From assembly GCF_002159915.1 (NCBI RefSeq), contig NZ_NFJP01000013.1, positions 1 to 64,000 on the forward strand: 64,000 nt of DNA, given 5' to 3'. Shown here in pieces: positions 1-64,000 of this stretch. Within the stretch, counting starts at the first letter, position 1, and the number at the start of each line of letters is the position of its first letter. The position numbers and the translations under genes were made by a program. Under the pieces are notes generated by a model that was not told the origin of the DNA, did no database searches, and worked only from the letters and a program-made list of their open reading frames with translations. Source of the DNA: Gordonibacter sp. An230. GTDB taxonomy: Bacteria; Actinomycetota; Coriobacteriia; Coriobacteriales; Eggerthellaceae.

Positions 1-116
1 TGTGTATAAGTGACAGCCCTCCCTCCCTTGCGCAGATTGCGCGCGTTTGGATACCGGCCCGTCGAAAAGCGGTAAAATACCGAAGCTTGGTTCCGCATCC
101 GTAGGAGACTGCTCAT

Positions 117-2483
117 ATGCCAATCGACATCGACACTTTGAATGGGCCGCAGCGCGAGGCGGTCACCACGATAGACGGGCCGCTGCTCGTGCTCGCCGGC
201 GCCGGCTCGGGCAAGACGCGCGTGCTCACGTACCGCATCGCGAACCTCATCGAGAACCACGACGTGGCCCCGTGGGAGATCCTGGCCATCACGTTCACGA
301 ACAAGGCGGCCGCCGAGATGCGCGAGCGCCTGTCCGGCCTGGTGGGCCCGCGCTGCCGCGGCATGTGGGTGTCTACGTTCCACAGCATGTGCGTGCGCAT
401 CCTACGCGCCGATGCCGAGCGCTTGGGCTTCACGAAGAGCTTCACCATCTACGACACCGACGACCAGAAGCGCCTGTACAAGGAGATCATGGCCGAGCTC
501 GACATCGACCCGAAGCGCTTCCCCGTGAACGCCCTCATGAACCGCATCTCCACGGCGAAGAACGAGCTGGTGGTGCCCCTTGAGTTCGAGAAGCAGGCGA
601 GCGACCCGGTGGGGAAGGTGGCCGCGCGCGTGTACGCGTGCCTGCAGGAGCGCCTCAAGGCCGCGAACGCCTTCGACTTCGACGACCTCCTGCTGTACGC
701 CTACCTGCTGCTCAAGAACCACGCGGACGTGCTCGATGCCTATCAGGACCGCTTTCGCTACCTTATGGTGGACGAGTATCAGGACACGAACCACGCCCAG
801 TACGCCATCACAGGCCTTCTGGCCGCCAAGCACAAGAACATCATGGTGGTGGGCGACGACGACCAATCCATCTACAGCTGGCGCGGCGCCGACATCCGCA
901 ACATCCTCGAGTTCGAGCAGGACTACCCCGAGGCCCATGTGGTGAAGCTCGAGCAGAACTACCGCAGCGTCGGCAACGTCCTCGCGGCTGCGAACGCCGT
1001 GATCGCCAACAACCAGCACCGCAAGGCGAAGAGGCTCTTCACCGCCGCCGAGGATGGCGACAAGATCCAGGTGTACATGGCTTCCGACGAACGCGACGAG
1101 GGCCGTTGGATAGCAGGCGAGATAGAGAAGCAGCGCGCGGCGGGCCTCACGTACAACCAGATGGCCGTGTTCTACCGCACGAACGCGCAGAGCCGTATGC
1201 TTGAGGACATGCTGCTGCGCGCGGGCGTGCCCTACCGCATCGTGGGCGGCACGCGCTTCTTCGACCGCGCCGAGATCCGCGATGTGATGGCCTACCTCAC
1301 GCTCGTGGTGAACCCGGCCGACGACATCGCAGCGAAACGCGTGATCAACGTGCCGCGCCGCGGCGTCGGCAAGACCACCGTCGAGCGCATCGAGCAATTC
1401 TCGCGCGAGATGGGCATGCCGTTTTTGGAGGCGGCGGAGCTGGCCATCGTGGATCCGGAGCTGCGCGCATCCGCGCGCCAGGCGGTTGCCGAGTTCGTGG
1501 GGCTCTTGAACGAGGCGCGCACTTACGAAGGCGATCTGCGCAAGATCGTCGAGGCTATCGTCGACAAGAGCGGTCTTGTCGATGCCCTTCAGGCTGAGAA
1601 CACCGACGAAGCGCGCGGGCGCATCGAGAACATCCAAGAGTTCTTGGGCGTCGTGGACGAGTTCTCGGACACGCACGACGAGGAGGATGCCGACTACGCT
1701 GCTCCTACGGCGGATGGCGGCGAGGACACGGCGGACGGGGCCGACGAGCCCGTGCGCGTCTTGCGCGGCGACTCGCTCGCCGACTTCATCGAATGGGTTC
1801 GCCTGCGCACCGACCTCGACACGGTGGCCGAGGACGGGCATGCCGTCACCATGATGACCGTGCACTCGTCGAAGGGCCTCGAGTTCGACTGCGTGTTCGT
1901 GGCCGGCATGGAGGAGACGCTGTTCCCCCATATGAACAGCGTCGGCGATGCGGCAGGCATCGAGGAGGAGCGGCGGCTCGCCTATGTGGCCATCACGCGC
2001 GCCCGCAAGCGGCTCTACCTCACCTGCGCCTACGCGCGCCAGATATTCGGTCAGACGTCGTCGAACCCCGTGTCGCGCTTCGTCCAGGAGATCCCCTCCG
2101 AGCTGCGCCGGACCACGGGCCTCGGCTCGGCCGGCTTCAGTGGCACGGGCTGGGAGAAACGCGGAAGCCGCAAAGGGATAGCGGGCAGCGGCGCGGAGGC
2201 CGGAGGCGGGCGCGTGTTCGGGCGCTCGAGCGCCTCGGGGTCGGCGGGTCGCGCCGACGCGCGGCAGGGCCGCGTGGCCGGCAGCTACGTGCGCCCCGGC
2301 GCAGAGAAAAAGGCTGCTGCGAAGATGGCGTTCGCAAAAGGGGATGCCGTGGACCACAAGACGTTCGGCCGTGGAACGGTCGTCAAGGTGGACGGCGACA
2401 CGCTTCACGTGAGATTCTCCAAGACCGGTCAGACGAAGAAGCTGCTGAAGGACTACGCTCCCATCGTGAAGATCGGCGGCTGA
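117..2483 (+). CDS. pcrA: ATP-dependent DNA helicase PcrA/UvrD
   Basis: Superfamily 1A 3'-to-5' DNA helicase acting in nucleotide excision repair and in clearing replication or recombination intermediates. The 788-residue protein has Walker A (GAGSGKT) near residue 28, motif II (DEYQDTNHAQ) near 220, QSIYSWRGAD, the motif IV-VI series and a late VHSSKGLEFD and VAITRARKRLY, all in family order. The C-terminal tail ends with the basic segment seen in PcrA (GDAVDHKTFGRGTVV). The ATG at 117 follows a TAGGAG ribosome site. Length is normal for PcrA (700-800). An acidic insertion around residues 520-545 is species-specific filler. Called at family level with high certainty; PcrA and UvrD are not separable here beyond the Gram-positive context. 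Confidence 0.97.
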   Translation: MPIDIDTLNGPQREAVTTIDGPLLVLAGAGSGKTRVLTYRIANLIENHDVAPWEILAITFTNKAAAEMRERLSGLVGPRCRGMWVSTFHSMCVRILRADAERLGFTKSFTIYDTDDQKRLYKEIMAELDIDPKRFPVNALMNRISTAKNELVVPLEFEKQASDPVGKVAARVYACLQERLKAANAFDFDDLLLYAYLLLKNHADVLDAYQDRFRYLMVDEYQDTNHAQYAITGLLAAKHKNIMVVGDDDQSIYSWRGADIRNILEFEQDYPEAHVVKLEQNYRSVGNVLAAANAVIANNQHRKAKRLFTAAEDGDKIQVYMASDERDEGRWIAGEIEKQRAAGLTYNQMAVFYRTNAQSRMLEDMLLRAGVPYRIVGGTRFFDRAEIRDVMAYLTLVVNPADDIAAKRVINVPRRGVGKTTVERIEQFSREMGMPFLEAAELAIVDPELRASARQAVAEFVGLLNEARTYEGDLRKIVEAIVDKSGLVDALQAENTDEARGRIENIQEFLGVVDEFSDTHDEEDADYAAPTADGGEDTADGADEPVRVLRGDSLADFIEWVRLRTDLDTVAEDGHAVTMMTVHSSKGLEFDCVFVAGMEETLFPHMNSVGDAAGIEEERRLAYVAITRARKRLYLTCAYARQIFGQTSSNPVSRFVQEIPSELRRTTGLGSAGFSGTGWEKRGSRKGIAGSGAEAGGGRVFGRSSASGSAGRADARQGRVAGSYVRPGAEKKAAAKMAFAKGDAVDHKTFGRGTVVKVDGDTLHVRFSKTGQTKKLLKDYAPIVKIGG

Positions 2484-2615
2484 CGTTTCGGCGGGTGTCG
2501 AAGCGGCGGGTCGACGCGCAGGAGGCGACGGCCCCGGCTGGCGTTGCACCCGCCGGGGCCGTCGCCGTGAGGCCGCTGCGGGGAGGGGCGACGGGCCTCT
2601 TGGACGCCGTGTCGG

Positions 2616-3020
2616 CTACACGCCGCCTGCGTTCTCGTCGGCCAGCTTGCCGAACGCGAGCGCGCGCCGAGCTGCGACTGCCCACGGTGACGGGATACTC
2701 CGCCAGATAGCGCCCGTCCTGTATGTTGTCTGCAACGCGCAGTTCCTGATGGGCTCGTCCGCGTCGTCGAGCGGGCGCAGGTCGTCGCACCCAGGGCCGC
2801 CATGGGCACGAGCACGCCAGCGCTGTCGAAGCGGCACGCGTAGGCTGGCGGCGCGTCCATGGGGAATAGGCGGCTGGACGCTTGCCGAAGCCCTCGTCGA
2901 CGCTTTTGCGGTCGGATCGTTGTAGCGCTCGATGGGCGTCTTCGCATTCTCGGCCGGCAGCCCCATGCCCTCGACCGGATCCTCGACGGTGTCGGCTCCG
3001 AGGGCGACGACGCCTCGAGC
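2616..3020 (-). pseudogene. Remnant of FAD-dependent fumarate-reductase-like flavoprotein (C-terminal part)
   Basis: Reading the minus strand and hopping between the three frames recovers the C-terminal third of an FAD_binding_2 flavoprotein. The order is GLPAENAKTPIERYND, then VDEGFGKRP, then FPMDAPPAYACRFDSAGVLV, then PLDDADEPI, then ADNIQDGRYLAEYPVTV, then ALAFGKLADENAGGV and a stop at 2616. This matches the typical family ending (GLPAEN..ERYN, FGKRP, P.YAC, NIQG.RYAVEYPVT, FGKLAGENAA). About five frameshifts separate the pieces, so no product can be made. The N-terminal two thirds are missing; the histidine kinase gene lies where they would be. Eggerthellaceae carry many such anaerobic-respiration reductases, so a decayed paralogue is plausible. 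Confidence 0.75.
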
Positions 3021-3058
3021 GCCTTTCCGATGCAACGACCGGGATGAAGACCCCGTCG

Positions 3059-5017
3059 TCATTCCCAGGCGGCGCGGAGGGTGGCGCGTGCGCCGCGACA
3101 AGGGCGGTTCGCCAGCTCGATGCAGCCTCCGTGCGCGTGCGCGATATCGGAGGCGATGGAAAGTCCCAGACCGTAATGGGAGGCTTCCGGAGCCGACGGA
3201 CTGCCCGGCTTGGCAGCTCCTTCACCGCATGCGCGGTCTGACGCGCCGTCTTCGGCGCGCTTGACGTCGCCTGCTGCAGCGCTGTCTGAGCCCCTGCCGC
3301 ATCCTCGATCGACATCGGCGCCTCCCTTGCGATCGCCGTCCGCGGCTCCGGCACGGCCGCCAGTCGCAATGGCGCCGTCGCAGCGCTCGCGGCCGGTCCC
3401 GATACGGGCGCGGGAAGCATCGTCTCGGAAGAAGCGTTCGCAGCCGCGGGAGAGCGCCGCGGGTGTGAAGCCCGCGCCCTCGTCCTCGACGGTAAGGGCG
3501 AGCATCGGCGCCGCGCCGCTGAGGGCGCCGTCCTCGCCGGTCGTTCGCTTTCCCGCCTTTCCGTCCTCGCTTTGCTTTCGCGCGCTCGGTGTCCGTGCTG
3601 CCTTCTCGTTCGCATCCGTCGCTCGTGCTCCCGCGTCGTCTGCGCTTGTCATCAGCCCTTCTGCCGTCCATGCGCGCGTCTTTTGCGTCTGCGCGTCTTC
3701 GAGCGCGGGTGCAGCCTTCGCGTCCGTCGCCCTGCCAGCGCGCAAACGAGCGTCTTCGCATGCGAACGTCAGGCGCACCGTGCTCCCTTTCGGCGCGTGG
3801 TCGCAGGCGTTCGCCACGAGGTTGAGCGCCGCGCGTTCGAGCGCCGTCGCATCGCAGACAAGGGGCACTGCCTCCGCGCGCCTGATGAAGCCCCTCTCCC
3901 TCACAGCTTCGAGGCGCACGCCAGCCGCATCGGCCACGCGCCGCGCCGCCGTCTCGCATGCGTTCGCCCATGCCGCGGCGTCGATGCGCTCTCGGTGCGC
4001 GCCCGTCCCGCCGTCGCGCGACGCATCGATGATCAGGCGCACGTACGCGTCGAGTCGACGGGCGCCCTCGGCCGCCGCCTCTGCGGCTTGGAGCGCGTCG
4101 AGGGAGAGCCCCTCCTCCTCGCTGAGGAACTCGGCGTTCGCGCGCACCACGGTGAGCGGCGTCTTCAGGTCGTGCGCGAGCGCCGCCATCTGCGCGCGCT
4201 GCGCCTCCTCCGCCTGCCAGCGCCCTTCGAGCGACTCCTTCAGCGCCACGCGCATGCGCTCCATGGCCGCCAGCACGTCGTTCACCTCGCGCACGTTCGT
4301 GTGCCCCGTCTCAAAGTCGAGCTCCTGCCGCTCGATATGGGCGGCAGCCAGGACGAGGGGGCGCATCTTCGCCGAGATAACGCGGGCGGCACGTGTGGCG
4401 ATGAGGGCCATCGCGGCGACGAACAGTATGCCGAGCAGCGCCGTTGCGAGCGATTGCGGGTCGGGCAGCGCGTCGCGCAGTTCGCGCGAGGTGAAGTCGG
4501 GCACGAAGTCGTATTGGAGCACGCAGGTGCCGCCGTCGGGAAGCGTCGCCTTCACCTGCAGCATCGCGCTGCCGAGCAGGCCCACGTGCGTCACGCTCTC
4601 TCCGGATTCGAGGACGTTTCGCGCTTCGGACGCTTCGGCGGCGGACATGTCGGAAGCGAGCGGGGAGCCGTCGGCGTCGAAGACGGCCCAACGGTAGCAC
4701 GAGGGAAGCTCTTCGGGGGCGAGCTCGCCCGTCTCCAGCGCGCCGATGACGGCGTCGGCGTTGCTCTCGGCGTAGTTCGCGGCGTACACGACGCCTCCTT
4801 CGACGAGTGCGAGGAGCGTGCCGAACGTCGCAACGGCGACGAGCACGGTCGCCATGAGGGCGTAAACGAAGTAGCGTGCGATGACGAGCGCGAGCGGCAT
4901 CCCTTTGCGGCGCTCCGGGCGACGTCGACGTGCGCCTTCGCCTCGAGCGGACGCAGACGATTCTCGCGCCAACCGCTCGCGCACGTGCCGTCCCGCTCGA
5001 TCCCTCATCGCCGCCAT
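3059..5017 (-). CDS. Sensor histidine kinase with unusual insertions in its ATPase domain
   Basis: Membrane sensor kinase of 652 residues, partner of the response regulator that ends 49 bases upstream. There are two membrane segments (about 43-75 and 188-207) bracketing an extracytoplasmic loop, a HAMP-like region, the H box at 278-290 with phospho-acceptor His282 (AHDLKTPLT), N box at about 399-408 (LVANACDHAP), G1 DEGAGF at 512, F box near 529 and G2 GLGLS at 616. Two low-complexity insertions break the ATPase domain: about residues 421-503 between N box and G1, and 536-612 between F box and G2. Start ATG at 5017 follows GGAAGGAGGG. Probably senses cell-envelope stress, given its ABC neighbours; ligand unknown. 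Confidence 0.9.
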   Translation of the reverse strand: MAAMRDRAGRHVRERLARESSASARGEGARRRRPERRKGMPLALVIARYFVYALMATVLVAVATFGTLLALVEGGVVYAANYAESNADAVIGALETGELAPEELPSCYRWAVFDADGSPLASDMSAAEASEARNVLESGESVTHVGLLGSAMLQVKATLPDGGTCVLQYDFVPDFTSRELRDALPDPQSLATALLGILFVAAMALIATRAARVISAKMRPLVLAAAHIERQELDFETGHTNVREVNDVLAAMERMRVALKESLEGRWQAEEAQRAQMAALAHDLKTPLTVVRANAEFLSEEEGLSLDALQAAEAAAEGARRLDAYVRLIIDASRDGGTGAHRERIDAAAWANACETAARRVADAAGVRLEAVRERGFIRRAEAVPLVCDATALERAALNLVANACDHAPKGSTVRLTFACEDARLRAGRATDAKAAPALEDAQTQKTRAWTAEGLMTSADDAGARATDANEKAARTPSARKQSEDGKAGKRTTGEDGALSGAAPMLALTVEDEGAGFTPAALSRGCERFFRDDASRARIGTGRERCDGAIATGGRAGAADGDRKGGADVDRGCGRGSDSAAAGDVKRAEDGASDRACGEGAAKPGSPSAPEASHYGLGLSIASDIAHAHGGCIELANRPCRGARATLRAAWE

Positions 5018-5066
5018 GCTCCCTCCTTCCCCTCGCCGCCCTCGATGCCGACCGGAGCGCGGTGCC

Positions 5067-5729
5067 CTACAGCTGCCATTTGTACCCCATCCCCCACACC
5101 GTGCCCACCGGGTCGGCGCCCAGTGCGCGCAGCTTCGCGCGAGCACGGCTCACGTGCATGGACACGGCCGCATCGTCGGAGGCGCTGTCCCATCCCAGCA
5201 CCGCCTCGCGCAGCTGCGCGCGCGAGAACACCTGGCCGCGCCGACGCGCCAAAAACTCGCAGATCTCGTACTCGGTGGGGGTGAGCTGCGCGCGCTCGCC
5301 GCCCACGGACAGCTCCTTGGCGCCCAGGTCAAGCCGCACCGCGCCGAACGTGAGAGCCTGCCTGTGCTCTCTGTGCTCGCGGCGCAGATGCGCGGCCACT
5401 TTCGCGCGCAGTTCGGCGTTGCCGAAGGGCTTGCGGAGGTAGTCATCCGCTCCCAGTCCCAAGCCCATCACGGCATCCTCCTCGGCCACCTTCGCCGTGA
5501 GGAAGATGATGGGCGCGTCCACTTCGTCGCGGATGCCGCGCACCAGCTCGAAGCCGTCCAGGCCGGGCATCATCACGTCGCAGATGATGAGGTCGAAGCG
5601 CGAGAGGTCCATCTGCCGCGCTCGCAACGGGTCGGCGCAGCCCTCCACCTCGTGCCCGTCGCGGCGCAACACGCGCGCGAGCACATCGAGGATCGCTTGC
5701 TCGTCGTCTATCGTTAGGATGCGCGCCAT
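5067..5729 (-). CDS. OmpR/PhoB-family response regulator
   Basis: DNA-binding response regulator of 220 residues. The receiver domain carries the acidic pair (DDEQ) near residue 8, the phosphorylation site in LIICDVMMPG, the FLTAK switch Thr and the KPF lysine. A winged-helix output domain follows (LTPTEYEICEFLARR ... VSMHVSRARAKLR ... VWGMGYKWQL). It sits directly upstream of its kinase on the same strand and downstream of the YxeA-like and ABC genes, an arrangement known from lantibiotic-immunity and antimicrobial-peptide-response modules. Start chosen as MARILTIDDEQ; a longer in-frame start exists at 5885 but would add 52 residues of non-homologous Arg/Ala-rich sequence. Confidence 0.93.
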   Translation of the reverse strand: MARILTIDDEQAILDVLARVLRRDGHEVEGCADPLRARQMDLSRFDLIICDVMMPGLDGFELVRGIRDEVDAPIIFLTAKVAEEDAVMGLGLGADDYLRKPFGNAELRAKVAAHLRREHREHRQALTFGAVRLDLGAKELSVGGERAQLTPTEYEICEFLARRRGQVFSRAQLREAVLGWDSASDDAAVSMHVSRARAKLRALGADPVGTVWGMGYKWQL

Positions 5730-6054
5730 GTCCGGCCCTCCTCGCGCGTCTCTCTTGGTGCTCGGCTGCCAGAGCCGCGCTCGTCGCGGGCTCGCGCGGC
5801 CCGGGCAGCCGGCTTCGTCGGCGGTGGTTGCACGACCGCCTGGGCGGTGCGGGTCGCCGCTGATGGGGCCCGCGCGGCGGTCCAAGCGGGCATTGCCGTC
5901 TTCGCCGCTCGAATCGCCGCCGGAACCGGCGGCTTCCGTTCGGTCGTCCGCGACATCGCCCTGGTGGCCGCCGACCGCATGGCTGCCCGAGCGGCTCGTA
6001 CCGTCGTCCGGGCCATCGCCGTCCGAGCGGCGGGCCTCTCCGCGAACCGTGCGA
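5730..6054. other. GC-rich intergenic stretch
   Basis: About 325 bases between the YxeA-like gene and the response regulator. The sequence is GC-rich and reads through in several frames as Arg/Ala/Thr-rich filler. I see no recognisable protein, no clear promoter and no terminator. Confidence 0.4.
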
Positions 6055-6567
6055 TCATAGCATATCCGCAGCCGCGCGGGGAACGTCCTCTTCGGCGACG
6101 TATTCCCATGTCACCGTCGTGGCGCCTTTCACCTGGAGGCGCATCCACGCGAAGGGCTCGTCGCTTGCGGACGGCGCGGGCTCCTCCGCGCTGCCGACCT
6201 CCGTGGACGATGCGGGAGCCTCGGCGCCGTCGGCCTCTGCCGTTGCCGCGGGCTGCTCCGCCTCGCCCAGTTTCGAGCCGAACGCGTTCACGCTCACGCG
6301 CAACGGGGCGCCTTGGGCGTCGACCGCGTCCACGAGGTAGCGGTAGTCGTCGTAAGCCCCGCTCGCATCACGCCAGGAATCCACGTAGGAATCCGCCGGG
6401 GGCACGCGCGCGTACGCTGTCGCGCTCGGTGCGAGCGGGTTCGCGCGGTCGATGAGCTGCGAGACGATGTTTCCCGGGAACAGGTTGGCTGCCAAGGCTG
6501 CAGCTGCGAGCGCGACGATGCAGACGGCGGCGAGCGCAACGCCCGAAAACGCGATCTTTCGGCCCAT
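6055..6567 (-). CDS. YxeA-family (DUF1093-like) exported protein
   Basis: Protein of 170 residues with one N-terminal membrane or signal segment (about residues 6-27, Ala/Val rich). The rest resembles the YxeA/DUF1093 fold: YRYLVDAVDAQGAPLRVSVNAFG near 76-97 and a closing WMRLQVKGATTVTWEYVAEEDVP-type segment near 141-163. Between them lies an Ala/Glu/Ser-rich insertion (about 103-137) that is absent from typical 110-residue members. Start ATG at 6567 follows AAGGAGG. YxeA-type genes often sit beside antimicrobial-peptide ABC transporters, which fits here. Function of the family is unknown; no enzyme motif is visible. Confidence 0.72.
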   Translation of the reverse strand: MGRKIAFSGVALAAVCIVALAAAALAANLFPGNIVSQLIDRANPLAPSATAYARVPPADSYVDSWRDASGAYDDYRYLVDAVDAQGAPLRVSVNAFGSKLGEAEQPAATAEADGAEAPASSTEVGSAEEPAPSASDEPFAWMRLQVKGATTVTWEYVAEEDVPRAAADML

Positions 6568-6869
6568 GAGGGGCCTCCTTCCTCTTCGAGTCGGATGAAA
6601 CGCGGCAGGGCGCCCGAGGTCCCGCCGCAGGTGGTGCCGCGTGCCGCGGCGGACGGTCGGGATGCGGCCGTCCGCAACCGTCCAGGGCGCTCCGAACACG
6701 CTGAGCGCAGCGGTGCGGCAGTGGGGCGCGGCGACAGAATCGTGCGACATGCGGCGGCGGGGTGGCGAGATGCGTGGCGTCGGGGTGACGGGCGGGCATC
6801 GAAGCTTGCCTAGCGCCCACCGTGCCGCACTCCTCCTGCCGGCAGAAGCGCTCCGCGCGACGCGGGCGG
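6568..6869. other. Intergenic stretch with one hairpin
   Basis: About 300 bases between the second ABC permease and the YxeA-like gene. A GC hairpin (GCGGACGG / CCGTCCGC, 6649-6675) is the only structure I can point to; it has no T-run and may or may not terminate the upstream ABC transcript. I looked on both strands for a lantibiotic-like precursor peptide and found none. Confidence 0.4.
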
Positions 6870-7937
6870 CTATTCCCCGGCGCGACGCCTGTCCTCGTAG
6901 CGGTTCGCCCGCGCAAGCGAGACGGCTGCGAGCGCCGTCGTGAGGATCGCGCACGTAACCGCCACCTGCGAGAACGCCGAGACGAGCGCGCTTTCCTGCC
7001 CAGCGGCGCCCAGTTGCCCGGCCACTGCCAGCTCCACGGTCAGCGAGGCGAGGCGCGAGGGCCATGCAAAGGGGAGAAACGCTGCCAGCTCCACGCCGAA
7101 TTCGCCGCTGAGCGTTCCCGTGACCAGCCCGTTCGCCAAACCTCCCATAGAACCCATCGCAAGGAGGAACCCCAGCGCGCCCGCGCCGATGGCGGCGTTG
7201 CGCCCGAAACGCAGCGCCGTCCATGTTAGGACGACGTACAGCCCGATGCTGCCCGCCGCCACGCCGCCGGCTGCCGCCAAGCACGTTGCGAGCGGGGGAG
7301 TCGCGCGTCCCGCAGCCGCCACCGGGGCGAAGAACGCCAGCGCCGCGACGACGGCCGCTGAAAGCCCGAGAGCCCACAGCGCCGCCGCCTTCGCCGCCAG
7401 CGCGATGCGGCGCGAGGGGACGCCCAGGAGGTTCGCGCATTCGCCCGCCTCGCGCTCCGCGTCGAGCGCAAGCCCGCAGGACAGCCCTGCGAGCAGCGGC
7501 GCGCCCGCGCCCAGCAGCTGGAAGAACGCGTCCGCGCCGAGAAGGCTGTCCCACGGCGCGTAGCCGAAATAGGCCCCGGCCGCCAGGCCGAGCGCAAGCG
7601 CGAGCGCCAGGTGCAGCGGCGCGAGCGGGCTGCGGCGCAGCTTAAGGGCTTCGGAGCGCAAGGCGCGCGTGAGCCTCGCAGCCGCCGACGCGCGCCGCAT
7701 GCCGGCTTCGGAGCGCACGGCGCGGCCGTCCGCGCCGCAGGGGCGGCGGATCGGCTCGCGCGCCCCATCGCCCCCGCGACCTTGGTCGCAGTCGCGGGCG
7801 CGCATGCCCGCGCGGTTTGCGCGGATGCTGTCGCGGGCTTCGCGATGCGCCCCGCGCTCCCCATGCACGCCCTGGGCGCATCTGGGGTTCGAATCCCCAG
7901 GCACTCTCGCATGCCCCCAGGATCCTGCCGCCTTCAT
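6870..7937 (-). CDS. ABC-2 permease, lantibiotic-immunity type (MutG/SpaG-like)
   Basis: Membrane subunit of an ABC exporter, 355 residues. The conserved part begins at about residue 80 (ALRSEALKLRRSPLAPLHL) and holds six hydrophobic segments, ending in NRYEDRRRAGE. Size and start motif are those of the second permease in LanFEG-type self-protection transporters. The ATG at 7937 overlaps the stop of the preceding permease (ATGA) and follows GGGGAGGGAGG, so translation is coupled. The first roughly 75 residues are Arg/Gly/Asp-rich, show no homology to the family and contain a tRNA T-arm-like palindrome in the DNA; an internal start nearer the conserved block is possible. Confidence 0.82.
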   Translation of the reverse strand: MKAAGSWGHARVPGDSNPRCAQGVHGERGAHREARDSIRANRAGMRARDCDQGRGGDGAREPIRRPCGADGRAVRSEAGMRRASAAARLTRALRSEALKLRRSPLAPLHLALALALGLAAGAYFGYAPWDSLLGADAFFQLLGAGAPLLAGLSCGLALDAEREAGECANLLGVPSRRIALAAKAAALWALGLSAAVVAALAFFAPVAAAGRATPPLATCLAAAGGVAAGSIGLYVVLTWTALRFGRNAAIGAGALGFLLAMGSMGGLANGLVTGTLSGEFGVELAAFLPFAWPSRLASLTVELAVAGQLGAAGQESALVSAFSQVAVTCAILTTALAAVSLARANRYEDRRRAGE

Positions 7938-8995
7938 CGCGCCTCCCTCCCCGCGTACCAGCGCGCGCCCGCTGCGGCGAGCGCGGCGAAGAGCGCAAGC
8001 GCCACGAAGAGGCCCGCCGCCGTCTCCCAGCCAAACGCCCCCAGCGCGTCGCCCGGGGCGAGCGGCACGCCCGAGGGCGCCACGCCCACGAGGGGGGATA
8101 CCGCCACGAGCGCCGTGGTCGGCGGGAACAGGAACCACCAAGGGCTCGTCCACAGCCCGATGCCCAGCCCCAGCTGCGCGAGCGCGGGGATGGCGATGCC
8201 CGCAAGCGAGCCGAAGCGCGTGGCCAGCGCAAGCGAGGCCGGCACCGCCCAGGCGTTGGCCGCCGTCAGCATCGCCGCCGTCGCAAATCCCGCCAGAGCG
8301 CCGGGCGCGGCCCCGCCGAGCGCGCGCACCAGGATGGAGGCGGCCAGCACCACGAGGTTCGCGGCGAACACGAGCGAAAGCGCGTAGGCCGTCTTCGCCC
8401 ACCAGGTGCGCGCGGGCGGCACGGGAAGCCCCAGCACCGGGCGCAGCTTCTGGCGGGCATCCAGGTTGGCGACGGAGGTGGCGATGAGCGCGATGGCGAT
8501 GGGCAGCGGCAGCGCGTACCACCAATTCCAGCCGTAGGTGGAGAACGCCCCGACGGCCCCTCCACCGCCGATGCCGCCTGCAAGTGCTCCCATCAGGCAA
8601 AACGGCAGCGGCATGAGCAGCGCGATCTTGCGCGGCGCGCCCCGGCGGCCCTTGAGCGCCTCGGCGCGCAGCGCTGCGGCGAACCCGGCGTCCGTTTCCA
8701 GACGTTCGCTTTCGTCGCCTCTTTCGGCGCATCCCTGCATGCCCGAGCGCCCGCACTCTTTCGCGGCGATTCCTTTCGCACCGCTTTCGTCGAGCGTCGC
8801 CGCGCGTTCGGCCTGCGCAGCCGTTTGGCCTTCGGCCGCGCATCCGTCCTGCGCAGACGGCGCGCCTTTGGCGCTTGCGGAGCCTGCGCGTCCAGCCCGC
8901 GCGGCGACCATGCGGCTGGCGACCTCGGCTCCGGCCCGCGCAGCCGCCCTGCTTTGCGTCGTGGTAGCCGCCCTCGATGCTTCGCGCGTCCTCAT
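7934..8995 (-). CDS. ABC-2 permease, lantibiotic-immunity type (MutE/EpiE-like)
   Basis: First membrane subunit of the ABC exporter, 353 residues. The conserved region starts around residue 105 (FAAALRAEALKGRRGAPRKIALLMPL) and continues through six membrane spans including YGWNWWYALPLPIAIALIA and LWTSPWWFLFPPTTALV, the hallmark of MutE/EpiE permeases. The start at 8995 overlaps the ATPase stop by four bases (ATGA) and follows GGAGAAGGGGGAG. The N-terminal hundred residues are Ala/Arg/Gly-rich with no family counterpart, so this is an expanded N-terminus or the true start lies further in. Probably expels or blocks membrane-active peptides; substrate not shown. Confidence 0.83.
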   Translation of the reverse strand: MRTREASRAATTTQSRAAARAGAEVASRMVAARAGRAGSASAKGAPSAQDGCAAEGQTAAQAERAATLDESGAKGIAAKECGRSGMQGCAERGDESERLETDAGFAAALRAEALKGRRGAPRKIALLMPLPFCLMGALAGGIGGGGAVGAFSTYGWNWWYALPLPIAIALIATSVANLDARQKLRPVLGLPVPPARTWWAKTAYALSLVFAANLVVLAASILVRALGGAAPGALAGFATAAMLTAANAWAVPASLALATRFGSLAGIAIPALAQLGLGIGLWTSPWWFLFPPTTALVAVSPLVGVAPSGVPLAPGDALGAFGWETAAGLFVALALFAALAAAGARWYAGREAR

Positions 8996-9735
8996 CGCTC
9001 TCCCCCTTCTCCGTGCGCGCCGCGTCGCGACGCCGCCACCTCGCGGCACACGTCCATGAACAGCCGCTCCAGGTCGGCGGCGGGATCAAGCCTGTCCTCG
9101 TAGGCCAGCCTTCCCTGCGCGATGATGCCGATGCGATCCGCCACCTGCGCCACTTCGCCCAGGATGTGGCTCGACACCACCACCGTGATGCCCTGCTCCG
9201 GCAATGCGCGGATGAACCCGCGCAGATCCTCGATGCCGATGGGGTCGAGCCCGTTGGTCGGCTCGTCCAAGATGAGCAGCCGTGGCCGCGCGAGAAGCGC
9301 GAGCGCTATCCCCAGGCGCTGCTTCATGCCCATCGAGAAGCGTCCGGCGCGCTTGGAGCCCGTATCCGTCAGGCCGACCGTCCGCAGCACCTCGTCGATG
9401 CGCTCGTCGGGGATGCCCAGAAGCGTCGTGCGCACGCGCAGGTTCTCGCGCGCGGTCAGGTTGGGGTAGAGCGGCGGCGTCTCGATGAGCGAGCCGATCG
9501 AGCGCAAATCCTCCCGCCGCCACGGCCGCCCCGCCACCGTGATCTGCCCTTCGGTGGAGTGCAGCATGCCCGCCACCATTTTGAGCAGGGTCGACTTGCC
9601 CGCTCCGTTCGGCCCGAGCAGCCCGTACACCGCGCCCTCGGGCACATGCAAAGACACGCGGTCCACCGCCGCCTGCGCCTGCGCGCCGCGACCGAACCGC
9701 TTGGTCAGCATCCGCGTCTCCAACGCCCATTCCAT
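8992..9735 (-). CDS. ABC transporter ATP-binding protein, lantibiotic-immunity type
   Basis: ATPase subunit of 247 residues that powers the two permeases translated from the same message. Walker A GPNGAGKST near residue 42, Q-loop region, signature FSMGMKQR, Walker B LLILDEPTNGLDP and the switch His in SSHILGEV are all present, and the ending matches the LanF/BcrA group. Start ATG at 9735 (MEWALETRML) follows AAAGGA; a longer upstream start would add 15 Arg-rich residues. First gene of the minus-strand run ATPase-permease-permease-YxeA-RR-HK. Confidence 0.93.
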   Translation of the reverse strand: MEWALETRMLTKRFGRGAQAQAAVDRVSLHVPEGAVYGLLGPNGAGKSTLLKMVAGMLHSTEGQITVAGRPWRREDLRSIGSLIETPPLYPNLTARENLRVRTTLLGIPDERIDEVLRTVGLTDTGSKRAGRFSMGMKQRLGIALALLARPRLLILDEPTNGLDPIGIEDLRGFIRALPEQGITVVVSSHILGEVAQVADRIGIIAQGRLAYEDRLDPAADLERLFMDVCREVAASRRGAHGEGGER

Positions 9736-10346
9736 CGAATCCGTCCTTTCCGTTCGCGCTCTTCGTCGTTCACGTCGCACATTCTGCCTATCCGGCCCCG
9801 GCGGTCGCGCATGTCATGCGCCGCGCGTCCCGGCGGGTCCTTCATCGAACGGAAACCAGCATGCGCCCTGAATCTAACGAAGCCTTAACGGCGGGGAAGG
9901 TTTTTCGCCGGCGCGGCGCGATGCCTCATCGTCGGCGCGTGCCCCGCGCCGTCGCCTGAGGCGACCGCTTCAGGCGCGAAAGGCGATCGTTTCAGGCGAC
10001 GGCGCCCCGACGCGTCCGACGAGGGTCGGGCGGGGGCGCGGGCGCGCCCGTGGGAGCGGGGTGTCGGGACGGTGCACACGAGGCAGGAGCGCAGACGCAC
10101 TCGCAAGGGCAGGGGCGCGGGGACGAGGTGCAGACGTGCCCGCAAGGGCAGGGGCGCGGGGCGTGCTCATAGGGAAGTGGGGGAGTCGGGGCGAGGTGCG
10201 GGCGCGCGCCCGCAGAGGCAGGGTGCCGGGACGGGATGGGCGCGGGGCGGGTGCGGGCGCGGCCATGGAGAGGTGGGGCGCTTGCGCGACGCGCGCGGGG
10301 CACGTGGGCGCGGCCATGAGGGCGCGGACGGTCGAGGTGCGCGGAC
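9736..10346. repeat. GC-rich degenerate-repeat intergenic region
   Basis: About 610 bases without a credible gene. The part after 10000 is purine-skewed on the plus strand and built from imperfect repeats. The 18-base string CAAGGGCAGGGGCGCGGG appears twice about 40 bases apart (near 10103 and 10143), and near 9965-10000 two similar 15-base strings (CGACCGCTTCAGGCG and CGATCGTTTCAGGCG) occur. Apparent reading frames here are Arg/Gly/Ala strings. No promoter was recognised with confidence. Confidence 0.5.
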
Positions 10347-10377
10347 GCGGCGTTCGGCGCTTATAACCGAACGCCGC
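10347..10377. terminator. Strong hairpin, possible bidirectional terminator
   Basis: A perfect 11-bp stem (GCGGCGTTCGG / CCGAACGCCGC) with a 9-base AT-rich loop (CGCTTATAA). It lies downstream of the serine dehydratase gene on the minus strand, where a terminator is expected. There is no T-run on either side, so function as a terminator is inferred. Confidence 0.5.
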
Positions 10378-10506
10378 TGATGCCAACTTCCAGAAAGGGA
10401 TGGCGGGTTGTCGCCGATCCGATGCCGTCCTTATCCCCCCGGGAGGCTCAGAGGCGTTCGCCCGCATCCGAGGGCTTTGCAGGGCGTTCGCCCGTGTCGG
10501 GAGGGT

Positions 10507-12138
10507 CTACCTTGCGCAGCCTGGGCACCAGGCGCGGGCCGAGGGCGCGGCGGCGATGCCGCCGAGGGCGCTTTCGCGCAGCTCGAAAGGAAGCGAGCGG
10601 CCCACTGCGTACAGGGCTTCGACGGTCTGGTCGAAGTCGACGAGGTTGCCGATGCCCGCGAGCGCTATCTGGGCGCTTGCGAGGGCGACCGCGGCCCCGG
10701 CGGCGTTGCGCTTCTGGCACGGCACCTCCACCAGACCCGCCACCGGGTCGCACACAAGCCCCATGAGGCTCATGAGCGCGTTGCCGGCCGCATCGAGGCA
10801 CTGCTCAGCCGAGCCGCCCAAAAGCTCGACGACGGCCGCGGCGGCCATGCCCGCAGCCGAGCCGACCTCGGCCTGACAGCCGCCCTCCGCGCCCGATACG
10901 GTGGCGTTGCGCGTGACGAGGTAGCCCACCGCCGCCGCAGCGGCCAGACCGCGCACGAGGTCGTCGTCCGACAGGCCGTGCGAGCGCTGCAGCGCCAAAA
11001 GCACGCCGGGGATGACGCCGGCCGACCCCGCCGTGGGCGCCGCCACGATGCGCCCCATCGACGCGTTCGTCTCGAGCACCGCCATCGAGAACGCGACGGC
11101 GTCCGAAAGCTGCGCGTCGCACGCCGACCCTCCGCGTGCGACCAGGGCCGCGAGCTTGCGCGCCTCGCCGCCGATGAGCCCGCCCATCGACGGCAGCGCC
11201 TCCTCGCGGGGCCTTTGCGCGGAGCGCCGCATCACGTCGAGCACGCCCGCCAAGTAGGCCCGCGCCCCGTCCGCGCGCCCGAGGCTGGCCGCAAGCGCCG
11301 CCTCGCGTTCCAAAAACGCCTCCGAGAGCGTCGCGCCGTGCGCTTCGCACCATGCGAGCAACGCCGCTGCGTTGGGGAAGTCGAGTTCGCGGAAGCGCTC
11401 GAGCGCCCCCGCCGCGTCCGCAGCTTCCGTCTGTCGCCCGCCGTCTGCCGACCCTGCGCCGCGCGCATCGCCCGGAATGACGCGCACGTCGAGGATGGCG
11501 GGGTGCGCCTCGATGGCGGCCTTCGCCTCAGGCCCCACGCCCTCGTCGGTTTCGAGCACCGTGTAGGCCACCGCCCCCTTGCGCTCGCGGTAGAGGCGCG
11601 TCGTGGCGATGTTCACGCCGCGCTCGCTGATGCAGGCGGCGATGTGGGCGAGCACGCCGGCCTCGTCGCGCTGTCGCACGACCACGCTCGTGCTCTCGCC
11701 GGTGATGCGCACGTCGATGCCGTCGATGCGCCGGATGACCGCCGCGCCGCCGCCCACGCTCTCGCCGCGCACGGCCATCTCGTTGCCGGCGGCGTCGATC
11801 ACGCGGATGTCGATGGTGTTGGGGTGCTCGTAGTCCGTCGCGTCGGGCAGGGGCGCGAAGGAAAACGAGAGCCCGGCCTGTTCGGCCAGGGCGAACGAAT
11901 CGCGAATGCGCAGGTCGTCGGCCGCAAATCCCAGCATGCCCGCCACGAGCGCCTTGTCAGTGCCGTGTCCGGAAAGCGTGTGCGCGAACGACCCCAGAAG
12001 CGAGAACTCGACGCGCACGGGCTCGGCCAGACACAGGCTGCGCGCCATGGAGGCTATGCGCAGCGCGCCCGCCGTGTGCGAACTCGAGGGCCCCACCATG
12101 ACGGGCCCGATGATGTCGGTCAGTCCGAGCGTTTCCAT
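10507..12138 (-). CDS. sdaA: L-serine dehydratase, iron-sulfur type, fused beta and alpha domains
   Basis: Cytosolic enzyme that deaminates L-serine to pyruvate and ammonia using a [4Fe-4S] cluster. The 543-residue chain begins with the beta domain (IIGPVMVGPSSSHTAGALRI), followed by an ACT-like regulatory domain at about 150-215 (DEAGVLAHIAACISERGVNI). The alpha catalytic domain from about 250 carries SVSGAEGGCQAEVGSA-type (here TVSGAEGGCQAEVG), ALMSLMGLVCDPVAGLVEVP with the paired cysteines and a final Cys-rich tail. E. coli SdaA is about 455 residues; the extra length is the ACT insert. Start ATG at 12138 follows AAGGAGAACG. Amino-acid fermentation fits an anaerobic actinobacterium. Confidence 0.94.
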   Translation of the reverse strand: METLGLTDIIGPVMVGPSSSHTAGALRIASMARSLCLAEPVRVEFSLLGSFAHTLSGHGTDKALVAGMLGFAADDLRIRDSFALAEQAGLSFSFAPLPDATDYEHPNTIDIRVIDAAGNEMAVRGESVGGGAAVIRRIDGIDVRITGESTSVVVRQRDEAGVLAHIAACISERGVNIATTRLYRERKGAVAYTVLETDEGVGPEAKAAIEAHPAILDVRVIPGDARGAGSADGGRQTEAADAAGALERFRELDFPNAAALLAWCEAHGATLSEAFLEREAALAASLGRADGARAYLAGVLDVMRRSAQRPREEALPSMGGLIGGEARKLAALVARGGSACDAQLSDAVAFSMAVLETNASMGRIVAAPTAGSAGVIPGVLLALQRSHGLSDDDLVRGLAAAAAVGYLVTRNATVSGAEGGCQAEVGSAAGMAAAAVVELLGGSAEQCLDAAGNALMSLMGLVCDPVAGLVEVPCQKRNAAGAAVALASAQIALAGIGNLVDFDQTVEALYAVGRSLPFELRESALGGIAAAPSARAWCPGCAR

Positions 12139-12364
12139 GTCGTTCTCCTTCGCTGCCTCGTTGTGCGCGCGGGGCCATCGTAACGCATGCGGGGCCTTTC
12201 GTCTGCACTTTCGCAAGATTCGGCGACGAAATGCGGGCGGCGTCCCGACGGCGCGCTATACTAGGGCGCGCCAAAGCGCGGCGTCGGCGGGGCCGCTGGG
12301 CGCGCTTTGGGGATACGAAGCCTCGGCCCGTCCGTTTCGGGCCTTACCGTTGAAGGAGCATCGC

Positions 12365-13738
12365 ATGCCGGCATCGACACCGATCATCGTGGTGGGGCAC
12401 AAGAACCCCGACAACGACGCCATCTGCGCGGCGGTCGCGTACGCGCATCTCAAAAACGAGCTCGCACGCCGCGACGAGGCCGCCGGCCGCCCGGCGAGCT
12501 CTTACGTGCCCGCTCGCCTGGGGCCGCTGCCGCCCGAGACGGCGTGGGTGCTTAAGAGCAACGGTCTGCCCGCGCCCGAGATCATCGGCCACATTCACGC
12601 GCGCGTGCTCGACGTCATGACGCCGAGCCCCCTCTCCATCGGCCGTGACGCCACCATCTTGGAGGCCGGTCGGCTGCTGCGCCAGCACAACATCCGCGCT
12701 CTCGTGGTCACGAACGACGACGGCACGTACCGGGGCCTCGTCACCACGCGTATGATCGCGGAGCGCTACATCGCGGCGACCGACAAGCTCGAGGAGGGCG
12801 GCGCCGACGAGGTGGCGGTGGCGAACGACCTCATCGCCTCGCTCGACCAGAAAGTAGAGGACATCACCGAGACGGACGTGCTCGTGCTGGACAAGGACGG
12901 ACTGCTCAAGGAAGCCGTCGAGGACCTCATGGCCAGCGAGCTGCGCGAAGCCGTGGTGCTCGATGCGGACGGGTTCGCCATCGGCATCGTCACGCGCTCG
13001 GACGTGGCGGTGCGGCCGCGACGGCGCGTCATCCTCGTGGACCACAACGAGACGCGTCAGGCCGTTCCCGGCATCGAGGAGGCCGAGGTTGTCGAGATCA
13101 TCGACCACCACCGCATCGGCGACGTCATGACGACCTCGCCCATCAAGTTCACGAACCTGCCTGTGGGCTCGAGCGCCACCATCGTCACCATGGAGTACCG
13201 CCGGTTCGGCATCGAGATCCCGCGAGCCATCGCCGCGGTGCTCCTGTCCGCCATCATGACCGACACGGTGGTGCTGAAGTCGCCCACCACCACCTACGTC
13301 GACCGGGAGCAGGTGGAGCACCTCGCGGGCATCCTCGACGTCGACCCTGTGGAGTTCGGGCTGTCGGTGTTCAAGTGCCGCGGGGGAGAGGCGGGCATGC
13401 CCGTGGAGAAGCTCGTCGGCGCCGATTCGAAGGAGTTCCAGATCGGCGACGCCACGGTGCTCATCGCCCAGCGCGAGACGGTGGACCTTCCCGGCGTCAT
13501 GGAGCGCGAGGAGGAGATCCGCGAGTACATGCGCCGCCTGAGGGAGGCGCACGGCTACGAGTTCGTGCTGCTCATGGTCACCGACATCGTGGCCGAGGGC
13601 AGCCAGTTTCTCTGCGAGGGGAACCGCCGCATCGTCAACCGCGCGTTCGACATCGAGTGCACGGGCGTCGGCGGCACGTGGATGCCCGGCGTGCTGAGCC
13701 GCAAGAAGCAGGTGGCCGCCAAGATACTCGGCGCATAG
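12365..13738 (+). CDS. ppaC: Manganese-dependent inorganic pyrophosphatase with CBS domains
   Basis: Family II pyrophosphatase that hydrolyses pyrophosphate to phosphate, 457 residues. The DHH domain is split. The N-terminal metal motifs GHKNPDNDAICAA are at 10-22. A CBS-domain insert (about 75-225; DVMTPSPLSIG, LREAVVLDADGFAIGIVTRSD) follows, then the DHH core resumes with EIIDHHRIGD and LSAIMTDTVVLKSPT, and the DHHA2 domain closes with RRIVNRAFDIEC. CBS-containing versions are regulated by adenine nucleotides, known for Clostridia and Coriobacteriia. Start ATG at 12365 follows AAGGAG. Transcribed divergently from the serine dehydratase; a TATACT element at 12257 may be its -10 box, though no -35 is clear. 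Confidence 0.95.
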   Translation: MPASTPIIVVGHKNPDNDAICAAVAYAHLKNELARRDEAAGRPASSYVPARLGPLPPETAWVLKSNGLPAPEIIGHIHARVLDVMTPSPLSIGRDATILEAGRLLRQHNIRALVVTNDDGTYRGLVTTRMIAERYIAATDKLEEGGADEVAVANDLIASLDQKVEDITETDVLVLDKDGLLKEAVEDLMASELREAVVLDADGFAIGIVTRSDVAVRPRRRVILVDHNETRQAVPGIEEAEVVEIIDHHRIGDVMTTSPIKFTNLPVGSSATIVTMEYRRFGIEIPRAIAAVLLSAIMTDTVVLKSPTTTYVDREQVEHLAGILDVDPVEFGLSVFKCRGGEAGMPVEKLVGADSKEFQIGDATVLIAQRETVDLPGVMEREEEIREYMRRLREAHGYEFVLLMVTDIVAEGSQFLCEGNRRIVNRAFDIECTGVGGTWMPGVLSRKKQVAAKILGA

Positions 13739-13826
13739 AACGCGCCGCGCCGTCGCGTCGCCGGTGCGGCGCCCATTGCGATTCGCGCGCCCGTCGCTTC
13801 GGCGAAGGGCGTGGTCGGTCGCGGTC

Positions 13827-14717
13827 TTACGCGCCGAGCGGCGAAGGCTCGCTCCATCGATCCTCGAGAAACGATACGAGGAAGTCGCAGAACATCCGGG
13901 CCTCCTCTGAGGAGGATCCGTCGTGGCGAAGCACTTCGAGCGTGCGGACGAACCGCGCGTCGGCGAGCGGTTCGAGCCGGGCGTTGCCGTCGGCGAGGCC
14001 TCCCCAGCTGCGTTCGGGCCAGAACCCCACGCCCAGCCCAAGGCCGATCATGCGCTTCACCACGGCGGGGCTGTCGCTTTCAAACGCCACGCGCGGCGCG
14101 AAGCCCGCATCGGCGCACGCCTCGTCGCACACCGTGCGGAAGGCGCGGCTTCCCGCCAGGCAGATGAACGGGTCGGCGGCCAGCTCGTCGAGCGCGAGGG
14201 GGCCACGTTTTGCGCGCTCGGCCGGCACCGCTGCCCCGATGCGCTCGGTGAAGCGTGCGACGGCAGCCGGATCGCCCGCGCGTCCGCGACCGCCGTCCCC
14301 GCGCCGCGCAGTGCGCAGGCGCACGTCCCAGCGCTGATCGGCGTTCTGCATGACGACGAAGCGGGCGTTCGGGCGGCGTGCACGGTAGGCGGCGATGGCC
14401 TCGACGGCCAGGGTGGAGGCCGACTCTATCGCGAGGCGCACGGTGGCCTGCTCGCGTCCCGCCGTCTCGGCCAGCTCGGCGGGCAGCGCGTCGAGCGCGG
14501 CCAGGACGGGTCGCACGCGTTCGTGCAGCACCGCGCCGCAAGGAGTGAGGCGCACGTTGCGCCCGACGCGCTCGATCAGCTTCACGCCCAGCTCGCGCTC
14601 GAGCCGCCTGATGGACTGCGTGAGCGCGGGCTGCGCGACGTTGAGCCGCTTCGCGCTGTTCGTGACATGCTGCGTGCGCGCCACCTCCTCGAAGTACCGA
14701 AGCTGCAAAAGCTCCAT
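13827..14717 (-). CDS. LysR-family transcriptional regulator
   Basis: One-component regulator, 296 residues. The N-terminal helix-turn-helix is classic (LQLRYFEEVARTQHVTNSAKRL, then ALTQSIRRLERELGVKLIER, residues 4-50), followed by a periplasmic-binding-like effector domain (IGLGLGVGFWPERSW near 230). The stretch around residues 130-165 is Arg/Gly-rich and lacks the usual short loop, so the effector pocket may be altered. Start ATG at 14717 follows AAGGAGGG. It diverges from a small membrane-protein gene 160 bases away that it may control. Confidence 0.92.
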   Translation of the reverse strand: MELLQLRYFEEVARTQHVTNSAKRLNVAQPALTQSIRRLERELGVKLIERVGRNVRLTPCGAVLHERVRPVLAALDALPAELAETAGREQATVRLAIESASTLAVEAIAAYRARRPNARFVVMQNADQRWDVRLRTARRGDGGRGRAGDPAAVARFTERIGAAVPAERAKRGPLALDELAADPFICLAGSRAFRTVCDEACADAGFAPRVAFESDSPAVVKRMIGLGLGVGFWPERSWGGLADGNARLEPLADARFVRTLEVLRHDGSSSEEARMFCDFLVSFLEDRWSEPSPLGA

Positions 14718-14877
14718 CTTCGCCCTCCTTCGCTTCTAACTCATAATATGCATATTATCATTTTATAAAAAAGTATATATTAGACAGAGGTGATGGCGAG
14801 TCGTACGCTGAGACGCGGAACACGAACGGATGCCGTCGGGGCTTCGGCGGCGAGCAAGGAACGAAGGCGAAGAGCGC

Positions 14878-15192
14878 ATGTCGGAGGTTCTGGAGGCGGC
14901 GATGCTCGTCTGCTTCGGTTTGTCGTGGCCGATCAACGGGTACAAAAGTTACAAGGCGGGCACGGCTGCCGGGTCGAGTTGGCAGTTCATCGCGCTCATC
15001 ACGGCGGGGTATGTGGCCGGCATCGCGGCGAAGTTCGCGTCCGGGACGGTGAACTGGGTGCTCGCCGTCTACCTTGTCAACCTCGTGTGCGTCGGCGCCA
15101 ACTGGGCCGTGTACTTCCGCAACCGCCGTCTCGACGAGCGGCGCAAGGATGGTGTGCCTTGCCGCCCCGTCTCCGCGCATTCGAAAGCCTAG
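14878..15192 (+). CDS. Small membrane protein, PQ-loop/SemiSWEET-like
   Basis: Protein of 104 residues with three hydrophobic helices (about 4-20, 33-53 and 60-80). The motifs CFGLSWPINGYKSYKAGTA after helix 1 and a final helix ending YFRNRRLDERR recall half-size PQ-loop (SemiSWEET-type) proteins, which move sugars or cations as dimers, but the match is by eye. Start ATG at 14878 chosen because the first helix begins directly after it; the ribosome site is weak (GAAGGCGAAGAG). Divergent from the LysR gene, so possibly under its control. Confidence 0.68.
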   Translation: MSEVLEAAMLVCFGLSWPINGYKSYKAGTAAGSSWQFIALITAGYVAGIAAKFASGTVNWVLAVYLVNLVCVGANWAVYFRNRRLDERRKDGVPCRPVSAHSKA

Positions 15193-15559
15193 CCCGCCTG
15201 ATGCGGGGCGCATGGTTTGCGGTGGGGCGTGCGGCCTGCGGCGGGGACGTGCGGTTCGAGGTGGAGGCGTGTAGCCCGCGGAGGGCGCGCGCGATCCGCA
15301 GTGGACGCGTGTAGCTCACGGCAGGGCACGCGCGATCTGCCCGCACCCTTCTCGCCTTCGTCGTGCAGACGCTCCCCATTGCTTGCGCGCCTTCGTCGTG
15401 CAGCCCATTACAGTAGATACCAGCCTGATTTGGCCATGCCCAAGGAGCTTGGCGGCTCTGGCTAGGCGATTGCCCAGCCAGCCTTCGCTTATTATCGACA
15501 TGGCTCCATGCCCCCCCCCTCCCTCGCTCAGGCCCTCCATCGCCTCCGTGCAAAGCGCT
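15193..15559. other. Gene-free stretch with a degenerate direct repeat
   Basis: About 365 bases between two convergent genes. Two imperfect copies of a roughly 38-base unit occur at about 15263-15300 and 15303-15340 (shared core GCGTGTAGC, then GCGCGAT after about 20 bases). A nine-cytosine run lies at 15511-15519. No terminator with a T-run and no credible gene were found. Confidence 0.45.
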
Positions 15560-16138
15560 CTACAGCAGCACGTCTGCGAGCGCGCGCTTCGGGACGTGAT
15601 GGACGCCTTCGGCGTCGCGCCAGTAGGCGGTGGAACCGCCGGGGGACATGCTCGTCACGCGCACCTTTTCTGCGGGCTTGCCGAGCGCGAGCACGAGGTC
15701 GGGTTGGAACCGCTCGCGGTCGATGCCGAGCGCGTCGGCCACGCCGCGCTTCTTGAACGACCCCACGATGCAGCCGCCGAAGCCGGCTTCTGCCGCTTGC
15801 AGCATGATGGTCTGCGCGGCGATGCCCTCGTCCCAGGCCGTGAACGTGTCGGCGAGCGTGCGGTCGCGATCGCGGCAGATCGCGATGTAGCCGCTTGGGC
15901 GCTCTCCGGGCTCGGGTCCGTCCCAATCGGGCAGCGCCTTGGCCCAAGCGCAGCAGGAGAACACCTGCGCGCATACGCCTTCGTCGGTTGCGACGGCGTA
16001 GCGCAGCGGCTGGGCGTTTCCGCTCGACGCGACGAGGCGCGCGGCGTCCACCCACGATACGAGCGTCGCGCGGCTGAGGCGCGCGCTCTCGTCGAAGCGG
16101 CGGTAGCTCCGGCAGGTTGCGATGATGTCTTGCAGCAT
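15560..16138 (-). CDS. Nitroreductase-family protein
   Basis: FMN-dependent oxidoreductase of the nitroreductase fold, 192 residues. It opens with IIATCRSYRRFDE, typical of the family's FMN phosphate-binding arginines. SSGNAQPLRYAV sits at about 38-49, GIAAQTIMLQAAEAGFGGCIVGSF at 105-128, and LALGKPAEKVR near the end. Start ATG at 16138 follows GAGGAGGCCC. Substrate cannot be told from sequence. It diverges from the M20 peptidase gene; an ATTATAAT palindrome at 16213-16219 could serve as a -10 box in either direction. Confidence 0.93.
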   Translation of the reverse strand: MLQDIIATCRSYRRFDESARLSRATLVSWVDAARLVASSGNAQPLRYAVATDEGVCAQVFSCCAWAKALPDWDGPEPGERPSGYIAICRDRDRTLADTFTAWDEGIAAQTIMLQAAEAGFGGCIVGSFKKRGVADALGIDRERFQPDLVLALGKPAEKVRVTSMSPGGSTAYWRDAEGVHHVPKRALADVLL

Positions 16139-16412
16139 GGGGCCTCCTCGTTTCGCTGCGCGCCGCGCACCTTCCGTTGCCGGGATCGCCGCGCGCGTCC
16201 GTTCGCCCCGCATTATAATGGAGCGCGCCGTTTGCGCATCGCCCATACCCGACAGGCGATGCGCGAGCGCGGCGACGGGAAGCGCGCTTCGCCGAAGACG
16301 CCGCGGCGCTTCGCTGCGCACCGCCTCGCGCGTCGGGGCGCAAGGACGTCTGCGCTTCGGCGCCGCCCCTCGTCGCCGCGGGCTTTCGTCGAACCCTGTT
16401 GGAAGGAGCCTC

Positions 16413-17528
16413 ATGAACTCGAACCGTCTGCTCGACCTGTTCTGCGAACTCGTCCGCATCGAAAGCCCCTCGCGCCGCGAGGCGGCGATGGCGGGCCGTT
16501 GCGCCGACGAGCTGCGCTCCCTGGGGTTCGAGGTGCGCTTCGACGGGTCGGCTTCGCAGACGGGGTCGGACACGGGAAACCTCATCGCGCACCTGCCCGG
16601 CACGGCGGGCGGCGCGATCGTGCTCTCGGCCCACATGGACACCGTGCAGCCGTGCGCGGGCATCGAGCCTGTCGTGGAGGGCGGCGTGGTGCGCTCGGCC
16701 GGCGACACCATCCTGTCGGCCGACGACAAGGCCGGCGTGGCGGCCATCCTCGAGGGCGTGCGCTCCGCTCTCGAGGACGGAGCCTCCCGCCCCGACATCA
16801 CCGTGCTGCTCACCACCTGCGAGGAACTGCATCTTCTGGGGGCCGGGGCGCTGGCCGAGGGCGAGCTTCCTGCCGGCGCGCCGTGCTACGTGCTCGATGC
16901 CGACGGCGCTCCCGGCACCGTCATCGTCGGCGCTCCGTGCCACTGGGCGCTCAAGGCCCGCTTCTCGGGACGCGCCGCGCATGCGGGCGTCGAGCCGGAG
17001 AAGGGCGCGTCGGCCATCGCCATGGCCGCTGCGGCGGTGGGCGCGATGCCGCTCGGGCGCATCGATGAGGCCACGACCGCCAACATCGGGACGATCTCGG
17101 GCGGCTGCGCGACGAACGTCGTGCCGGATGCGTGCGCGCTGGCTGGCGAGTGCCGCTCGCTTTTCGCCGAGCGCGCCGGGGCGCAGAAGGCCGCCATGAC
17201 GGCCGCCCTTAAGGACGCCGCCGCGCGCTTCGGCGGCGCGGTCGAGGTCGAATGGACGAAAAGCTACGACGCCGTGCTCTACGACGAGGATGACGAGTTG
17301 GTGCGCGGCCTCTCGTCGGCTATCCGCGCGGCGGGCCTCGAGCCGCGTTTTCATCGATCGGGCGGCGGTGCCGACGCGAACGTGCTGTGCGCCCGCGGCG
17401 TGCGCGCGGTGACGCTGGGCATCGGCATGACGGCCTTCCATTCCGTGGACGAGCATATCGCCGTGGCCGACCTCGAGGGCTCGGCGCGTCTCGTGGAGGC
17501 CCTTATCGCCGAGGGGGCGCGGGGGTAG
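16413..17528 (+). CDS. M20-family metallopeptidase (peptidase T-like)
   Basis: Zinc-dependent exopeptidase of 371 residues, cytosolic. The metal-binding motif SAHMDTVQP lies near 68, followed by GDTILSADDKAGVAAILEG near 96 and the catalytic glutamate pair TTCEELHLLG near 128. The dimerisation domain (RAAHAGVEPEKGASAI) is at about 188-203, and HRSGGGADANVL with GIGMTAFHSVDEHI follows near the C-terminus. The pattern resembles peptidase T and the YpxC-like dipeptidases. Start ATG at 16413 follows GGAAGGAGCC. Likely feeds amino acids to fermentation; exact peptide preference unknown. Confidence 0.94.
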   Translation: MNSNRLLDLFCELVRIESPSRREAAMAGRCADELRSLGFEVRFDGSASQTGSDTGNLIAHLPGTAGGAIVLSAHMDTVQPCAGIEPVVEGGVVRSAGDTILSADDKAGVAAILEGVRSALEDGASRPDITVLLTTCEELHLLGAGALAEGELPAGAPCYVLDADGAPGTVIVGAPCHWALKARFSGRAAHAGVEPEKGASAIAMAAAAVGAMPLGRIDEATTANIGTISGGCATNVVPDACALAGECRSLFAERAGAQKAAMTAALKDAAARFGGAVEVEWTKSYDAVLYDEDDELVRGLSSAIRAAGLEPRFHRSGGGADANVLCARGVRAVTLGIGMTAFHSVDEHIAVADLEGSARLVEALIAEGARG

Positions 17529-17934
17529 AACCCTGCTGCTGCCGGCTCGCCGCGGGCAGTATCCTGCCGCTTCCGGTGCTTTGCCGCAGCCGGCGCGCCG
17601 CCGCAGCTGGCATCCTGTTGCCGCGGTCGTCGCAGCCGGCGCGCTGCCGCCGCAGTTGCCGTTACCGGCGCGCTGTCGCCGCGGTCGTTGCAGCTGTCGC
17701 GCCGCCGCAGTTGTCGCTTCCGGGGCTTTGCTGTCGCGGGCGGCGTCCTGTTACAGCAGCGGCGGGGCGTCCTGTCCTCGTTTTCGCTTCGCGGGGCCGC
17801 TTCGGGCGACGACGGCTCCGCGCGAGCGGAGCCCCCATCTGCGAGCCTCTTGCTCCGCGCCCTCTTTCGCGTTCTCCGCGCTCCGGGCTGCTTCGGACTC
17901 CATCTTCCGATGGCATGCGACTTGTTAACCTTAG
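17529..17934. repeat. GC-rich tandem-degenerate intergenic region
   Basis: About 400 bases rich in GCCGC units. A loosely repeated block (CCGCAGTTG, CCGGCGCGCTG, CCGCGGTCGT) recurs several times between 17590 and 17720. It lacks a plausible gene on either strand and ends at the TetR promoter. Confidence 0.5.
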
Positions 17935-17963
17935 TTGACACATTCGTGCGTTGTCCCTATAAT
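17935..17963 (+). promoter_or_regulatory. Consensus sigma-70/SigA promoter of the tetR operon
   Basis: Perfect -35 box TTGACA (17935-17940), 17-base spacer and perfect -10 box TATAAT (17958-17963). This is the best promoter in the window and drives the tetR gene starting at 18102, leaving a leader of about 130 bases. Confidence 0.88.
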
Positions 17964-17994
17964 CAAAACCGCCGGTTTCAAACCGACGGTTTTG
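17964..17994 (+). promoter_or_regulatory. 31-bp palindromic operator, likely TetR autoregulation site
   Basis: Two 15-base arms around a central C at 17979: CAAAACCGCCGGTTT on the left and AAACCGACGGTTTTG on the right, complementary except for one position. It abuts the -10 box and covers the expected transcription start, so a bound dimer would block the promoter. The TetR-family gene just downstream is the natural binder; that link is inference. Confidence 0.8.
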
Positions 17995-18101
17995 ATAAGG
18001 ACACGCGCGAGGCGGCGGGAGAGACGTCCCGGGTCGGGCGCGAGGAAACAGAGCGGCGCGGCGGGGATCGGGCGGCGCGCCAAGGCGAGGCGACGGAAGG
18101 G

Positions 18102-18824
18102 GTGAGGGCGCTGGCGAAGCGCGATGAGGACGCGACCGAGCGGCTTTTGGCCGCCGCGCGCGAGGAGTTTTTCGAGAAGGGCTACGAAGCCGCGTCGCTG
18201 TGCGCCATCGCCGAGCGTGCCGGGTCGAGCAAGGGCGCGATCTACGTGCGCTATCCCGACAAGGCGGCGCTGTACGAAGCCGTGGTGGGACCGGTGATCG
18301 AAGAGTTGTACGCGAGGATGGAGCGCTGCTTCGACGACTTCGGCCAGATGGATCCCGCGATGCAGCGAACCGAGATGAACGCCTACGCCGACCGGGGCAT
18401 CGGCTGGATGGTCGATTTCCTGTACGATCACTTCGCCGAGTTCAAGATCCTCGTGTGCGGAGGCAAAGAAGACCTGTACCAACGGTTCATGCACCGCATG
18501 GTGGAGCTGGACAGCGCCACGACGTACCGCTACATCGAGGCCGTGGGAAACGACGCCGTGACCTCGGGCCGCCTCACGCCCGAGATCATGCACATGATCA
18601 ACACGGCGTGCTTCACCGGCATCTTCGAGGTGGTGGCCCACGACATGGGGCGCGAGGAGGCCCATGCCTACGTGGAGCGGCTGTGCCTGTTCTACCGTGC
18701 GGGCTGGAACACCATCTTCTACCCCGACTACGACGTGTCCGCGGGCGTGCCGAAGCCGCCGTCCGACCCTGCGGCGGCCGACGAGCTGAAACGGCTCGTG
18801 GAGGCGCGGGGAGGCTCGCCGTGA
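18102..18824 (+). CDS. TetR/AcrR-family transcriptional regulator
   Basis: Repressor of 240 residues. The N-terminal helix-turn-helix is canonical (RLLAAAREEFFEKGYEAASL, then CAIAERAGSSKGAIYVRYPDKAALYEAV, about 12-60), with a ligand-binding C-terminal domain. No ATG lies between the promoter and the helix-turn-helix; the GTG at 18102, preceded by GGAAGG at short spacing, is the only reasonable start. It overlaps the next gene (GTGA). Position at the head of the transporter operon, with its own operator, suggests it controls the downstream ABC/ECF genes in response to a ligand they move. Confidence 0.88.
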   Translation: MRALAKRDEDATERLLAAAREEFFEKGYEAASLCAIAERAGSSKGAIYVRYPDKAALYEAVVGPVIEELYARMERCFDDFGQMDPAMQRTEMNAYADRGIGWMVDFLYDHFAEFKILVCGGKEDLYQRFMHRMVELDSATTYRYIEAVGNDAVTSGRLTPEIMHMINTACFTGIFEVVAHDMGREEAHAYVERLCLFYRAGWNTIFYPDYDVSAGVPKPPSDPAAADELKRLVEARGGSP

Positions 18825-19030
18825 CGTCCGCGGACCGGCTGCGCGCCGCGGGCGTGCGCTGCGCGGTCGACGCGCAGGGGTGGGTGCGTTGCCCGGTGTG
18901 CGGCTGCAAGACTCGCACGAAGGCGCGTCCCGACACCGTGCTGGCGAACTTCCCGCTGTTCTGCCCGAAGTGCCATCGCGAGACCGTGGTGAGCTTGGGG
19001 ACGGAGGGAGGTCCGGCCGTCCGTCCGTGA
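18821..19030 (+). CDS. Cysteine-rich KTR zinc-ribbon protein
   Basis: Small protein of 69 residues with two CxxC pairs: CPVCGCKTRTK near 26-36 and FCPKCHRETVV near 48-58, with NFPLF between them. This is the cysteine-rich KTR family (Pfam Cys_rich_KTR), small zinc ribbons found next to regulators and on conjugative elements of Firmicutes and Actinobacteria. The GTG start overlaps the tetR stop, so the two are co-translated. Function unknown. Confidence 0.82.
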   Translation: MTSADRLRAAGVRCAVDAQGWVRCPVCGCKTRTKARPDTVLANFPLFCPKCHRETVVSLGTEGGPAVRP

Positions 19031-19220
19031 GGACGCGGGCCCGCCTGCGAAGGGCGCGCAGGGCGTCCGCGCGGACGGTCGCGAGAGCTCCCTGGCGGCG
19101 CGTCTTGCCACGCGCGATGCGGCGTCCCTCGGCCTTGCTCGGGTTCCGGCCCGCGCGCGGGCGCAAGGGCGTCGCGGGCGCGACGGGCGCGTCTCGGTCT
19201 CGGCTTAGCGGAAAGGCGCC

Positions 19221-19364
19221 TCCGAATGGCGGAAAATCACCGATTTCGGAAACCCTCTGCCGAACGAGGCCGCGAAACGCCTGATCGCAAAGATTCGGGA
19301 GCCCTGAAGCGGCGCGAAGCGGCAAGGCGGGCTTCCGAAATCGGTGATTTTTTGCCATTTCGGA
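19221..19364. repeat. 144-bp element bounded by long inverted repeats (MITE-like)
   Basis: Left arm 19221-19251 and right arm 19333-19364 are reverse complements over about 31 bases with a few mismatches and one indel. The shared core is AAAATCACCGATTTCGGAA on the left strand. About 80 bases separate the arms. It lies between the KTR gene and the ABC operon. Possible explanations are a miniature transposable element, a palindromic intergenic repeat, or a large RNA hairpin in the operon leader. No flanking target duplication was identified. Confidence 0.7.
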
Positions 19365-19454
19365 CGCCGCGCTTGCGCGGAAGTCCGCGATTCGCCGCCG
19401 TCCCTGCCGTTCGCCGGGACGGCGAACCTCATAAGAGCCAGACGCATTGACGCA

Positions 19455-19500
19455 GAGCCGACAGGCCCCTCTGGGAGGAGGGCGCCTGTCGGCTCGTTTT
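19455..19500 (+). terminator. Hairpin with T-rich tail before the ABC operon
   Basis: A 12-bp stem (GAGCCGACAGGC / GCCTGTCGGCTC) with a 17-base loop, followed by GTTTTCGTTT. It has the form of an intrinsic terminator and stands 17 bases before the first ABC gene. It may end the tetR-KTR transcript or act as an attenuator for the transporter genes. Confidence 0.7.
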
Positions 19501-19516
19501 CGTTTGAAGGAAAGCG

Positions 19517-21391
19517 GTGAGGACAGTGAAAGAGAAGACAGTCCCCTGCGCGACGGACGCGCGGGACGACCCCGGCGAAGCCGCGTCTGTTAGGCCTTCG
19601 CACGCACCGAACGAGAAGGCTTCGACGCCGCCGTTCAAGCGGCTGTTCATGTTGGCGGCTCCCCGCAAGGGGACGTACGCGGCCTCCATCGCGCTCGCCG
19701 TCGCGGGCGTGGCGTGCGGCTTTCTGCCGTACGCGGCCGTGGCGGCCATGGCCGCGGCGCTCGTGGAGGGCGTGCGCGACTTCGGGTTCTACCTCGCGTG
19801 GTGCGGCGTTGCGGCGGCGGGGCAGGTGGCGAAGGCGCTTTTGATGGGGTGGTCGACCACCGTCTCGCACGCAGCCACGTTCGCGGTGCTCTCGGAGGTG
19901 CGCCGCGCGCTTGCGGCGAAGCTTTCGCGCATGCCGCTCGGCTACGTGCTGGACACGCCTTCGGGCAAGCTGAAAGCCGCTTTCGTGGAGCGCGCCGAGC
20001 AGCTGGAGGTGCCCCTTGCGCACGTGGTGCCCGAGCTGACGGCGAACCTGCTCGTGCCGCTCGTCATCGTGGCCGTGGAGTTCGCGCTCGATTGGCGCAT
20101 GGCGCTCGCCTCGCTCGCCACCATACCGGTGGGCTTTCTGTGCTACGCCGTCGAGATGCGCGATTACGCGCAGAAGTACGGCGCGGTGGTGGCCGCGAAA
20201 GGCCGCATGGGAGCCGCCATCGTGGAGTACATCGGCGGCATCGAGGTCATCAAGGCGTTCAACCAGTCCGCGGCGTCCTACGCCAAGTTCGCCGACGCGG
20301 TGCGCGCGAACTCGGGGCTCATGATGGAGTGGAGCCGCACCACGCTGCCGTGGACGGCCATCATGATGAGCGTGTGGCCGGCGGTGCTCATCGCCGTGCT
20401 GCCGCTCGGATGCCTGCTCGTGATGGACGGGTCGCTTGCCGTGCCGACGTTCATCACCGTCACGGTGCTGTCGCTCGGCATCATGGGGCCGCTGTTCGCC
20501 GCCATCATGTTCACGGACGAGATCGCCAAGATCGCCACCATCGTGGGCGAGATCGGCGAGGTGCTCGACCAGCCGGAGATGGAGCGCCCGAGCGAGCGCG
20601 CGTGCGTGCGAGGGCATGCGGTCGAGCTTGCCGGCGTGGAGTTCTCCTACGGCGGCGCGCCCGTTCTGAAGGGCGTGGACCTTGCGGTGGGCGAGGGGCA
20701 GACGCTTGCGCTCGTGGGGCCTTCCGGATCGGGCAAGTCCACCATCGCCAAGCTCGTGGCGTCGCAATGGGAGGCCGACGCCGGCGCGGTGCGCATAGGC
20801 GGGGCCGACGTGCGCACCATGCCGCTTGAGCAGGCGAACGACCTGGTGGCCTACGTGGCCCAGGACAACTACCTGTTCGACGACACGGTGATGAACAACA
20901 TCCGCATGGGCCGCCCCGGCGCCTCCGACGACGAGGTGGTGGCGTGCGCCGAGGCGAGCGGCTGCCACGGGTTCATCGAGGGCCTCGAGCGGGGGTATAT
21001 GACCGCGGCGGGCGGCTCGGGCGGGCGCCTCTCGGGCGGGGAGCGCCAGCGCGTCGCCGTCGCCCGCGCCATGCTCAAGGACGCGCCCATCGTCGTGCTC
21101 GACGAGGCCACGGCCTACGTCGACCCGGAGAGCGAGGCCGCCATGCAGGACGCCATCGCGCGCCTGTCGCGCGGCAAGACGCTCATCGTGGTGGCGCATA
21201 GGCTGTCCACCGTCACCGGCGCGGACAAGATCGCGGTTATCGACGATGGGCGCGTCGCGGCGTGCGGACGGCACGGAGAGCTGTTGGAGACGTGCCCGCT
21301 GTACGCGGACATGTGGAGGGCGCACATCGGCTCTGCCGATGCCGCCGACGACGAGGCGCCCGCGTCCGCGGCGTGCGAGGAGGTGCGCTGA
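19517..21391 (+). CDS. Exporter-fold ABC transporter, ATPase and permease fused (YbtP/IrtA-like), first of pair
   Basis: Half-transporter of 624 residues with an N-terminal six-helix membrane domain (about 45-330) and a C-terminal ATPase. Walker A GPSGSGKST is near 401, signature LSGGERQR near 508 and Walker B IVVLDEATAY near 528. The GTG start at 19517 follows GAAGGAAAG; a second in-frame GTG lies three codons on. It pairs with the following gene as a heterodimer, like YbtPQ and IrtAB, which import iron-siderophore complexes despite the exporter fold. The segment 20861-21144 is identical in DNA to 39359-39642 in the paralogous operon. Substrate inferred, not shown. Confidence 0.93.
   Translation: MRTVKEKTVPCATDARDDPGEAASVRPSHAPNEKASTPPFKRLFMLAAPRKGTYAASIALAVAGVACGFLPYAAVAAMAAALVEGVRDFGFYLAWCGVAAAGQVAKALLMGWSTTVSHAATFAVLSEVRRALAAKLSRMPLGYVLDTPSGKLKAAFVERAEQLEVPLAHVVPELTANLLVPLVIVAVEFALDWRMALASLATIPVGFLCYAVEMRDYAQKYGAVVAAKGRMGAAIVEYIGGIEVIKAFNQSAASYAKFADAVRANSGLMMEWSRTTLPWTAIMMSVWPAVLIAVLPLGCLLVMDGSLAVPTFITVTVLSLGIMGPLFAAIMFTDEIAKIATIVGEIGEVLDQPEMERPSERACVRGHAVELAGVEFSYGGAPVLKGVDLAVGEGQTLALVGPSGSGKSTIAKLVASQWEADAGAVRIGGADVRTMPLEQANDLVAYVAQDNYLFDDTVMNNIRMGRPGASDDEVVACAEASGCHGFIEGLERGYMTAAGGSGGRLSGGERQRVAVARAMLKDAPIVVLDEATAYVDPESEAAMQDAIARLSRGKTLIVVAHRLSTVTGADKIAVIDDGRVAACGRHGELLETCPLYADMWRAHIGSADAADDEAPASAACEEVR
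20861..21144 (+). repeat. 284-bp tract identical to 39359-39642 (copy 1)
   Basis: Every base from CAGGACAACT to GAGGCCGCCAT matches the copy at 39359-39642. The coding sequence on both sides differs between the two genes. The tract covers the region after the Q-loop through the signature and Walker B motifs of the ATPase domain. Confidence 0.97.
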
Positions 21392-23133
21392 TGCTTGCCA
21401 TCTACCGAAAGTTCTTCCGGTTCGCGGGAAGGCACGCGCGCGACTGGTACGTGTCCATCGTGCTCGAGTTCTTCCAGGCCATCGCCATCGCGGTGGAGAT
21501 CGTCCCTTTGTTCGTCGTGCTGCGCGACATGCTGGCGGGCACGTTGTCCGCGCAGACGGCGCAGGCGGCGTTCGGGATCATGGCGGCCGCGGTGGCGGCT
21601 CAGGCGGTGCTGCACTACGCGAGCCACAAGCGAGAGATGCGCGCGGCCTACCTCATGCTCGACGACAAGCGCATCTCCATCGGCGAGCGCCTGAAGCACG
21701 TGCCCATGGGGTTTTTCAACGAGCGCAGCCTGGGCAACCTCACGGCCATCTGCACCTCCACGATGGAGGACATGGAGAGCATGGCGGGCGCCATCGTGGT
21801 GCGCATCCTCACGGGCATCATGCACGCGGCGGTGCTCTCCGTCGGGTTCGCCTTCGTCGATTGGCGCGTGGGGGCGGTTCTGCTTGCGGGCATCGCGTGC
21901 ATGCTGTGGGTGAACTCCCGCATGCTGGCCATGTCGCAAAGGCATTCGCCCGCGCGTCTGGCCGCGCAGATGCGCCTGGTGGACGGCGTGCTGGAATACT
22001 TGCAGGGGCTTGCCGTGGTGAAGTCGTTCAACCTCATGGGCAACGCGACCACCTCGCTCGAACGCACCATCCGCGAAACCGAACAGCAGAACTTCTTCCT
22101 GGAGAAGAAGAGCATCCCCTACACCGTGGCCCAGCAATGCGTGCTGCGCCTGTTCGCGGTAGCGGCGGTGGCGCTGTCCGTCTGGCTGCATCTGGCGGGC
22201 GAGATGGAGCTGTTCGAGTGCCTGCTCATGATCGTCGGCGGGTTTTTCGTCTACAGCCAGATCGAGCAGTCCGGCTCGCTCGCGTTCATGCTGCCGATGG
22301 TGGACGCGTCCATCGACCGCGTGGAGGAGGTGGACTCCACGCCGCTCATGGAGGAGCGCGGGGACGTCGAGCGGGCCGCCGACGCGGGGATCGTCCTTGA
22401 CGGCGTGAGCTTCTCGTACGGAGAGGGGAAGGGGGTGCGCACGGTCGTCGACGACGTGAGCCTGTCCATCCCCGCGGGGACGACCTGCGCCATCGTGGGG
22501 CCGTCCGGGTCGGGCAAGACGACGCTCGTGAACCTCATGGCGCGGTTTTGGGACGCGGACGCGGGCGCGGTGCTCCTTGGCGGCGCAGACGTCCGCGACT
22601 GGAAGCTCGACGCGCTCATGGGCAATTTCTCGATGGTGTTTCAGAACGTGTACCTGTTCAACGACACGGTGGAGAACAACATCCGCTTCGGCCGGCCCGA
22701 GGCCACGCACGAGGAGGTGATGGCCGCGGCTCGCGCGGCGCGCTGCTACGACTTCGCACGCGCCCTGCCGCAGGGCTTCGACACGGTGATCGGGGAGGGA
22801 GGGGCCACCGTGTCCGGGGGCGAGAGGCAGCGCATCTCCATCGCGCGGGCGCTTCTGAAAGACGCGCCGGTGGTGCTCCTCGACGAGGCCACGGCCAACG
22901 TCGATCCCGAGAACGAGGCCGACCTGGTGGCCGCCATCGAAGCGCTGTGCGCGCGCAAGACCGTGGTGATGATCGCCCACCGGCTGAGCACCGTGCGCCG
23001 TGCGGACCAGATCGTCGTGCTGGACGGCGGCCGCATCGTCCAGCGCGGACGCCACGACGAGCTCATGCGCGAAGACGGCCTCTACCGCCGCTTCGTGCAG
23101 GGCCGCGAGGCGGCGCTCGGATGGAAGCTGTGA
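21391..23133 (+). CDS. Exporter-fold ABC transporter, second of pair (YbtQ/IrtB-like)
   Basis: Half-transporter of 580 residues: six-helix membrane domain (about 20-310) and ATPase with Walker A GPSGSGKTT near 371, signature SGGERQR and Walker B VVLLDEATANVDPE. The ATG at 21391 shares its A with the TGA stop of the partner gene (TGATG), so translation is coupled. Together with its partner it should form a heterodimer in the cytoplasmic membrane. The MptD, EcfT and ATPase genes follow on the same strand, which suggests a shared substrate or staged uptake. Confidence 0.94.
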   Translation: MLAIYRKFFRFAGRHARDWYVSIVLEFFQAIAIAVEIVPLFVVLRDMLAGTLSAQTAQAAFGIMAAAVAAQAVLHYASHKREMRAAYLMLDDKRISIGERLKHVPMGFFNERSLGNLTAICTSTMEDMESMAGAIVVRILTGIMHAAVLSVGFAFVDWRVGAVLLAGIACMLWVNSRMLAMSQRHSPARLAAQMRLVDGVLEYLQGLAVVKSFNLMGNATTSLERTIRETEQQNFFLEKKSIPYTVAQQCVLRLFAVAAVALSVWLHLAGEMELFECLLMIVGGFFVYSQIEQSGSLAFMLPMVDASIDRVEEVDSTPLMEERGDVERAADAGIVLDGVSFSYGEGKGVRTVVDDVSLSIPAGTTCAIVGPSGSGKTTLVNLMARFWDADAGAVLLGGADVRDWKLDALMGNFSMVFQNVYLFNDTVENNIRFGRPEATHEEVMAAARAARCYDFARALPQGFDTVIGEGGATVSGGERQRISIARALLKDAPVVLLDEATANVDPENEADLVAAIEALCARKTVVMIAHRLSTVRRADQIVVLDGGRIVQRGRHDELMREDGLYRRFVQGREAALGWKL

Positions 23134-23283
23134 GGGGCGCCGCCCCGCCGCAGGCCGTCCGGCGGGGCGGCCGGCGAAGGCGCGCGCCCGGCTTGGCGGG
23201 CGGCCTCGCGCCGCCGATTGCGAAGACGGCCCGCGGCGCGCGGGCCGGACGATAGGACGTTTCGACGAAAAGGAGGCTTCACC

Positions 23284-23916
23284 ATGGAAAAGGCAACGCA
23301 GCAGGCGCCGCGCGGCGCGAAGCGGCAGATCGAGCAGAAGCGGGGCATCGGGGTGCGCGATTTGGTGACGTGCGCGGTGTTCGCGGTCATCTACTTCGTC
23401 ATCTTCTTCGCGTGCGGGTGCCTGGGGATGATCCCCATCATGGCGTATTTGTTCCCGTTGCCGCTCGCCCTCGTGTCGGGCATCTCCCAGATGCTGTTCT
23501 ACACGAAGGTGAGAAGCTTCGGCATGGTCACCATCATGGGCGCGCTCATGGGGCTGCTCACGTTCTTGATGGGCTACGGTCCCATCGGCCTTGGCTTCGG
23601 CATCGTGTGCGGGCTGGTCGCCGACCTCATCTTGAAGGCAGGGGGCTATCGCAGCGTCAAGGCGGCCATCGCGTCGCACTGCGTGTTCTCGCTGTGGATC
23701 GTGGGCACGCAGCTTCCGATGTGGATCATGACCGAGGCGTACTTCGAGCCGTACCGCGCCTCGCAGGGTGACGCGTACGTCGACGAGATGATCTCGCTCG
23801 TGTCGGGCGGCATGCTGGCCGCCGATCTCGCGGGCATCGTCGTATGCGCGCTTGTGGGCGCGTTCATCGGAACGAAGGTGCTGCGCAAGCATTTCGAGCG
23901 CGCGGGCATCGCGTGA
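23284..23916 (+). CDS. MptD-family putative ECF transporter S component
   Basis: Integral membrane protein of 210 residues with about five or six helices (first at 27-47, VTCAVFAVIYFVIFFACGC). MSYGPIG-like and GLVADLILKAGGYRS motifs mark the MptD/Trep_Strep family, thought to be substrate-binding subunits of energy-coupling-factor transporters. Start ATG at 23284 follows AAGGAGG. EcfT begins at its stop codon (TGATGG) and the ATPase follows, completing an ECF set with a dedicated S subunit. The transported compound is unknown; the neighbours hint at a siderophore, cofactor or metal. Confidence 0.85.
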   Translation: MEKATQQAPRGAKRQIEQKRGIGVRDLVTCAVFAVIYFVIFFACGCLGMIPIMAYLFPLPLALVSGISQMLFYTKVRSFGMVTIMGALMGLLTFLMGYGPIGLGFGIVCGLVADLILKAGGYRSVKAAIASHCVFSLWIVGTQLPMWIMTEAYFEPYRASQGDAYVDEMISLVSGGMLAADLAGIVVCALVGAFIGTKVLRKHFERAGIA

Positions 23917-24692
23917 TGGCGGGCGCCTCGTCTGCCGCGCCCGCCGCGGTCGAGCCCGTCGTTCTCGGAGCGCGCGAGGGCTTTTGGCTCGATCCGCGCA
24001 CGAAGGTGGCCATGCTCGTGTGCGCGAACGTGACGCTTCTGGCCTCGGGATACTCGCCTGTGGGGTTCGCGCTCAAATCCGCGGCGGTGGCCGTGGCGGT
24101 CGCGCTGCTCGCCCAGGCGGGGCGCCGCGCGTTCGCCTTCGGGTTCTCCGCGGCGTTTTTGGCGTCGCTTGTCTTGGAGCTGCTCAACGAAGGGGTCTTG
24201 CTGGAGGCCCTCGGCGCGACGAGCCCGCTCGCGGTGCTTCTGCGCCTCGTGACCGCCATGGTGCTGTCGTTTCTTCCCGGCACCGTGTTCGCGTACTACC
24301 TGTTCGCCACCACCACGGTGAGCGAGTTCGTGGCGGCGTTCGAGCGGCTGCGCCTGCCGCAGAAGGTGATCATCCCCTTCGCGGTGGTGTTCAGGTTCTT
24401 CCCGACGGTGCTGGAGGAGTACCGCTCCATCCGCGACGCCATGCACCTGCGCGGCGTGGGATGGAGGTGCGGGCCTGTCGCGATGATCGAGTACCGGCTC
24501 GTGCCGCTCATCGTGAGCCTCGTGAAGATCGGCGACGAGCTGTCGGCGGCCAGCGTCGCGCGCGGCCTTGGCGGCGAGGCGCGGCGAACGAGCCGCTGCC
24601 AGGTGGGCTTCGGGGCGGCGGACATCGCGCTTGCGGCGCTCATGCTAGCGCTCGCGGCGTTCACCATGACGAAGGGGGTTCTGGGATGGTAG
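23916..24692 (+). CDS. ecfT: ECF transporter transmembrane component (EcfT)
   Basis: T subunit of 258 residues that couples ATP hydrolysis to the S component. There are about five helices and the coupling-helix motifs: SIRDAMHLRGVG near 172 and SAASVARGLGGEAR near 210-223, each containing the Ala-Arg-Gly-type signature by which EcfT grips the ATPases. The ATG at 23916 overlaps the mptD stop. The stop at 24690-24692 lies inside the first codons of the ATPase gene, so the three are translationally coupled. Confidence 0.92.
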   Translation: MAGASSAAPAAVEPVVLGAREGFWLDPRTKVAMLVCANVTLLASGYSPVGFALKSAAVAVAVALLAQAGRRAFAFGFSAAFLASLVLELLNEGVLLEALGATSPLAVLLRLVTAMVLSFLPGTVFAYYLFATTTVSEFVAAFERLRLPQKVIIPFAVVFRFFPTVLEEYRSIRDAMHLRGVGWRCGPVAMIEYRLVPLIVSLVKIGDELSAASVARGLGGEARRTSRCQVGFGAADIALAALMLALAAFTMTKGVLGW

Positions 24693-26571
24693 GGAAGGAC
24701 GGCTGCGCGCCGGACGCGCGCGGCGGGGCGCCTGATGCGGGGCCGGAGGGCGCGCTTGCGGCGTCGGCGGCGTCGCGGGGCGCGGCAGCCGTGCGGAGGG
24801 CCGGCGGCGGTTCCCCGGACGCGCGCGGCGGGGCACCCGTGAGCGTGCGGCACGTGTCGTTTCGGCACAAGGGCGCGCCGGAGGGCTCGTATGCGCTCGA
24901 CGACGTGTGCTTGGACGTGCCCGCAGGGCAGGTGGTGGTTCTGTGCGGGCGGTCGGGCTGCGGCAAGACCACGCTCACGCGCCTCGTGAACGGCCTCGTC
25001 CCCCAGTTCTTCGAGGGCGATCTGTGGGGGGAGGTGCGCGTGGGGCCCACCGACGGCGCGGGCGCACGCGCATCGGGCGGTCGCGCGGCGGCGGGCGCAC
25101 GTGCGGCGGGCGACGGCGCGGCGGCGGGCGACGGCGCGGCGTGGGCGGCGCTCGATCCGAGCGAGGAGCCCATCGCGCGCACGGCGGCGCTCGTGGGCAG
25201 CGTGTTCCAGAACCCGCGCAGTCAGTTCTTCAACGTGGACAGCACGAGCGAGCTGGCGTTTTGCTGCGAGAACATGGGCTGGGACGCGGAGCGCATCGAC
25301 GCGGCCGTGCTGGATGCGGTCGAGCGCTTCGGGCTTCGCGGGCTGCTCGACCGCAACCTGTTCAAGCTCTCCGGCGGCGAGAGGCAGAAGATCGCGTGCG
25401 CGAGCGTGTCGGCCCACGGCCCGCGCGTGCTCGTGCTGGACGAGCCGGCCTCCAACCTGGATGTGCGCTCGATCCGCATGCTCGCGGACGTCATCGCGCG
25501 GTGGAAGGCCGAGGGGCGCACCGTCGTCGTGGCCGAACATCGGCTGGGCTACCTCATGGACGTGGCCGACAGGTTCGTGCTTTTGGAGGAGGGGCGCGTC
25601 GCGTGGGAGAAGAGCGCCGCGCAGCTGAGCGCGCTTTCGGACGATCAGCTGCATGCGGCGGGCTTGCGCTCGGTGCGCCCCGTGAGCTTCGCCGCCGCGT
25701 CGGCGGCCGCGTTTGCGCCACCTCGGCCCCCTGCGCCCGCGCGCCCGCGCGCCCGCTCCCCGCGTCCGCGCATGGCCGTTCGGGAGGGCGCGGTCTTCCG
25801 ACGGGTGCGGCGGGGGAGGGCGAAGACGCGCCGAAGGCGGGCGCGGCGAAAGGGGATGCGACGGCGGGCCTCGAGGTGCGCTCGCTGCGCTTCGCTTACG
25901 GGCGGAGCGGGAAGGCGGCCGTCGACGTGGAGGGGCTTTCGTTTCCCCGCGGAGCGGTCGTGGGCGTGCTCGGCGACAACGGCGCGGGCAAGTCGACGTT
26001 CGCGCGCTGCGTGTGCGGGTTGGAGCGCGGATGCGAGGGGGAGGTGGCCGTGGGCGGGCGCCTCTGCTCGAACGCGCGGCGCCGGCGGCTCTGCTACCTG
26101 GTCATGCAGGATGTGAACCACCAGCTGTTCACCGAGAGCGTGCGCGAGGAGGTGGCGCTGTCCCTGCGCAACCGCCCCCGCGATCCGCTGCGCGGAGAGG
26201 CCGCCGCGCCCGTCGTCGACGCCATCCTCGAAGGCCTCGACCTCGAGAGTCTGGCCGAGCGGCATCCCATGGCGCTTTCGGGCGGCCAGAAGCAGCGCGT
26301 GGCCATCGCGAGCGCGGTGGCCGGCGAGCGCGCGGTGTGCGTGTTCGACGAGCCGACGAGCGGTCTGGACTGGGCGCACATGCTGGACACCGCCCGAAAC
26401 CTGCGCGACCTGTCGGCGCGCGGCGTGACGAGCTTGGTGATCACGCACGATCCGGAGCTCGTGGCCCAATGCTGCGACCATGCGCTGCTCATGGAGCAGG
26501 GGCGCGCGGCCTGGTGGGGCCGCCTCGACGATCCGCAGACGGCGCGGCGCGTCGAAGGGTTTTTCGGGTGA
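24686..26571 (+). pseudogene. Two-domain ECF-type ATPase, frameshifted in the linker
   Basis: Encodes two ABC ATPase domains in tandem. Domain 1 starts at the ATG at 24686: Walker A GRSGCGKTT, signature LSGGERQK and Walker B VLVLDEPASNLD, with an Ala/Gly-rich insertion around 25060-25160. Domain 2 has Walker A GDNGAGKST near 25975, signature LSGGQKQR and Walker B VCVFDEPTSGLDW, ending at 26571. The domains lie in different frames. The second has no start codon of its own before its conserved core except an unlikely GTG at 25876. The shift therefore falls in the GC-rich Ala/Pro linker (about 25690-25800). Causes could be a real mutation, a sequencing slip in GCGCCC repeats, or programmed slippage. 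Intact, it would be a fused EcfA1-EcfA2. Confidence 0.8.
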
Positions 26572-26612
26572 GCGGCGCGCGATGCGCGCAGACGCGAAGG
26601 AGGCGAGGGCGC

Positions 26613-27065
26613 ATGGCCGTCCGGGAATCGGGCGAAGACTATCTGAAGGCCATCCTTGCGATCGGTCGCGAGCGCGGGTTCGTGCGCGCGGTTGATGTTG
26701 CCGGGCGATTGGGCGTGTCGAAGCCGAGTGTGTCGAAGGCCCTGGTCGGCCTTGCCCGCGAGGGCTGCGTCGAAGTGGTGGCGCACGAGGTGCGCCTGAC
26801 CGAGCGGGGCCGCGCCATGGCCGAGCGCATGCGCGAGCGCCATGAGTTCTTCCGGGCGCTTCTTGTCGGCTGCGGCGTGAATGCGATGGTCGCCGACGAG
26901 GAGGCGTGCCGATTGGAGCACTGCCTTTCCGACGAGTCGTTTCGACGGCTCGCGCGGGCGGTCGTGCAAGCCGGTCCGTCGCCGGACGCAGCCGCTGCGG
27001 CTCGCACGGCCGAGGCTTTGTGCGAGCCGGGCGGGGTGCCGGGCGGGCAGGGCGCGCGGCCTTAA
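26613..27065 (+). CDS. DtxR/MntR-like metal-dependent regulator
   Basis: Regulator of 150 residues. The winged-helix start matches the family closely ([40 protein letters not shown], residues 5-44; broken here only by description), with the dimerisation region after it ([28 protein letters not shown]) holding Cys, His and Glu residues placed like metal ligands. No C-terminal SH3-like domain, so it resembles MntR more than DtxR. Start ATG at 26613 follows GAAGGAGG. It ends the ECF operon after a 41-base gap and overlaps the stop of the convergent metal ATPase by four bases. Confidence 0.88.
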
Positions 27066-29311
27066 GCGGTTCGCGGTTGCGGCTCCTGCGTCGGCTCGGT
27101 GGCGGGGGAGGCCAAAGGGTCGTCCACCCTTCGGCTCGGCATGGGCGTGCCTTTGCGCTTCCAGCGCAAAAGGAGCGCGGAGTTCGAGATGACGAGGACC
27201 GATCCGGCGTTGTGGACGAGCGCGCCCGCCACCGGGTCGAGGATGCCGGCCATGGCGAGCGCGATGGCGGCGAAGTTGAGCGCCATCGAGAACGTCATGT
27301 TCAGCTTGATGGTGGTCATCATGCGCTGCGAGACGGCGATCAGGTGGGGCAGCGCGGCGATGTCGTCGCGCACGAGCGCGATGTCGGCGGCGTCGACGGC
27401 GATGTCGCTGCCCGCGCCGCCCATGGCGATGCCGACCGTCGCGCGTTTGAGGGCGGGCGCGTCGTTGATGCCGTCGCCCACCATGCACACCGGCGTTCCG
27501 CCGTCTTCTAAGCGTTCGATGGCGCGCAGCTTGTCTTCGGGCAGGCAGCCGGCCTCCACGTCCGAGATGCCCGCCTCCTCGGCGATGCGCCGTGCGGCTT
27601 GGGGACGGTCGCCGGTGAGCAGCACCGGCTCGACGCCGAGCGCGCGGACGGCGCGCACCGTCTCGCCTGCCGACGGGCGTATGGTGTCGGCGAGCGCCAC
27701 CAGCCCCGCCGCGCGGCCGTCCACCGCCACGTGCACCACCGTGCGCCCTTCTTCGAGGTGCTCGGCGGCGGCGCTCTCCAAATGGAGCGCTCCGGCCACG
27801 CCGTGCTCGAGCATCATGTCGAGGTTGCCCGCCAGCACGCGCCGCCCCGCCACCGTCGCCGCCACTCCGCGGCCGGGGATCATCGCGAAATCGTCGGATC
27901 GGGGAAGGGCGCGCGCGGCGCCGTCGGCGGGGGAGGTGCGGGCGCCGGGCGCGACGGCGTCCACGGCGTCCGCAGGGCCTTTCGCGCGTCCCGCCTCGGC
28001 TTTGCGCGCGCTCTTCCATCCGCGCACGATGGCCTTGCCCAGCGGGTGCTCGCTCATGCTCTCCGCAGCCGCCGCATAGTCGAGCAGCGCCGCCTCGTCC
28101 AAGGGGGCCGCCGCTTCGTCGTGCGCGCCGCAGCAGCCTTCGTGGCGCCCGTGTCCCGACGCGCACGGCACGACGGCCACCACCTCGGGGCGGCCGTGGG
28201 TGAGCGTGCCCGTCTTGTCGAATGCCGCCTTGCGCGCCTTCGCGAGGCGTTCGAGCGCGTCCCCCTCGCGCACGAGCGCGCCGAACCTCGTCACGTTGCC
28301 GATGGCCGCCATGATGGCCGTGGGCGTGGCCAGCACGAGCGCGCACGGGCAGAACACCACGAGGATGGTGACCGCGCGGATGGCCTCGCCGGTGACGAGC
28401 CACGTGCCCGCCGCGGCCGCCAGCGCGATCACCACGATCCGCGTGGCCCAGCGGTCGGCGAGGCGCACGATCTTCGCCTTGCCAGCGTCGGCCGATCTCA
28501 CGAGCTCGATCATGCGGGCGAGCGAGCTGTCCTCTCCCACGCGCTCGGAGCGCATGTCGAACGCCCCGAAGCGGTTCACCGTGCCGCTTCTCACCTCGTC
28601 GCCCACCGTCTTGTCCACGGGAAGCGGCTCGCCGGTCATCGCCGACTCGTCGATGGAGGTGGATCCGCTGACGACGGTGCCGTCCACGGCGATCGTCTCC
28701 CCGGGCAGCACGCGCACCACGTCGCCCGCCCGCACGTCTTCGGCGGCGACGACCTTTTCGGTCCCGTCCGGCCGCACGATTCGCGCCGTGCGGGGGGAGA
28801 GGCGCACGAGCCGCTCGATGCCTGCGCGCGCCTTCGCCACCGTCAACTCTTCCAGAAGCGCGCCCAGCTGCATGATGAGCGCCACCTCGCCGGCGGCGAA
28901 GTCCTCGCCGATGGCCACGGACGCGACGAGCGCGAGCGACACGAGCACGTCGGCCTTGATGTCGAACTCCGTGACGAGGCCGATGACGGCGCCCAAGACG
29001 ATGGGCGCTCCGCACAGCACGATGGCGATCCACGCCGGGTCGAAGGGCAGCGCGTCGGGCGCGAAGAGGCTGAGGGCCAGCGCTGCGGCCGAGATCGCCA
29101 AAAACGCGACGTCCCTCCTCGTGCCCCCGATCTCCAGCAGATCCTCCAGCTTTCCCATCGCGCGGATGCGCAATGGCTCCGAGGGCTTGGCCGCCTCTCC
29201 GGTTATGCCGGCCGTGTTCGCTGCGGGTGCTTCCGGCCCACGTGCGCCGCCCGTGCTCGGAGCCGCCCCTTCTTCCGCTTTCGTCCGCGCCGACGCGTCG
29301 TTGTCCTCCAT
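27062..29311 (-). CDS. P1B-type heavy-metal-transporting ATPase
   Basis: Metal-pumping P-type ATPase of 749 residues in the cytoplasmic membrane. Present are the actuator motif TGEPLPV, CPC metal site in [15 protein letters not shown], phosphorylation loop [21 protein letters not shown] with the HP motif, and the hinge [10 protein letters not shown]. No N-terminal heavy-metal-associated domain is present. A Cys/His-rich loop ([15 protein letters not shown]) sits just after the phosphorylation loop. The final membrane segment reads [16 protein letters not shown], which does not settle the metal. The CsoR-type operator and gene upstream argue for copper. Start ATG at 29311 follows GGAGG; a second ATG five codons upstream is possible. 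Confidence 0.93.
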
Positions 29312-29329
29312 GGTTCCTCCGCTCACTGC

Positions 29330-29355
29330 ATTATACCTATACCCCTATGGGTATA
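29330..29355 (-). promoter_or_regulatory. CsoR-like operator overlapping a promoter
   Basis: A perfect inverted repeat TATACCCCTATGGGTATA (29338-29355; 7-base arms, 4-base spacer) of the ATACCC-N4-GGGTAT type that CsoR proteins bind. Just downstream on the minus strand is a TATAAT -10 box (29335-29330), 19 bases before the ATPase start. The operator would fill the -10/-35 spacer; the -35 box itself is weak. Confidence 0.8.
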
Positions 29356-29476
29356 ATAGCGCAAAGGGGGGAAGTTTTCCAGGGCTTATTCCGCGGGGTG
29401 GTTTTGCAAAGCCCGCGTACGACGATGCCGCTGCGGGCGTAGAGGTCGCGGGCTGTAAAGCGGGCGGCGGCGCGGC

Positions 29477-29752
29477 CTAGCTCATGTTCGAGAAGCGCTC
29501 GACCGCCTTCGTGAAGCTCTCGATGGTCTTGTCGGCGTCGCCGTGCTCGATGCCGTCGCGCACGCAGTGCTTGATATGGCCTTCCAGCACCACCTGCCCG
29601 CACCGGTGCAACGCCGATTTCGCGGCGTTGATCTGGGCGAGCACATCCTCGCAGGGCACGTCCTCGTCCACCATGCGGTCGATGGCCTGCACCTGGCCGA
29701 CTATTTTCTTGAGCCTGCGATGCAGGTTGTCGGCATCCATGCACTGCCTCAT
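29477..29752 (-). CDS. csoR: CsoR-family metal-sensing repressor
   Basis: Protein of 91 residues, all-helical DUF156 fold that binds DNA as a tetramer. The ligand set of copper-sensing CsoR is visible: Cys34 (VPCEDVL), His59 and Cys63 (EGHIKHC). The N-terminus NLHRRLKKIVGQVQAIDRM is also typical. Start ATG at 29752 chosen because of the GGAGGGAG ribosome site; a longer start at 29791 would add 13 residues. Copper binding would release it from the operator at 29338 and switch on the P1B ATPase downstream. It lies 121 bases upstream of that operator on the same strand. Confidence 0.92.
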   Translation of the reverse strand: MRQCMDADNLHRRLKKIVGQVQAIDRMVDEDVPCEDVLAQINAAKSALHRCGQVVLEGHIKHCVRDGIEHGDADKTIESFTKAVERFSNMS

Positions 29753-29966
29753 GACGCTCCCTCCGCTCGCGATGCGCACTGTTTCGTTCAAGGCCCCATT
29801 CTAGGCGAAAACCGGATCGGGCGCACGGCGGGGCCTTCCAAGGCGGTGGTTTTTGGAGATTGTTCGGAGGTGGCGCATATATGATAGAGCACGTATAACA
29901 TTTATGGTAAAGTTTGTAAAGGATAACAATTGGTGCGAGGCGAGAACGCAGATAGGAGCGAATCTC

Positions 29967-30530
29967 ATGTCGATGATCAACAAGGAGATCGAGGACTTCT
30001 CCGTCCAGGCATTCCACAACGACGAGTTCAAGACGGTGACGAAAGACGACGTGCTGGGCCATTGGAGCGTGTTCTTCTTCTACCCGGCGGACTTCACGTT
30101 CGTGTGCCCGACCGAGCTTGAGGACCTTGGCGCCCTCTACGGGAAGTTCCAGGAAGCGGGATGCGAGATCTACTCCGTGTCCTGCGACACGCACTTCGTT
30201 CACAAGGCATGGCACGACGCCTCTGAGAACATCAAGCAGCTGCCGTATCCGATGCTCGCCGACCCCACGCACAAGTTGGCCGACATCTTCGACGTCTACA
30301 TCGAGGAGGACGGCGTGGCCGAGCGCGGCAGCTTCATCGTGAATCCCGAGGGCAAGATCGTGTGCTACGAGGTGAACGCCGGCAACATCGGACGCAACGC
30401 TACCGAGCTTCTGCGTCGCGTGCAGGCCAGCCAGTTCGTGGCCGAGCACGGCGACTCCGTGTGCCCCGCTCGCTGGGTGCCGGGCGCCGACGTGCTGCAT
30501 CCGGGCATCGATTTGGTGGGCAAGCTGTAA
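29967..30530 (+). CDS. ahpC: Alkyl hydroperoxide reductase C / typical 2-Cys peroxiredoxin
   Basis: Thiol peroxidase of 187 residues reducing hydrogen and organic peroxides. The peroxidatic Cys47 sits in FYPADFTFVCPTE; the resolving Cys about 166 in GDSVCPARW. Start ATG at 29967 follows TAGGAGCG. No ahpF follows, so an external reductant system is needed. Upstream is an AT-rich leader (29870-29930, with TATAACA and GATAACAATT strings) that may hold the promoter. A strong terminator follows. Divergent from the csoR gene. Confidence 0.96.
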   Translation: MSMINKEIEDFSVQAFHNDEFKTVTKDDVLGHWSVFFFYPADFTFVCPTELEDLGALYGKFQEAGCEIYSVSCDTHFVHKAWHDASENIKQLPYPMLADPTHKLADIFDVYIEEDGVAERGSFIVNPEGKIVCYEVNAGNIGRNATELLRRVQASQFVAEHGDSVCPARWVPGADVLHPGIDLVGKL

Positions 30531-30555
30531 GGGCGGCGTCGCCCTCCGATGTGCA

Positions 30556-30589
30556 GCGCCCGGCCCCGTTTGGGGTCGGGCGCTTTTTT
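30556..30589 (+). terminator. Intrinsic terminator of ahpC
   Basis: GC hairpin (GCGCCCG plus CCCC pairing with GGGG plus CGGGCGC, one mismatched pair) followed by six T residues (30584-30589), 26 bases after the ahpC stop. Confidence 0.9.
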
Positions 30590-30604
30590 GCGCATGCGGA
30601 CAAA

Positions 30605-30620
30605 TGTTTCACGTGAAACA
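30605..30620. promoter_or_regulatory. parS: parS site 1 (ParB-binding)
   Basis: Perfect 16-bp palindrome TGTTTCACGTGAAACA, the conserved chromosomal parS sequence bound by ParB/Spo0J. One of three identical copies in the window. It lies in the gene-free stretch after ahpC. Confidence 0.93.
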
Positions 30621-30812
30621 TTTCGGCCGGGGAAGGGCGCGCTGGGGTTCTGTGCGGCGGCAGGGGCGGCAGACCTTCTTGCGGCGACGGGGTTTCTGCG
30701 GCGGCAGCAGGGTTTCTCGCAGCGGCGGGGCAGGGCTTCCGAGGCGTCGCCGGGGCCTTGTGCGGCGGGCTGCCCGACCATTCCGATGCCGGTTTGGCAG
30801 CGAGAGCGCCGT

Positions 30813-30965
30813 GAAGCGGCACGGATCGCGTCTTGCGCATGGGTTTGCGGGCCCTGATCGCATCGCGGTTTTTCGCGAACTGGGCTTTTGCCGTTCGCGT
30901 TTCGGCGCGAAGCCGTTTTTCAGGGAGAAACCTATGCACAAGACGCGATTTCTGCCGGTTTCGGC
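30813..30965. repeat. Dispersed palindromic repeat, copy A
   Basis: Left part GGCACGGATCGCGTCTTG (about 30818) and right part CCTATGCACAAGACGCGAT (about 30931) are imperfect reverse complements about 90 bases apart. The left part matches 46498-46532 in about 30 of 34 bases, and the right part matches 46626-46650. Another short string near 30790 (CCGGTTTGGCAG) recurs inverted near 46320. The rest of 30621-31187 shows no gene. Confidence 0.7.
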
Positions 30966-31187
30966 GATTGTTCGTGTCGCCCCTCCGCTGCGCCGCTCGA
31001 CGTGCGTCGCCCGCCGGTTGAATGTCAGTGCAAGCGCAAGCTGCGCCGCCCTCCGGGCATGCGCGTTGAGCGGCGCAGCGGGGTTTTCGGGAGTTCGCCC
31101 CGCTTGGGTGCCCGCAGGGGCGCCCGCTGCGCTCCGCGAGCCGGGCGTCCGTCTTGCGGAGCGCGACCGTCTCGCGCGGAGCGTCCG

Positions 31188-32078
31188 TCATGCGGGGAAG
31201 TCGAGCGTCACGACGAGCGTGTCTCCGTCGAGGCGCGCCCGAAGCCCGATGCGCAGGGCGCGCGCCAGCTCGGCCACGATGGCGAGCCCCAGCCCGCTGC
31301 CGTCGGCCGACCTCGCGTGGTCGCCCTGGTAGAATCGCTCGAACAGCCGGTCGACGTCGATGGCGTCGGGGTCGGCCACGCGGTTGGAGAACGACACCTC
31401 GCGGCCGGTGCGCGCGATGCGCGGCGGGGCGCTGCCGTGGCGCAGCGCGTTCACGGCGAGGTTGCGGAAGATGCGCTTGAGCGCGTCGGCGTTCGAGACG
31501 ACGGAGAGCGCCTCCTCGTCAAGCTCGATGTCCGGCTCCCATGCGCGCTCTTTGAACTGGGGATACAGCGAGGCGAGCGATTCCGTCAGCACCTCGTCCA
31601 CCTCCACGGGCTCCCACTCGACGCGATGGTCGGGGTCCTGCGTGCGCGCGTAGTCGTACAGCTGGTCGAGCAGGGCTTCCACGTCGTCGAGGCGGCGGGC
31701 CACCACGTCCTGGTAGCGCGCCCGCTCGCGCTCGTCCTTTTCGTCGGCCAGAAGCTGGACGTAGCCCTGCGCGCCGGCGAGCGGCGTGCGGATGTCGTGG
31801 GAGAGGCAGGTGAGCCCGCGGCGCAGGGCGCGCTTGCTCTCCTCGGCGGCGATCCGCTCGCCTTGGTGCCGGTCGATGAGGCGGTTCACGGCCTGTCCCA
31901 GCAGCACGAACCCCCGCGTGCGCATTCCGACGGTGACGCGCGCGTTGCTGTCCGGGTCGCGTTCGGCGAGGAACCGGGCGATGGAGCGCAGCTCGCGTTC
32001 CGAGCGCGCAAGCTGCACCGCCAGCGCGATCGCGACGAGCGCGAGGGTGCCCACGAGGAGGCAGACCGCGGAGCCCAT
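31188..32078 (-). CDS. Sensor histidine kinase with single N-terminal membrane segment
   Basis: Kinase of 296 residues with one membrane helix (about 3-22) and almost no external domain, so it is an intramembrane-type sensor. H box LSHDIRTPLAGAQGY at about 97-111, N box NLAVNALRHGS at about 214, and G2 region DGSGLGLAIVAELA at about 262. Start ATG at 32078 lies two bases after the permease stop. Its partner regulator is at 34279-34983. Kinases of this kind sense antimicrobial peptides through their ABC transporters, as in BceS-like and LtdK-like systems. Confidence 0.9.
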   Translation of the reverse strand: MGSAVCLLVGTLALVAIALAVQLARSERELRSIARFLAERDPDSNARVTVGMRTRGFVLLGQAVNRLIDRHQGERIAAEESKRALRRGLTCLSHDIRTPLAGAQGYVQLLADEKDERERARYQDVVARRLDDVEALLDQLYDYARTQDPDHRVEWEPVEVDEVLTESLASLYPQFKERAWEPDIELDEEALSVVSNADALKRIFRNLAVNALRHGSAPPRIARTGREVSFSNRVADPDAIDVDRLFERFYQGDHARSADGSGLGLAIVAELARALRIGLRARLDGDTLVVTLDFPA

Positions 32079-32080
32079 GG

Positions 32081-32926
32081 TTACACGTCCCGCTTCTGCA
32101 GCGCGACGGCGCCCAGTCCGATGCCGATCACGATGAACGCCGCCGTCACGAGCGCGATGTGCAGCGGATCGAGCGTCCCTGCCGCGTCCAGGCCCAGCGC
32201 AAGCGAGGCCGTGCACGAGTAGGGCGTGTAGTCGGCGATATGCGGCGCGCTCGGGAACAGCGCGAGGGCGCTCTTCAGCATGGCCGTCACCACGCCCGAG
32301 GCCAGCACGACGCCGATGACGATGCTCGCGGCCATCTTGCGCGTGGCCCAGGCTCCCAGCGCCGTGAGCATTCCGAACGCCGCGACCGAAAGCGCGACGA
32401 GCGCGGCCCACAGCGCCAGGTCGGCCGGCGGGGTGGGGGCGAGCTCGAGCCCCGCGACGGCCGCTATGGCCAGCGTCGCGCCGATGCTCACGGCGGTGAA
32501 CGCGACGGCGAGCACGGCGATCTCCACGCTGCGCGCGGCGAGGAGCGCAAGGCGGTTCGGCTGGGCGCTCAGCACGTTCTTGGCGAAGCCGCCTTCGAAC
32601 TCGGCCGTCAGGAAGATGGCGACGAAGATCGCGAACAGGCACGCAAGGGCGCCGCCGCTCAAAAGGGAGCTTCCGACAAGGGATTCTGCCGACAGGTTCT
32701 GCACAAGCGATCCTAGCGCCGCACCGGCCTCGGCGGTGCTCTTCGCATCCGAGAAGCCGACGTGTAGGCCCTCCGCAGCCTCGAGGCTTTCCGTAAAGGT
32801 GGGGCTTGAAACGTACGCCACCGTGCCCGTGCTGATGGCCGCCAATGCCACGATGATGGCCAAAAAGACCCACAGCGCCTTGCTGTGAACGAGGCGGTAC
32901 AGATCCATCCGCATAATATTAACCAC
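32081..32926 (-). CDS. ABC-2 family permease
   Basis: Membrane protein of 281 residues with about six helices (first at 17-38; last at 255-275) and a large external loop after helix 1. RLVHSKALWVFLAIIVALA at the start is typical of BcrB/YhaP-like ABC-2 permeases. The ending ALQKRDV also fits. The GTG start at 32926 overlaps the ATPase end by eight bases and follows GGGAG; an ATG four codons in is an alternative. Works with the ATPase at 32919-33830. Confidence 0.88.
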   Translation of the reverse strand: MVNIMRMDLYRLVHSKALWVFLAIIVALAAISTGTVAYVSSPTFTESLEAAEGLHVGFSDAKSTAEAGAALGSLVQNLSAESLVGSSLLSGGALACLFAIFVAIFLTAEFEGGFAKNVLSAQPNRLALLAARSVEIAVLAVAFTAVSIGATLAIAAVAGLELAPTPPADLALWAALVALSVAAFGMLTALGAWATRKMAASIVIGVVLASGVVTAMLKSALALFPSAPHIADYTPYSCTASLALGLDAAGTLDPLHIALVTAAFIVIGIGLGAVALQKRDV

Positions 32927-33830
32927 GATGCTCAGCTCCCATCATCTCCACGAAGAACTCCTCCAGATCGCGCTTGTGCGCGTACAGGCCGCTCACCGCG
33001 ATCCCCTGCTCGGCAAGGGCCGCACCCACCGCCGCCGCGTCCGCGCCGCCGAACGCGCGCAGCGAGGCATCGGGCATGGCCTGGAAGCGCAGAGCGGGGA
33101 AACGCTCCTGCAGAACCGCGAGCGCGCGTTTCGGGTTCGCAGTTTCCACCTGCAGAAAGTCGCTGCATTCCCGTTCGACGTCGGCGGCGGTCAACTCGCG
33201 CACCATGCGTCCCTCGCGGATGACGCCGTAGCGCGTGGCCATCCTCCCCAGTTGCTCGAGCGCATGCGAGCTCACCACGACGGTGACGCCGCGCTGCTCG
33301 TTCAGCTGCATGATGAGGCGTCGCACCTCTTGGACTCCTTCGGGATCCAAGCCGTTGAGCGGCTCGTCGAGCAGAAGCAGGTCGGGATCGCCCAAAAGCG
33401 CGAGCGCAAGCCCCAGGCGCTGCTTCATGCCTAGGGAGAACCGCTTGGCCTTCATGCGGCCCACCTGCCCGAGGCCGACGAACTCGAGCAGCTCGCGGGA
33501 CTTCCCCTTCGGGTCGACCAGCCCGAGCGCGAGGGCCTTCATCATGAGGTTGTCGTAGGCGCTCATCGAGCCGTACAGCCCCGGATGCTCGATGAGCACG
33601 CCGATGCGGCGCGCCGTCCCCGCCTCCTTGGGCGAGGCTCCGAACACGCGCACCTCGCCGCCGGTCGGCTCCGCCAGACCCGCGAGCATCCTCATCACCG
33701 TTGTCTTGCCCGCGCCGTTGCGGCCGACGAATCCGTAGATGTCGCCTTTTCCGACGCGCATGCCGAAGCGGTCGACGGCCGTCTTGCCGCCGAAGCGCTT
33801 CGTCAGATCGCAGGTTCGCACTGCATCCAT
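32919..33830 (-). CDS. ABC transporter ATP-binding protein (BcrA-like)
   Basis: ATPase of 303 residues: Walker A GRNGAGKTT near 38, signature FSLGMKQR, Walker B LLLLDEPLNGLDP, switch His in SSHALEQL. The last 80 residues form the BcrA-type C-terminal extension. Start ATG at 33830 follows AAAGGAG; a TTG two codons upstream is less likely. First of three tightly spaced genes (ATPase, permease, kinase). The set looks like a peptide-antibiotic resistance or bacitracin-type export module. Confidence 0.93.
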   Translation of the reverse strand: MDAVRTCDLTKRFGGKTAVDRFGMRVGKGDIYGFVGRNGAGKTTVMRMLAGLAEPTGGEVRVFGASPKEAGTARRIGVLIEHPGLYGSMSAYDNLMMKALALGLVDPKGKSRELLEFVGLGQVGRMKAKRFSLGMKQRLGLALALLGDPDLLLLDEPLNGLDPEGVQEVRRLIMQLNEQRGVTVVVSSHALEQLGRMATRYGVIREGRMVRELTAADVERECSDFLQVETANPKRALAVLQERFPALRFQAMPDASLRAFGGADAAAVGAALAEQGIAVSGLYAHKRDLEEFFVEMMGAEHRG

Positions 33831-34278
33831 GCGCAACTCCTTTCCTCATCGCTTCGTTTGCGCCTGTCTGCCACGATACGGAAAAGGTGTTGAGCGCATG
33901 GCCTTGAAATGGTTAAGAAAGGGTAAAGAAACGCGCGGGCATGCGGTCGCCTTCGCGCGGACGGGGCCGCGCGGCGCGGAAGAGAAACGGCGATGGAGGG
34001 CGCTTCGGGGGCGTGGCGCGCGCGAGGGGCGCGCGTGCGGACGGCCCTGCGATGCGCGAGGGCGGCTGCGCGCGCAGCCGTGTGACGCGCGGAAGGGGAG
34101 GGGTCTGCGGCTGCGCGGGGTGGAAGGGGCGCAAGGGGAGCGGGAGTACGTGCTGGCGGGCATGGGGGCCGGCGGGCGCGGCGGGCTGCGGCCGCGCGGC
34201 TCTCGCAGAGCGCCGCAGCTGCGCGGCCGCGTACGTCTAGCCGCCTTCGCGCCGCCGCGCCCGCATGCCCGCCGCGCG
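33831..34278. other. GC-rich intergenic stretch without gene
   Basis: About 450 bases between the response regulator and the ATPase gene. A short AT-rich patch near 33870-33930 (GGTTAAGAAAGGGTAAAG) is the only contrast and may hold a promoter for the ATPase operon. No protein or RNA gene recognised. Confidence 0.4.
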
Positions 34279-34983
34279 TCAGTCCGCGAGCTTGAACCCG
34301 ATGCCCCATACCGTCTCGATGTAGCCGTCGGTGCCGGATGCCTTCAGCTTGCCGCGGATGTTGCTCACGTGCACGTTCACCGCCTTGTCCTCGACGAAGC
34401 ACTCCTCCCGCCAGGCGGCCTCGAACAGCTCGCGCTTCGTGAACACCTTTTTCGGGCGGCGCACAAGCGCCTCCACGATGCCGTATTCGAGGCGCGTGAG
34501 GCGCACCGGCTGGCCCGCGGCCGTAAGCGTGCGGGCCTCGGGGTCGAGCGTCCAGTCCTTGTAGCGCAGCGCGTCCGGGCCGCGGCCCGCTGAGCGGGCC
34601 GCATGGCGCAGCTGCACGGCGATGCGCGCGTGCAGCTCGTCGAGGTCGAAGGGCTTGGACAGGTAGTCGTCGGCCCCCAGTTCGAGCAGCGCCACTTTGT
34701 CGGCTGCGTCTGTGCGGGCCGACACCACGATCACGGGCGCGTCGCTTTTCTCGCGGATGGCGCGCACGATGTCCTCGCCGGACGCGCCAGGCAGCATGAG
34801 GTCGGTGATGACGAGGTCGTAGGGCGCCTCGTCGCCGGTTTCGGTCGCCCTCAGCAAAAGCCGCGCCTCGCTGCCCGAGTACGCCTGCACGCAGACGTAC
34901 CCCGCCTTGGAAAGCGAGGTGGCCAGCACGTCGTTGATGTCGGTGTCGTCCTCGATGACGAGTATGCGCGCGGTATCTTGCAT
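34279..34983 (-). CDS. OmpR/PhoB-family response regulator
   Basis: Response regulator of 234 residues. Receiver: ILVIEDDTDIND at 7-18, phosphorylation site in LVITDLMLPG, VSARTDAADK, LSKPFDLDEL. Output: RLTRLEYGIVEALVRRP, then NVHVSNIRGKLK and ETVWGIGFKLAD. It is the partner of the kinase at 31188-32078; the two flank the ABC genes on the same strand. Start ATG at 34983. Probably induces the ABC operon upon peptide stress. Confidence 0.93.
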   Translation of the reverse strand: MQDTARILVIEDDTDINDVLATSLSKAGYVCVQAYSGSEARLLLRATETGDEAPYDLVITDLMLPGASGEDIVRAIREKSDAPVIVVSARTDAADKVALLELGADDYLSKPFDLDELHARIAVQLRHAARSAGRGPDALRYKDWTLDPEARTLTAAGQPVRLTRLEYGIVEALVRRPKKVFTKRELFEAAWREECFVEDKAVNVHVSNIRGKLKASGTDGYIETVWGIGFKLAD

Positions 34984-35441
34984 GGCGCCTATTGTAGCGG
35001 AATCGGCGCGTGCGCGGTACGGGAGCCGGCATGCCGCGGGCCGTGTGGCCGGAGTCGCGGCCGGAGTTGGGTTGCCGTGCCGCGGGAGGGGGTTTCCCGA
35101 TTGGAAGGGCCCCGATTGGAGGGGGTTCCGGTTGAAGAAGCGCGGCGGCCCGCACCGGCCCCAGCCTGCCGTCGCGGTCCTTCTTGCGAAAAACGCGCGC
35201 TTAACGGCGGCTTTTCCGCTTTTCGCCGGAGCTTCGGGCTCGCGGCGCCCCTGAGGCTGCGCCGCTCGGCCTTTCTCTGCGGTTACGCTCCGCAGCGGTG
35301 CGTTGACCCGGCCTCCTCCACGGTTGCGCTTGTGGAGACGTGCCGCCGCGGCCCTCTCTCTCCGAATGCGCCCTGCGGGGGTGCGCCGTGCGTTTTGCGC
35401 TCGGATGCGCTACCATGATCGCACCGATTGGAAGGCGGGAC
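34984..35441. other. Intergenic stretch without recognisable gene
   Basis: About 460 bases between divergent genes (response regulator and second TetR). GC-rich; reading frames are short and compositionally biased. No inverted repeat of operator quality seen. Confidence 0.4.
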
Positions 35442-36125
35442 ATGGAACAGAATGCAGCAACGCGCGATGCGCGCGGTGGGCGCGTGCGCGGCGCCGGGGA
35501 GGTACGGACGCGCATCATGGCGTGCGCTGTCCGCGAGTTCGCGTCCAAGGGGTTCGCAAAGGCGTCCCTGCGCTCCATCGCGGCCGCCGCGAACGTCACC
35601 ACCGGTGCGATCTACGGCTATTTCGCCGGCAAGGAGGCGCTGTTCGACGCCATCGTGTCCCCGGCGGGCGAGGAGCTGTACCAACGCTACGTCTCCATGC
35701 AGGAGGGGTTCTACCGCCTGCCCCTCGAAGCGCAGACGTTCGACCGCATGGAGGACTACGAGACCGGGATGGTCCATCGCATACTCGATTACGTGTACGA
35801 CAACCGCGAGGTGTTCGCGCTCATCCTCTTCAGGTCGGCGGGCACTTCGTGGGAGCGCTACCTCGACCGCTTCATCGACCTCGAGGTGGAGAGCACGTTC
35901 CGTTACGCTCGCGAGATGCGCGGGCACGGGGTGGCGGTCAACGACCTCGATCCCGCCATGGCGCGCGCTTTGGCCGGGATGTTCTATCGCGGCTACTTCG
36001 AGCCGCTCGCACTGGGCATGGATCGCGACGAGGCCCATGCGTTCGTCTCCGACCTGGAGCGGTTCTTCCGCACGGGCTACATCGAGCTTATGAAAGGCGG
36101 GGAGGGCGCGACCCCCGTCGAGTGA
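35442..36125 (+). CDS. TetR/AcrR-family transcriptional regulator
   Basis: Repressor of 227 residues. Helix-turn-helix at about 20-65 (IMACAVREFASKGFAKASL, SIAAAANVTTGAIYGYFAGKEALF). The C-terminal domain resembles that of the regulator at 18102 (DYVYDNREVFALILF against DFLYDHFAEFKILVC; LYQRYVS, YGYF). The two are thus paralogues, each on the upstream side of a YbtPQ-like ABC pair. Start ATG at 35442 follows GGAAGGCGG. A 1.75 kb gene-free stretch separates it from the ABC pair, so control of that operon is uncertain. Confidence 0.92.
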   Translation: MEQNAATRDARGGRVRGAGEVRTRIMACAVREFASKGFAKASLRSIAAAANVTTGAIYGYFAGKEALFDAIVSPAGEELYQRYVSMQEGFYRLPLEAQTFDRMEDYETGMVHRILDYVYDNREVFALILFRSAGTSWERYLDRFIDLEVESTFRYAREMRGHGVAVNDLDPAMARALAGMFYRGYFEPLALGMDRDEAHAFVSDLERFFRTGYIELMKGGEGATPVE

Positions 36126-36890
36126 GGGCGGGGCAGCGCGGTCGGAGCAGCGCGGCCGGATCGGTGCGGCCGGAGCAGCGATGCGGGCCGTGCGTTTCCC
36201 CACCCGCCCCGACAGGCTTGTCCCTCCGACTCCGGCGTTTTCGAGCGCTCGGTTTCTCCGCGTGTTCCAATCGAATCCGGACCGTTCCGGGCGGCTCGGA
36301 AAGGAGCATCCGCTTCGCACGAGGCACCCGGCTGACCAGCGGTAATGCTACGATCTTCAACTTCCGGCAAAGGGGCACCCGCTTCGAGCGAGGCGCGTGC
36401 TCCTTTGCCGCCAGGGGCGCGATCCCCATCCGGCCGCGCCGCACCCTTGCGAGGCTTTGGGTGGTCTGTGCGAAGCGTCGCTTCCTTCGCCGCGCGACAT
36501 CGGAGCGAATGCGCCGGATTTCCCTTTGGCATGCGCGTCCGGGAGGGACCCGTCTCAGGGCCTGCGGGGCGGGGTCGAACCTTCCCGATCCCGCCCCGTC
36601 TCCCGGCAGCCCGCCGAACGCCGATGCGCGAACCCGGCCCCGTCCCGCCTCCCGGCTGTCTGCCAGACGTCCCCGGACGGCCCGATCCCGCTTTGCCTCC
36701 CGATGGCCTGCCGGATACCGCCGATCCCTCCCGGCAGCTCATCCCCCCCGGCAGTCCGCTGGAAGTTCCTGGGCGAACCCGATCTCGTTTCGCCGGCATC
36801 TCCTCTACCCGGCGACTGCGGCCTGATGCTCCCGATCGGGAAGGGCTCGCCGCATGGCGGGCGGACCCGTGCGTCAAGGGGGCGAACGAA
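36126..36890. other. Long gene-free stretch before parS site 2
   Basis: About 765 bases. Open frames exist on both strands but are Pro/Arg/Ser-rich with no domain. A short imperfect direct repeat is visible (CATCCGCTTCGCACGAGGC near 36308 and CACCCGCTTCGAGCGAGGC near 36374). I see no tRNA or small-RNA signal. Confidence 0.45.
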
Positions 36891-36906
36891 TGTTTCACGT
36901 GAAACA
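36891..36906. promoter_or_regulatory. parS: parS site 2 (ParB-binding)
   Basis: Perfect palindrome TGTTTCACGTGAAACA, identical to sites at 30605 and 47040, preceded by GGCGAACGAA much as site 3 is preceded by GGCGAACGGA. It lies in the gene-free stretch between the TetR gene and the ABC pair. Confidence 0.93.
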
Positions 36907-37179
36907 ACATCCAGAAGGGCGCAGAGTTGTTCGAAGAGGGTGAACGGGCCGCCTTTGAGGGGCGAGGGGTTCTCCGTTATCGACGACTGTCGCTTTCTGC
37001 CTGTCAGCGGCTTCGAGCGCGATCGGCGTTCCGGGCGGGTGCCGCCTTCCGCTCTTTGCCTTCCGTCCCGTCCGATCAGCAAGTTGTCGTGCGCCCTTCG
37101 ATGTCGCGTCTCGAGCGCGTGCGGGCTTCGAAAGGCATCCTCGAGCGCGCACCTTGCTCTGGGATGCGCCAATTGCGGT

Positions 37180-37380
37180 AATGGATTTCAAATTATTTCA
37201 TGATATTTTACCGAATTTGCCCCCTCGGCAAGAATTCAGACGAAAGAAAGGCCAGAATGATAACATATGGCGAAAAATATTTTGATATATTACCGTAATT
37301 TTGCAATTCGAGTCGATCAGCAAGCAGAGTCACGCCCGTTCGGTACTATATCAAGAAAAATTCCCGGATTTTTTACCGTT
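37180..37380. other. AT-rich island
   Basis: About 200 bases strikingly richer in A+T than the surroundings (runs such as CAAATTATTTCATGATATT and AAAAATATTTTGATATAT). The string TTACCG recurs at about 37209, 37293 and 37375. One open frame begins at 37267 but runs into low-complexity sequence. Could be a remnant of transferred DNA, a silenced promoter, or a protein-binding region. Confidence 0.55.
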
Positions 37381-37469
37381 CGCCCGAGATGCCGAGCATG
37401 GGCGGCGCTTCGGACGGGCGCTGTCTGCCGAGCGCAAGGCGGCGCTTCGAGTGGGCACCGCCTGCTGAG

Positions 37470-37800
37470 CGGCGACCGCCTTTCCGCTTTCCGGTCTTCC
37501 GTTCCCGCCTATCGCTCCCGCCCTCCCCCCTTGCTCCGTTTCCACCTCCGCTTCCAACTTCGCCTCGCGCAAGCAAGGCCCTCCTCCCTTCTCTCGCCTC
37601 CCATCCTCCCATTCTGCCTCTTGTTTCGGGGCGCCCTTCCTCACCCTCTGCCTCCTCATTCTACTTGCTTTTTCTTGGACGGGCAGGGGACGCCCTCCCT
37701 CGCCCTCTATTCCCTCCCATTCTGCCTCTAACTTCTCCTCGGACAAGCAAGGGGCGTTCCCTCCCTCCCTCCCTCCCTCCCTCTCGCCCCATCTTTTCGC
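37470..37800. repeat. Polypyrimidine tract with TCCC microsatellite
   Basis: About 330 bases with a strong C/T bias on the plus strand, containing two related blocks (each with CTCCCATTCTGCCTCT or close to it, near 37613 and 37715, and GCAAGCAAGG / ACAAGCAAGG near 37570 and 37743). It ends in a (TCCC)n run near 37760-37786. No gene. Confidence 0.7.
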
Positions 37801-37807
37801 AAATCGG

Positions 37808-37838
37808 TTGTAACAACGTTATATAACAGTGTTATACT
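37808..37838 (+). promoter_or_regulatory. Probable promoter region of the second ABC operon
   Basis: AT-rich block with TTGTAA (37808-37813) and TATACT (37833-37838), spacing 19, slightly long. GTTATATAAC (37819-37828) is a palindrome inside it. Just downstream AGTAACCTAAAGGTAACT is a near-palindrome (one mismatch) and TTGAG repeats on both sides, a candidate binding site for the AraC- or TetR-type regulators nearby. Confidence 0.5.
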
Positions 37839-37879
37839 ACCTTGAGTAACCTAAAGGTAACTTGAGGGAAGGACTGCGT

Positions 37880-39847
37880 ATGGATGCGGGCAATGCAACC
37901 GTCGCGGACGAGACGGCCGCAAGCGGCGCGGTTGCGGACGAGGCAATCGCGGACGAGACGGCCGCAAGCGGAACGCTAGCGAACGAGGCAACCGCAAGCA
38001 ACACGGCCGCAAGCGGCGCGGCTGCGAACGGCGCGGCCGCGCGCGGAGCCTCCTCCACCGAGGCCGGTGCCGCTTCGTCGGGACGGGCGGAGGGGCGCAA
38101 GGGGCCGAACCCCGTCGCGCGCCTGCTGGAGTGGGCGGGCGGCGCGAACCGGGCGCGTTTCGCGCTGTCGGTGCTTTTAGCCGTCGTGGGCGTGGCGGGC
38201 ACCGTCGTGCCCTACTACGCCGCCGGCCAGATGGTCGTCGGCGTGCTGGGGAACGTGCGCGACTTCGGATTCTACCTGGGCTGGTGCGCGACGGCCGCCG
38301 CAGGCTACGGGGCCTACCTCGTGTTCCACTACTCCTCGACGGCCCTCTCGCACGTCGCGGCGTTCTCGACGATCTCGAGGATCCGCCGGCTCATCGCCGA
38401 AAAGCTCACGCGCGTGCCGCTCGGCTACGTGCTGGACACGCCGTCGGGCAAGCTCAAGAACATCATGGTGGAGAAGGTGGACAGCATCGAGACGACGCTC
38501 GCGCACCTGCTGCCGGAGATGACGTCGAATTTGCTGGTTCCGCTGGCCGTCGTCGCGTTCATGTTCGCGCTCGATTGGCGCATGGCGCTCGTCGCGCTCG
38601 TCACGTTGCCCGTCGGGTTCGCCGCCTACATGGGCATGATGAAGGACTACAACCTCTGGTACGAGAAAACCGTGCGCGCAAGCGAGGACATGAGCTCGAC
38701 TTCGGTCGAGTACGTCGACGGCATCGAGGTCATCAAGGCGTTCGGCCAGTCGGCCAGCTCGTACGAGAAGTTCTCGAAGACCGTGGACCGCTACGCGCAT
38801 TCGTTCATCGACTGGATGCACCACGTGCAGGTGTTCCAGGATCTGGGCCTGGCCATCTGGCCGGCCACGCTCGTGACCGTGCTGCCGGTGGGATGCCTGT
38901 TCGTTTTGCAGGGCACGCTCGAGCCGGCGACGCTCGTCATGGTGGCCGTCTTGTCGCTGTCCATATTCCCGCCCCTGTACGCGGCCATGAACTTCATCGA
39001 CACGCTGGCCCAGATCGGCACCGTGGTGGAGCAGATATCGTCGATTCTCGACGAGCCGGAGCAGCGCCGCGCGTCGGATTCGTCGGGCGCCGCGCCCGCT
39101 CGTCCGTCCGGCACACGCATCGAGCTTTCCGGCGTGCGGTTCTCCTACGGGCGCGAAGAGGTGATCCACGGCGTCGATTTGACCATCGAGCCGGGCCAGG
39201 TGACAGCGCTCGTGGGGCCGTCCGGCTCGGGGAAGTCGACGCTCGCGCGCCTCATCGCCGGGTTCTGGGACGCGAGCGCGGGCGAGGTGCGCATCGGCGG
39301 CGTGTCGGTGAACGACCTGACCGCGTCGCAGCTTGCGGCATGCGTCTCGTTCGTCGAGCAGGACAACTACCTGTTCGACGACACGGTGATGAACAACATC
39401 CGCATGGGCCGCCCCGGCGCCTCCGACGACGAGGTGGTGGCGTGCGCCGAGGCGAGCGGCTGCCACGGGTTCATCGAGGGCCTCGAGCGGGGGTATATGA
39501 CCGCGGCGGGCGGCTCGGGCGGGCGCCTCTCGGGCGGGGAGCGCCAGCGCGTCGCCGTCGCCCGCGCCATGCTCAAGGACGCGCCCATCGTCGTGCTCGA
39601 CGAGGCCACGGCCTACGTCGACCCGGAGAGCGAGGCCGCCATCGAGCGGGCCGTCGGCGCGCTCGTGGCCGGAAAGACCCTCGTCGTCATCGCGCACAGG
39701 CTGTCCACCGTGCGCGATGCGGACAAGATCGTGGTCGTGCGCGACGGGCGCATCGAGGCCGAGGGCACGCACGATGCGCTCATGGCCGGCTGCCCGCTGT
39801 ACGCGAGCATGTACAACGCCCATATGGAATCGAAAGACGCAGCGTAG
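37880..39847 (+). CDS. Exporter-fold ABC transporter (YbtP/IrtA-like), second operon
   Basis: Half-transporter of 655 residues. The first 60 residues are an Ala-rich repeat built on ADETAASG units, unlike any transport domain. The six-helix membrane domain follows (about 90-390) and shares long matches with the protein at 19517 (PLGYVLDTPSGKLK, YVDGIEVIKAFGQSASSY). ATPase: Walker A GPSGSGKST, signature LSGGERQR, Walker B IVVLDEATAYVDPES. DNA 39359-39642 is identical to 20861-21144. Start ATG at 37880 follows GGAAGG; a TTG at 37862 is less likely. Partner gene follows after nine bases. Confidence 0.93.
   Translation: MDAGNATVADETAASGAVADEAIADETAASGTLANEATASNTAASGAAANGAAARGASSTEAGAASSGRAEGRKGPNPVARLLEWAGGANRARFALSVLLAVVGVAGTVVPYYAAGQMVVGVLGNVRDFGFYLGWCATAAAGYGAYLVFHYSSTALSHVAAFSTISRIRRLIAEKLTRVPLGYVLDTPSGKLKNIMVEKVDSIETTLAHLLPEMTSNLLVPLAVVAFMFALDWRMALVALVTLPVGFAAYMGMMKDYNLWYEKTVRASEDMSSTSVEYVDGIEVIKAFGQSASSYEKFSKTVDRYAHSFIDWMHHVQVFQDLGLAIWPATLVTVLPVGCLFVLQGTLEPATLVMVAVLSLSIFPPLYAAMNFIDTLAQIGTVVEQISSILDEPEQRRASDSSGAAPARPSGTRIELSGVRFSYGREEVIHGVDLTIEPGQVTALVGPSGSGKSTLARLIAGFWDASAGEVRIGGVSVNDLTASQLAACVSFVEQDNYLFDDTVMNNIRMGRPGASDDEVVACAEASGCHGFIEGLERGYMTAAGGSGGRLSGGERQRVAVARAMLKDAPIVVLDEATAYVDPESEAAIERAVGALVAGKTLVVIAHRLSTVRDADKIVVVRDGRIEAEGTHDALMAGCPLYASMYNAHMESKDAA
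39359..39642 (+). repeat. 284-bp tract identical to 20861-21144 (copy 2)
   Basis: Same tract as copy 1, in the same coding frame and at the same domain position of the paralogous ATPase. Immediately outside, the genes differ (GAG against GCC before it, ATCGAGCGG against ATGCAGGAC at its end). Confidence 0.97.
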
Positions 39848-39856
39848 GAGGCCGCC

Positions 39857-41614
39857 ATGTTCGCAACGTTCAGGAAGTACTTCGCGTTCGGGGGCAGCTT
39901 TTCGGGCTTGCTCAAGCGCGGGATGGCGTTCTCGGTGCTGAACTCGTTCTTCGAGGCGTGGCAGATGATGGCGCTTGCCGTGGTCCTGTTCGCCCTGGCC
40001 GACGGCACGCTGTCGGAGGCGACGCTGCTGACGGCGCTCGCCATCATGCTGCTCAGCATCGCCGGCTGCTTTATCACCTCGCATTTCAAAAGCGAGAACT
40101 TCTGCAAGGGCAACTTCTCCATGACCGGCGAGAAGCGCACGCAGATCGGCGACAGGATGCGCTACCTTCCCATGGGCTACTTCAACGAGAACAGCCTCGG
40201 GCAGATCGCGGGAACCATGACGAACACGCTCGACGACGTGCAGAACGCCGGCGGCCAGGTGTACACGAACGTCATCTCGGGATTCGTGTTCTCGGGGATC
40301 ATGGCGCTTTTCCTGCTGGCGTTCGACTGGCGCCTCGGCGCGGTCGTGATCGTCACCATAGCGGTGTTTCTGCTGGTGAACGCCTGTATGCAGAAGAAGG
40401 CGCGCGATGTGTCGAGCCGGCGCGTGGCGGCCCAGGGCGCCATCGTGGGCGCGGTGCTCGAGTACATCCAGGGCATGGGGGTGGTGCGCGCGTTCTCTTT
40501 GGTGGGCGATGCGCGCAAAAAGCTCGACGACTCCATCGCGGAGTGCGAGCGCGCGAACGTGACGATGGAGCTGCGCTTCCTCGTGTTCAACATCCTGCAG
40601 ACGCTCGTGGTGAAGACCTCGAGCGTGCTCATGTGCCTCGTGGCGGTGGGCTGCTGGCTGGCCGGCACGATGGACGCGGGCGTGTGCCTCGTGGCCGTCG
40701 TGGCGTCGTTCATGGTGTACGGCAAGCTGGAGATGTCCGGCGCCTTCGCGAGCCTGCTGCGGCAGATCGATTTGTGCATGGACAAGGTGAACGACATGAT
40801 CGCCACGCCGGCTTTGCCCGAGGGGAAGGGCGCGGGCGCGCAGCGTGCCCGCGGGCTTGACATCGTCGTCGACAACGCGTCTTTCGGCTACGAGGGGCGC
40901 ACGGTCGTCGACCGCGTGTCGCTGTCCATTCCCGAGCGCACCACCTGCGCCATCGTGGGGCCCTCCGGTGCGGGAAAGACCACGCTCGTACGGCTGATCG
41001 CGCGGTTTTGGGACGTGGACGAGGGGAGCGTGAGGCTCGGCGGCGTCGATGTGCGCGACTGGAAGGTGGACGATCTGCTGGCGAACTTCTCGATGGTGTT
41101 TCAGGGGGTGTACCTGTTCGACGACACCGTGCGCGCCAACATCGCGTTCGGTCGCCCCGACGCCACGGACGAGCAGGTCGAGGCCGCCGCGCGCGCCGCG
41201 TGCTGCCACGAGTTCATCGAGAGGCTGCCGGAGGGCTACGCCACGCGCTTGGGCGAGGGCGGCGCCGCGCTTTCGGGCGGCGAGCGCCAGCGCATCAGCA
41301 TCGCCCGCGCCATCCTGAAAGACGCGCCCATCGTCATCCTCGACGAGGCCACGGCCAACGTGGACCCGGAGAACGAGCGCGACCTGCAGCGGGCCGTCGC
41401 AGCGCTGACGCGCGACAAGACGGTCATCATGATCGCGCACCGCCTCAAGACCGTGCGCGACGCCGACCAGATCGTCGTGCTGGACGCCGGACGCGTCGCG
41501 CAGCGCGGCACCCACGACGAGCTCATGGCTGAAGGCGGCATCTACGCCGACTTCGTGGGCATGCGCGAGAAGACCATCGGCTGGAAGCTGGCGGGCACCG
41601 CGGCCAGCGCGTGA
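39857..41614 (+). CDS. Exporter-fold ABC transporter (YbtQ/IrtB-like), second operon
   Basis: Half-transporter of 585 residues, heterodimer partner of the preceding protein. Membrane domain about 20-310; ATPase with Walker A GPSGAGKTT, NFSMVFQGVYLFDDTV Q-loop region, signature LSGGERQR and Walker B IVILDEATANVDPEN. Paralogue of the protein at 21391 (shared RFWD.D.G.V.LGG.DVRDWK, ERTTCAIVGPSG). Start ATG at 39857 follows GTAGGAGG. Unlike the first operon there is no ECF module downstream; an AraC regulator and a MATE exporter follow instead. Confidence 0.94.
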   Translation: MFATFRKYFAFGGSFSGLLKRGMAFSVLNSFFEAWQMMALAVVLFALADGTLSEATLLTALAIMLLSIAGCFITSHFKSENFCKGNFSMTGEKRTQIGDRMRYLPMGYFNENSLGQIAGTMTNTLDDVQNAGGQVYTNVISGFVFSGIMALFLLAFDWRLGAVVIVTIAVFLLVNACMQKKARDVSSRRVAAQGAIVGAVLEYIQGMGVVRAFSLVGDARKKLDDSIAECERANVTMELRFLVFNILQTLVVKTSSVLMCLVAVGCWLAGTMDAGVCLVAVVASFMVYGKLEMSGAFASLLRQIDLCMDKVNDMIATPALPEGKGAGAQRARGLDIVVDNASFGYEGRTVVDRVSLSIPERTTCAIVGPSGAGKTTLVRLIARFWDVDEGSVRLGGVDVRDWKVDDLLANFSMVFQGVYLFDDTVRANIAFGRPDATDEQVEAAARAACCHEFIERLPEGYATRLGEGGAALSGGERQRISIARAILKDAPIVILDEATANVDPENERDLQRAVAALTRDKTVIMIAHRLKTVRDADQIVVLDAGRVAQRGTHDELMAEGGIYADFVGMREKTIGWKLAGTAASA

Positions 41615-41834
41615 TCGGGCGCGCCGCGCCTGGCCTCCCTGCCTGCTGCGCCCGCGCCCTTCCTTGGCGCGCCGCGAAGGCGCCCGCCCGCAAGGCGCGT
41701 CCTTGCGGGCGGGGGGGGGGTGCGGGCGGTCGCAGCGCCGGAAGCGGCCTGAGCGGTTGGAAATCGTGCCGCGCGCCCTGTCCGCGAGCGAGCGGGCGCA
41801 AGGCGAAAGGCGGGCCCCTCCTCGCGTCCGCTCG

Positions 41835-42971
41835 CTAGCGGGCGCGAGGGGCGAGGGCTTTGCGGTAGGCGGCGGGCGAGCAGCCCATCTCGCGCTCGAA
41901 CAGCTCCTTGAAGCGCTCGGGCGTCCGGTATCCCACGGCGGCGGCAACCTGGGCGAGCGGCATGTCGCTTTCGGCGAGCAGGCGCGATGCGTCGGCCATG
42001 CGCCGGCGCTGCAGATAGCCGGTGATGGTGCAGCCGAAGGCCCGCTTGAACTCGGCCCGCAGCTTCGTCTGCCCCATGCAGGCGATGCGCGCGAGCGTCT
42101 CGGCGTCCGCACCTTCGCGCGCGTGCGCGTCCAGGTACTCGATCACGCGCCCGAGCGCACGCGCGCAGGACGCGCTTTCGACCGCCGCAGCCCCGCCGGC
42201 CCCGCCGCCGTCGCCGGTTTCGGCCCCGTTGGCGTGCGCGCCGGACAGCTCGCGCGATTTCTCCACGATGAGCGCCACGGCCTCGTTCACCTTGCCGCGA
42301 TAGTACAGCCTGGCCGACGCCCCTTGGCCGCGGTAGGCTTCGATCTGCTTGAGCGCCACGATGAGCTCCGGAAACTGGGCGATGCCGTCGATGCTGGCGA
42401 ACGCCGCCTCCACGTCCAGCCCCTCGTCGGCGTACTCGTCGCGCAGGTAGCGCTCGTAGAACGCCGGGGCCAGCATGATCTCGACGCTGCGCGCGGGAAC
42501 CTCGGCGTACAAAAGCGCGTCCCAGCGCTCGCTTCTCATCACGTGTCCTTCGAGGAACGGCCCCTCGTAGCGTTTGCCGGTGACGAACTCCTCCGCCCTC
42601 ACCGACTCGAAGTAGCGCACGCCCACGAAGCGCGGGTGGCGGCATCGCTCGCGGAAGTCCCGTTTGAGCGTCATGTCGGTCACCGACACGGCGAAGTCGC
42701 CGTCGGCGAAGGTCCAGTAGTAGCCGGAGGCGGTGTCTCGCGGAAAACGGTAGTAGACGCCTGCGCGCTTCGGCAAAAGCGCGGCCATCGGCTCGTCGGC
42801 CTTGACGGGGCGCATCCCCAGATCCTCCATGCACGGCAGCTGGATGTCGCGCATGACGTCGGGCACCTGCCCGCTGCCGTGCGCGCGGGCGCCTTCCCTC
42901 TCTTCGAGCCGCCCTTTGCCGCGGGCGTCGCCGGTTCGGCGGCCGGCGGGGCGGGCCTCCTGATTCGCCAT
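41835..42971 (-). CDS. AraC-family transcriptional regulator
   Basis: Regulator of 378 residues. The C-terminal double helix-turn-helix (about 285-378) has AETLARIACMGQTKLRAEFKRAFGC, then MPLAQVAAAVGYRTPERFKELFEREMGCSPAAYRKAL. The N-terminal part (FPRDTASGYYWTFADGDFAVSV and on) is a cupin-like ligand domain similar to regulators of siderophore genes such as YbtA and PchR, judged by eye. It converges on the ABC pair and diverges from the MATE gene. Start ATG at 42971 follows GGGAGGAAACC. Gly/Ala-rich linker near 270-285. Confidence 0.9.
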   Translation of the reverse strand: MANQEARPAGRRTGDARGKGRLEEREGARAHGSGQVPDVMRDIQLPCMEDLGMRPVKADEPMAALLPKRAGVYYRFPRDTASGYYWTFADGDFAVSVTDMTLKRDFRERCRHPRFVGVRYFESVRAEEFVTGKRYEGPFLEGHVMRSERWDALLYAEVPARSVEIMLAPAFYERYLRDEYADEGLDVEAAFASIDGIAQFPELIVALKQIEAYRGQGASARLYYRGKVNEAVALIVEKSRELSGAHANGAETGDGGGAGGAAAVESASCARALGRVIEYLDAHAREGADAETLARIACMGQTKLRAEFKRAFGCTITGYLQRRRMADASRLLAESDMPLAQVAAAVGYRTPERFKELFEREMGCSPAAYRKALAPRAR

Positions 42972-43100
42972 GGTTTCCTCCCGATTCGACGCAACGCGCG
43001 CCAGGCCCTTGCGGACGCGTTGGCGGGCGCATAAGTTGTGCAAGGATAACATATCGAGAGGGCGGTTCGGACCGAGCCGCGTACGCGACAAGGAAGCGAC

Positions 43101-44513
43101 ATGATGCAGAAACAGGAATCGAAGCGCGCGATGCTTTTGACGCAGGCGCCCGTGCGGCTCATGGTGAGCCTGAGCCTGCCCGCCATCGTGGGCATGGTGG
43201 TGGTCGGGCTGTACACGTTCGTGGACGCCATCTACGTGGGGCAGCTGGTCGGGGCCACGGCCATGGGTGCGGTGGCGGTGGCCTATCCGTTCACGTTCGT
43301 CAACAGCGGCCTTTCGTCCCTCATCGGCATGGGGTCGGCCTCGGTGCTCTCGCGCGCCATCGGGGCGAACGATCAGCGCACCATCGACCGGGTGGCCGGC
43401 AACCTCGTGTTCATGAACATCGTCCTGTCGTCGGCGGTCACGGTGCTCGGCATCGTGTTCGCGCGCGAGCTGCTCATGCTGGCTGGCGCCGAGGGCGAGA
43501 TGCTCGAGCTTGCGACGAGCTACCTGCGCATCATCTTCGCAGGCAGCCTGTTCGTGAACTTCGGCCAGAGCTCCAACATGATCATGCGCGGCGAGGGCGA
43601 GCTGGTCAAGGCCATGCTCATCATGGCTTCGAGCGCGGTGCTCAACATCGTGCTGGCTCCGGCGTTCATCCTCGCGCTCAGGGGCCAGGGCCTCGGGGTG
43701 GAGGGGGCCGCATGCGCGACGGTGCTCTCCCAGGCGGCGCTCGCAGCCCTCATGGCCTGGTGGTTCGCCAAGCGCGAGAAGGTCGCGCGCGTTCACGGGG
43801 TGCGCTTCGACGGCGCGCTGTTCTCCGAGGTGTTGAAAGTGGGCTTCTCGGCGTTCTTCATGCAGGTGCTCACGCTCGTGCAGCAGGCCGTCATCTACCG
43901 GGCCGCGGCCGAATGGGGCGGGGCGGAATGGCAGATCCTGTTCGGCGCCGCACTGCGCGTGCAGGCGTTCGCGTTCATCCCCCTGTGGGGCGTCAGCCAG
44001 GGCTTTCAGCCGGCGGCGGGCACGAACTACGGCGCGGGGCGCTACGCCCGCGTCCGACGCATCGCCGTGACGTTCGCGCTGGGGGCGACGGCGCTTGCGC
44101 TCGTGTTCTGGATCCCGGCGCTGCTCGCTCCCGAGGCGCTGCTGTCGCTGTTCATCACCGATCCGGCCATCGTGGCCCTCGGCGCGGGCGACTTCCGGGT
44201 GTTCTTCTCCACCTACGTCCTGCTCGGATTCATGATCATCGCCATCACGCTTTTGCAGGCGCTCGGCAAGGGAGGCAAGGCCGCCGTCCTGACGCTCGCC
44301 CGTCCCCTCATCGTGTTCCTGCCGCTCGTTGTCGTCGTGCCTCGCTTGGCCGGCCTGGGGATCCACGGCGTTTGGCTGGCGTCGGCGCTGTCGGACGGAT
44401 GCGTGGCGGTCATCGCCGTCGTGCTCATGCTGGGCGAGTTCGGCCGCATGCGCGCCCTCGAGCGTGACGGCGCATGCTCCTCCGACGCGCCCGAGGGCGA
44501 GGGGGCGAGGTAG
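43101..44513 (+). CDS. MATE-family efflux transporter
   Basis: Twelve-helix antiporter, 470 residues, of the multidrug and toxic compound extrusion family (Na+ or H+ coupled). The two repeated halves are visible: PVRLMVSLSLPAIVGMVVVGLYTFVDAIYVGQL at the start (shown here as family signature, cut by description) and the second half from about 240 with LTLVQQAVIYRAA. Start ATG at 43101 or 43104; AAGGAAG precedes. It is divergent from the AraC regulator and might export the siderophore or another product whose uptake the ABC pair performs, but no synthesis genes are in the window. Confidence 0.93.
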   Translation: MMQKQESKRAMLLTQAPVRLMVSLSLPAIVGMVVVGLYTFVDAIYVGQLVGATAMGAVAVAYPFTFVNSGLSSLIGMGSASVLSRAIGANDQRTIDRVAGNLVFMNIVLSSAVTVLGIVFARELLMLAGAEGEMLELATSYLRIIFAGSLFVNFGQSSNMIMRGEGELVKAMLIMASSAVLNIVLAPAFILALRGQGLGVEGAACATVLSQAALAALMAWWFAKREKVARVHGVRFDGALFSEVLKVGFSAFFMQVLTLVQQAVIYRAAAEWGGAEWQILFGAALRVQAFAFIPLWGVSQGFQPAAGTNYGAGRYARVRRIAVTFALGATALALVFWIPALLAPEALLSLFITDPAIVALGAGDFRVFFSTYVLLGFMIIAITLLQALGKGGKAAVLTLARPLIVFLPLVVVVPRLAGLGIHGVWLASALSDGCVAVIAVVLMLGEFGRMRALERDGACSSDAPEGEGAR

Positions 44514-44712
44514 CGTCGAACGCGCCGGCGGTCGGCGCGCGGCGAGCGGGCGGGTGTGCCGCCGCGGGCGGGATGCCCGCAGCGCCGAAGCCGACCGCGT
44601 GTGGAGTGTCTTTCGGCAGTGGGGGCGCGTGCTGCGCGGCACGGCTCCGCTGCGGGCGGCGTGCGGCAGGTCGCCCGCCCGACGTTCCTCTGCGCGCCTT
44701 GCCCCGACGCCC

Positions 44713-46203
44713 TCACAGCAGATGGGGGACGGCGTAGAGGGCCAGGGCCACAACGACGGCGGCGCCCGTCGCCGCGGCCCAGATGCGAAACTCGCGGTCC
44801 ATCCGCGCGCGCTCGTCCGCAGACGGCTCCTCGGTGGCCACCGCCGCGGGCTTCGGCGTGTCCGCGTCGCCGTGCATCCGGCGGCAGACGGCGAACACGG
44901 CCAAGCCCGCCACGCACCATGCGATGCCTGTGACGATGGCCTCGGGTGCGAGCTGCGTCATCATGACCAGGTAGACAACCGCGCTCACAGGCGCGCCCAC
45001 CATGAGGCCGCGCACCTTGAAGGGCCGCGCGAGGTCGGGCATGCGCCGGCGCAGCCCCACCGCCGACACGATGCCGACGACGTAGTAGAACAGGTCGGCG
45101 AACAGACTGAGGTTGGATATGTAGACGAGCGATCCCGTGGCCACGAGCACGACCGAGAGGAGGCCGAGTGCGATGATGGCCACGTAGGGGGTTTGGAAGC
45201 GCGGATGCAGCTTCGCGAACGCGCGCGGCAGGGCGCCGTCGCGCGCCATCGTGAACAGGTAGCGCGGCGGCACGGCGATGGAGGCGTTCATGGTGGAGAA
45301 GTCCCCGCCGAACGCGATGCCCGCCGCCAGCAGCGCGAGCGGCAGCCCCAAGATGCCCGCCGACGTCATAGCCTCCGCGTAAGGCGCCGACGACGCGGCC
45401 AGCGCCGCAAGGCCCTCCGGGGGCACGATGCCCACGAGGAACCACTGGAACAGCGCGTTCACCGCGAAGATGATGAACGGCGAGAGCACAAGCGCCCGCG
45501 GGATGGTGAGGTGCGGGTAGCGTATCTCCTCTCCCATGGCGCAGCAGGTCTCGAACCCGGCGAAGCACCACCAGATCATGGCAACCGCCGCTATGAACCC
45601 GCCCGGCCCCATGCCCGCCAGGAAGTCGGGCGTCTGGACGAAGTTCGGCAGCGACACGTTGGGGATCATGGTGAGAAACCAGATGAGGGCGCATCCCCAG
45701 AAGAAGAACATGAACCCGTTCTGCAGACGGCCCGTGATCTGCACGCCGCGCACGTTCGTGATCGTGAACGCGACGAGCGCGGCGCAGGCAAGCGCGACGT
45801 CGTCCACGGGCAGTTCCACGCCGAAAGCCAGAAACACCGTCTTGAAGTAGTAGCTGAACGCGAGCGCCTCGCCGCTCGTCACCGCTACGAGCGAGATGAC
45901 GAAGCTCCATCCCGCCAAAAAGCCGAACGGACGGCCCAGGCCCAGCGACGCGTACCGATACGTGCCGCCCGCATAGGGCAGAGCCGCGCCCATCTCCGCG
46001 TAGAGCAGGGCGGGGTAGACGCTGACGAGCATCGCGATGAACGTGGCGAAGACGACGCTCGCGCCCATCTGGCCCACGATGGCGCCGCCCGTGGTGAACA
46101 GCCCCACGCCGATGACCGTGCCCGCCGTGATGGTGATGGCTTCGCGCAGTCCGAACGCGCGCTTGAGCGCAAGGCGCCCCTCCGACCCCTTCTCTGGCGA
46201 CAT
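44713..46203 (-). CDS. APC-family amino acid permease
   Basis: Amino acid/polyamine/organocation transporter of 496 residues with about 12-13 helices. Helix 1 carries the substrate-binding unwound motif (TAGTVIGVGLFTTGGAI), and helix 6 has WWCFAGFETCCAMGEEIRYP, both family hallmarks. A hydrophilic loop near 450-470 (DADTPKPAAVATEEPSADE) precedes a last helix. Start ATG at 46203 follows AAAGGGG; a longer start would add 27 Arg-rich residues. A 24-bp palindrome 73 bases upstream probably regulates it. Substrate unknown. Confidence 0.93.
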   Translation of the reverse strand: MSPEKGSEGRLALKRAFGLREAITITAGTVIGVGLFTTGGAIVGQMGASVVFATFIAMLVSVYPALLYAEMGAALPYAGGTYRYASLGLGRPFGFLAGWSFVISLVAVTSGEALAFSYYFKTVFLAFGVELPVDDVALACAALVAFTITNVRGVQITGRLQNGFMFFFWGCALIWFLTMIPNVSLPNFVQTPDFLAGMGPGGFIAAVAMIWWCFAGFETCCAMGEEIRYPHLTIPRALVLSPFIIFAVNALFQWFLVGIVPPEGLAALAASSAPYAEAMTSAGILGLPLALLAAGIAFGGDFSTMNASIAVPPRYLFTMARDGALPRAFAKLHPRFQTPYVAIIALGLLSVVLVATGSLVYISNLSLFADLFYYVVGIVSAVGLRRRMPDLARPFKVRGLMVGAPVSAVVYLVMMTQLAPEAIVTGIAWCVAGLAVFAVCRRMHGDADTPKPAAVATEEPSADERARMDREFRIWAAATGAAVVVALALYAVPHLL

Positions 46204-46275
46204 GGCGCCCCTTTCGTCCGTGCGCGTCCCGCGCGCTGCCGTTCGTTTCGACGCCTCCGTCCGACGTCGGCGATA

Positions 46276-46299
46276 CTTTAGCACAGTACAGTGCTAAAG
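46276..46299 (-). promoter_or_regulatory. Perfect palindrome upstream of the APC permease
   Basis: CTTTAGCAC (46276-46284), six-base AGTACA spacer, GTGCTAAAG (46291-46299). The 9-base arms are perfectly complementary. Position 73 bases before the permease start suits an operator or regulatory hairpin. The binding protein is unknown. Confidence 0.7.
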
Positions 46300-46312
46300 C
46301 GATAGAAGAACG

Positions 46313-46815
46313 CGGGCTCTCTGCCAAACCGGAATTGACGCGACCCTGCATTCGCTCATCATAGAGCCGAGCCTCCCCTTATCGGACGCTTCGGAGGCCC
46401 CCCGTCCAACGGTCTGGGCTTTCCGAAGCGTCGGCAGGCCTTGCCCGACGGGCCGACCCGACCCCTGCCGATCCTGGCTTGACGCAGGGTTCGGCCCGAA
46501 GTGGCACGGATCGCGTTTTGTGCATAGGTTTTCCTCCGCAAAAGCGCCCCGAGGGGTCGGAGGCAGCTTCGACAGAGATCCCGACCTGGGGAAACGCCCT
46601 TGCCGGGACAGGAAGGCGCTCGGCGACCTATGCACAAGGCGCGATCCGTGCCACTTCGGGCCGACATCCGTGCCGAATCGGGATTGTGCGAGCCCGCGTT
46701 CGTCCGATATCGAGCCGACCCTCCTCGGACCGGGTGCTTCGGAAGGCCCGATCAGGATAAGCTCGGCTCGAAACTCGGCGAGCGCGGGCGTGTGCCAATC
46801 TTGGTTTGCCGCCCC
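46313..46815. repeat. Large imperfect palindrome containing dispersed repeat, copy B
   Basis: Inner arms 46492-46530 and 46624-46664 are reverse complements over about 38 bases with few mismatches (GGCACGGATCGCG on the left, CGCGATCCGTGCC on the right; TGTGCATAGGT and ACCTATGCACA). Similarity between the two halves continues outward, weaker, to about 46313 and 46815. The inner arms match copy A at 30813-30965. No gene. Confidence 0.75.
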
Positions 46816-46915
46816 GAATCCAGCGTCGATGTTTCCTAAAGGCCATCGTGGGGATTGCAGGGATTGCGAAGGGAGGGGGCGAGGGGGTTGCGAGGTGTGG
46901 AGAAATTATATACCA

Positions 46916-46952
46916 AAGCTAACTCTACTTGCCCCGACGATGGAGTTAGCTT
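46916..46952. other. Hairpin in gene-free stretch
   Basis: AAGCTAACTC (46916-46925) pairs with GAGTTAGCTT (46943-46952), a perfect 10-bp stem with a 17-base loop, next to an AT-rich patch (AAATTATATACC). No T-run. Purpose unknown. Confidence 0.55.
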
Positions 46953-47039
46953 ATGATAACTTCCGTCGGAAGCGAGGTTTGCAGATGGCGATCCGGTTCA
47001 GTCGGTAGTCGATCCGCAGGTTCATCGGCGGCGAACGGA

Positions 47040-47055
47040 TGTTTCACGTGAAACA
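47040..47055. promoter_or_regulatory. parS: parS site 3 (ParB-binding)
   Basis: Perfect palindrome TGTTTCACGTGAAACA, third copy in the window, in the gene-free stretch between the APC permease and the aminotransferase. Confidence 0.93.
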
Positions 47056-47104
47056 TCCGGCGTGCGGATCGGTCGGCGCGAAGGCGCACGTCCCGCTCGG
47101 GGCG

Positions 47105-47151
47105 GGAACCGCGAAAGGAACCGCGAAAGGAACCGCGAAGGAACCTGCAAA
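47105..47151. repeat. 12-bp tandem repeat
   Basis: GGAACCGCGAAA repeated three times (last base of the third differs) plus a degenerate fourth unit, 50 bases after parS site 3. Confidence 0.85.
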
Positions 47152-47245
47152 GGATCTGCCACAGGGCTCGCGGCCCATCGCTTCTGGAACGTTTGCCTAC
47201 CCGGCGGCGGAAGCTCTCCTCTCGTCTGGCTGTCCGTCGCATCGC

Positions 47246-47283
47246 AAGCGGAGGGAACTCCCCCTTCCCTCCGCTTCTTTTTT
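47246..47283 (+). terminator. Intrinsic terminator without an obvious upstream gene
   Basis: Perfect 12-bp stem AAGCGGAGGGAA / TTCCCTCCGCTT, seven-base loop, then CTTTTTT. The T-run is on the plus strand. The only genes on either side are on the minus strand, so no annotated gene would use it in that direction. Confidence 0.85.
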
Positions 47284-47493
47284 GCCTCAAACCCCTCTCG
47301 TCTCGCTCGGCGCTTGCTCGACGCTCGCGACGTCCCGTCGCGGATCGCCCGGAGCGCGACGGGACGTCGCGATAGGGAGGCGAAAGGGGCGGGGCGAACC
47401 TCGTTTCCCGAACCGCCGCGCCCGCCGCGCCCCGCTGCAGGACGAGGCGTCGCCTCCGCTCTTGCCCCGCAGCGAGGGCACGCCTTCTCGGCC

Positions 47494-48780
47494 TTAGCCC
47501 AGCAGCTTCTCGACGTACGCGAGCTTCACGCAGATAACGAACACGTCGAGGGCTTCGGCGAGCTCCTCGAGCGGCGGCAGAGTCGGGGCGATGCGGATGT
47601 TCGCGTCGCGCGGGTCCCGCCCGTAGGGGTACGTCGCCCCCGCGCCCGTCATCTCCACGCCCGCCTCCTTCGCAAGCTCCACGATGCGCCGCGCGCATCC
47701 CTGCGGGGCGAAAAACGACACGAAGTAGCCCCCGCGCGGTTTCGACCACAAGCAGCCTCCCGTGTCGGAGAGCCCTTCTGCAAGCTTGTGATTCACCAGG
47801 TCGAATTTCGGCCGCAGGATGGCGGCATGCTTGCTCATGTGCGCCGCCAGCCCTTCGGCATCTCGCAAAAAGCGCACGTGCCGCAGCTGGTTGAGTTTGT
47901 CGTGGCCGACGGTCTGCACGGCCATGCGCCGCTTGACCTCGGCGATGTTGCCGGGGCTTGCGGCTATCGCCGAGATGCCCGCGCCGGGGAAGGTCACTTT
48001 CGAGGTAGAGGCGAACTTGAACGGGCGGTTCTCGGTGCCTGCCTCGCGGCATGCGGCGGCGATGTCGAGGAGCCGGTCCCGCTCGGCCTCGTCGTCGAAC
48101 AGGTGGTGCACGCAGTACGCGTTGTCCCAGAAGATGCGGAAGTCCTCGGCGGCGCACTCCATGGCAGCCAGGCGGCGCACCACCTCGTCGGAGTACGTGA
48201 CGCCGTCGGGGTTCGAGTACTTCGGCACGCACCAGATGCCCTTCACGGACGCGTCGGAGGCGGCGATGCGCTCCACTTCGTCCATGTCGGGGCCCTCGTC
48301 GGTCATCGGCACGGCGATCATCTCGATGCCGAGCTCTTCGGTCATGGCGAAATGACGGTCGTAGCCGGGGGAGGGGCAGATCCACTTCACGGCGTCGAGT
48401 TTTCCCCACGGCGTCGAGCCCAGCGTGCCGAACGTCCAGCAGCGCATCAGGGCGTCGTGCATGGCGTTGAGGCTCGAGTTGCCCAGCACGACGACGTTGC
48501 CGGGGTCGTCGTCGAGCATCAAGGCCATGAGCTCCTTTGCCTCGGGAAGGCCGAACCCCACGCCGTAGTTGCGACAGTCGGTGCCGTCGGCGGACGTGCA
48601 GTCCTTTGCTGCGACCACGGTTTCGAGCAGGGGCATGCTCAGGTCGAGTTGCGCTTGCGCGGGCTTGCCGCGCGCCATGTTGAGCGCAAGGCCGCGCGCC
48701 TTGATCTCGCCGTAGGCCCGTTCCAGCTCCTCTTTGAGCGTCGTCAGCTCTCCAGGTCCCATTTCCGCGTACGTGGGCAT
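47494..48780 (-). CDS. Class I aminotransferase (aspartate aminotransferase-like, MocR-type fold subgroup)
   Basis: PLP-dependent aminotransferase of 428 residues. It opens with GLALNMARGKPAQAQLDLS, has NYGVGFGLPEAKELMA near 70, the PLP-binding loop LGNSSLNAMHDALM near 98 and DNAYCVHHL near 228. The Schiff-base lysine is in FASTSKVTFPGAG near 260. Closest in pattern to the Ic-subgroup aspartate aminotransferases of Actinobacteria. Start ATG at 48780 follows GGAAGCACG. Works in cytosolic amino-acid metabolism; exact substrate pair inferred. Confidence 0.92.
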   Translation of the reverse strand: MPTYAEMGPGELTTLKEELERAYGEIKARGLALNMARGKPAQAQLDLSMPLLETVVAAKDCTSADGTDCRNYGVGFGLPEAKELMALMLDDDPGNVVVLGNSSLNAMHDALMRCWTFGTLGSTPWGKLDAVKWICPSPGYDRHFAMTEELGIEMIAVPMTDEGPDMDEVERIAASDASVKGIWCVPKYSNPDGVTYSDEVVRRLAAMECAAEDFRIFWDNAYCVHHLFDDEAERDRLLDIAAACREAGTENRPFKFASTSKVTFPGAGISAIAASPGNIAEVKRRMAVQTVGHDKLNQLRHVRFLRDAEGLAAHMSKHAAILRPKFDLVNHKLAEGLSDTGGCLWSKPRGGYFVSFFAPQGCARRIVELAKEAGVEMTGAGATYPYGRDPRDANIRIAPTLPPLEELAEALDVFVICVKLAYVEKLLG

Positions 48781-49099
48781 CGTGCTTCCTTCCGTCGTCG
48801 GTCGTGCGCGCCTGCTTCGGTGTTTAGTATAAAGTCGTATGCTCAGTATAAAGTTGTAAAACCTGATCGTCGATGGCGTTTTCCCGCGGTTGTCCGACTG
48901 TCTTTCGCCTTGCTGTTCACAGGATTTCGCTTCGGGAACATCCGCTTTCCCCTGTTGCGGGAGGTCATGAAATCGCCAAATTTGAACTGGGATTATGAAA
49001 CGCGTTCACAACAGTTTTTGTGCTTGTGCGCAAACGTGCTATCATGCAGTGCAGTTTTTGCCCCTACACGCACCACGTGCTCAATCTAGGAGGATATGC
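48781..49099. promoter_or_regulatory. Divergent promoter region with short direct repeat
   Basis: AGTATAAAGTCGTA (48826) and AGTATAAAGTTGTA (48845) form a 19-base-period repeat near the aminotransferase side; on the minus strand each contains TATACT. On the plus strand TTGTGC (49018-49023), 16 bases, TATCAT (49040-49045) is a fair promoter for the NlpC/P60 gene. Confidence 0.55.
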
Positions 49100-50260
49100 A
49101 TGAGCGAGCATCTCATCGCACTCGATAGGCGAGCGTTTCTCGGCGGTGCCGTTGCGCTGGGCGTTGCTTCCTTGGTCGCTCCCGACTACGCATTCGCCGA
49201 GACGGCCGCCGAAAAGCAGGCCGAGGCCGACGCGGTGCGCAACCAGCTCGTCGGGCTGCAGGCCGACCTCGAGGCCGCGACCGACAGCTATTACAAAGCG
49301 GTTGACGAGCGGGACGCCGCGAAGGCGGCCATGGAGGCCGAGCAGGCCAAGATCGACGAGACGAACGATCAGATCGCCGACCTGCAGGGCAAGCTGTCCT
49401 CGCGCGCCCGCGACATGTACCGCTCCGGCTCCTCCACGCTCCTCGACTTCGTCCTGGGCGCCACGTCGTTCGCCGAGTTCACGCAGAACTGGGACCTGCT
49501 CAACCGGATGAACGAGAACGACGCGGACATGGTCGACGAGACGAAGTCGCTGCGCGAGGAGCTCCAGGCGTCCAAGGACGAGTACGCGCGCCAGGAGCAG
49601 ATCGCCGCGGACAAGGCCGCCGAGGCCAAGGCCATCCAGGAGCAGGCCCAGGCCAAGGTGAGCGAGGCGACCGAGCTCATGAACTCGCTCGACGCCGAGG
49701 CCAAGCAGCTCCTCGAGCAGGAGCAGGCCGCCGCCGCGGCGGCGGCCGCCGCCGAGCAGGCCGCTGCCGCCGAGGCTGCGCTCGCGGCCGAGCAGGCCGC
49801 GACCAACAACGGCGGCAACGGCGGTGGCGGCGGCAACGGCGGCGGTGGTGGCAACAATGGCGGCGGTGGCGGCGGCACCGTTGTCTATCCGGGCGGTGGC
49901 GGCGGCTCCGTCGGCGACTACAGCTCGGTCGTGGGCTACGCCATGAGCCGCATCGGCTGTCCGTACGTGTGGGGCGCCGAAGGCCCCGACGCCTTCGACT
50001 GCTCCGGCCTCGTCACGTGGGCCTACCGTCAGGTGGGCATCAGCCTTCCGCATCAAAGCGAGTCTCAGTACGCTGTTGCGACCCGTGTCGTGTCGGTGTC
50101 CGAGGCGCGTCCGGGAGACGTCCTTTGGCGTTACGGTCACGTGGGCATCGCGTGCAACTACGGTGGTTCGCACTACGTGCACGCCCCCACCTTCGGCGCG
50201 TACGTGCGCGACACTGATCCGTTGTCATGGGCGCAGTTCACCAACGCGCTGCAATTCTAG
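49100..50260 (+). CDS. Secreted NlpC/P60 peptidoglycan hydrolase with coiled coil
   Basis: Exported cell-wall endopeptidase of 386 residues. A twin-arginine signal is visible (DRRAFLGGAVALGVASLVAP, residues 9-28, cleavage probably after YAFA). Residues about 35-225 are a long coiled coil rich in Glu, Ala and Gln, followed by a Gly/Asn linker (about 236-278). The NlpC/P60 domain has catalytic Cys301 (DAFDCSGLV), His347 (YGHVGI) and a third polar residue near His361. RipA- and PcsB-like proteins share this coiled-coil-plus-hydrolase plan and split daughter cells. Start ATG at 49100 follows AGGAGG. Confidence 0.95.
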   Translation: MSEHLIALDRRAFLGGAVALGVASLVAPDYAFAETAAEKQAEADAVRNQLVGLQADLEAATDSYYKAVDERDAAKAAMEAEQAKIDETNDQIADLQGKLSSRARDMYRSGSSTLLDFVLGATSFAEFTQNWDLLNRMNENDADMVDETKSLREELQASKDEYARQEQIAADKAAEAKAIQEQAQAKVSEATELMNSLDAEAKQLLEQEQAAAAAAAAAEQAAAAEAALAAEQAATNNGGNGGGGGNGGGGGNNGGGGGGTVVYPGGGGGSVGDYSSVVGYAMSRIGCPYVWGAEGPDAFDCSGLVTWAYRQVGISLPHQSESQYAVATRVVSVSEARPGDVLWRYGHVGIACNYGGSHYVHAPTFGAYVRDTDPLSWAQFTNALQF

Positions 50261-50276
50261 GTTTCATCTGCACGAA

Positions 50277-50308
50277 AAGGGGAGGGCTTCGGCCCTCCCC
50301 TTCGTTTT
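50277..50308 (+). terminator. Intrinsic terminator after the NlpC/P60 gene
   Basis: GGGGAGGGC, TTCG tetraloop, GCCCTCCCC with flanking AA/TT pairs, then CGTTTT. Seventeen bases after the stop codon. Confidence 0.9.
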
Positions 50309-50336
50309 CGTCGGCTTCGCGAGATGAGGAGGCGCC

Positions 50337-50849
50337 ATGCGCATCAAGGTAGAGCTCGAGAACGGGATGCTGCCGGACCGCTTCGGCAAACACGCTCCCG
50401 CCGAGTACCAGATCGACGGCCATGCCGTGCGCTCGTTTCCCATCGCGATCGAGGACGTGCCCGAAGGCGCGCGCACGCTCGCGCTCGCGTTCGTGGATTT
50501 CGACGCGGTGCCCGTGGGCGGGTTCTGCTGGATACACTGGCTCGCATGCAACTTCCCAGCCGACACACGGCTCATTCCCGAGAACGCGAGCGCGTCGGGA
50601 GAAGTGCCCTGCGTGCAGGGGTCGAACAGCGATTGGTCGCCGCTTGCCGGATCGCACACCGATCCGCGCATCATCCGCCGCTACGCCGGCCCATGTCCGC
50701 CGGATGCGACCCATTGCTACACCCTTGCCGTGTACGCGCTCGATTGCGAGCTCGACCTGGCCGAGGGCTACTATCTCAACGAGTTCCGCTGTGCCATTCA
50801 CGGACATGTGCTGGCCAAGGCGACGCTCGAGCTGCCGAGCCGCGCGTAG
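50337..50849 (+). CDS. PEBP-family (YbhB/YbcL-like) protein
   Basis: Phosphatidylethanolamine-binding-protein fold, 170 residues. SFPIAIEDVPEGARTLAL, FVDFDAVPVGGFCWIHWLACNFP and the closing YYLNEFRCAIHGHVLAKATL follow the bacterial YbhB/YbcL pattern. The usual DPDAP is replaced by DFDAVPVGG, with the conserved His in WIHW kept. Start ATG at 50337 follows GAGGAGGCG. Cellular role of the bacterial family is unknown. The glycosylase gene follows 25 bases later and may be co-transcribed. Confidence 0.9.
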   Translation: MRIKVELENGMLPDRFGKHAPAEYQIDGHAVRSFPIAIEDVPEGARTLALAFVDFDAVPVGGFCWIHWLACNFPADTRLIPENASASGEVPCVQGSNSDWSPLAGSHTDPRIIRRYAGPCPPDATHCYTLAVYALDCELDLAEGYYLNEFRCAIHGHVLAKATLELPSRA

Positions 50850-50874
50850 GATGAGCAGGGAAGGGGAAGGGGCT

Positions 50875-51402
50875 ATGGAGCTGCACGAGGTCCGCCACGA
50901 GATCGCGCCTGTGTTCGACGCGCGCTCTCGCGTGTTCGTGCTGGGCACCATGCCCTCTCCGGCTTCGCGCAGCTGCGGATTCTACTACGGACATCCCCGG
51001 AACCGTTTCTGGAAGGTGCTCGGCGCGCTCTTCGATGAGCCCGAACCGCTTGGCGTGGACGCGCGCAAGGCGTTTCTGCTCGCGCGCGGCATTGCGCTGT
51101 GGGACGTGCTCGCATCCTGCGAGATCGCTGGCGCGTCTGATGCGAGCATCGCTCATGCCGTGCCGAACGATCTTCGCCGCGTTGGCAATGCGGCGAAGAT
51201 CGAGGCTGTGTTCACCACGGGCGCGAAAGCTGCTTGCCTCTATCGCCGCCTGTGCGCGGACATGCTGCCGGGTGCGGTGCATATGCCGCTGCCCTCCACG
51301 AGTCCCGCGAACGCCCGCATGCGCTTGCCCGACCTCGTGACGGCCTACCGCCCCCTCAAAGACGCCGTCGTTGGGTCGCAGGGTCGAGAAAAGGAGAAGT
51401 AG
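50875..51402 (+). CDS. Uracil-DNA-glycosylase-family protein (DNA-deoxyinosine glycosylase type)
   Basis: Base-excision-repair glycosylase of 175 residues. Motif 1 is VFVLGTMPSPASRSCGFYYGHPRNRFWKVL (residues about 17-46; family form GT.PS..S...GFYYGHP.NRFW), typical of hypoxanthine-DNA glycosylases of UDG family 6. The C-terminal motif is LPSTSPANARM. Start ATG at 50875 follows GGAAGGGG; an ATG eight codons upstream is less well placed. Removes deaminated bases; substrate assigned by family only. Confidence 0.88.
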   Translation: MELHEVRHEIAPVFDARSRVFVLGTMPSPASRSCGFYYGHPRNRFWKVLGALFDEPEPLGVDARKAFLLARGIALWDVLASCEIAGASDASIAHAVPNDLRRVGNAAKIEAVFTTGAKAACLYRRLCADMLPGAVHMPLPSTSPANARMRLPDLVTAYRPLKDAVVGSQGREKEK

Positions 51403-51431
51403 TGGAGACACACCCGGGGGCGTGTAAGCGG

Positions 51432-51460
51432 TTGACAGCCGTAATCGCCTAGCGTATTAT
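51432..51460 (+). promoter_or_regulatory. Promoter of the tRNA-tuf operon
   Basis: TTGACA (51432-51437), 17-base spacer, TATTAT (51455-51460), about 80 bases before tRNA-Tyr. Close to consensus, as expected for a stable-RNA operon. Confidence 0.85.
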
Positions 51461-51541
51461 TCTCCTGCTCGCGCGTTCAGAAGCTTCTGGGACACGCGGC
51501 AGGCAGCTTGATAAATACACATGAATTGAGCAGCGAAACAG

Positions 51542-51626
51542 GGGCGTGTGCCCGAGTGGTTAAAGGGGACGGGCTGTAAACCCGTTGGCTCTGCCTACCT
51601 AGGTTCGAATCCTAGCGCGCCCACCA
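51542..51626 (+). tRNA. tRNA-Tyr: tRNA-Tyr (GTA)
   Basis: Acceptor GGGCGTG pairs with CGCGCCC, then A73 and an encoded CCA. The anticodon loop CTGTAAA gives GTA. A long variable arm (type II) is as expected for tyrosine; the T-arm is TAGGTTCGAATCCTA. Confidence 0.96.
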
Positions 51627-51632
51627 TCTTTC

Positions 51633-51708
<76 letters not shown>

Positions 51709-51716
51709 GCTTACCT

Positions 51717-51793
51717 GGCGGTGTAGCTCAGTTGGTCAGAGCACACGGTTCATACCCGTGGCGTCACTGGTTCAAATCCAGTCACCGCTACCA
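51717..51793 (+). tRNA. tRNA-Met: tRNA-Met (CAT), elongator type
   Basis: Acceptor GGCGGTG pairs with CACCGCT (one G-T), A73, encoded CCA. Anticodon loop TTCATAC gives CAT. The anticodon stem lacks the three G-C pairs of initiator tRNA, and position 1 is paired. Confidence 0.95.
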
Positions 51794-51880
51794 TTGCATT
51801 TGTCCGCGTCCGCTTTGTCGGACGCGTCGTTATTTTGTTTTCGTTTCGCGAGAAGCGATCCTACTAGAGGAGGATGAAAC

Positions 51881-53083
<1,203 letters not shown>

Positions 53084-53104
53084 CATAACGTTGCAGCACG
53101 GTGC

Positions 53105-53128
53105 GGGGCCCGCAGCACTGCGGGCCCC
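53105..53128 (+). terminator. GC hairpin after tuf
   Basis: GGGGCCCGC pairs with GCGGGCCCC around a six-base loop, 22 bases after the tuf stop. The T-run is poor (GTTCATC), so it may only attenuate transcription into rpmG. Confidence 0.6.
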
Positions 53129-53189
53129 GTTCATCAAAATTCATGTGTATATCATCAATGCTTGTTTTCGATAAGGCTTAAGGAGAATT

Positions 53190-53339
53190 ATGCGTACGTT
53201 GGTCACCTTGGCGTGTACGGAGTGCAAGCGCCGTAACTACACGACCAAGAAGAACAAGCAGAACAATCCTGACCGCATCGAGCTGAAGAAGTACTGCAAG
53301 TGGTGCCAGCGCCATACGGTGCATAAAGAGACTCGATAG
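53190..53339 (+). CDS. rpmG: 50S ribosomal protein L33
   Basis: Ribosomal protein of 49 residues beginning [19 protein letters not shown] and ending KETR. Four cysteines in two CxxC pairs (CTEC, CKWC) make this the zinc-binding C+ form. Start ATG at 53190 follows AAGGAG. Position between tuf and secE is conserved in Gram-positive bacteria. Confidence 0.97.
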
Positions 53340-53363
53340 CGCGTTGGAGGTTTGGACGAGCAT

Positions 53364-53440
53364 AGGCCAGTAGCTCCAATTGGTAGAGCGGCGGTCTCCA
53401 AAACCGCATGTTGGGGGTTCGAGTCCCTCCTGGCCTGCCA
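53364..53440 (+). tRNA. tRNA-Trp: tRNA-Trp (CCA)
   Basis: Acceptor AGGCCAG pairs with CTGGCCT, G73, encoded CCA. Anticodon loop TCTCCAAAA gives CCA. Located between rpmG and secE, as in many Actinobacteria and Firmicutes. Confidence 0.97.
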
Positions 53441-53553
53441 GCTCGACAGTATGAGCAGCTTGCATTCAGGTTGCTTGCATGAGCAGCTTGGAATCAGGCT
53501 GCTTGTTTGGCGTTTAGACGGATACGGAATACCCGGTTAAGGAATCAAATCAG

Positions 53554-54006
53554 ATGGCGAAGAAATCAAAGACACAGCGAGCCAAGGCCTCTGCTGCGCG
53601 CGCTGCCCGCAAAGAGCGGGCTCGCCAGGAGGAAGCCGCCGCTGCCGAGGCGAAACAGGTCGCCGAGGACGGTGCCGCTGCGACCGAGACGCCCAAGAGG
53701 AAGTTCTTCAAGAAGGCCGAGAAACCCGAAGCGTCCGCCAGTGACGGCAAACAGGCGAATGCCCCGAAGGGCGTCGAGAAAAAGGCTGAGAAAACCCCTG
53801 CGAAGAAGTCCAAGAAACATCGCTTAGGGTTTCTCAAGGATGTTCGCGCAGAGCTCAAGCGCGTCACGTGGCCGACGAAGCAGGACGTGCTACGATGGAG
53901 CGTCGTCGTGGTCGTCGCCCTGCTGTTCTTCGGCGTGTACGTTGCGGCGCTCGACAATGTTGTCATCGCGCCGATTTTGGTCGCGATCTCCGGCTTGGCT
54001 GGGTAG
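53554..54006 (+). CDS. secE: Preprotein translocase subunit SecE
   Basis: Essential SecYEG subunit, 150 residues. The conserved C-terminal part has LKDVRAELKRVTWPTKQDVLRWS and a single membrane helix (VVVVVALLFFGVYVAAL). The first 85 residues are a Lys/Ala/Glu-rich cytoplasmic extension, common in Actinobacteria. Ten bases before nusG, so same operon. Confidence 0.96.
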   Translation: MAKKSKTQRAKASAARAARKERARQEEAAAAEAKQVAEDGAAATETPKRKFFKKAEKPEASASDGKQANAPKGVEKKAEKTPAKKSKKHRLGFLKDVRAELKRVTWPTKQDVLRWSVVVVVALLFFGVYVAALDNVVIAPILVAISGLAG

Positions 54007-54016
54007 GGAGCTTGGC

Positions 54017-54556
54017 ATGACGAAGAAGTGGTACGTCCTGCACACGTATTCGGGATACGAGAACAAGGTCAAGAAGAATCTCGAGACGCGCATCGAGACG
54101 ATGGGTCTTGAAAACAACGTCTTCGGCATCGAGATCCCGACGGAGATGGTCACCGAAATCAAAGAAGGCGGCCGTCGCGTCGAAAGCGAGAAGAAGGTGT
54201 TCCCGGGCTACGTGCTCGTGCGCATGGAGCTCGATGATCGTAGCTGGGCTGCGGTGCGCAACACCCCAGGTGTAACCGGGTTCGTGGGGGCTGACGGCAA
54301 TCCCGCACCGCTCACGCGCGAGGAGTACAACAAGATCATGGGTCGCACCGGCAAGACGAAGGGCGACAAGAAAAGCGTTGTGTCCTCAAGCCTTGAGGTG
54401 GGCCAGTCGATCAAGGTGGTGTCCGGCCCGCTCGCCGAATTCGACGGCGTGGTGTCGGAGGTTTCGCCCGACGCAGGCAAGGTGAAGGTGATGGTGTCCA
54501 TCTTCGGTCGAGAGACTCCCGTCGAACTGTCTTTCGACCAGGTGGCGAAGATCTAG
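54017..54556 (+). CDS. nusG: Transcription termination/antitermination protein NusG
   Basis: Transcription elongation factor, 179 residues. N-terminal NGN domain (KKWYVLHTYSGYENKVKKNL, VFPGYVLVRMELDD, RNTPGVTGFVG) and C-terminal KOW domain (VKVVSGPLAEFDGVV-type; here SIKVVSGPLAEFDGVVSEV). Start ATG at 54017 follows AGGGAG. It couples RNA polymerase with Rho or the ribosome. Confidence 0.98.
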   Translation: MTKKWYVLHTYSGYENKVKKNLETRIETMGLENNVFGIEIPTEMVTEIKEGGRRVESEKKVFPGYVLVRMELDDRSWAAVRNTPGVTGFVGADGNPAPLTREEYNKIMGRTGKTKGDKKSVVSSSLEVGQSIKVVSGPLAEFDGVVSEVSPDAGKVKVMVSIFGRETPVELSFDQVAKI

Positions 54557-54677
54557 CGCTGCGAGCACAAACGGCGCGCGTGCCCGCTGTGGACCGGGGC
54601 TTCTCACGTGCGATCGCCGTTTTGTCGATAGAATAATGTAACGTGATCGAGTTTGGTCAGCTGAAAGGATAGCTCAC

Positions 54678-55178
54678 ATGGCTGAGAAGAAAGTCACCGG
54701 CTTCGTCAAGCTTCAGATTCCGGCCGGCGCCGCGAACCCGGCTCCTCCGGTCGGCCCGGCGCTCGGCGCCCAGGGCGTCAACATCATGCAGTTCTGCCAG
54801 GCGTTCAACGCTCAGACGCAGGACCAGTCCGGCACCATCATCCCGGTCGAGATCACGGTGTACGAGGACAAGTCGTTCACCTTCGTGTGCAAGACCCCGC
54901 CTGCGGCCGTGCTCATCAAGGAGAAGCTCGGTATCGACAGCGGATCGGGCATTCCGCAGCTGCAAGCCGTTGGAACCTTGACTGAGGGTCAGCTGCGCGA
55001 GATCGCCGAGATCAAGATGCCCGACCTCAATGCCAACACCATCGAGGCCGCCATGGAGATCATCGCCGGCACCGCTCGCAGCATGGGCGTGCGCATCGAG
55101 GGTCGCGAGATGAAGAAGAAGTACGTGCCGTCCAAGAAGGTGGCGGCTATGCTTCAGGGCAAGACGCTCGAGGACTAA
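54678..55178 (+). CDS. rplK: 50S ribosomal protein L11
   Basis: Ribosomal protein of 166 residues (typical 141). The N-terminal domain [20 protein letters not shown] and the C-terminal RNA-binding domain ending in [11 protein letters not shown] are standard. About 24 extra residues follow ([12 protein letters not shown] and on to KTLED), a lineage-specific tail. Start ATG at 54678 follows GAAAGGA. Confidence 0.97.
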
Positions 55179-55251
55179 ACCGGTTCCGTCAGCCTGACGG
55201 TCGACGGAATGAGCCGATCTTGCGGCTTCCCGCAGCACCTCGTCTTGCGGC

Positions 55252-55296
55252 GATGCCGAAGGCTTGCGTACCTAAGTACACGGCGCCTTCGGCATC
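55252..55296. other. Hairpin between rplK and rplA
   Basis: GATGCCGAAGGC (55252-55263) and GCCTTCGGCATC (55285-55296) form a perfect 12-bp stem; the loop contains GTACCTAAGTAC, itself a small stem. The rplK-rplA gap is 238 bases, unusually long for these normally adjacent genes. It could be a regulatory leader (L1 autoregulation), an RNA-processing site or an inserted repeat. Confidence 0.65.
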
Positions 55297-55416
55297 CCCA
55301 CGATTCGGGACGCTGCGGAAACCCTCGCTGGCTTTGACGAGTCTGCGAGATTTGGATTGTTGTGTTGTAAGTGGAAGAGCGCCGCGCGCTCGCTACGAAC
55401 CACGAAAGGAACCATC

Positions 55417-56130
55417 ATGACGAAACTTCCCAAGAACTACCGTGCTGCTGCCGAGAAGGTGGGCGAGGGCGTTCGCGCTCCGCTCGAAGCGCTTGCGCTT
55501 GTGAAGGAGGTGGCGTTCGCCAAGTTCGATGAGACGGTGAGCGTCGACTTCCGTCTGGGTATCGACACCCGCCAGGCCGATCAGCAGCTTCGCGGCACCG
55601 TGAGCCTGCCGAACGGCTCCGGCAAGACTGTCCGCGTGGCGGTGTTTGCCGAGGGCGAGGCCGCTCGCGCTGCCGAGGAGGCGGGCGCCGACATCGTGGG
55701 CACCGATGAGCTGACCGCCCAGATCCAGGCTGGTGAGTTCAACTTCGATGCCGCCGTCGCTACGCCCGATCAGATGGGCAAGGTGGGCCGCCTCGGCAAG
55801 ATCCTCGGTCCTCGTGGCCTCATGCCGAACCCGAAGCTGGGCACCGTCACCAACGATGTGGCGAAGGCCATCACGGAGCTCAAGGGCGGTCGCGTTGAGT
55901 ATCGCGCCGACCGTTACGGTATTGCGCATGTCATCCTCGGCAAGGTGAGCTTCACCGCCGAGCAGCTGGCTGAGAACTACGGTGCCGTGTACGACGAGAT
56001 TCTGCGTATGAAGCCGTCGGCTGCCAAGGGCAAGTACGTGAAGTCTGTCACGGTGTCCTCCACGATGGGCCCGGGCGTGAAGGTCGATTCCTCCGTGACC
56101 CGCAACTACACGGAAGCCGCCGCCGAGTAA
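55417..56130 (+). CDS. rplA: 50S ribosomal protein L1
   Basis: Ribosomal protein of 237 residues, stalk-base protein and translational repressor. [22 protein letters not shown] near 125-146, [19 protein letters not shown] and [15 protein letters not shown] are all typical. Start ATG at 55417 follows AAAGGA. A terminator follows directly; rplJ and rplL are not next to it. Confidence 0.98.
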
Positions 56131-56159
56131 CGCGCTTTTTTGCATAACGCCGCCTGACG

Positions 56160-56189
56160 AAAAGGAGCTTTCGGGCTCCTTTTCTTTTT
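56160..56189 (+). terminator. Intrinsic terminator after rplA
   Basis: AAAAGGAGC, six-base loop, GCTCCTTTT, then CTTTTT. Thirty bases after the rplA stop. Confidence 0.93.
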
Positions 56190-56760
56190 GCCCTGTAAGC
56201 GCACAAATATTTGTAGTGAAACATCGAGGTGCGAATGGGCTCTCGGGATCCTAGGCTACCTTGTGAACGAAGCGCGGCGGGAGGTTGAAGGCTCTGCGCG
56301 ATATCTGCTGCGGCACTTTCGACTGGACCTGAGCGATACTGGCTGCGGCCCTTTCCGACAATGCCGTGCTAAGCTCTTCGGATTCGGTCATTGCACCGCC
56401 GCACTTCGGGATGGTGGGGGAGGGCATGTGCCTTGCAGGGAGGGGTATGCGGGGATACGCAGCTTACCTCGAGCCTTTCGCCGGCACATGCATGGACATG
56501 CGTCTTGCGCGCAAAGGCATCCCCCCACCTGGAAAGCCAGGAGCTCTGCCTCGGGAAGGCCTCGCCTCGGAAGGTCGCGCGCCCTGTCCGTGCGACTCGC
56601 GGGGATCGCCGCGCACCCTGTGGAAGCTATGCGCTCTGCATAGGGCATGCCGCGTATGCTTCGCAACACGATATGAATGTGATATCATAATGCTATCTCC
56701 TTGGAATAGAGAAGTGGGTGAGCGCAAGTGGTGCACTGCCCGGGAGAGAAAGGAACCGCA
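56190..56760. other. Gene-free stretch with a probable promoter
   Basis: About 570 bases. Overlapping open frames on both strands show no domain. TTCGCA (56660-56665), 17 bases, TATCAT (56683-56688) is a plausible promoter for the SPFH gene. A parS-like half (GTGAAACAT, 56215) occurs near 56210 but the palindrome is broken. Confidence 0.5.
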
Positions 56761-57762
56761 ATGACTGGAAAGATCGCGCGTGCGACCGAGGGTGCGTCCG
56801 TCGAGAAGAGCGTTCGTGTGAGAAGCGGCTGGCCGATGCTGGCCATCCTGCTCATCGTCACTGCGTTGTGCGTTGCGCTCATAGTTTCCGGGGTCGCTCT
56901 GCTGCCGCCTGACGGGGTCCCTATCGAAACCGGGATGCAAGTGCTCGGTGTGGTGCTGCTCGTTGTCGGCATCGTTTCAGTGTGCGTGGCGCCGCTTCTG
57001 CTGCTCATGGGCTTCTTCACCATCCAGCCGAACCAGGCGCGGGTGCTCATCCTGTTCGGCGACTACAAGGGCACCGTCCGCGAAGAGGGCTTCCACTGGG
57101 CGAATCCGTTCTACTCGCGCAAGACAGGCTATACGGTGGTCAACGACAAGCCGGCAGCGCTGTCCACGAAGGTCTCGCTGCGCGCCCGCACGTACAACGG
57201 CGAGCATCTGAAGGTGAACGACAAGTGCGGCAACCCCATCGAGATCGCCGACGTCATCGTGTGGCGCGTCGAGAACACGGCCAAGGCCCTGTTCGACGTG
57301 GACGACTACAACTCCTACGTGCACACGCAGAGCGAGACGGCGCTGCGCCACGTGGCCACCACCTACGCCTACGACCAGATGCCCGGCGAGCCCGAGGGTG
57401 AGATCACGCTGCGCAGCAACATCGAGGAGGTGTCGGCCGCCCTCAAGGAGGAGCTGGCCGTGCGCCTGGAGAAGGCCGGCGTGGTCATCGATGACGCGCG
57501 TCTCACGCACCTGGCGTACGCGCCGGAGATCGCCCAGGCGATGCTGCGCCGCCAGCAGGCCGACGCCGTGATTGCCGCGCGCGAGAAGATCGTACAGGGC
57601 GCCGTGGGCATGGTGGAGATGGCGCTGGGCGAGCTGTCGCGCAAGAACGTGGTAGACTTGGACGACGAGCGCAAGGCCGCCATGGTGTCGAACCTCATGG
57701 TGGTGCTGTGCGGCGAGTCCGACGCCCAGCCCGTGCTGAACACGGGGACGCTGTACCAGTAG
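56761..57762 (+). CDS. SPFH/Band 7 domain membrane protein
   Basis: Membrane scaffold protein of the stomatin/prohibitin/flotillin/HflK group, 333 residues. Two N-terminal helices (about 24-48 and 60-86), then the SPFH domain from about 90 ([34 protein letters not shown]) and a helical stretch rich in Ala/Glu near 230-290 ([20 protein letters not shown]). Start ATG at 56761 follows AGAAAGGAA. Such proteins organise membrane microdomains. A small ribbon-helix-helix gene follows. Confidence 0.92.
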
Positions 57763-57811
57763 GGAAGGGCGGGCGGCCCGCGCGTTTGCCGGGGTGCCCG
57801 CGGTGTGCGGC

Positions 57812-58006
57812 ATGGCGAAACGCAAACAATACCCGCTGCGCGTCGACCCGGCTCTCTGGGAGGCTGTCGAGCGCTGGGCTGCGGACGACCTGCGCAGCGT
57901 GAACGCGCAGGTGGAGTTCATCCTGCGCCGGGCGCTGAAGGATGCCGGCCGATTGAAGCCGCCCGGCGACGGTCGTGCCGGCGACGAGGGACGGGACGAG
58001 GCGTAG
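57812..58006 (+). CDS. Small ribbon-helix-helix (Arc-type) DNA-binding protein
   Basis: Protein of 64 residues: KRKQYPLRVDPALWEAVERWA then DDLRSVNAQVEFILRRALKD, a beta strand followed by two helices, the Arc/MetJ plan. Start ATG at 57812 chosen; a GTG at 57794 would add six residues. Small RHH genes regularly follow SPFH genes in Actinobacteria. It might regulate the SPFH gene or have a structural role; no toxin gene is adjacent. Confidence 0.8.
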   Translation: MAKRKQYPLRVDPALWEAVERWAADDLRSVNAQVEFILRRALKDAGRLKPPGDGRAGDEGRDEA

Positions 58007-58080
58007 GGCAAAGACTGCGCCCTTCTACCATCTGAAGGCGATCCCGGCCAGACGGCAAAAGAAAACTCCCGCCTCACGAA

Positions 58081-58107
58081 AACAGGGCGCCCGCCGGGCG
58101 CCCTGTT
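58081..58107. terminator. Bidirectional hairpin between convergent genes
   Basis: AACAGGGCGCCC, three-base loop, GGGCGCCCTGTT, a perfect 12-bp stem. It lies between the ribbon-helix-helix gene and the convergent ferritin-like gene and can serve both. Confidence 0.8.
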
Positions 58108-58134
58108 CGCTTGCCAGCAGTGGGTGGTGTGCGT

Positions 58135-59445
58135 TTACGCGAGCACGGCCTCGCGCTCTTCCTTGGCCTGCCGCTCCACCTCGTGGGCGCTCTTGCCGTA
58201 GCCCTGCACGCGGGCGAGCTTGGTGTCGTCGTTCTCGCGGTCGCGCAATTCCGGGATGGGGTTCTCGGCGTCCTCGGAGCGGTAGTCCTCGCCGTCGCGC
58301 TCGATGAGCTGGTTCACGGCCTCATGGCTCGGCACATCCTGGACGCGGCCGTTCACCGTGTCGTTCCACGTGAAGAAGCGGAAGTCGCTCGGCACATCGT
58401 CGATGTCGACGAACTCCTCGTCCTGCGCGGTGAGCGTGACCTGCTCGGCCAGAACCTGGCGGACGTAGTCCTTCGAGGGGTGGAAGTCCAGAAGCTCGGG
58501 GAACTCGCCGTCGGGGATGACCTGCTGCCATTCGGTGTTCTCGTACTTTTTCAGGAGGTCGCAGGCCATGGCCAGGTGCATGCACTCCTGCTCGAAGTGC
58601 ATCTCCCACATCTTCTTGACGCGAGCGTCGACCTCGGTCTCGTAGAAGGAGTAGTACAGGTAGCATTCCTGGTACTCGTGCCACAGCAGCATCTCGAGCC
58701 AGCTCATGGACGGGTCGATGAGCGAGCCGTAATGCGTCACGTGCTGCTCCTCCACCATGCCGATCTCCTGGTAGAGGTCGCGGCCGGGGCCCTCGGGCAC
58801 CGTGTTGCCCAGGTTCATGTAGAAGTTCATCGTCTGCTGCTCGCCGGCGGTGAGGATCAGCGCGCCGAGCGTGGTGCGGATGTCGCCCGTCTTGGAGTTG
58901 CGCGGCATGCGCACGGAGTCGAACGGATGGCGATGATGCGCGATGGTCGGGCGGCCCGGCGTGATCTCGATCGTGTCGCGGACGAGCTTGTGCGCGGGGA
59001 TATCCTCGTCGAACTTGAGCTGGTCGGCGTAGCGGTACAGGTGGTCGAAGTCCTCGAGGAGCGCGAAGTCCATGCAGGACTTGGCGTACTCGTCGGGTTC
59101 GTGCATGGCGAGCCAGGCCGTCAGGTCGACGGCGAGCTGCTCGTAGCCGATGGTCAGTTCGAGCGTGGACTCGTTCGACGGGCTCATCCAGTTGATGCGC
59201 TTCTGCTGCTCCTGCTCCATGCGGCGGCACAGGGCCAGGTCGCGGCGCAAGTCGTTGTCCTCGCAGTGGCGGTTGAAGTTGTGGCCGAACATCGCCGCCT
59301 CAACCTCGATGCCGTTCATGAGGATGATGCGCGCCTTGGTGTAGGGGTCGGCCTCCAGCTTGTCGTAGGGCTTGACGGCGAGCTGCTTCCAGTTGGGGAC
59401 CATGTCCATCAACGACTTCTTCGGCTTCTGCTCAAACGGGTTCAT
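58135..59445 (-). CDS. Ferritin-like protein of unknown function
   Basis: Soluble protein of 436 residues without signal peptide. Its centre carries several helix pairs with Glu and His spaced like di-iron sites: Glu102 with EDFDH (131-135); Glu202 in GEQQTMNFYM with EEQHV (232-236); HEYQECYLYYSFYETE (256-271) with EQECMH (285-290). Two ferritin-like four-helix bundles are therefore possible. The N-terminus (NPFEQKPKKSLMDM) and acidic C-terminal 60 residues match nothing I know. Start ATG at 59445 follows AAGGAGG. Divergent from methionine aminopeptidase. Iron binding is inferred from motifs only. Confidence 0.75.
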   Translation of the reverse strand: MNPFEQKPKKSLMDMVPNWKQLAVKPYDKLEADPYTKARIILMNGIEVEAAMFGHNFNRHCEDNDLRRDLALCRRMEQEQQKRINWMSPSNESTLELTIGYEQLAVDLTAWLAMHEPDEYAKSCMDFALLEDFDHLYRYADQLKFDEDIPAHKLVRDTIEITPGRPTIAHHRHPFDSVRMPRNSKTGDIRTTLGALILTAGEQQTMNFYMNLGNTVPEGPGRDLYQEIGMVEEQHVTHYGSLIDPSMSWLEMLLWHEYQECYLYYSFYETEVDARVKKMWEMHFEQECMHLAMACDLLKKYENTEWQQVIPDGEFPELLDFHPSKDYVRQVLAEQVTLTAQDEEFVDIDDVPSDFRFFTWNDTVNGRVQDVPSHEAVNQLIERDGEDYRSEDAENPIPELRDRENDDTKLARVQGYGKSAHEVERQAKEEREAVLA

Positions 59446-59649
59446 AGAGCCTCCTTCTTGCTGGTTCGGTGCGCTCCGGCCGGGGCGGCGCGGACGCGGA
59501 TTCCCCTCCATGCTAGAGGGGTGCGCAGGCGGCCCCGGGGCGTGCGTGCAGGCGTTTTCCGAGCGTGGGGGATGCGTAACGGGGTGGAAAGGGAGTGCTA
59601 TACTGGACGGCAGCAAACGGACGCGACGTGCGGAAGGTGTGGGCGAGGC

Positions 59650-60420
59650 ATGATCATCAGGAAGTCACCGGCCGAGATAGAGGCCATGAAGGAAGCCGGT
59701 CGTGTGTCGGCCAAGGTGCTGCGAGAAGTGGGCGCGCAGGTGCGGCCTGGCGTGTCCACGCTCGAGCTTGACGAGCTGGCCGAGACGCTCATCCGCGCGG
59801 AAGGCGGCATCCCCGCGTTCAAGGGCTACGGTGGGTTTCCCGGCTCCATCTGCGCTTCCGTGAACGAGCAGATCGTCCACGGCATCCCGTCCGCGGGCGT
59901 CGTGCTGCAGGAGGGCGACATCATCTCCATCGACACGGGTGCCATCGTGGACGGCTGGGTGGGCGACAACGCCTGGACCTATGCAGTGGGCCGCATCTCG
60001 CCGGAGAAGAAGCGTCTGCTCGAAGTGACCGAGCAATGCATGTGGGCGGGCGTGGACGCGGCTCGACCCGGTAATCGGTTGGGCGACATCGGGCACGCGG
60101 TGCAGTCCATCGCCGAAGCGGCGGGTTTCGGCGTGGTGCGCGAGTACGTGGGGCACGGCATCGGTCGCGACATGCACGAAGAGCCGAACGTGCCGAACTT
60201 CGGCCGCAAGCACACCGGCGTGCGGCTCGAACCCGGCATGGTGCTGGCCATCGAGCCCATGATCAACCAGGGCACCTACAAGACGCGCCAGATGCCGGAC
60301 GGTTGGCTGGTGTGCACGCGCGACGGCCTGCCCTCGGCCCACTTCGAGAAGACGGTCGCCATCACCGAGGACGGCCCGGTGGTGCTCACCTGCGAGGAGG
60401 GGCACCGGCGGCCGGTGTAA
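59650..60420 (+). CDS. map: Methionine aminopeptidase, type I
   Basis: Removes the N-terminal methionine from new proteins, 256 residues. The five metal ligands can be placed: Asp in SIDTGAIVDGW, Asp in GWVGDNAWT, His in YVGHGIGRDMHE, Glu in LAIEPMI and Glu near the end (ITEDGPVVLT). The catalytic His is in NEQIVHGIP. Start ATG at 59650; weak ribosome site (GGCGAGGC). Single gene, away from the ribosomal-protein operon where it often lies. Confidence 0.97.
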   Translation: MIIRKSPAEIEAMKEAGRVSAKVLREVGAQVRPGVSTLELDELAETLIRAEGGIPAFKGYGGFPGSICASVNEQIVHGIPSAGVVLQEGDIISIDTGAIVDGWVGDNAWTYAVGRISPEKKRLLEVTEQCMWAGVDAARPGNRLGDIGHAVQSIAEAAGFGVVREYVGHGIGRDMHEEPNVPNFGRKHTGVRLEPGMVLAIEPMINQGTYKTRQMPDGWLVCTRDGLPSAHFEKTVAITEDGPVVLTCEEGHRRPV

Positions 60421-60453
60421 GAAGAAGCTCGCATCGCGCGGGCTTCTTCTTAC
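60417..60453. terminator. Hairpin spanning both stop codons of convergent genes
   Basis: GTAAGAAGAAGC pairs with GCTTCTTCTTAC around a 13-base loop. The stem contains the map stop codon on one side and the stop codon of the small membrane protein on the other, so one structure ends both transcripts. Confidence 0.8.
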
Positions 60454-60788
60454 TTCGTGCCGAACGCCATCCAGACGAGGAAGATAAGCTGCCAAACGTT
60501 CATGAGGGCGAGGGCGAACAGGAGCAACACGCGCCCGCTGTGCGCGTCGCTGTCGTACTTCGCGGCCAGCCGATCCATGCGCGCGTAGGCGACCGTGGCC
60601 AACGCGCCGAAGCTTACCAGGAAGGGGGCTAGTTCGAACGCGTCGAGCTTCGAGCCGATGCGGTCGATGCCGCTTGCGCCTGCATGGAGCGGGATCGTGT
60701 CGGGAAGCACGAACAGGACGGCGAGCCCGGTCGTGACGAGCGGCAGCACCGTGAGCACGATCATCGCGACCAATCCCCAGCGTTTCAT
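60450..60788 (-). CDS. Small membrane protein, DUF1648-like
   Basis: Protein of 112 residues with three hydrophobic helices (about 5-27, 53-72, 86-108). After helix 1 the motif LPDTIPLHAGASGIDRIGSK matches the DUF1648 domain found alone or at the N-terminus of SdpI-like immunity proteins. Start ATG at 60788 follows CGGAGGGG. The ATP-grasp gene ends 25 bases upstream on the same strand, so the two may form an operon. Function unknown. Confidence 0.82.
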   Translation of the reverse strand: MKRWGLVAMIVLTVLPLVTTGLAVLFVLPDTIPLHAGASGIDRIGSKLDAFELAPFLVSFGALATVAYARMDRLAAKYDSDAHSGRVLLLFALALMNVWQLIFLVWMAFGTK

Positions 60789-60813
60789 TCCCGAACCCCT
60801 CCGTTTGTCCGTG

Positions 60814-62103
60814 CTACTTCAGCTGCTTGCCGTCGGTGTCCCAGTAGAAGCGCTTGAACTTGGGGATCTGGTTCACGTGCATCACGCGCGCCCAGAAGTT
60901 GTGCAAAAACGAGTCGGGCGCGTAGTGCAGCGGGTAGGGCTCGGGCGTGCGGCGCAGCACCTCGAGGGCCTGCTGGAGGCGCGCACGGTTCTCCATCGAG
61001 CGGTCCAGCACGTAGCGCGGCACGCAGGAGTAGACGAAGGGGTCGTACGCCTCGCGGTACTCGATGGGCTCGCCCAGGATGAACTCGCGCACGATGAGCT
61101 CGACGAAGTTCTGGCCGCCCAAGCTCATGTAGTAGGTGTTGCGGCCGCAGCGCGTGTTCACCTCGAAGAAGCGGAAGCTCCCGTCGCGCTCGTCGAGCTT
61201 GATGTCGAAGTTCGCGAAGCCGCGGTAGCCGACTTCCTTGAGGAAGCGCCGCGCGCCGTCGATGATGGCCTGCTCGCGCTCGCCCATGATGCAGAGCGGG
61301 TTCCCGAGCGCGGTGGGGTCGTGGTCCTGCAGGCACACGACGCCGCCCGACACCACGCGCAGCTCGCCCGATGCGTCCGAGAACGTGGTGAGCGTGCGGA
61401 TGGCGTCGTCGCCGCCGGGGATGAAGTCCTGCAGCACCAGCTCGTTATCGTAGTCCGACGTGCGGATGGAGCGCCACACCTCTGCCAGCTCCTCCGGCGA
61501 GTCGATCTCGTAGATCTTGCGCCAGCCCTCGATGGTCGCTTCTTGGAACTGCGCCGAGTTCGAAGGCTTCGCGATGAGCGGGTAGGGGAAGTCGTGGACG
61601 GGCAGCTCCTCGGGACCGTCCGGGCCGCACGAGAAGTACCAGGTGCGCGGGTAGGGGATGTCCAGCTGCGCGCACAGCTCGTAGAAGCGGCGCTTCTGCG
61701 TGATGTCGTCGAGCAGGGCGAAGTCGAGGTAGGGCACCGTGTAGCCGCCGGCCTCGAGGCGCGGCTTGCCCGACGAGAGCATGCGCGCGTGACAGTCGTC
61801 GCAACCGAGCACGAGCAGCACGCGCTCGGGGTCTGCCGCGCGCACCTCGGCGGCCACGCGCTCGAGGGCGTCGTAGAGGCCCTCCGGGTCGTGGACGTTC
61901 GGCTCCAGGCGGTAGTCGGTGAAGCGGCTGGTCGAGAGCATCTTGATGTTGTGCGCGGCCAGCACGATGGTGCGCTCCACGCCGTAGGCGCGGTGCAGCT
62001 CGCGCACGTAGCTGTACGCGAGGATGTCGCCGCCCACCACGACGGGCTGCAAGCGGCGCGCCACGTCGGCGGCGGAGGCGATGCGGGGGGAGTTGTCGGT
62101 CAT
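60814..62103 (-). CDS. ATP-grasp ligase, D-aspartate-ligase-like
   Basis: ATP-dependent carboxylate-amine ligase of 429 residues. Start VVVGGDILAYSYVRELHRAYG, VPYLDFALLDDITQKRRFYELC near 122-143 and LPYPRTW-type follow the plan of the enterococcal D-aspartate ligase, which adds D-Asp to peptidoglycan stem lysine. ATP-grasp motifs: PLIAKPSNSAQFQ near 174, ELVLQDFIPGGDDAI near 215, FANFDIKLDERDG near 295 and FFEVNTRCGRN near 313. Start ATG at 62103 follows AAGGAG. The peptidoglycan role is by resemblance; other amino-acid ligase functions are possible. Confidence 0.75.
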   Translation of the reverse strand: MTDNSPRIASAADVARRLQPVVVGGDILAYSYVRELHRAYGVERTIVLAAHNIKMLSTSRFTDYRLEPNVHDPEGLYDALERVAAEVRAADPERVLLVLGCDDCHARMLSSGKPRLEAGGYTVPYLDFALLDDITQKRRFYELCAQLDIPYPRTWYFSCGPDGPEELPVHDFPYPLIAKPSNSAQFQEATIEGWRKIYEIDSPEELAEVWRSIRTSDYDNELVLQDFIPGGDDAIRTLTTFSDASGELRVVSGGVVCLQDHDPTALGNPLCIMGEREQAIIDGARRFLKEVGYRGFANFDIKLDERDGSFRFFEVNTRCGRNTYYMSLGGQNFVELIVREFILGEPIEYREAYDPFVYSCVPRYVLDRSMENRARLQQALEVLRRTPEPYPLHYAPDSFLHNFWARVMHVNQIPKFKRFYWDTDGKQLK

Positions 62104-62306
62104 GTTCGGTGAATCTCCTTCAAGTGCGGTTGACCGGGCTATTATCCCATAGCTCGCCCGTCCTGCGTACGCTCCATGGAAAGAGTCAATAAGCGTACTG
62201 TGCGCCGGTGCGCACCGCGGGATGGTGCACGCACCGGCGGCGAATTGGCTCGTAGCCGGTGCGCAGAACCTAAGACCTCATCTCCCTGCCAGCGCCAGCG
62301 CGATTG
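62104..62306. other. Short intergenic region
   Basis: About 200 bases between two minus-strand genes. It contains GGTGCGCACCGC and GGTGCACGCACCGG near 62208-62236, imperfect repeats able to form hairpins. No gene. Confidence 0.4.
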
Positions 62307-63854
62307 TCAGGGCTTGCATTTTTTGCAAGGCACATACCCGAGGTTGATGGCTTCATCCCTTGACGATAGATAGGCTCGGTTCTTCTCGTCGGGAAGCGAT
62401 CCGCAGGTCGGGCGGTGAAACTTGTGAGTATTCACGTTTCCGATGTACTCCCCGCCGCTTGAGGGGCTGCTCTGGGATGCAGCGGCGTTTTCGGCTTGGG
62501 AGACAGCAGCTGCGGCAGCGGCCGCCGCTGCCGCTTCTTCAGCGGCCTGCCGTTCCGCTTCTGCCTGGGCGGCCGCTTCCGCCTCCTTCTGCCTCTCTGC
62601 CTCCTGAGCGGCCAGGAGGGCCTTTTCGTCTTTGACCAATACCAGCGTGAGCAGCTTGTCCTTGGTGCCGTCGAAGGTGCACTTAGGCGAGCTCGCTGTG
62701 AACGGGATGCCGTTGCAGACGAGGGACTCCCCGGTAACGGAGATCGCATAGTCGCCGGCATCGCACGGGTACTCGTAAGTTGTGCCCACAAGGACTTCCC
62801 GCTGGTCGGAAACGATCGTCCCGTCTGCGGTTTTTCCCTCGATGGACACCTTCACGGGTATGCTCTTGTCGGGCCAGTCGGTTCCGACGACCTTGAAGGT
62901 GAGCACGCCGTTGGCGCTTTCGGGTGCTTCCTGCATCGACGTGGGAGGGCTTGCGGCGCCGTCTTGGCTCGACGATGCGCTCGGGGAGGACCCCGAGCAG
63001 GAGGCAACCGCCAGGACGAGCCCGAGCAGGATCGATGCGGCGCCTGCCCAAAGCGTCGCCTTGGGTGCCGTTGGATTGCCTGAGGCGCCCTTGCCAGCCT
63101 CCTTCGCCCTTAGAAAGAGGCCTGCGCCTCCAAGGATCGCCCCTGGCAGCCCCCATTGCGCAAGGCACAGGGCAAGCCCCAGCGCTACCAGTGCGAGTGG
63201 GATGTACTTCCGGTACTTCAGCCAGGTGCTTTCCGCTGCAGCCGAGACGGCTGCAGAGCCGGTTGGCTTTGCCGGCGCGGTGCCCGAGGCTGCGCTTGGG
63301 GCAGGGGCCTTGGGTGCTGGCTTGGGCTTTCCCGCAGCGGCTGTGCCCTTTCCGTGTGCGGATTCGTCTGCCGGTTCCGCATCCATACCCTTTGCTCTGT
63401 GTGGGGCGTCACCAGGGTTCTTGTGGCCGGCTTCGCCCTGGGTGCGCTCGGCATCCGTGGTTGCGGCTTCGCCTTTGGCCGATGGGGTGGCTTTGCCGGT
63501 GGCCTGGTCGGCGCCCCGGTCCGCACCTTTCCGCGCCGCAGCATCCCCTTGCCCTCCGCCGGCGCTTTCCGCGGTGCGAACAAGTTTCATCTTGCCATGT
63601 GAGGGGTATTCTATCAGGCCCTCTGCCTTCAGCTCCGACCGCGCTTTCTCGCACCTGTTCTCTAGCAAAGTAGTCTTGCTTCCCTTGATCTTATAACCCC
63701 GCTGCTTTGCCGAGAGACCCAGGCTGGACGAGACGTCTTTCACGACGGCCTTGCACGAACGCGCCCGCCCGCTGCCGAGCTCGGCCAGGATGGCAACCTT
63801 CAGCTCCTCAACCTGCGGAACGTCGTTGCGGGTGATGTTGTCTTCGTTGCTCAT
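62307..63854 (-). CDS. Composite membrane protein: winged-helix-like N-terminus, two membrane helices, zinc-binding C-terminus
   Basis: Protein of 515 residues. The N-terminus (about 14-92; VEELKVAILAELGSG, ENRCEKARSELKAEGLIEYP) looks like an Mrr-N/winged-helix module. An Ala/Lys/Pro-rich linker (95-210) follows, then two membrane segments (about 218-250 and 265-288), an external beta-type domain (310-405) and an Ala/Glu coiled coil (410-450). The end is an Ada-like metal motif (470-515): HKFHRPTC, then SSRDEAINLGY, then CKKC. That motif also closes some secreted nucleases. Start ATG at 63854 follows AAGGCCC. Function not recognised; topology would put the zinc motif outside the cell. Confidence 0.72.
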   Translation of the reverse strand: MSNEDNITRNDVPQVEELKVAILAELGSGRARSCKAVVKDVSSSLGLSAKQRGYKIKGSKTTLLENRCEKARSELKAEGLIEYPSHGKMKLVRTAESAGGGQGDAAARKGADRGADQATGKATPSAKGEAATTDAERTQGEAGHKNPGDAPHRAKGMDAEPADESAHGKGTAAAGKPKPAPKAPAPSAASGTAPAKPTGSAAVSAAAESTWLKYRKYIPLALVALGLALCLAQWGLPGAILGGAGLFLRAKEAGKGASGNPTAPKATLWAGAASILLGLVLAVASCSGSSPSASSSQDGAASPPTSMQEAPESANGVLTFKVVGTDWPDKSIPVKVSIEGKTADGTIVSDQREVLVGTTYEYPCDAGDYAISVTGESLVCNGIPFTASSPKCTFDGTKDKLLTLVLVKDEKALLAAQEAERQKEAEAAAQAEAERQAAEEAAAAAAAAAAVSQAENAAASQSSPSSGGEYIGNVNTHKFHRPTCGSLPDEKNRAYLSSRDEAINLGYVPCKKCKP

Positions 63855-64000
63855 GGAATGGGCCTTTCGCCGTCTTGGCCGGAAACGGGCCTGACGGCTG
63901 TCATCCTAATCGGCTATATCTATGCCAGCGATGCTTATATTACCGCTACGGTTTGAGTTTTGGAAGCGTGTGGAAAGGTTGGCGGTAGGGTGCGCGCGAT
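63855..64000. other. Window end, no gene seen
   Basis: About 145 bases upstream of the composite membrane protein. A moderately AT-rich stretch (CTATATCTATGCC, GCTTATATTACCG) near 63910-63945 may hold its promoter. Confidence 0.4.

Follow-up and report, generated by a model that had tools for sequence, protein, structure and literature searches.

What could be the function of a protein that joins a DNA-binding-like domain, through the membrane, to an Ada-like metal motif? Such a protein, 515 amino acids long, is encoded in the window, the 64,000-nucleotide stretch of the Gordonibacter sp. An230 genome analysed here (Table 1). The original prediction, made from the letters of the DNA, described an N-terminus resembling an Mrr-N winged helix, a membrane-spanning middle and a C-terminal HxxxC...CxxC motif of the Ada/nuclease type. 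Profile searches of each part bear out this anatomy: the Mrr_N and Ada_Zn_binding domains at the two ends both exceed their curated Pfam cut-offs, so that their joining is real, and three membrane helices are predicted between them by hydropathy and by the structural model. In the model, built with AlphaFold2 from four sequences, a disordered linker joins the winged helix to the three membrane helices, after which come a CnaB/transthyretin-like beta domain, a long helix and, last, the tail. The overall confidence of the model is low (mean pLDDT 67.5, pTM 0.28), so the predicted coordinates do not fix the mutual arrangement of the domains; the winged helix, beta domain and tail mostly have pLDDT values of 80-94 per ten-residue block. 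GC content at the third codon position is 0.72 in this gene, lower than in the genes on either side (0.97 and 0.96).

Table 1. Positions in the window of the 515-aa protein gene and of the segments of its product
Feature	Residues	Coordinates	Strand	Basis
Whole gene	1-515	62307..63854	(-)	ORF, ATG start
Cytoplasmic winged helix, Mrr_N type (predicted)	13-93	63576..63818	(-)	Pfam Mrr_N, fold, winged-helix matches
Ala-rich disordered linker	96-211	63222..63569	(-)	Block pLDDT mostly 31-38; 29% Ala over 96-210
Membrane helix 1, LKYRKY just before	215-231	63162..63212	(-)	Hydropathy and model
Membrane helix 2, then positively charged loop	235-254	63093..63152	(-)	Hydropathy and model
Membrane helix 3	265-284	63003..63062	(-)	Hydropathy and model
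Lipobox-like LAVASC, end of membrane helix 3	281-286	62997..63014	(-)	Sequence
Extracellular CnaB/transthyretin-like beta sandwich (predicted)	316-408	62631..62909	(-)	Model and structure matches
Ala/Glu-rich single helix	410-458	62481..62627	(-)	Model; 46% Ala over 412-467
Ada-like HCCC metal tail (H480, C484, C510, C513)	468-515	62310..62453	(-)	Pfam over cut-off

The Pfam Mrr_N model matches residues 20-91 (E 3.6e-8; 33.9 bits, above the curated cut-off of 29.5), with an E-value of 7.5e-10 when the N-terminus is searched alone. AlphaFold2 predicts a winged-helix fold there with pLDDT 88-94 by block, and structure comparison finds winged helices in the PDB that match about residues 7-93 with Z scores up to 9.5. 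This domain is shared with the Mrr type IV restriction endonucleases; the N-terminal domain of EcoKMrr has been listed as “Presumed DNA binding” (PMC3874153). In contrast to those enzymes, the window protein has membrane spans and an external module but no catalytic domain: the Mrr C-terminal nuclease domain has no Pfam match in it up to E 10, and Pfam likewise matches no nuclease or other effector domain, including Endonuclease_NS and DNA-entry nuclease domains, and no dimerisation domain. As no nuclease domain was matched, an intact restriction enzyme, one of the candidates considered, is ruled out.

Full-length relatives of this gut-bacterial protein are rare. At E 1e-6, a profile of the N-terminal domain matches 7 of 395 genomes of the order: that of the window and those of six full-length relatives, found in Gordonibacter sp. 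28C (G094), Paraeggerthella hongkongensis (G054), Enteroscipio rubneri (G028), two members of one further genus (G103 and G092) and a member of another family (G294). The profile has no match in the two further genomes searched from the window's genus, one of which encodes a different Mrr_N protein. In the class sample, searched with a profile of six family N-termini (alignment A3), 19 of 396 genomes match at E 1e-3 and seven of these have a full-length protein; of the other loci that were read, most look by eye like Mrr-type, other nuclease or McrB-type ATPase fusions, and two are poor matches, one in a frame not convincing as a gene (L070) and one a fragment (L071). In the phylum sample, 9 of 396 genomes match at E 1e-6. 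Apart from the window's genome these are eight, and the one of the eight that was read (G201) has an Mrr-type protein by eye. Residues 1-96 of the window protein are 41-51% identical to those of five relatives, and five residues of the putative recognition helix (N66, R67, K70, A71 and R72) are invariant in all six rows of A3, whereas L059, the most distant member, has only R67 of the five.

The charge pattern, together with the existence of lipoprotein-like relatives (L052, L012 and L015), places the C-terminus most likely outside the cell, in an N-in/C-out topology with three predicted membrane helices; the topology check, run by prediction, agrees in this with the earlier claim that the motif is exported rather than cytoplasmic. 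In all seven full-length proteins, helices 2 and 3 are joined by a loop of net positive charge, and the segment past helix 3 is either neutral or of net negative charge. Ahead of helix 1 the charge is less uniform: it is net positive in four of the seven (the window protein, G094, G103 and G092), but in G028, G054 and G294 it is neutral or negative. In the same-locus relative L052, the stretch that aligns with membrane helix 3 is a signal-peptide-like start with a lipobox. The window protein has a lipobox-like LAVASC at this place, whose Cys is absent in the six other full-length relatives aligned; cleavage there would free the surface part from the DNA-binding part.

The first domain past the membrane has no significant Pfam match. 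In structure searches, its fold (residues about 315-408) resembles the beta sandwiches of CnaB, pilin and adhesin domains, with Z scores up to 10.4, and transthyretin is also among the Foldseek matches.

At the C-terminus, Pfam Ada_Zn_binding matches residues 468-515 (E 2.4e-8, 34.3 bits against a cut-off of 23), with the four metal ligands spaced as H480-x3-C484-x25-C510-x2-C513. All four are invariant in the 31 proteins of alignment A6 (genes of the 30 loci read for the best matches of a longer list, plus L059 from the class sample), although only 13 of these have a tail that Pfam recognises as Ada-type. Some rows of A6 run from stop to stop and include sequence upstream of the true start; the row of L047 lacks its last six residues in alignments A2 and A5, the tail being whole in A6 and A1. 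In structure searches, the tail has no match of its own among the matches listed, which a single domain can fill.

A phmmer alignment of the tail with the N-terminal domain of Ada (PF02805; PDB 1adn) is weak (E 0.005) and agrees with the Pfam result. All four ligand positions align, with C484, C510 and C513 on three of the Ada ligands and H480 on the fourth, Cys38, which we take to be the methyl acceptor. Since a histidine stands at this position, the methyl-accepting cysteine is missing, and a methyl-phosphotriester sensor of the Ada kind, another candidate considered, is ruled out, the residue being His in 31 of 31 proteins. The window tail further differs from that of Ada in its predicted location outside the cell. 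The Ada repair protein has, in addition, AraC helix-turn-helix and methyltransferase domains, neither of which has a Pfam match up to E 10 in the window protein.

The HCCC tail recurs as an exported module on extracellular nucleic-acid enzymes of Coriobacteriia, namely, secreted Endonuclease_NS_2 and ComEC-like MBL lipoproteins, which, unlike the window protein, have matched enzyme domains. Endonuclease_NS families are matched by 12 of the 31 proteins of A6, a share biased toward tails like the window's because the loci were chosen as best matches; ComEC/MBL models are matched by 2 and Mrr_N by 7, and A6 includes the seven full-length proteins. Among the 30 other tails, the closest to that of the window protein are in two ComEC-like MBL lipoproteins, L018 and L019 (62% and 57% identity), whereas the tails of its own full-length relatives, which are of a shorter type, are only 27-36% identical to it. 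This suggests, at the level of sequence, that the tail may have been exchanged, or has diverged, with the metal site kept. The only other tail-bearing protein detected in the window's genome (L101:3940-4887, contig G000:C1) is, by eye, an Endonuclease_NS-like secreted lipoprotein. In a search for mobile contexts, matches in plasmids (2 records) and phages (3 records) came through the tail only; two plasmid proteins matched solely in this way are annotated as MBL fold hydrolases, and the PHROGs match of the tail is to a family of unassigned function. NCBIfam “sunset” models match the window protein weakly, far under their cut-offs. Weak matches to these models are also seen in up to 6 of the 31 proteins of A6, a hint of kinship between two small domains.

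What would such an assembly do? Of the roles raised by the original prediction (DNA uptake, signalling and defence), signalling fits the anatomy best, and the other two have little support from the gene neighbourhoods. Our tentative choice, held with somewhat less than even confidence, is a membrane-tethered DNA-binding protein with a ToxR-like one-component layout, coupled to a surface metal module. ToxR has an OmpR-type winged helix and a single membrane helix, whereas the window protein has a winged helix of the Mrr_N type, three predicted membrane helices, a metal tail and no known regulon. The general plan is nevertheless predicted to be the same, with a winged helix inside, a membrane span and an external domain; ToxR-type regulators are described as having a cytoplasmic DNA-binding domain linked through the membrane to an external one (PMC7496328). 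In the proposed mechanism, the Mrr_N winged helix would sit inside the cell on a flexible linker of about 115 residues, with the beta sandwich, a rigid helix and the HCCC tail outside. The tail would bind zinc and may serve in docking or in the binding of a ligand, perhaps nucleic acid, as suggested by the secreted nucleases and ComEC-like MBL proteins that bear similar tails. Occupancy of the tail might then change how the winged helix inside is clustered or placed, and the winged helix would bind DNA and alter transcription. It is from the anatomy only that we infer a function as a regulator; no linked target gene was found for the window gene, the SDR/116-aa pair that neighbours the gene in relatives lying on another contig. 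If the winged helix does bind DNA, the protein would be a one-protein link from the surface to the chromosome that uses a reader domain of the restriction type.

This pair of genes marks a locus at which the two halves of the protein come apart. A gene for an SDR protein and a gene for a 116-aa protein adjoin the full-length gene, or lie one called frame off, in G094, G103, G092, G028 and G054. At the same locus, G070 has a gene in which the winged helix is gone and the membrane part is kept; the G032 protein (L052) is missing membrane helices 1 and 2 as well as the winged helix, and has the beta-helix-tail unit behind a short N-terminus that ends in a lipobox; and G009 has only a truncated copy that begins inside the beta domain. 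By the N-terminal profile, G070 and G009 have no member elsewhere in the genome, and in G032 the profile finds only an McrB-type protein elsewhere. These natural deletions make the two halves separable, and, because the three relatives at one locus lack the winged helix, the surface module looks like the core and the winged helix like an add-on lost in some lineages.

Such a history would also suit a protein that works mainly at the surface, its beta-helix-metal tail capturing or docking something at the envelope and its winged helix serving as a dispensable anchor or nucleoid tether. We consider this rather unlikely. In its favour, the three same-locus relatives retain the surface unit wholly or partly, two further proteins (L012 and L015) resemble lipoproteins that have the beta-helix-tail arrangement but lack a winged helix, and the tail type varies among relatives while the ligands stay. 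Rates of divergence, read with the reservation that synonymous sites are near-saturated in most pairs, point both ways. Of five regions, the tail, and not the winged helix, is least diverged in the pairs G103/G054 and G094/G054; for the close pair G103/G092, dN/dS is at its highest in the winged helix (about 0.45, as against 0.27 in the beta domain and 0.23 in the tail), and the genus of this pair also holds G070 and G032, both without the winged helix. Against a mere anchor, the winged helix is better conserved than the other four regions when the window protein is compared with G094 and with G103, having the least non-synonymous difference (pN 0.34 and 0.32; 0.45-0.59 in the others), it is the least diverged region also between G103 and G028, and it is kept in the 7 of 395 genomes of the order, which belong to two families.

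We also compared the gene neighbourhoods, in which the original prediction had proposed to look for defence or competence genes. Neighbouring genes were called by a simple script and not by a gene finder, so that some false frames are included; scans with PADLOC and with Pfam covered ten selected neighbours each, and the others were read by eye. The window gene is neighboured by genes for a 429-aa protein, which has no Pfam match at 1e-5, and for asparagine synthase. Defence genes were indeed found near the gene of G294 and weak matches at that of G054, but no competence genes were recognised in the nine neighbourhoods read by eye.

The latter result weighs on the idea of an accessory for DNA uptake or extracellular DNA that would hold DNA on both sides of the membrane, which we regard as quite improbable. 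It would account for the likeness of the window tail to those of the two ComEC-like MBL lipoproteins and for similar tails on secreted nucleases, and a ComEC match is present in all ten genomes examined, over the cut-off in seven. However, ComEC is also matched in G070, G032 and G009, all without the winged helix, so its presence does not discriminate. Least probable of the readings named, and about as improbable as that none of them holds, is a defence sensor whose Mrr_N domain detects foreign or modified DNA at the membrane: the N-terminus matches the PADLOC mREase_IV model (E 6.6e-5, confined to residues 12-93), the gene of G294 has DUF4143-AAA (PDC-S01), pAgo-like and DUF3800 matches nearby and, at a distance of about 6-9 kb, AbiLi-like and PtuA/PtuB-type genes, and a neighbour in G054 weakly matches pAgo and CARF-type models (E 1e-5 to 2e-7), but the protein has no effector domain by Pfam, three window-side neighbours have no PADLOC match at 1e-5, and the remaining full-length loci have, among selected neighbours scanned and others read by eye, ordinary metabolic or transport genes alongside.

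Both end domains of the membrane-tethered regulator proposed here are already known; no paper on the architecture that combines them, an Mrr_N winged helix, membrane helices and an Ada-like tail, was found among the papers listed. We give little credence to the further step that the family is a new class in which an Mrr-type winged helix is connected across the membrane to an exchangeable external HCCC module, of the kind also borne by secreted nucleases and ComEC-like proteins, so that contact with DNA or metal outside would be read onto the chromosome.

Several observations concern the loci themselves. The gene group at L100:10864-18909 (G294:C18), downstream of the family member, with PDC-S01, pAgo-like, DUF3800, AbiLi, PtuB and PtuA matches, is likely a defence island. 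The pair of SDR and 116-aa genes is conserved at L046:7807-8941 and likewise at L047-L052 and L102. Pfam gives no match at 1e-5 for the 116-aa protein, whose gene is found in 16 of the 120 genomes searched, with a family gene within the examined flanks in 5 of the 16. The linkage is not required, because the window's genome has both genes on another contig (C26), with no family member alongside.

Exact inverted repeats (6-13 bases, gap of at most 12) were sought as a sign of an operator. The window gene has none within 250 bases upstream, nor do the genes of G094 and G028 have any, and those in the other six of the nine regions compared are not seen to be shared beyond the close pair G103/G092. 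By eye, the upstream regions of five relatives (G103, G092, G028, G054 and G070) have in common a promoter-like stretch, GCTAGAAT. Genes for a histidine kinase and an ABC transporter lie near the family gene at L047:10315-12922, where the permease-like neighbour of the kinase is unmatched in Pfam and the kinase itself is matched, and the same genes are seen by eye at L049, L050 and L052, the four loci lying in genomes of one genus.
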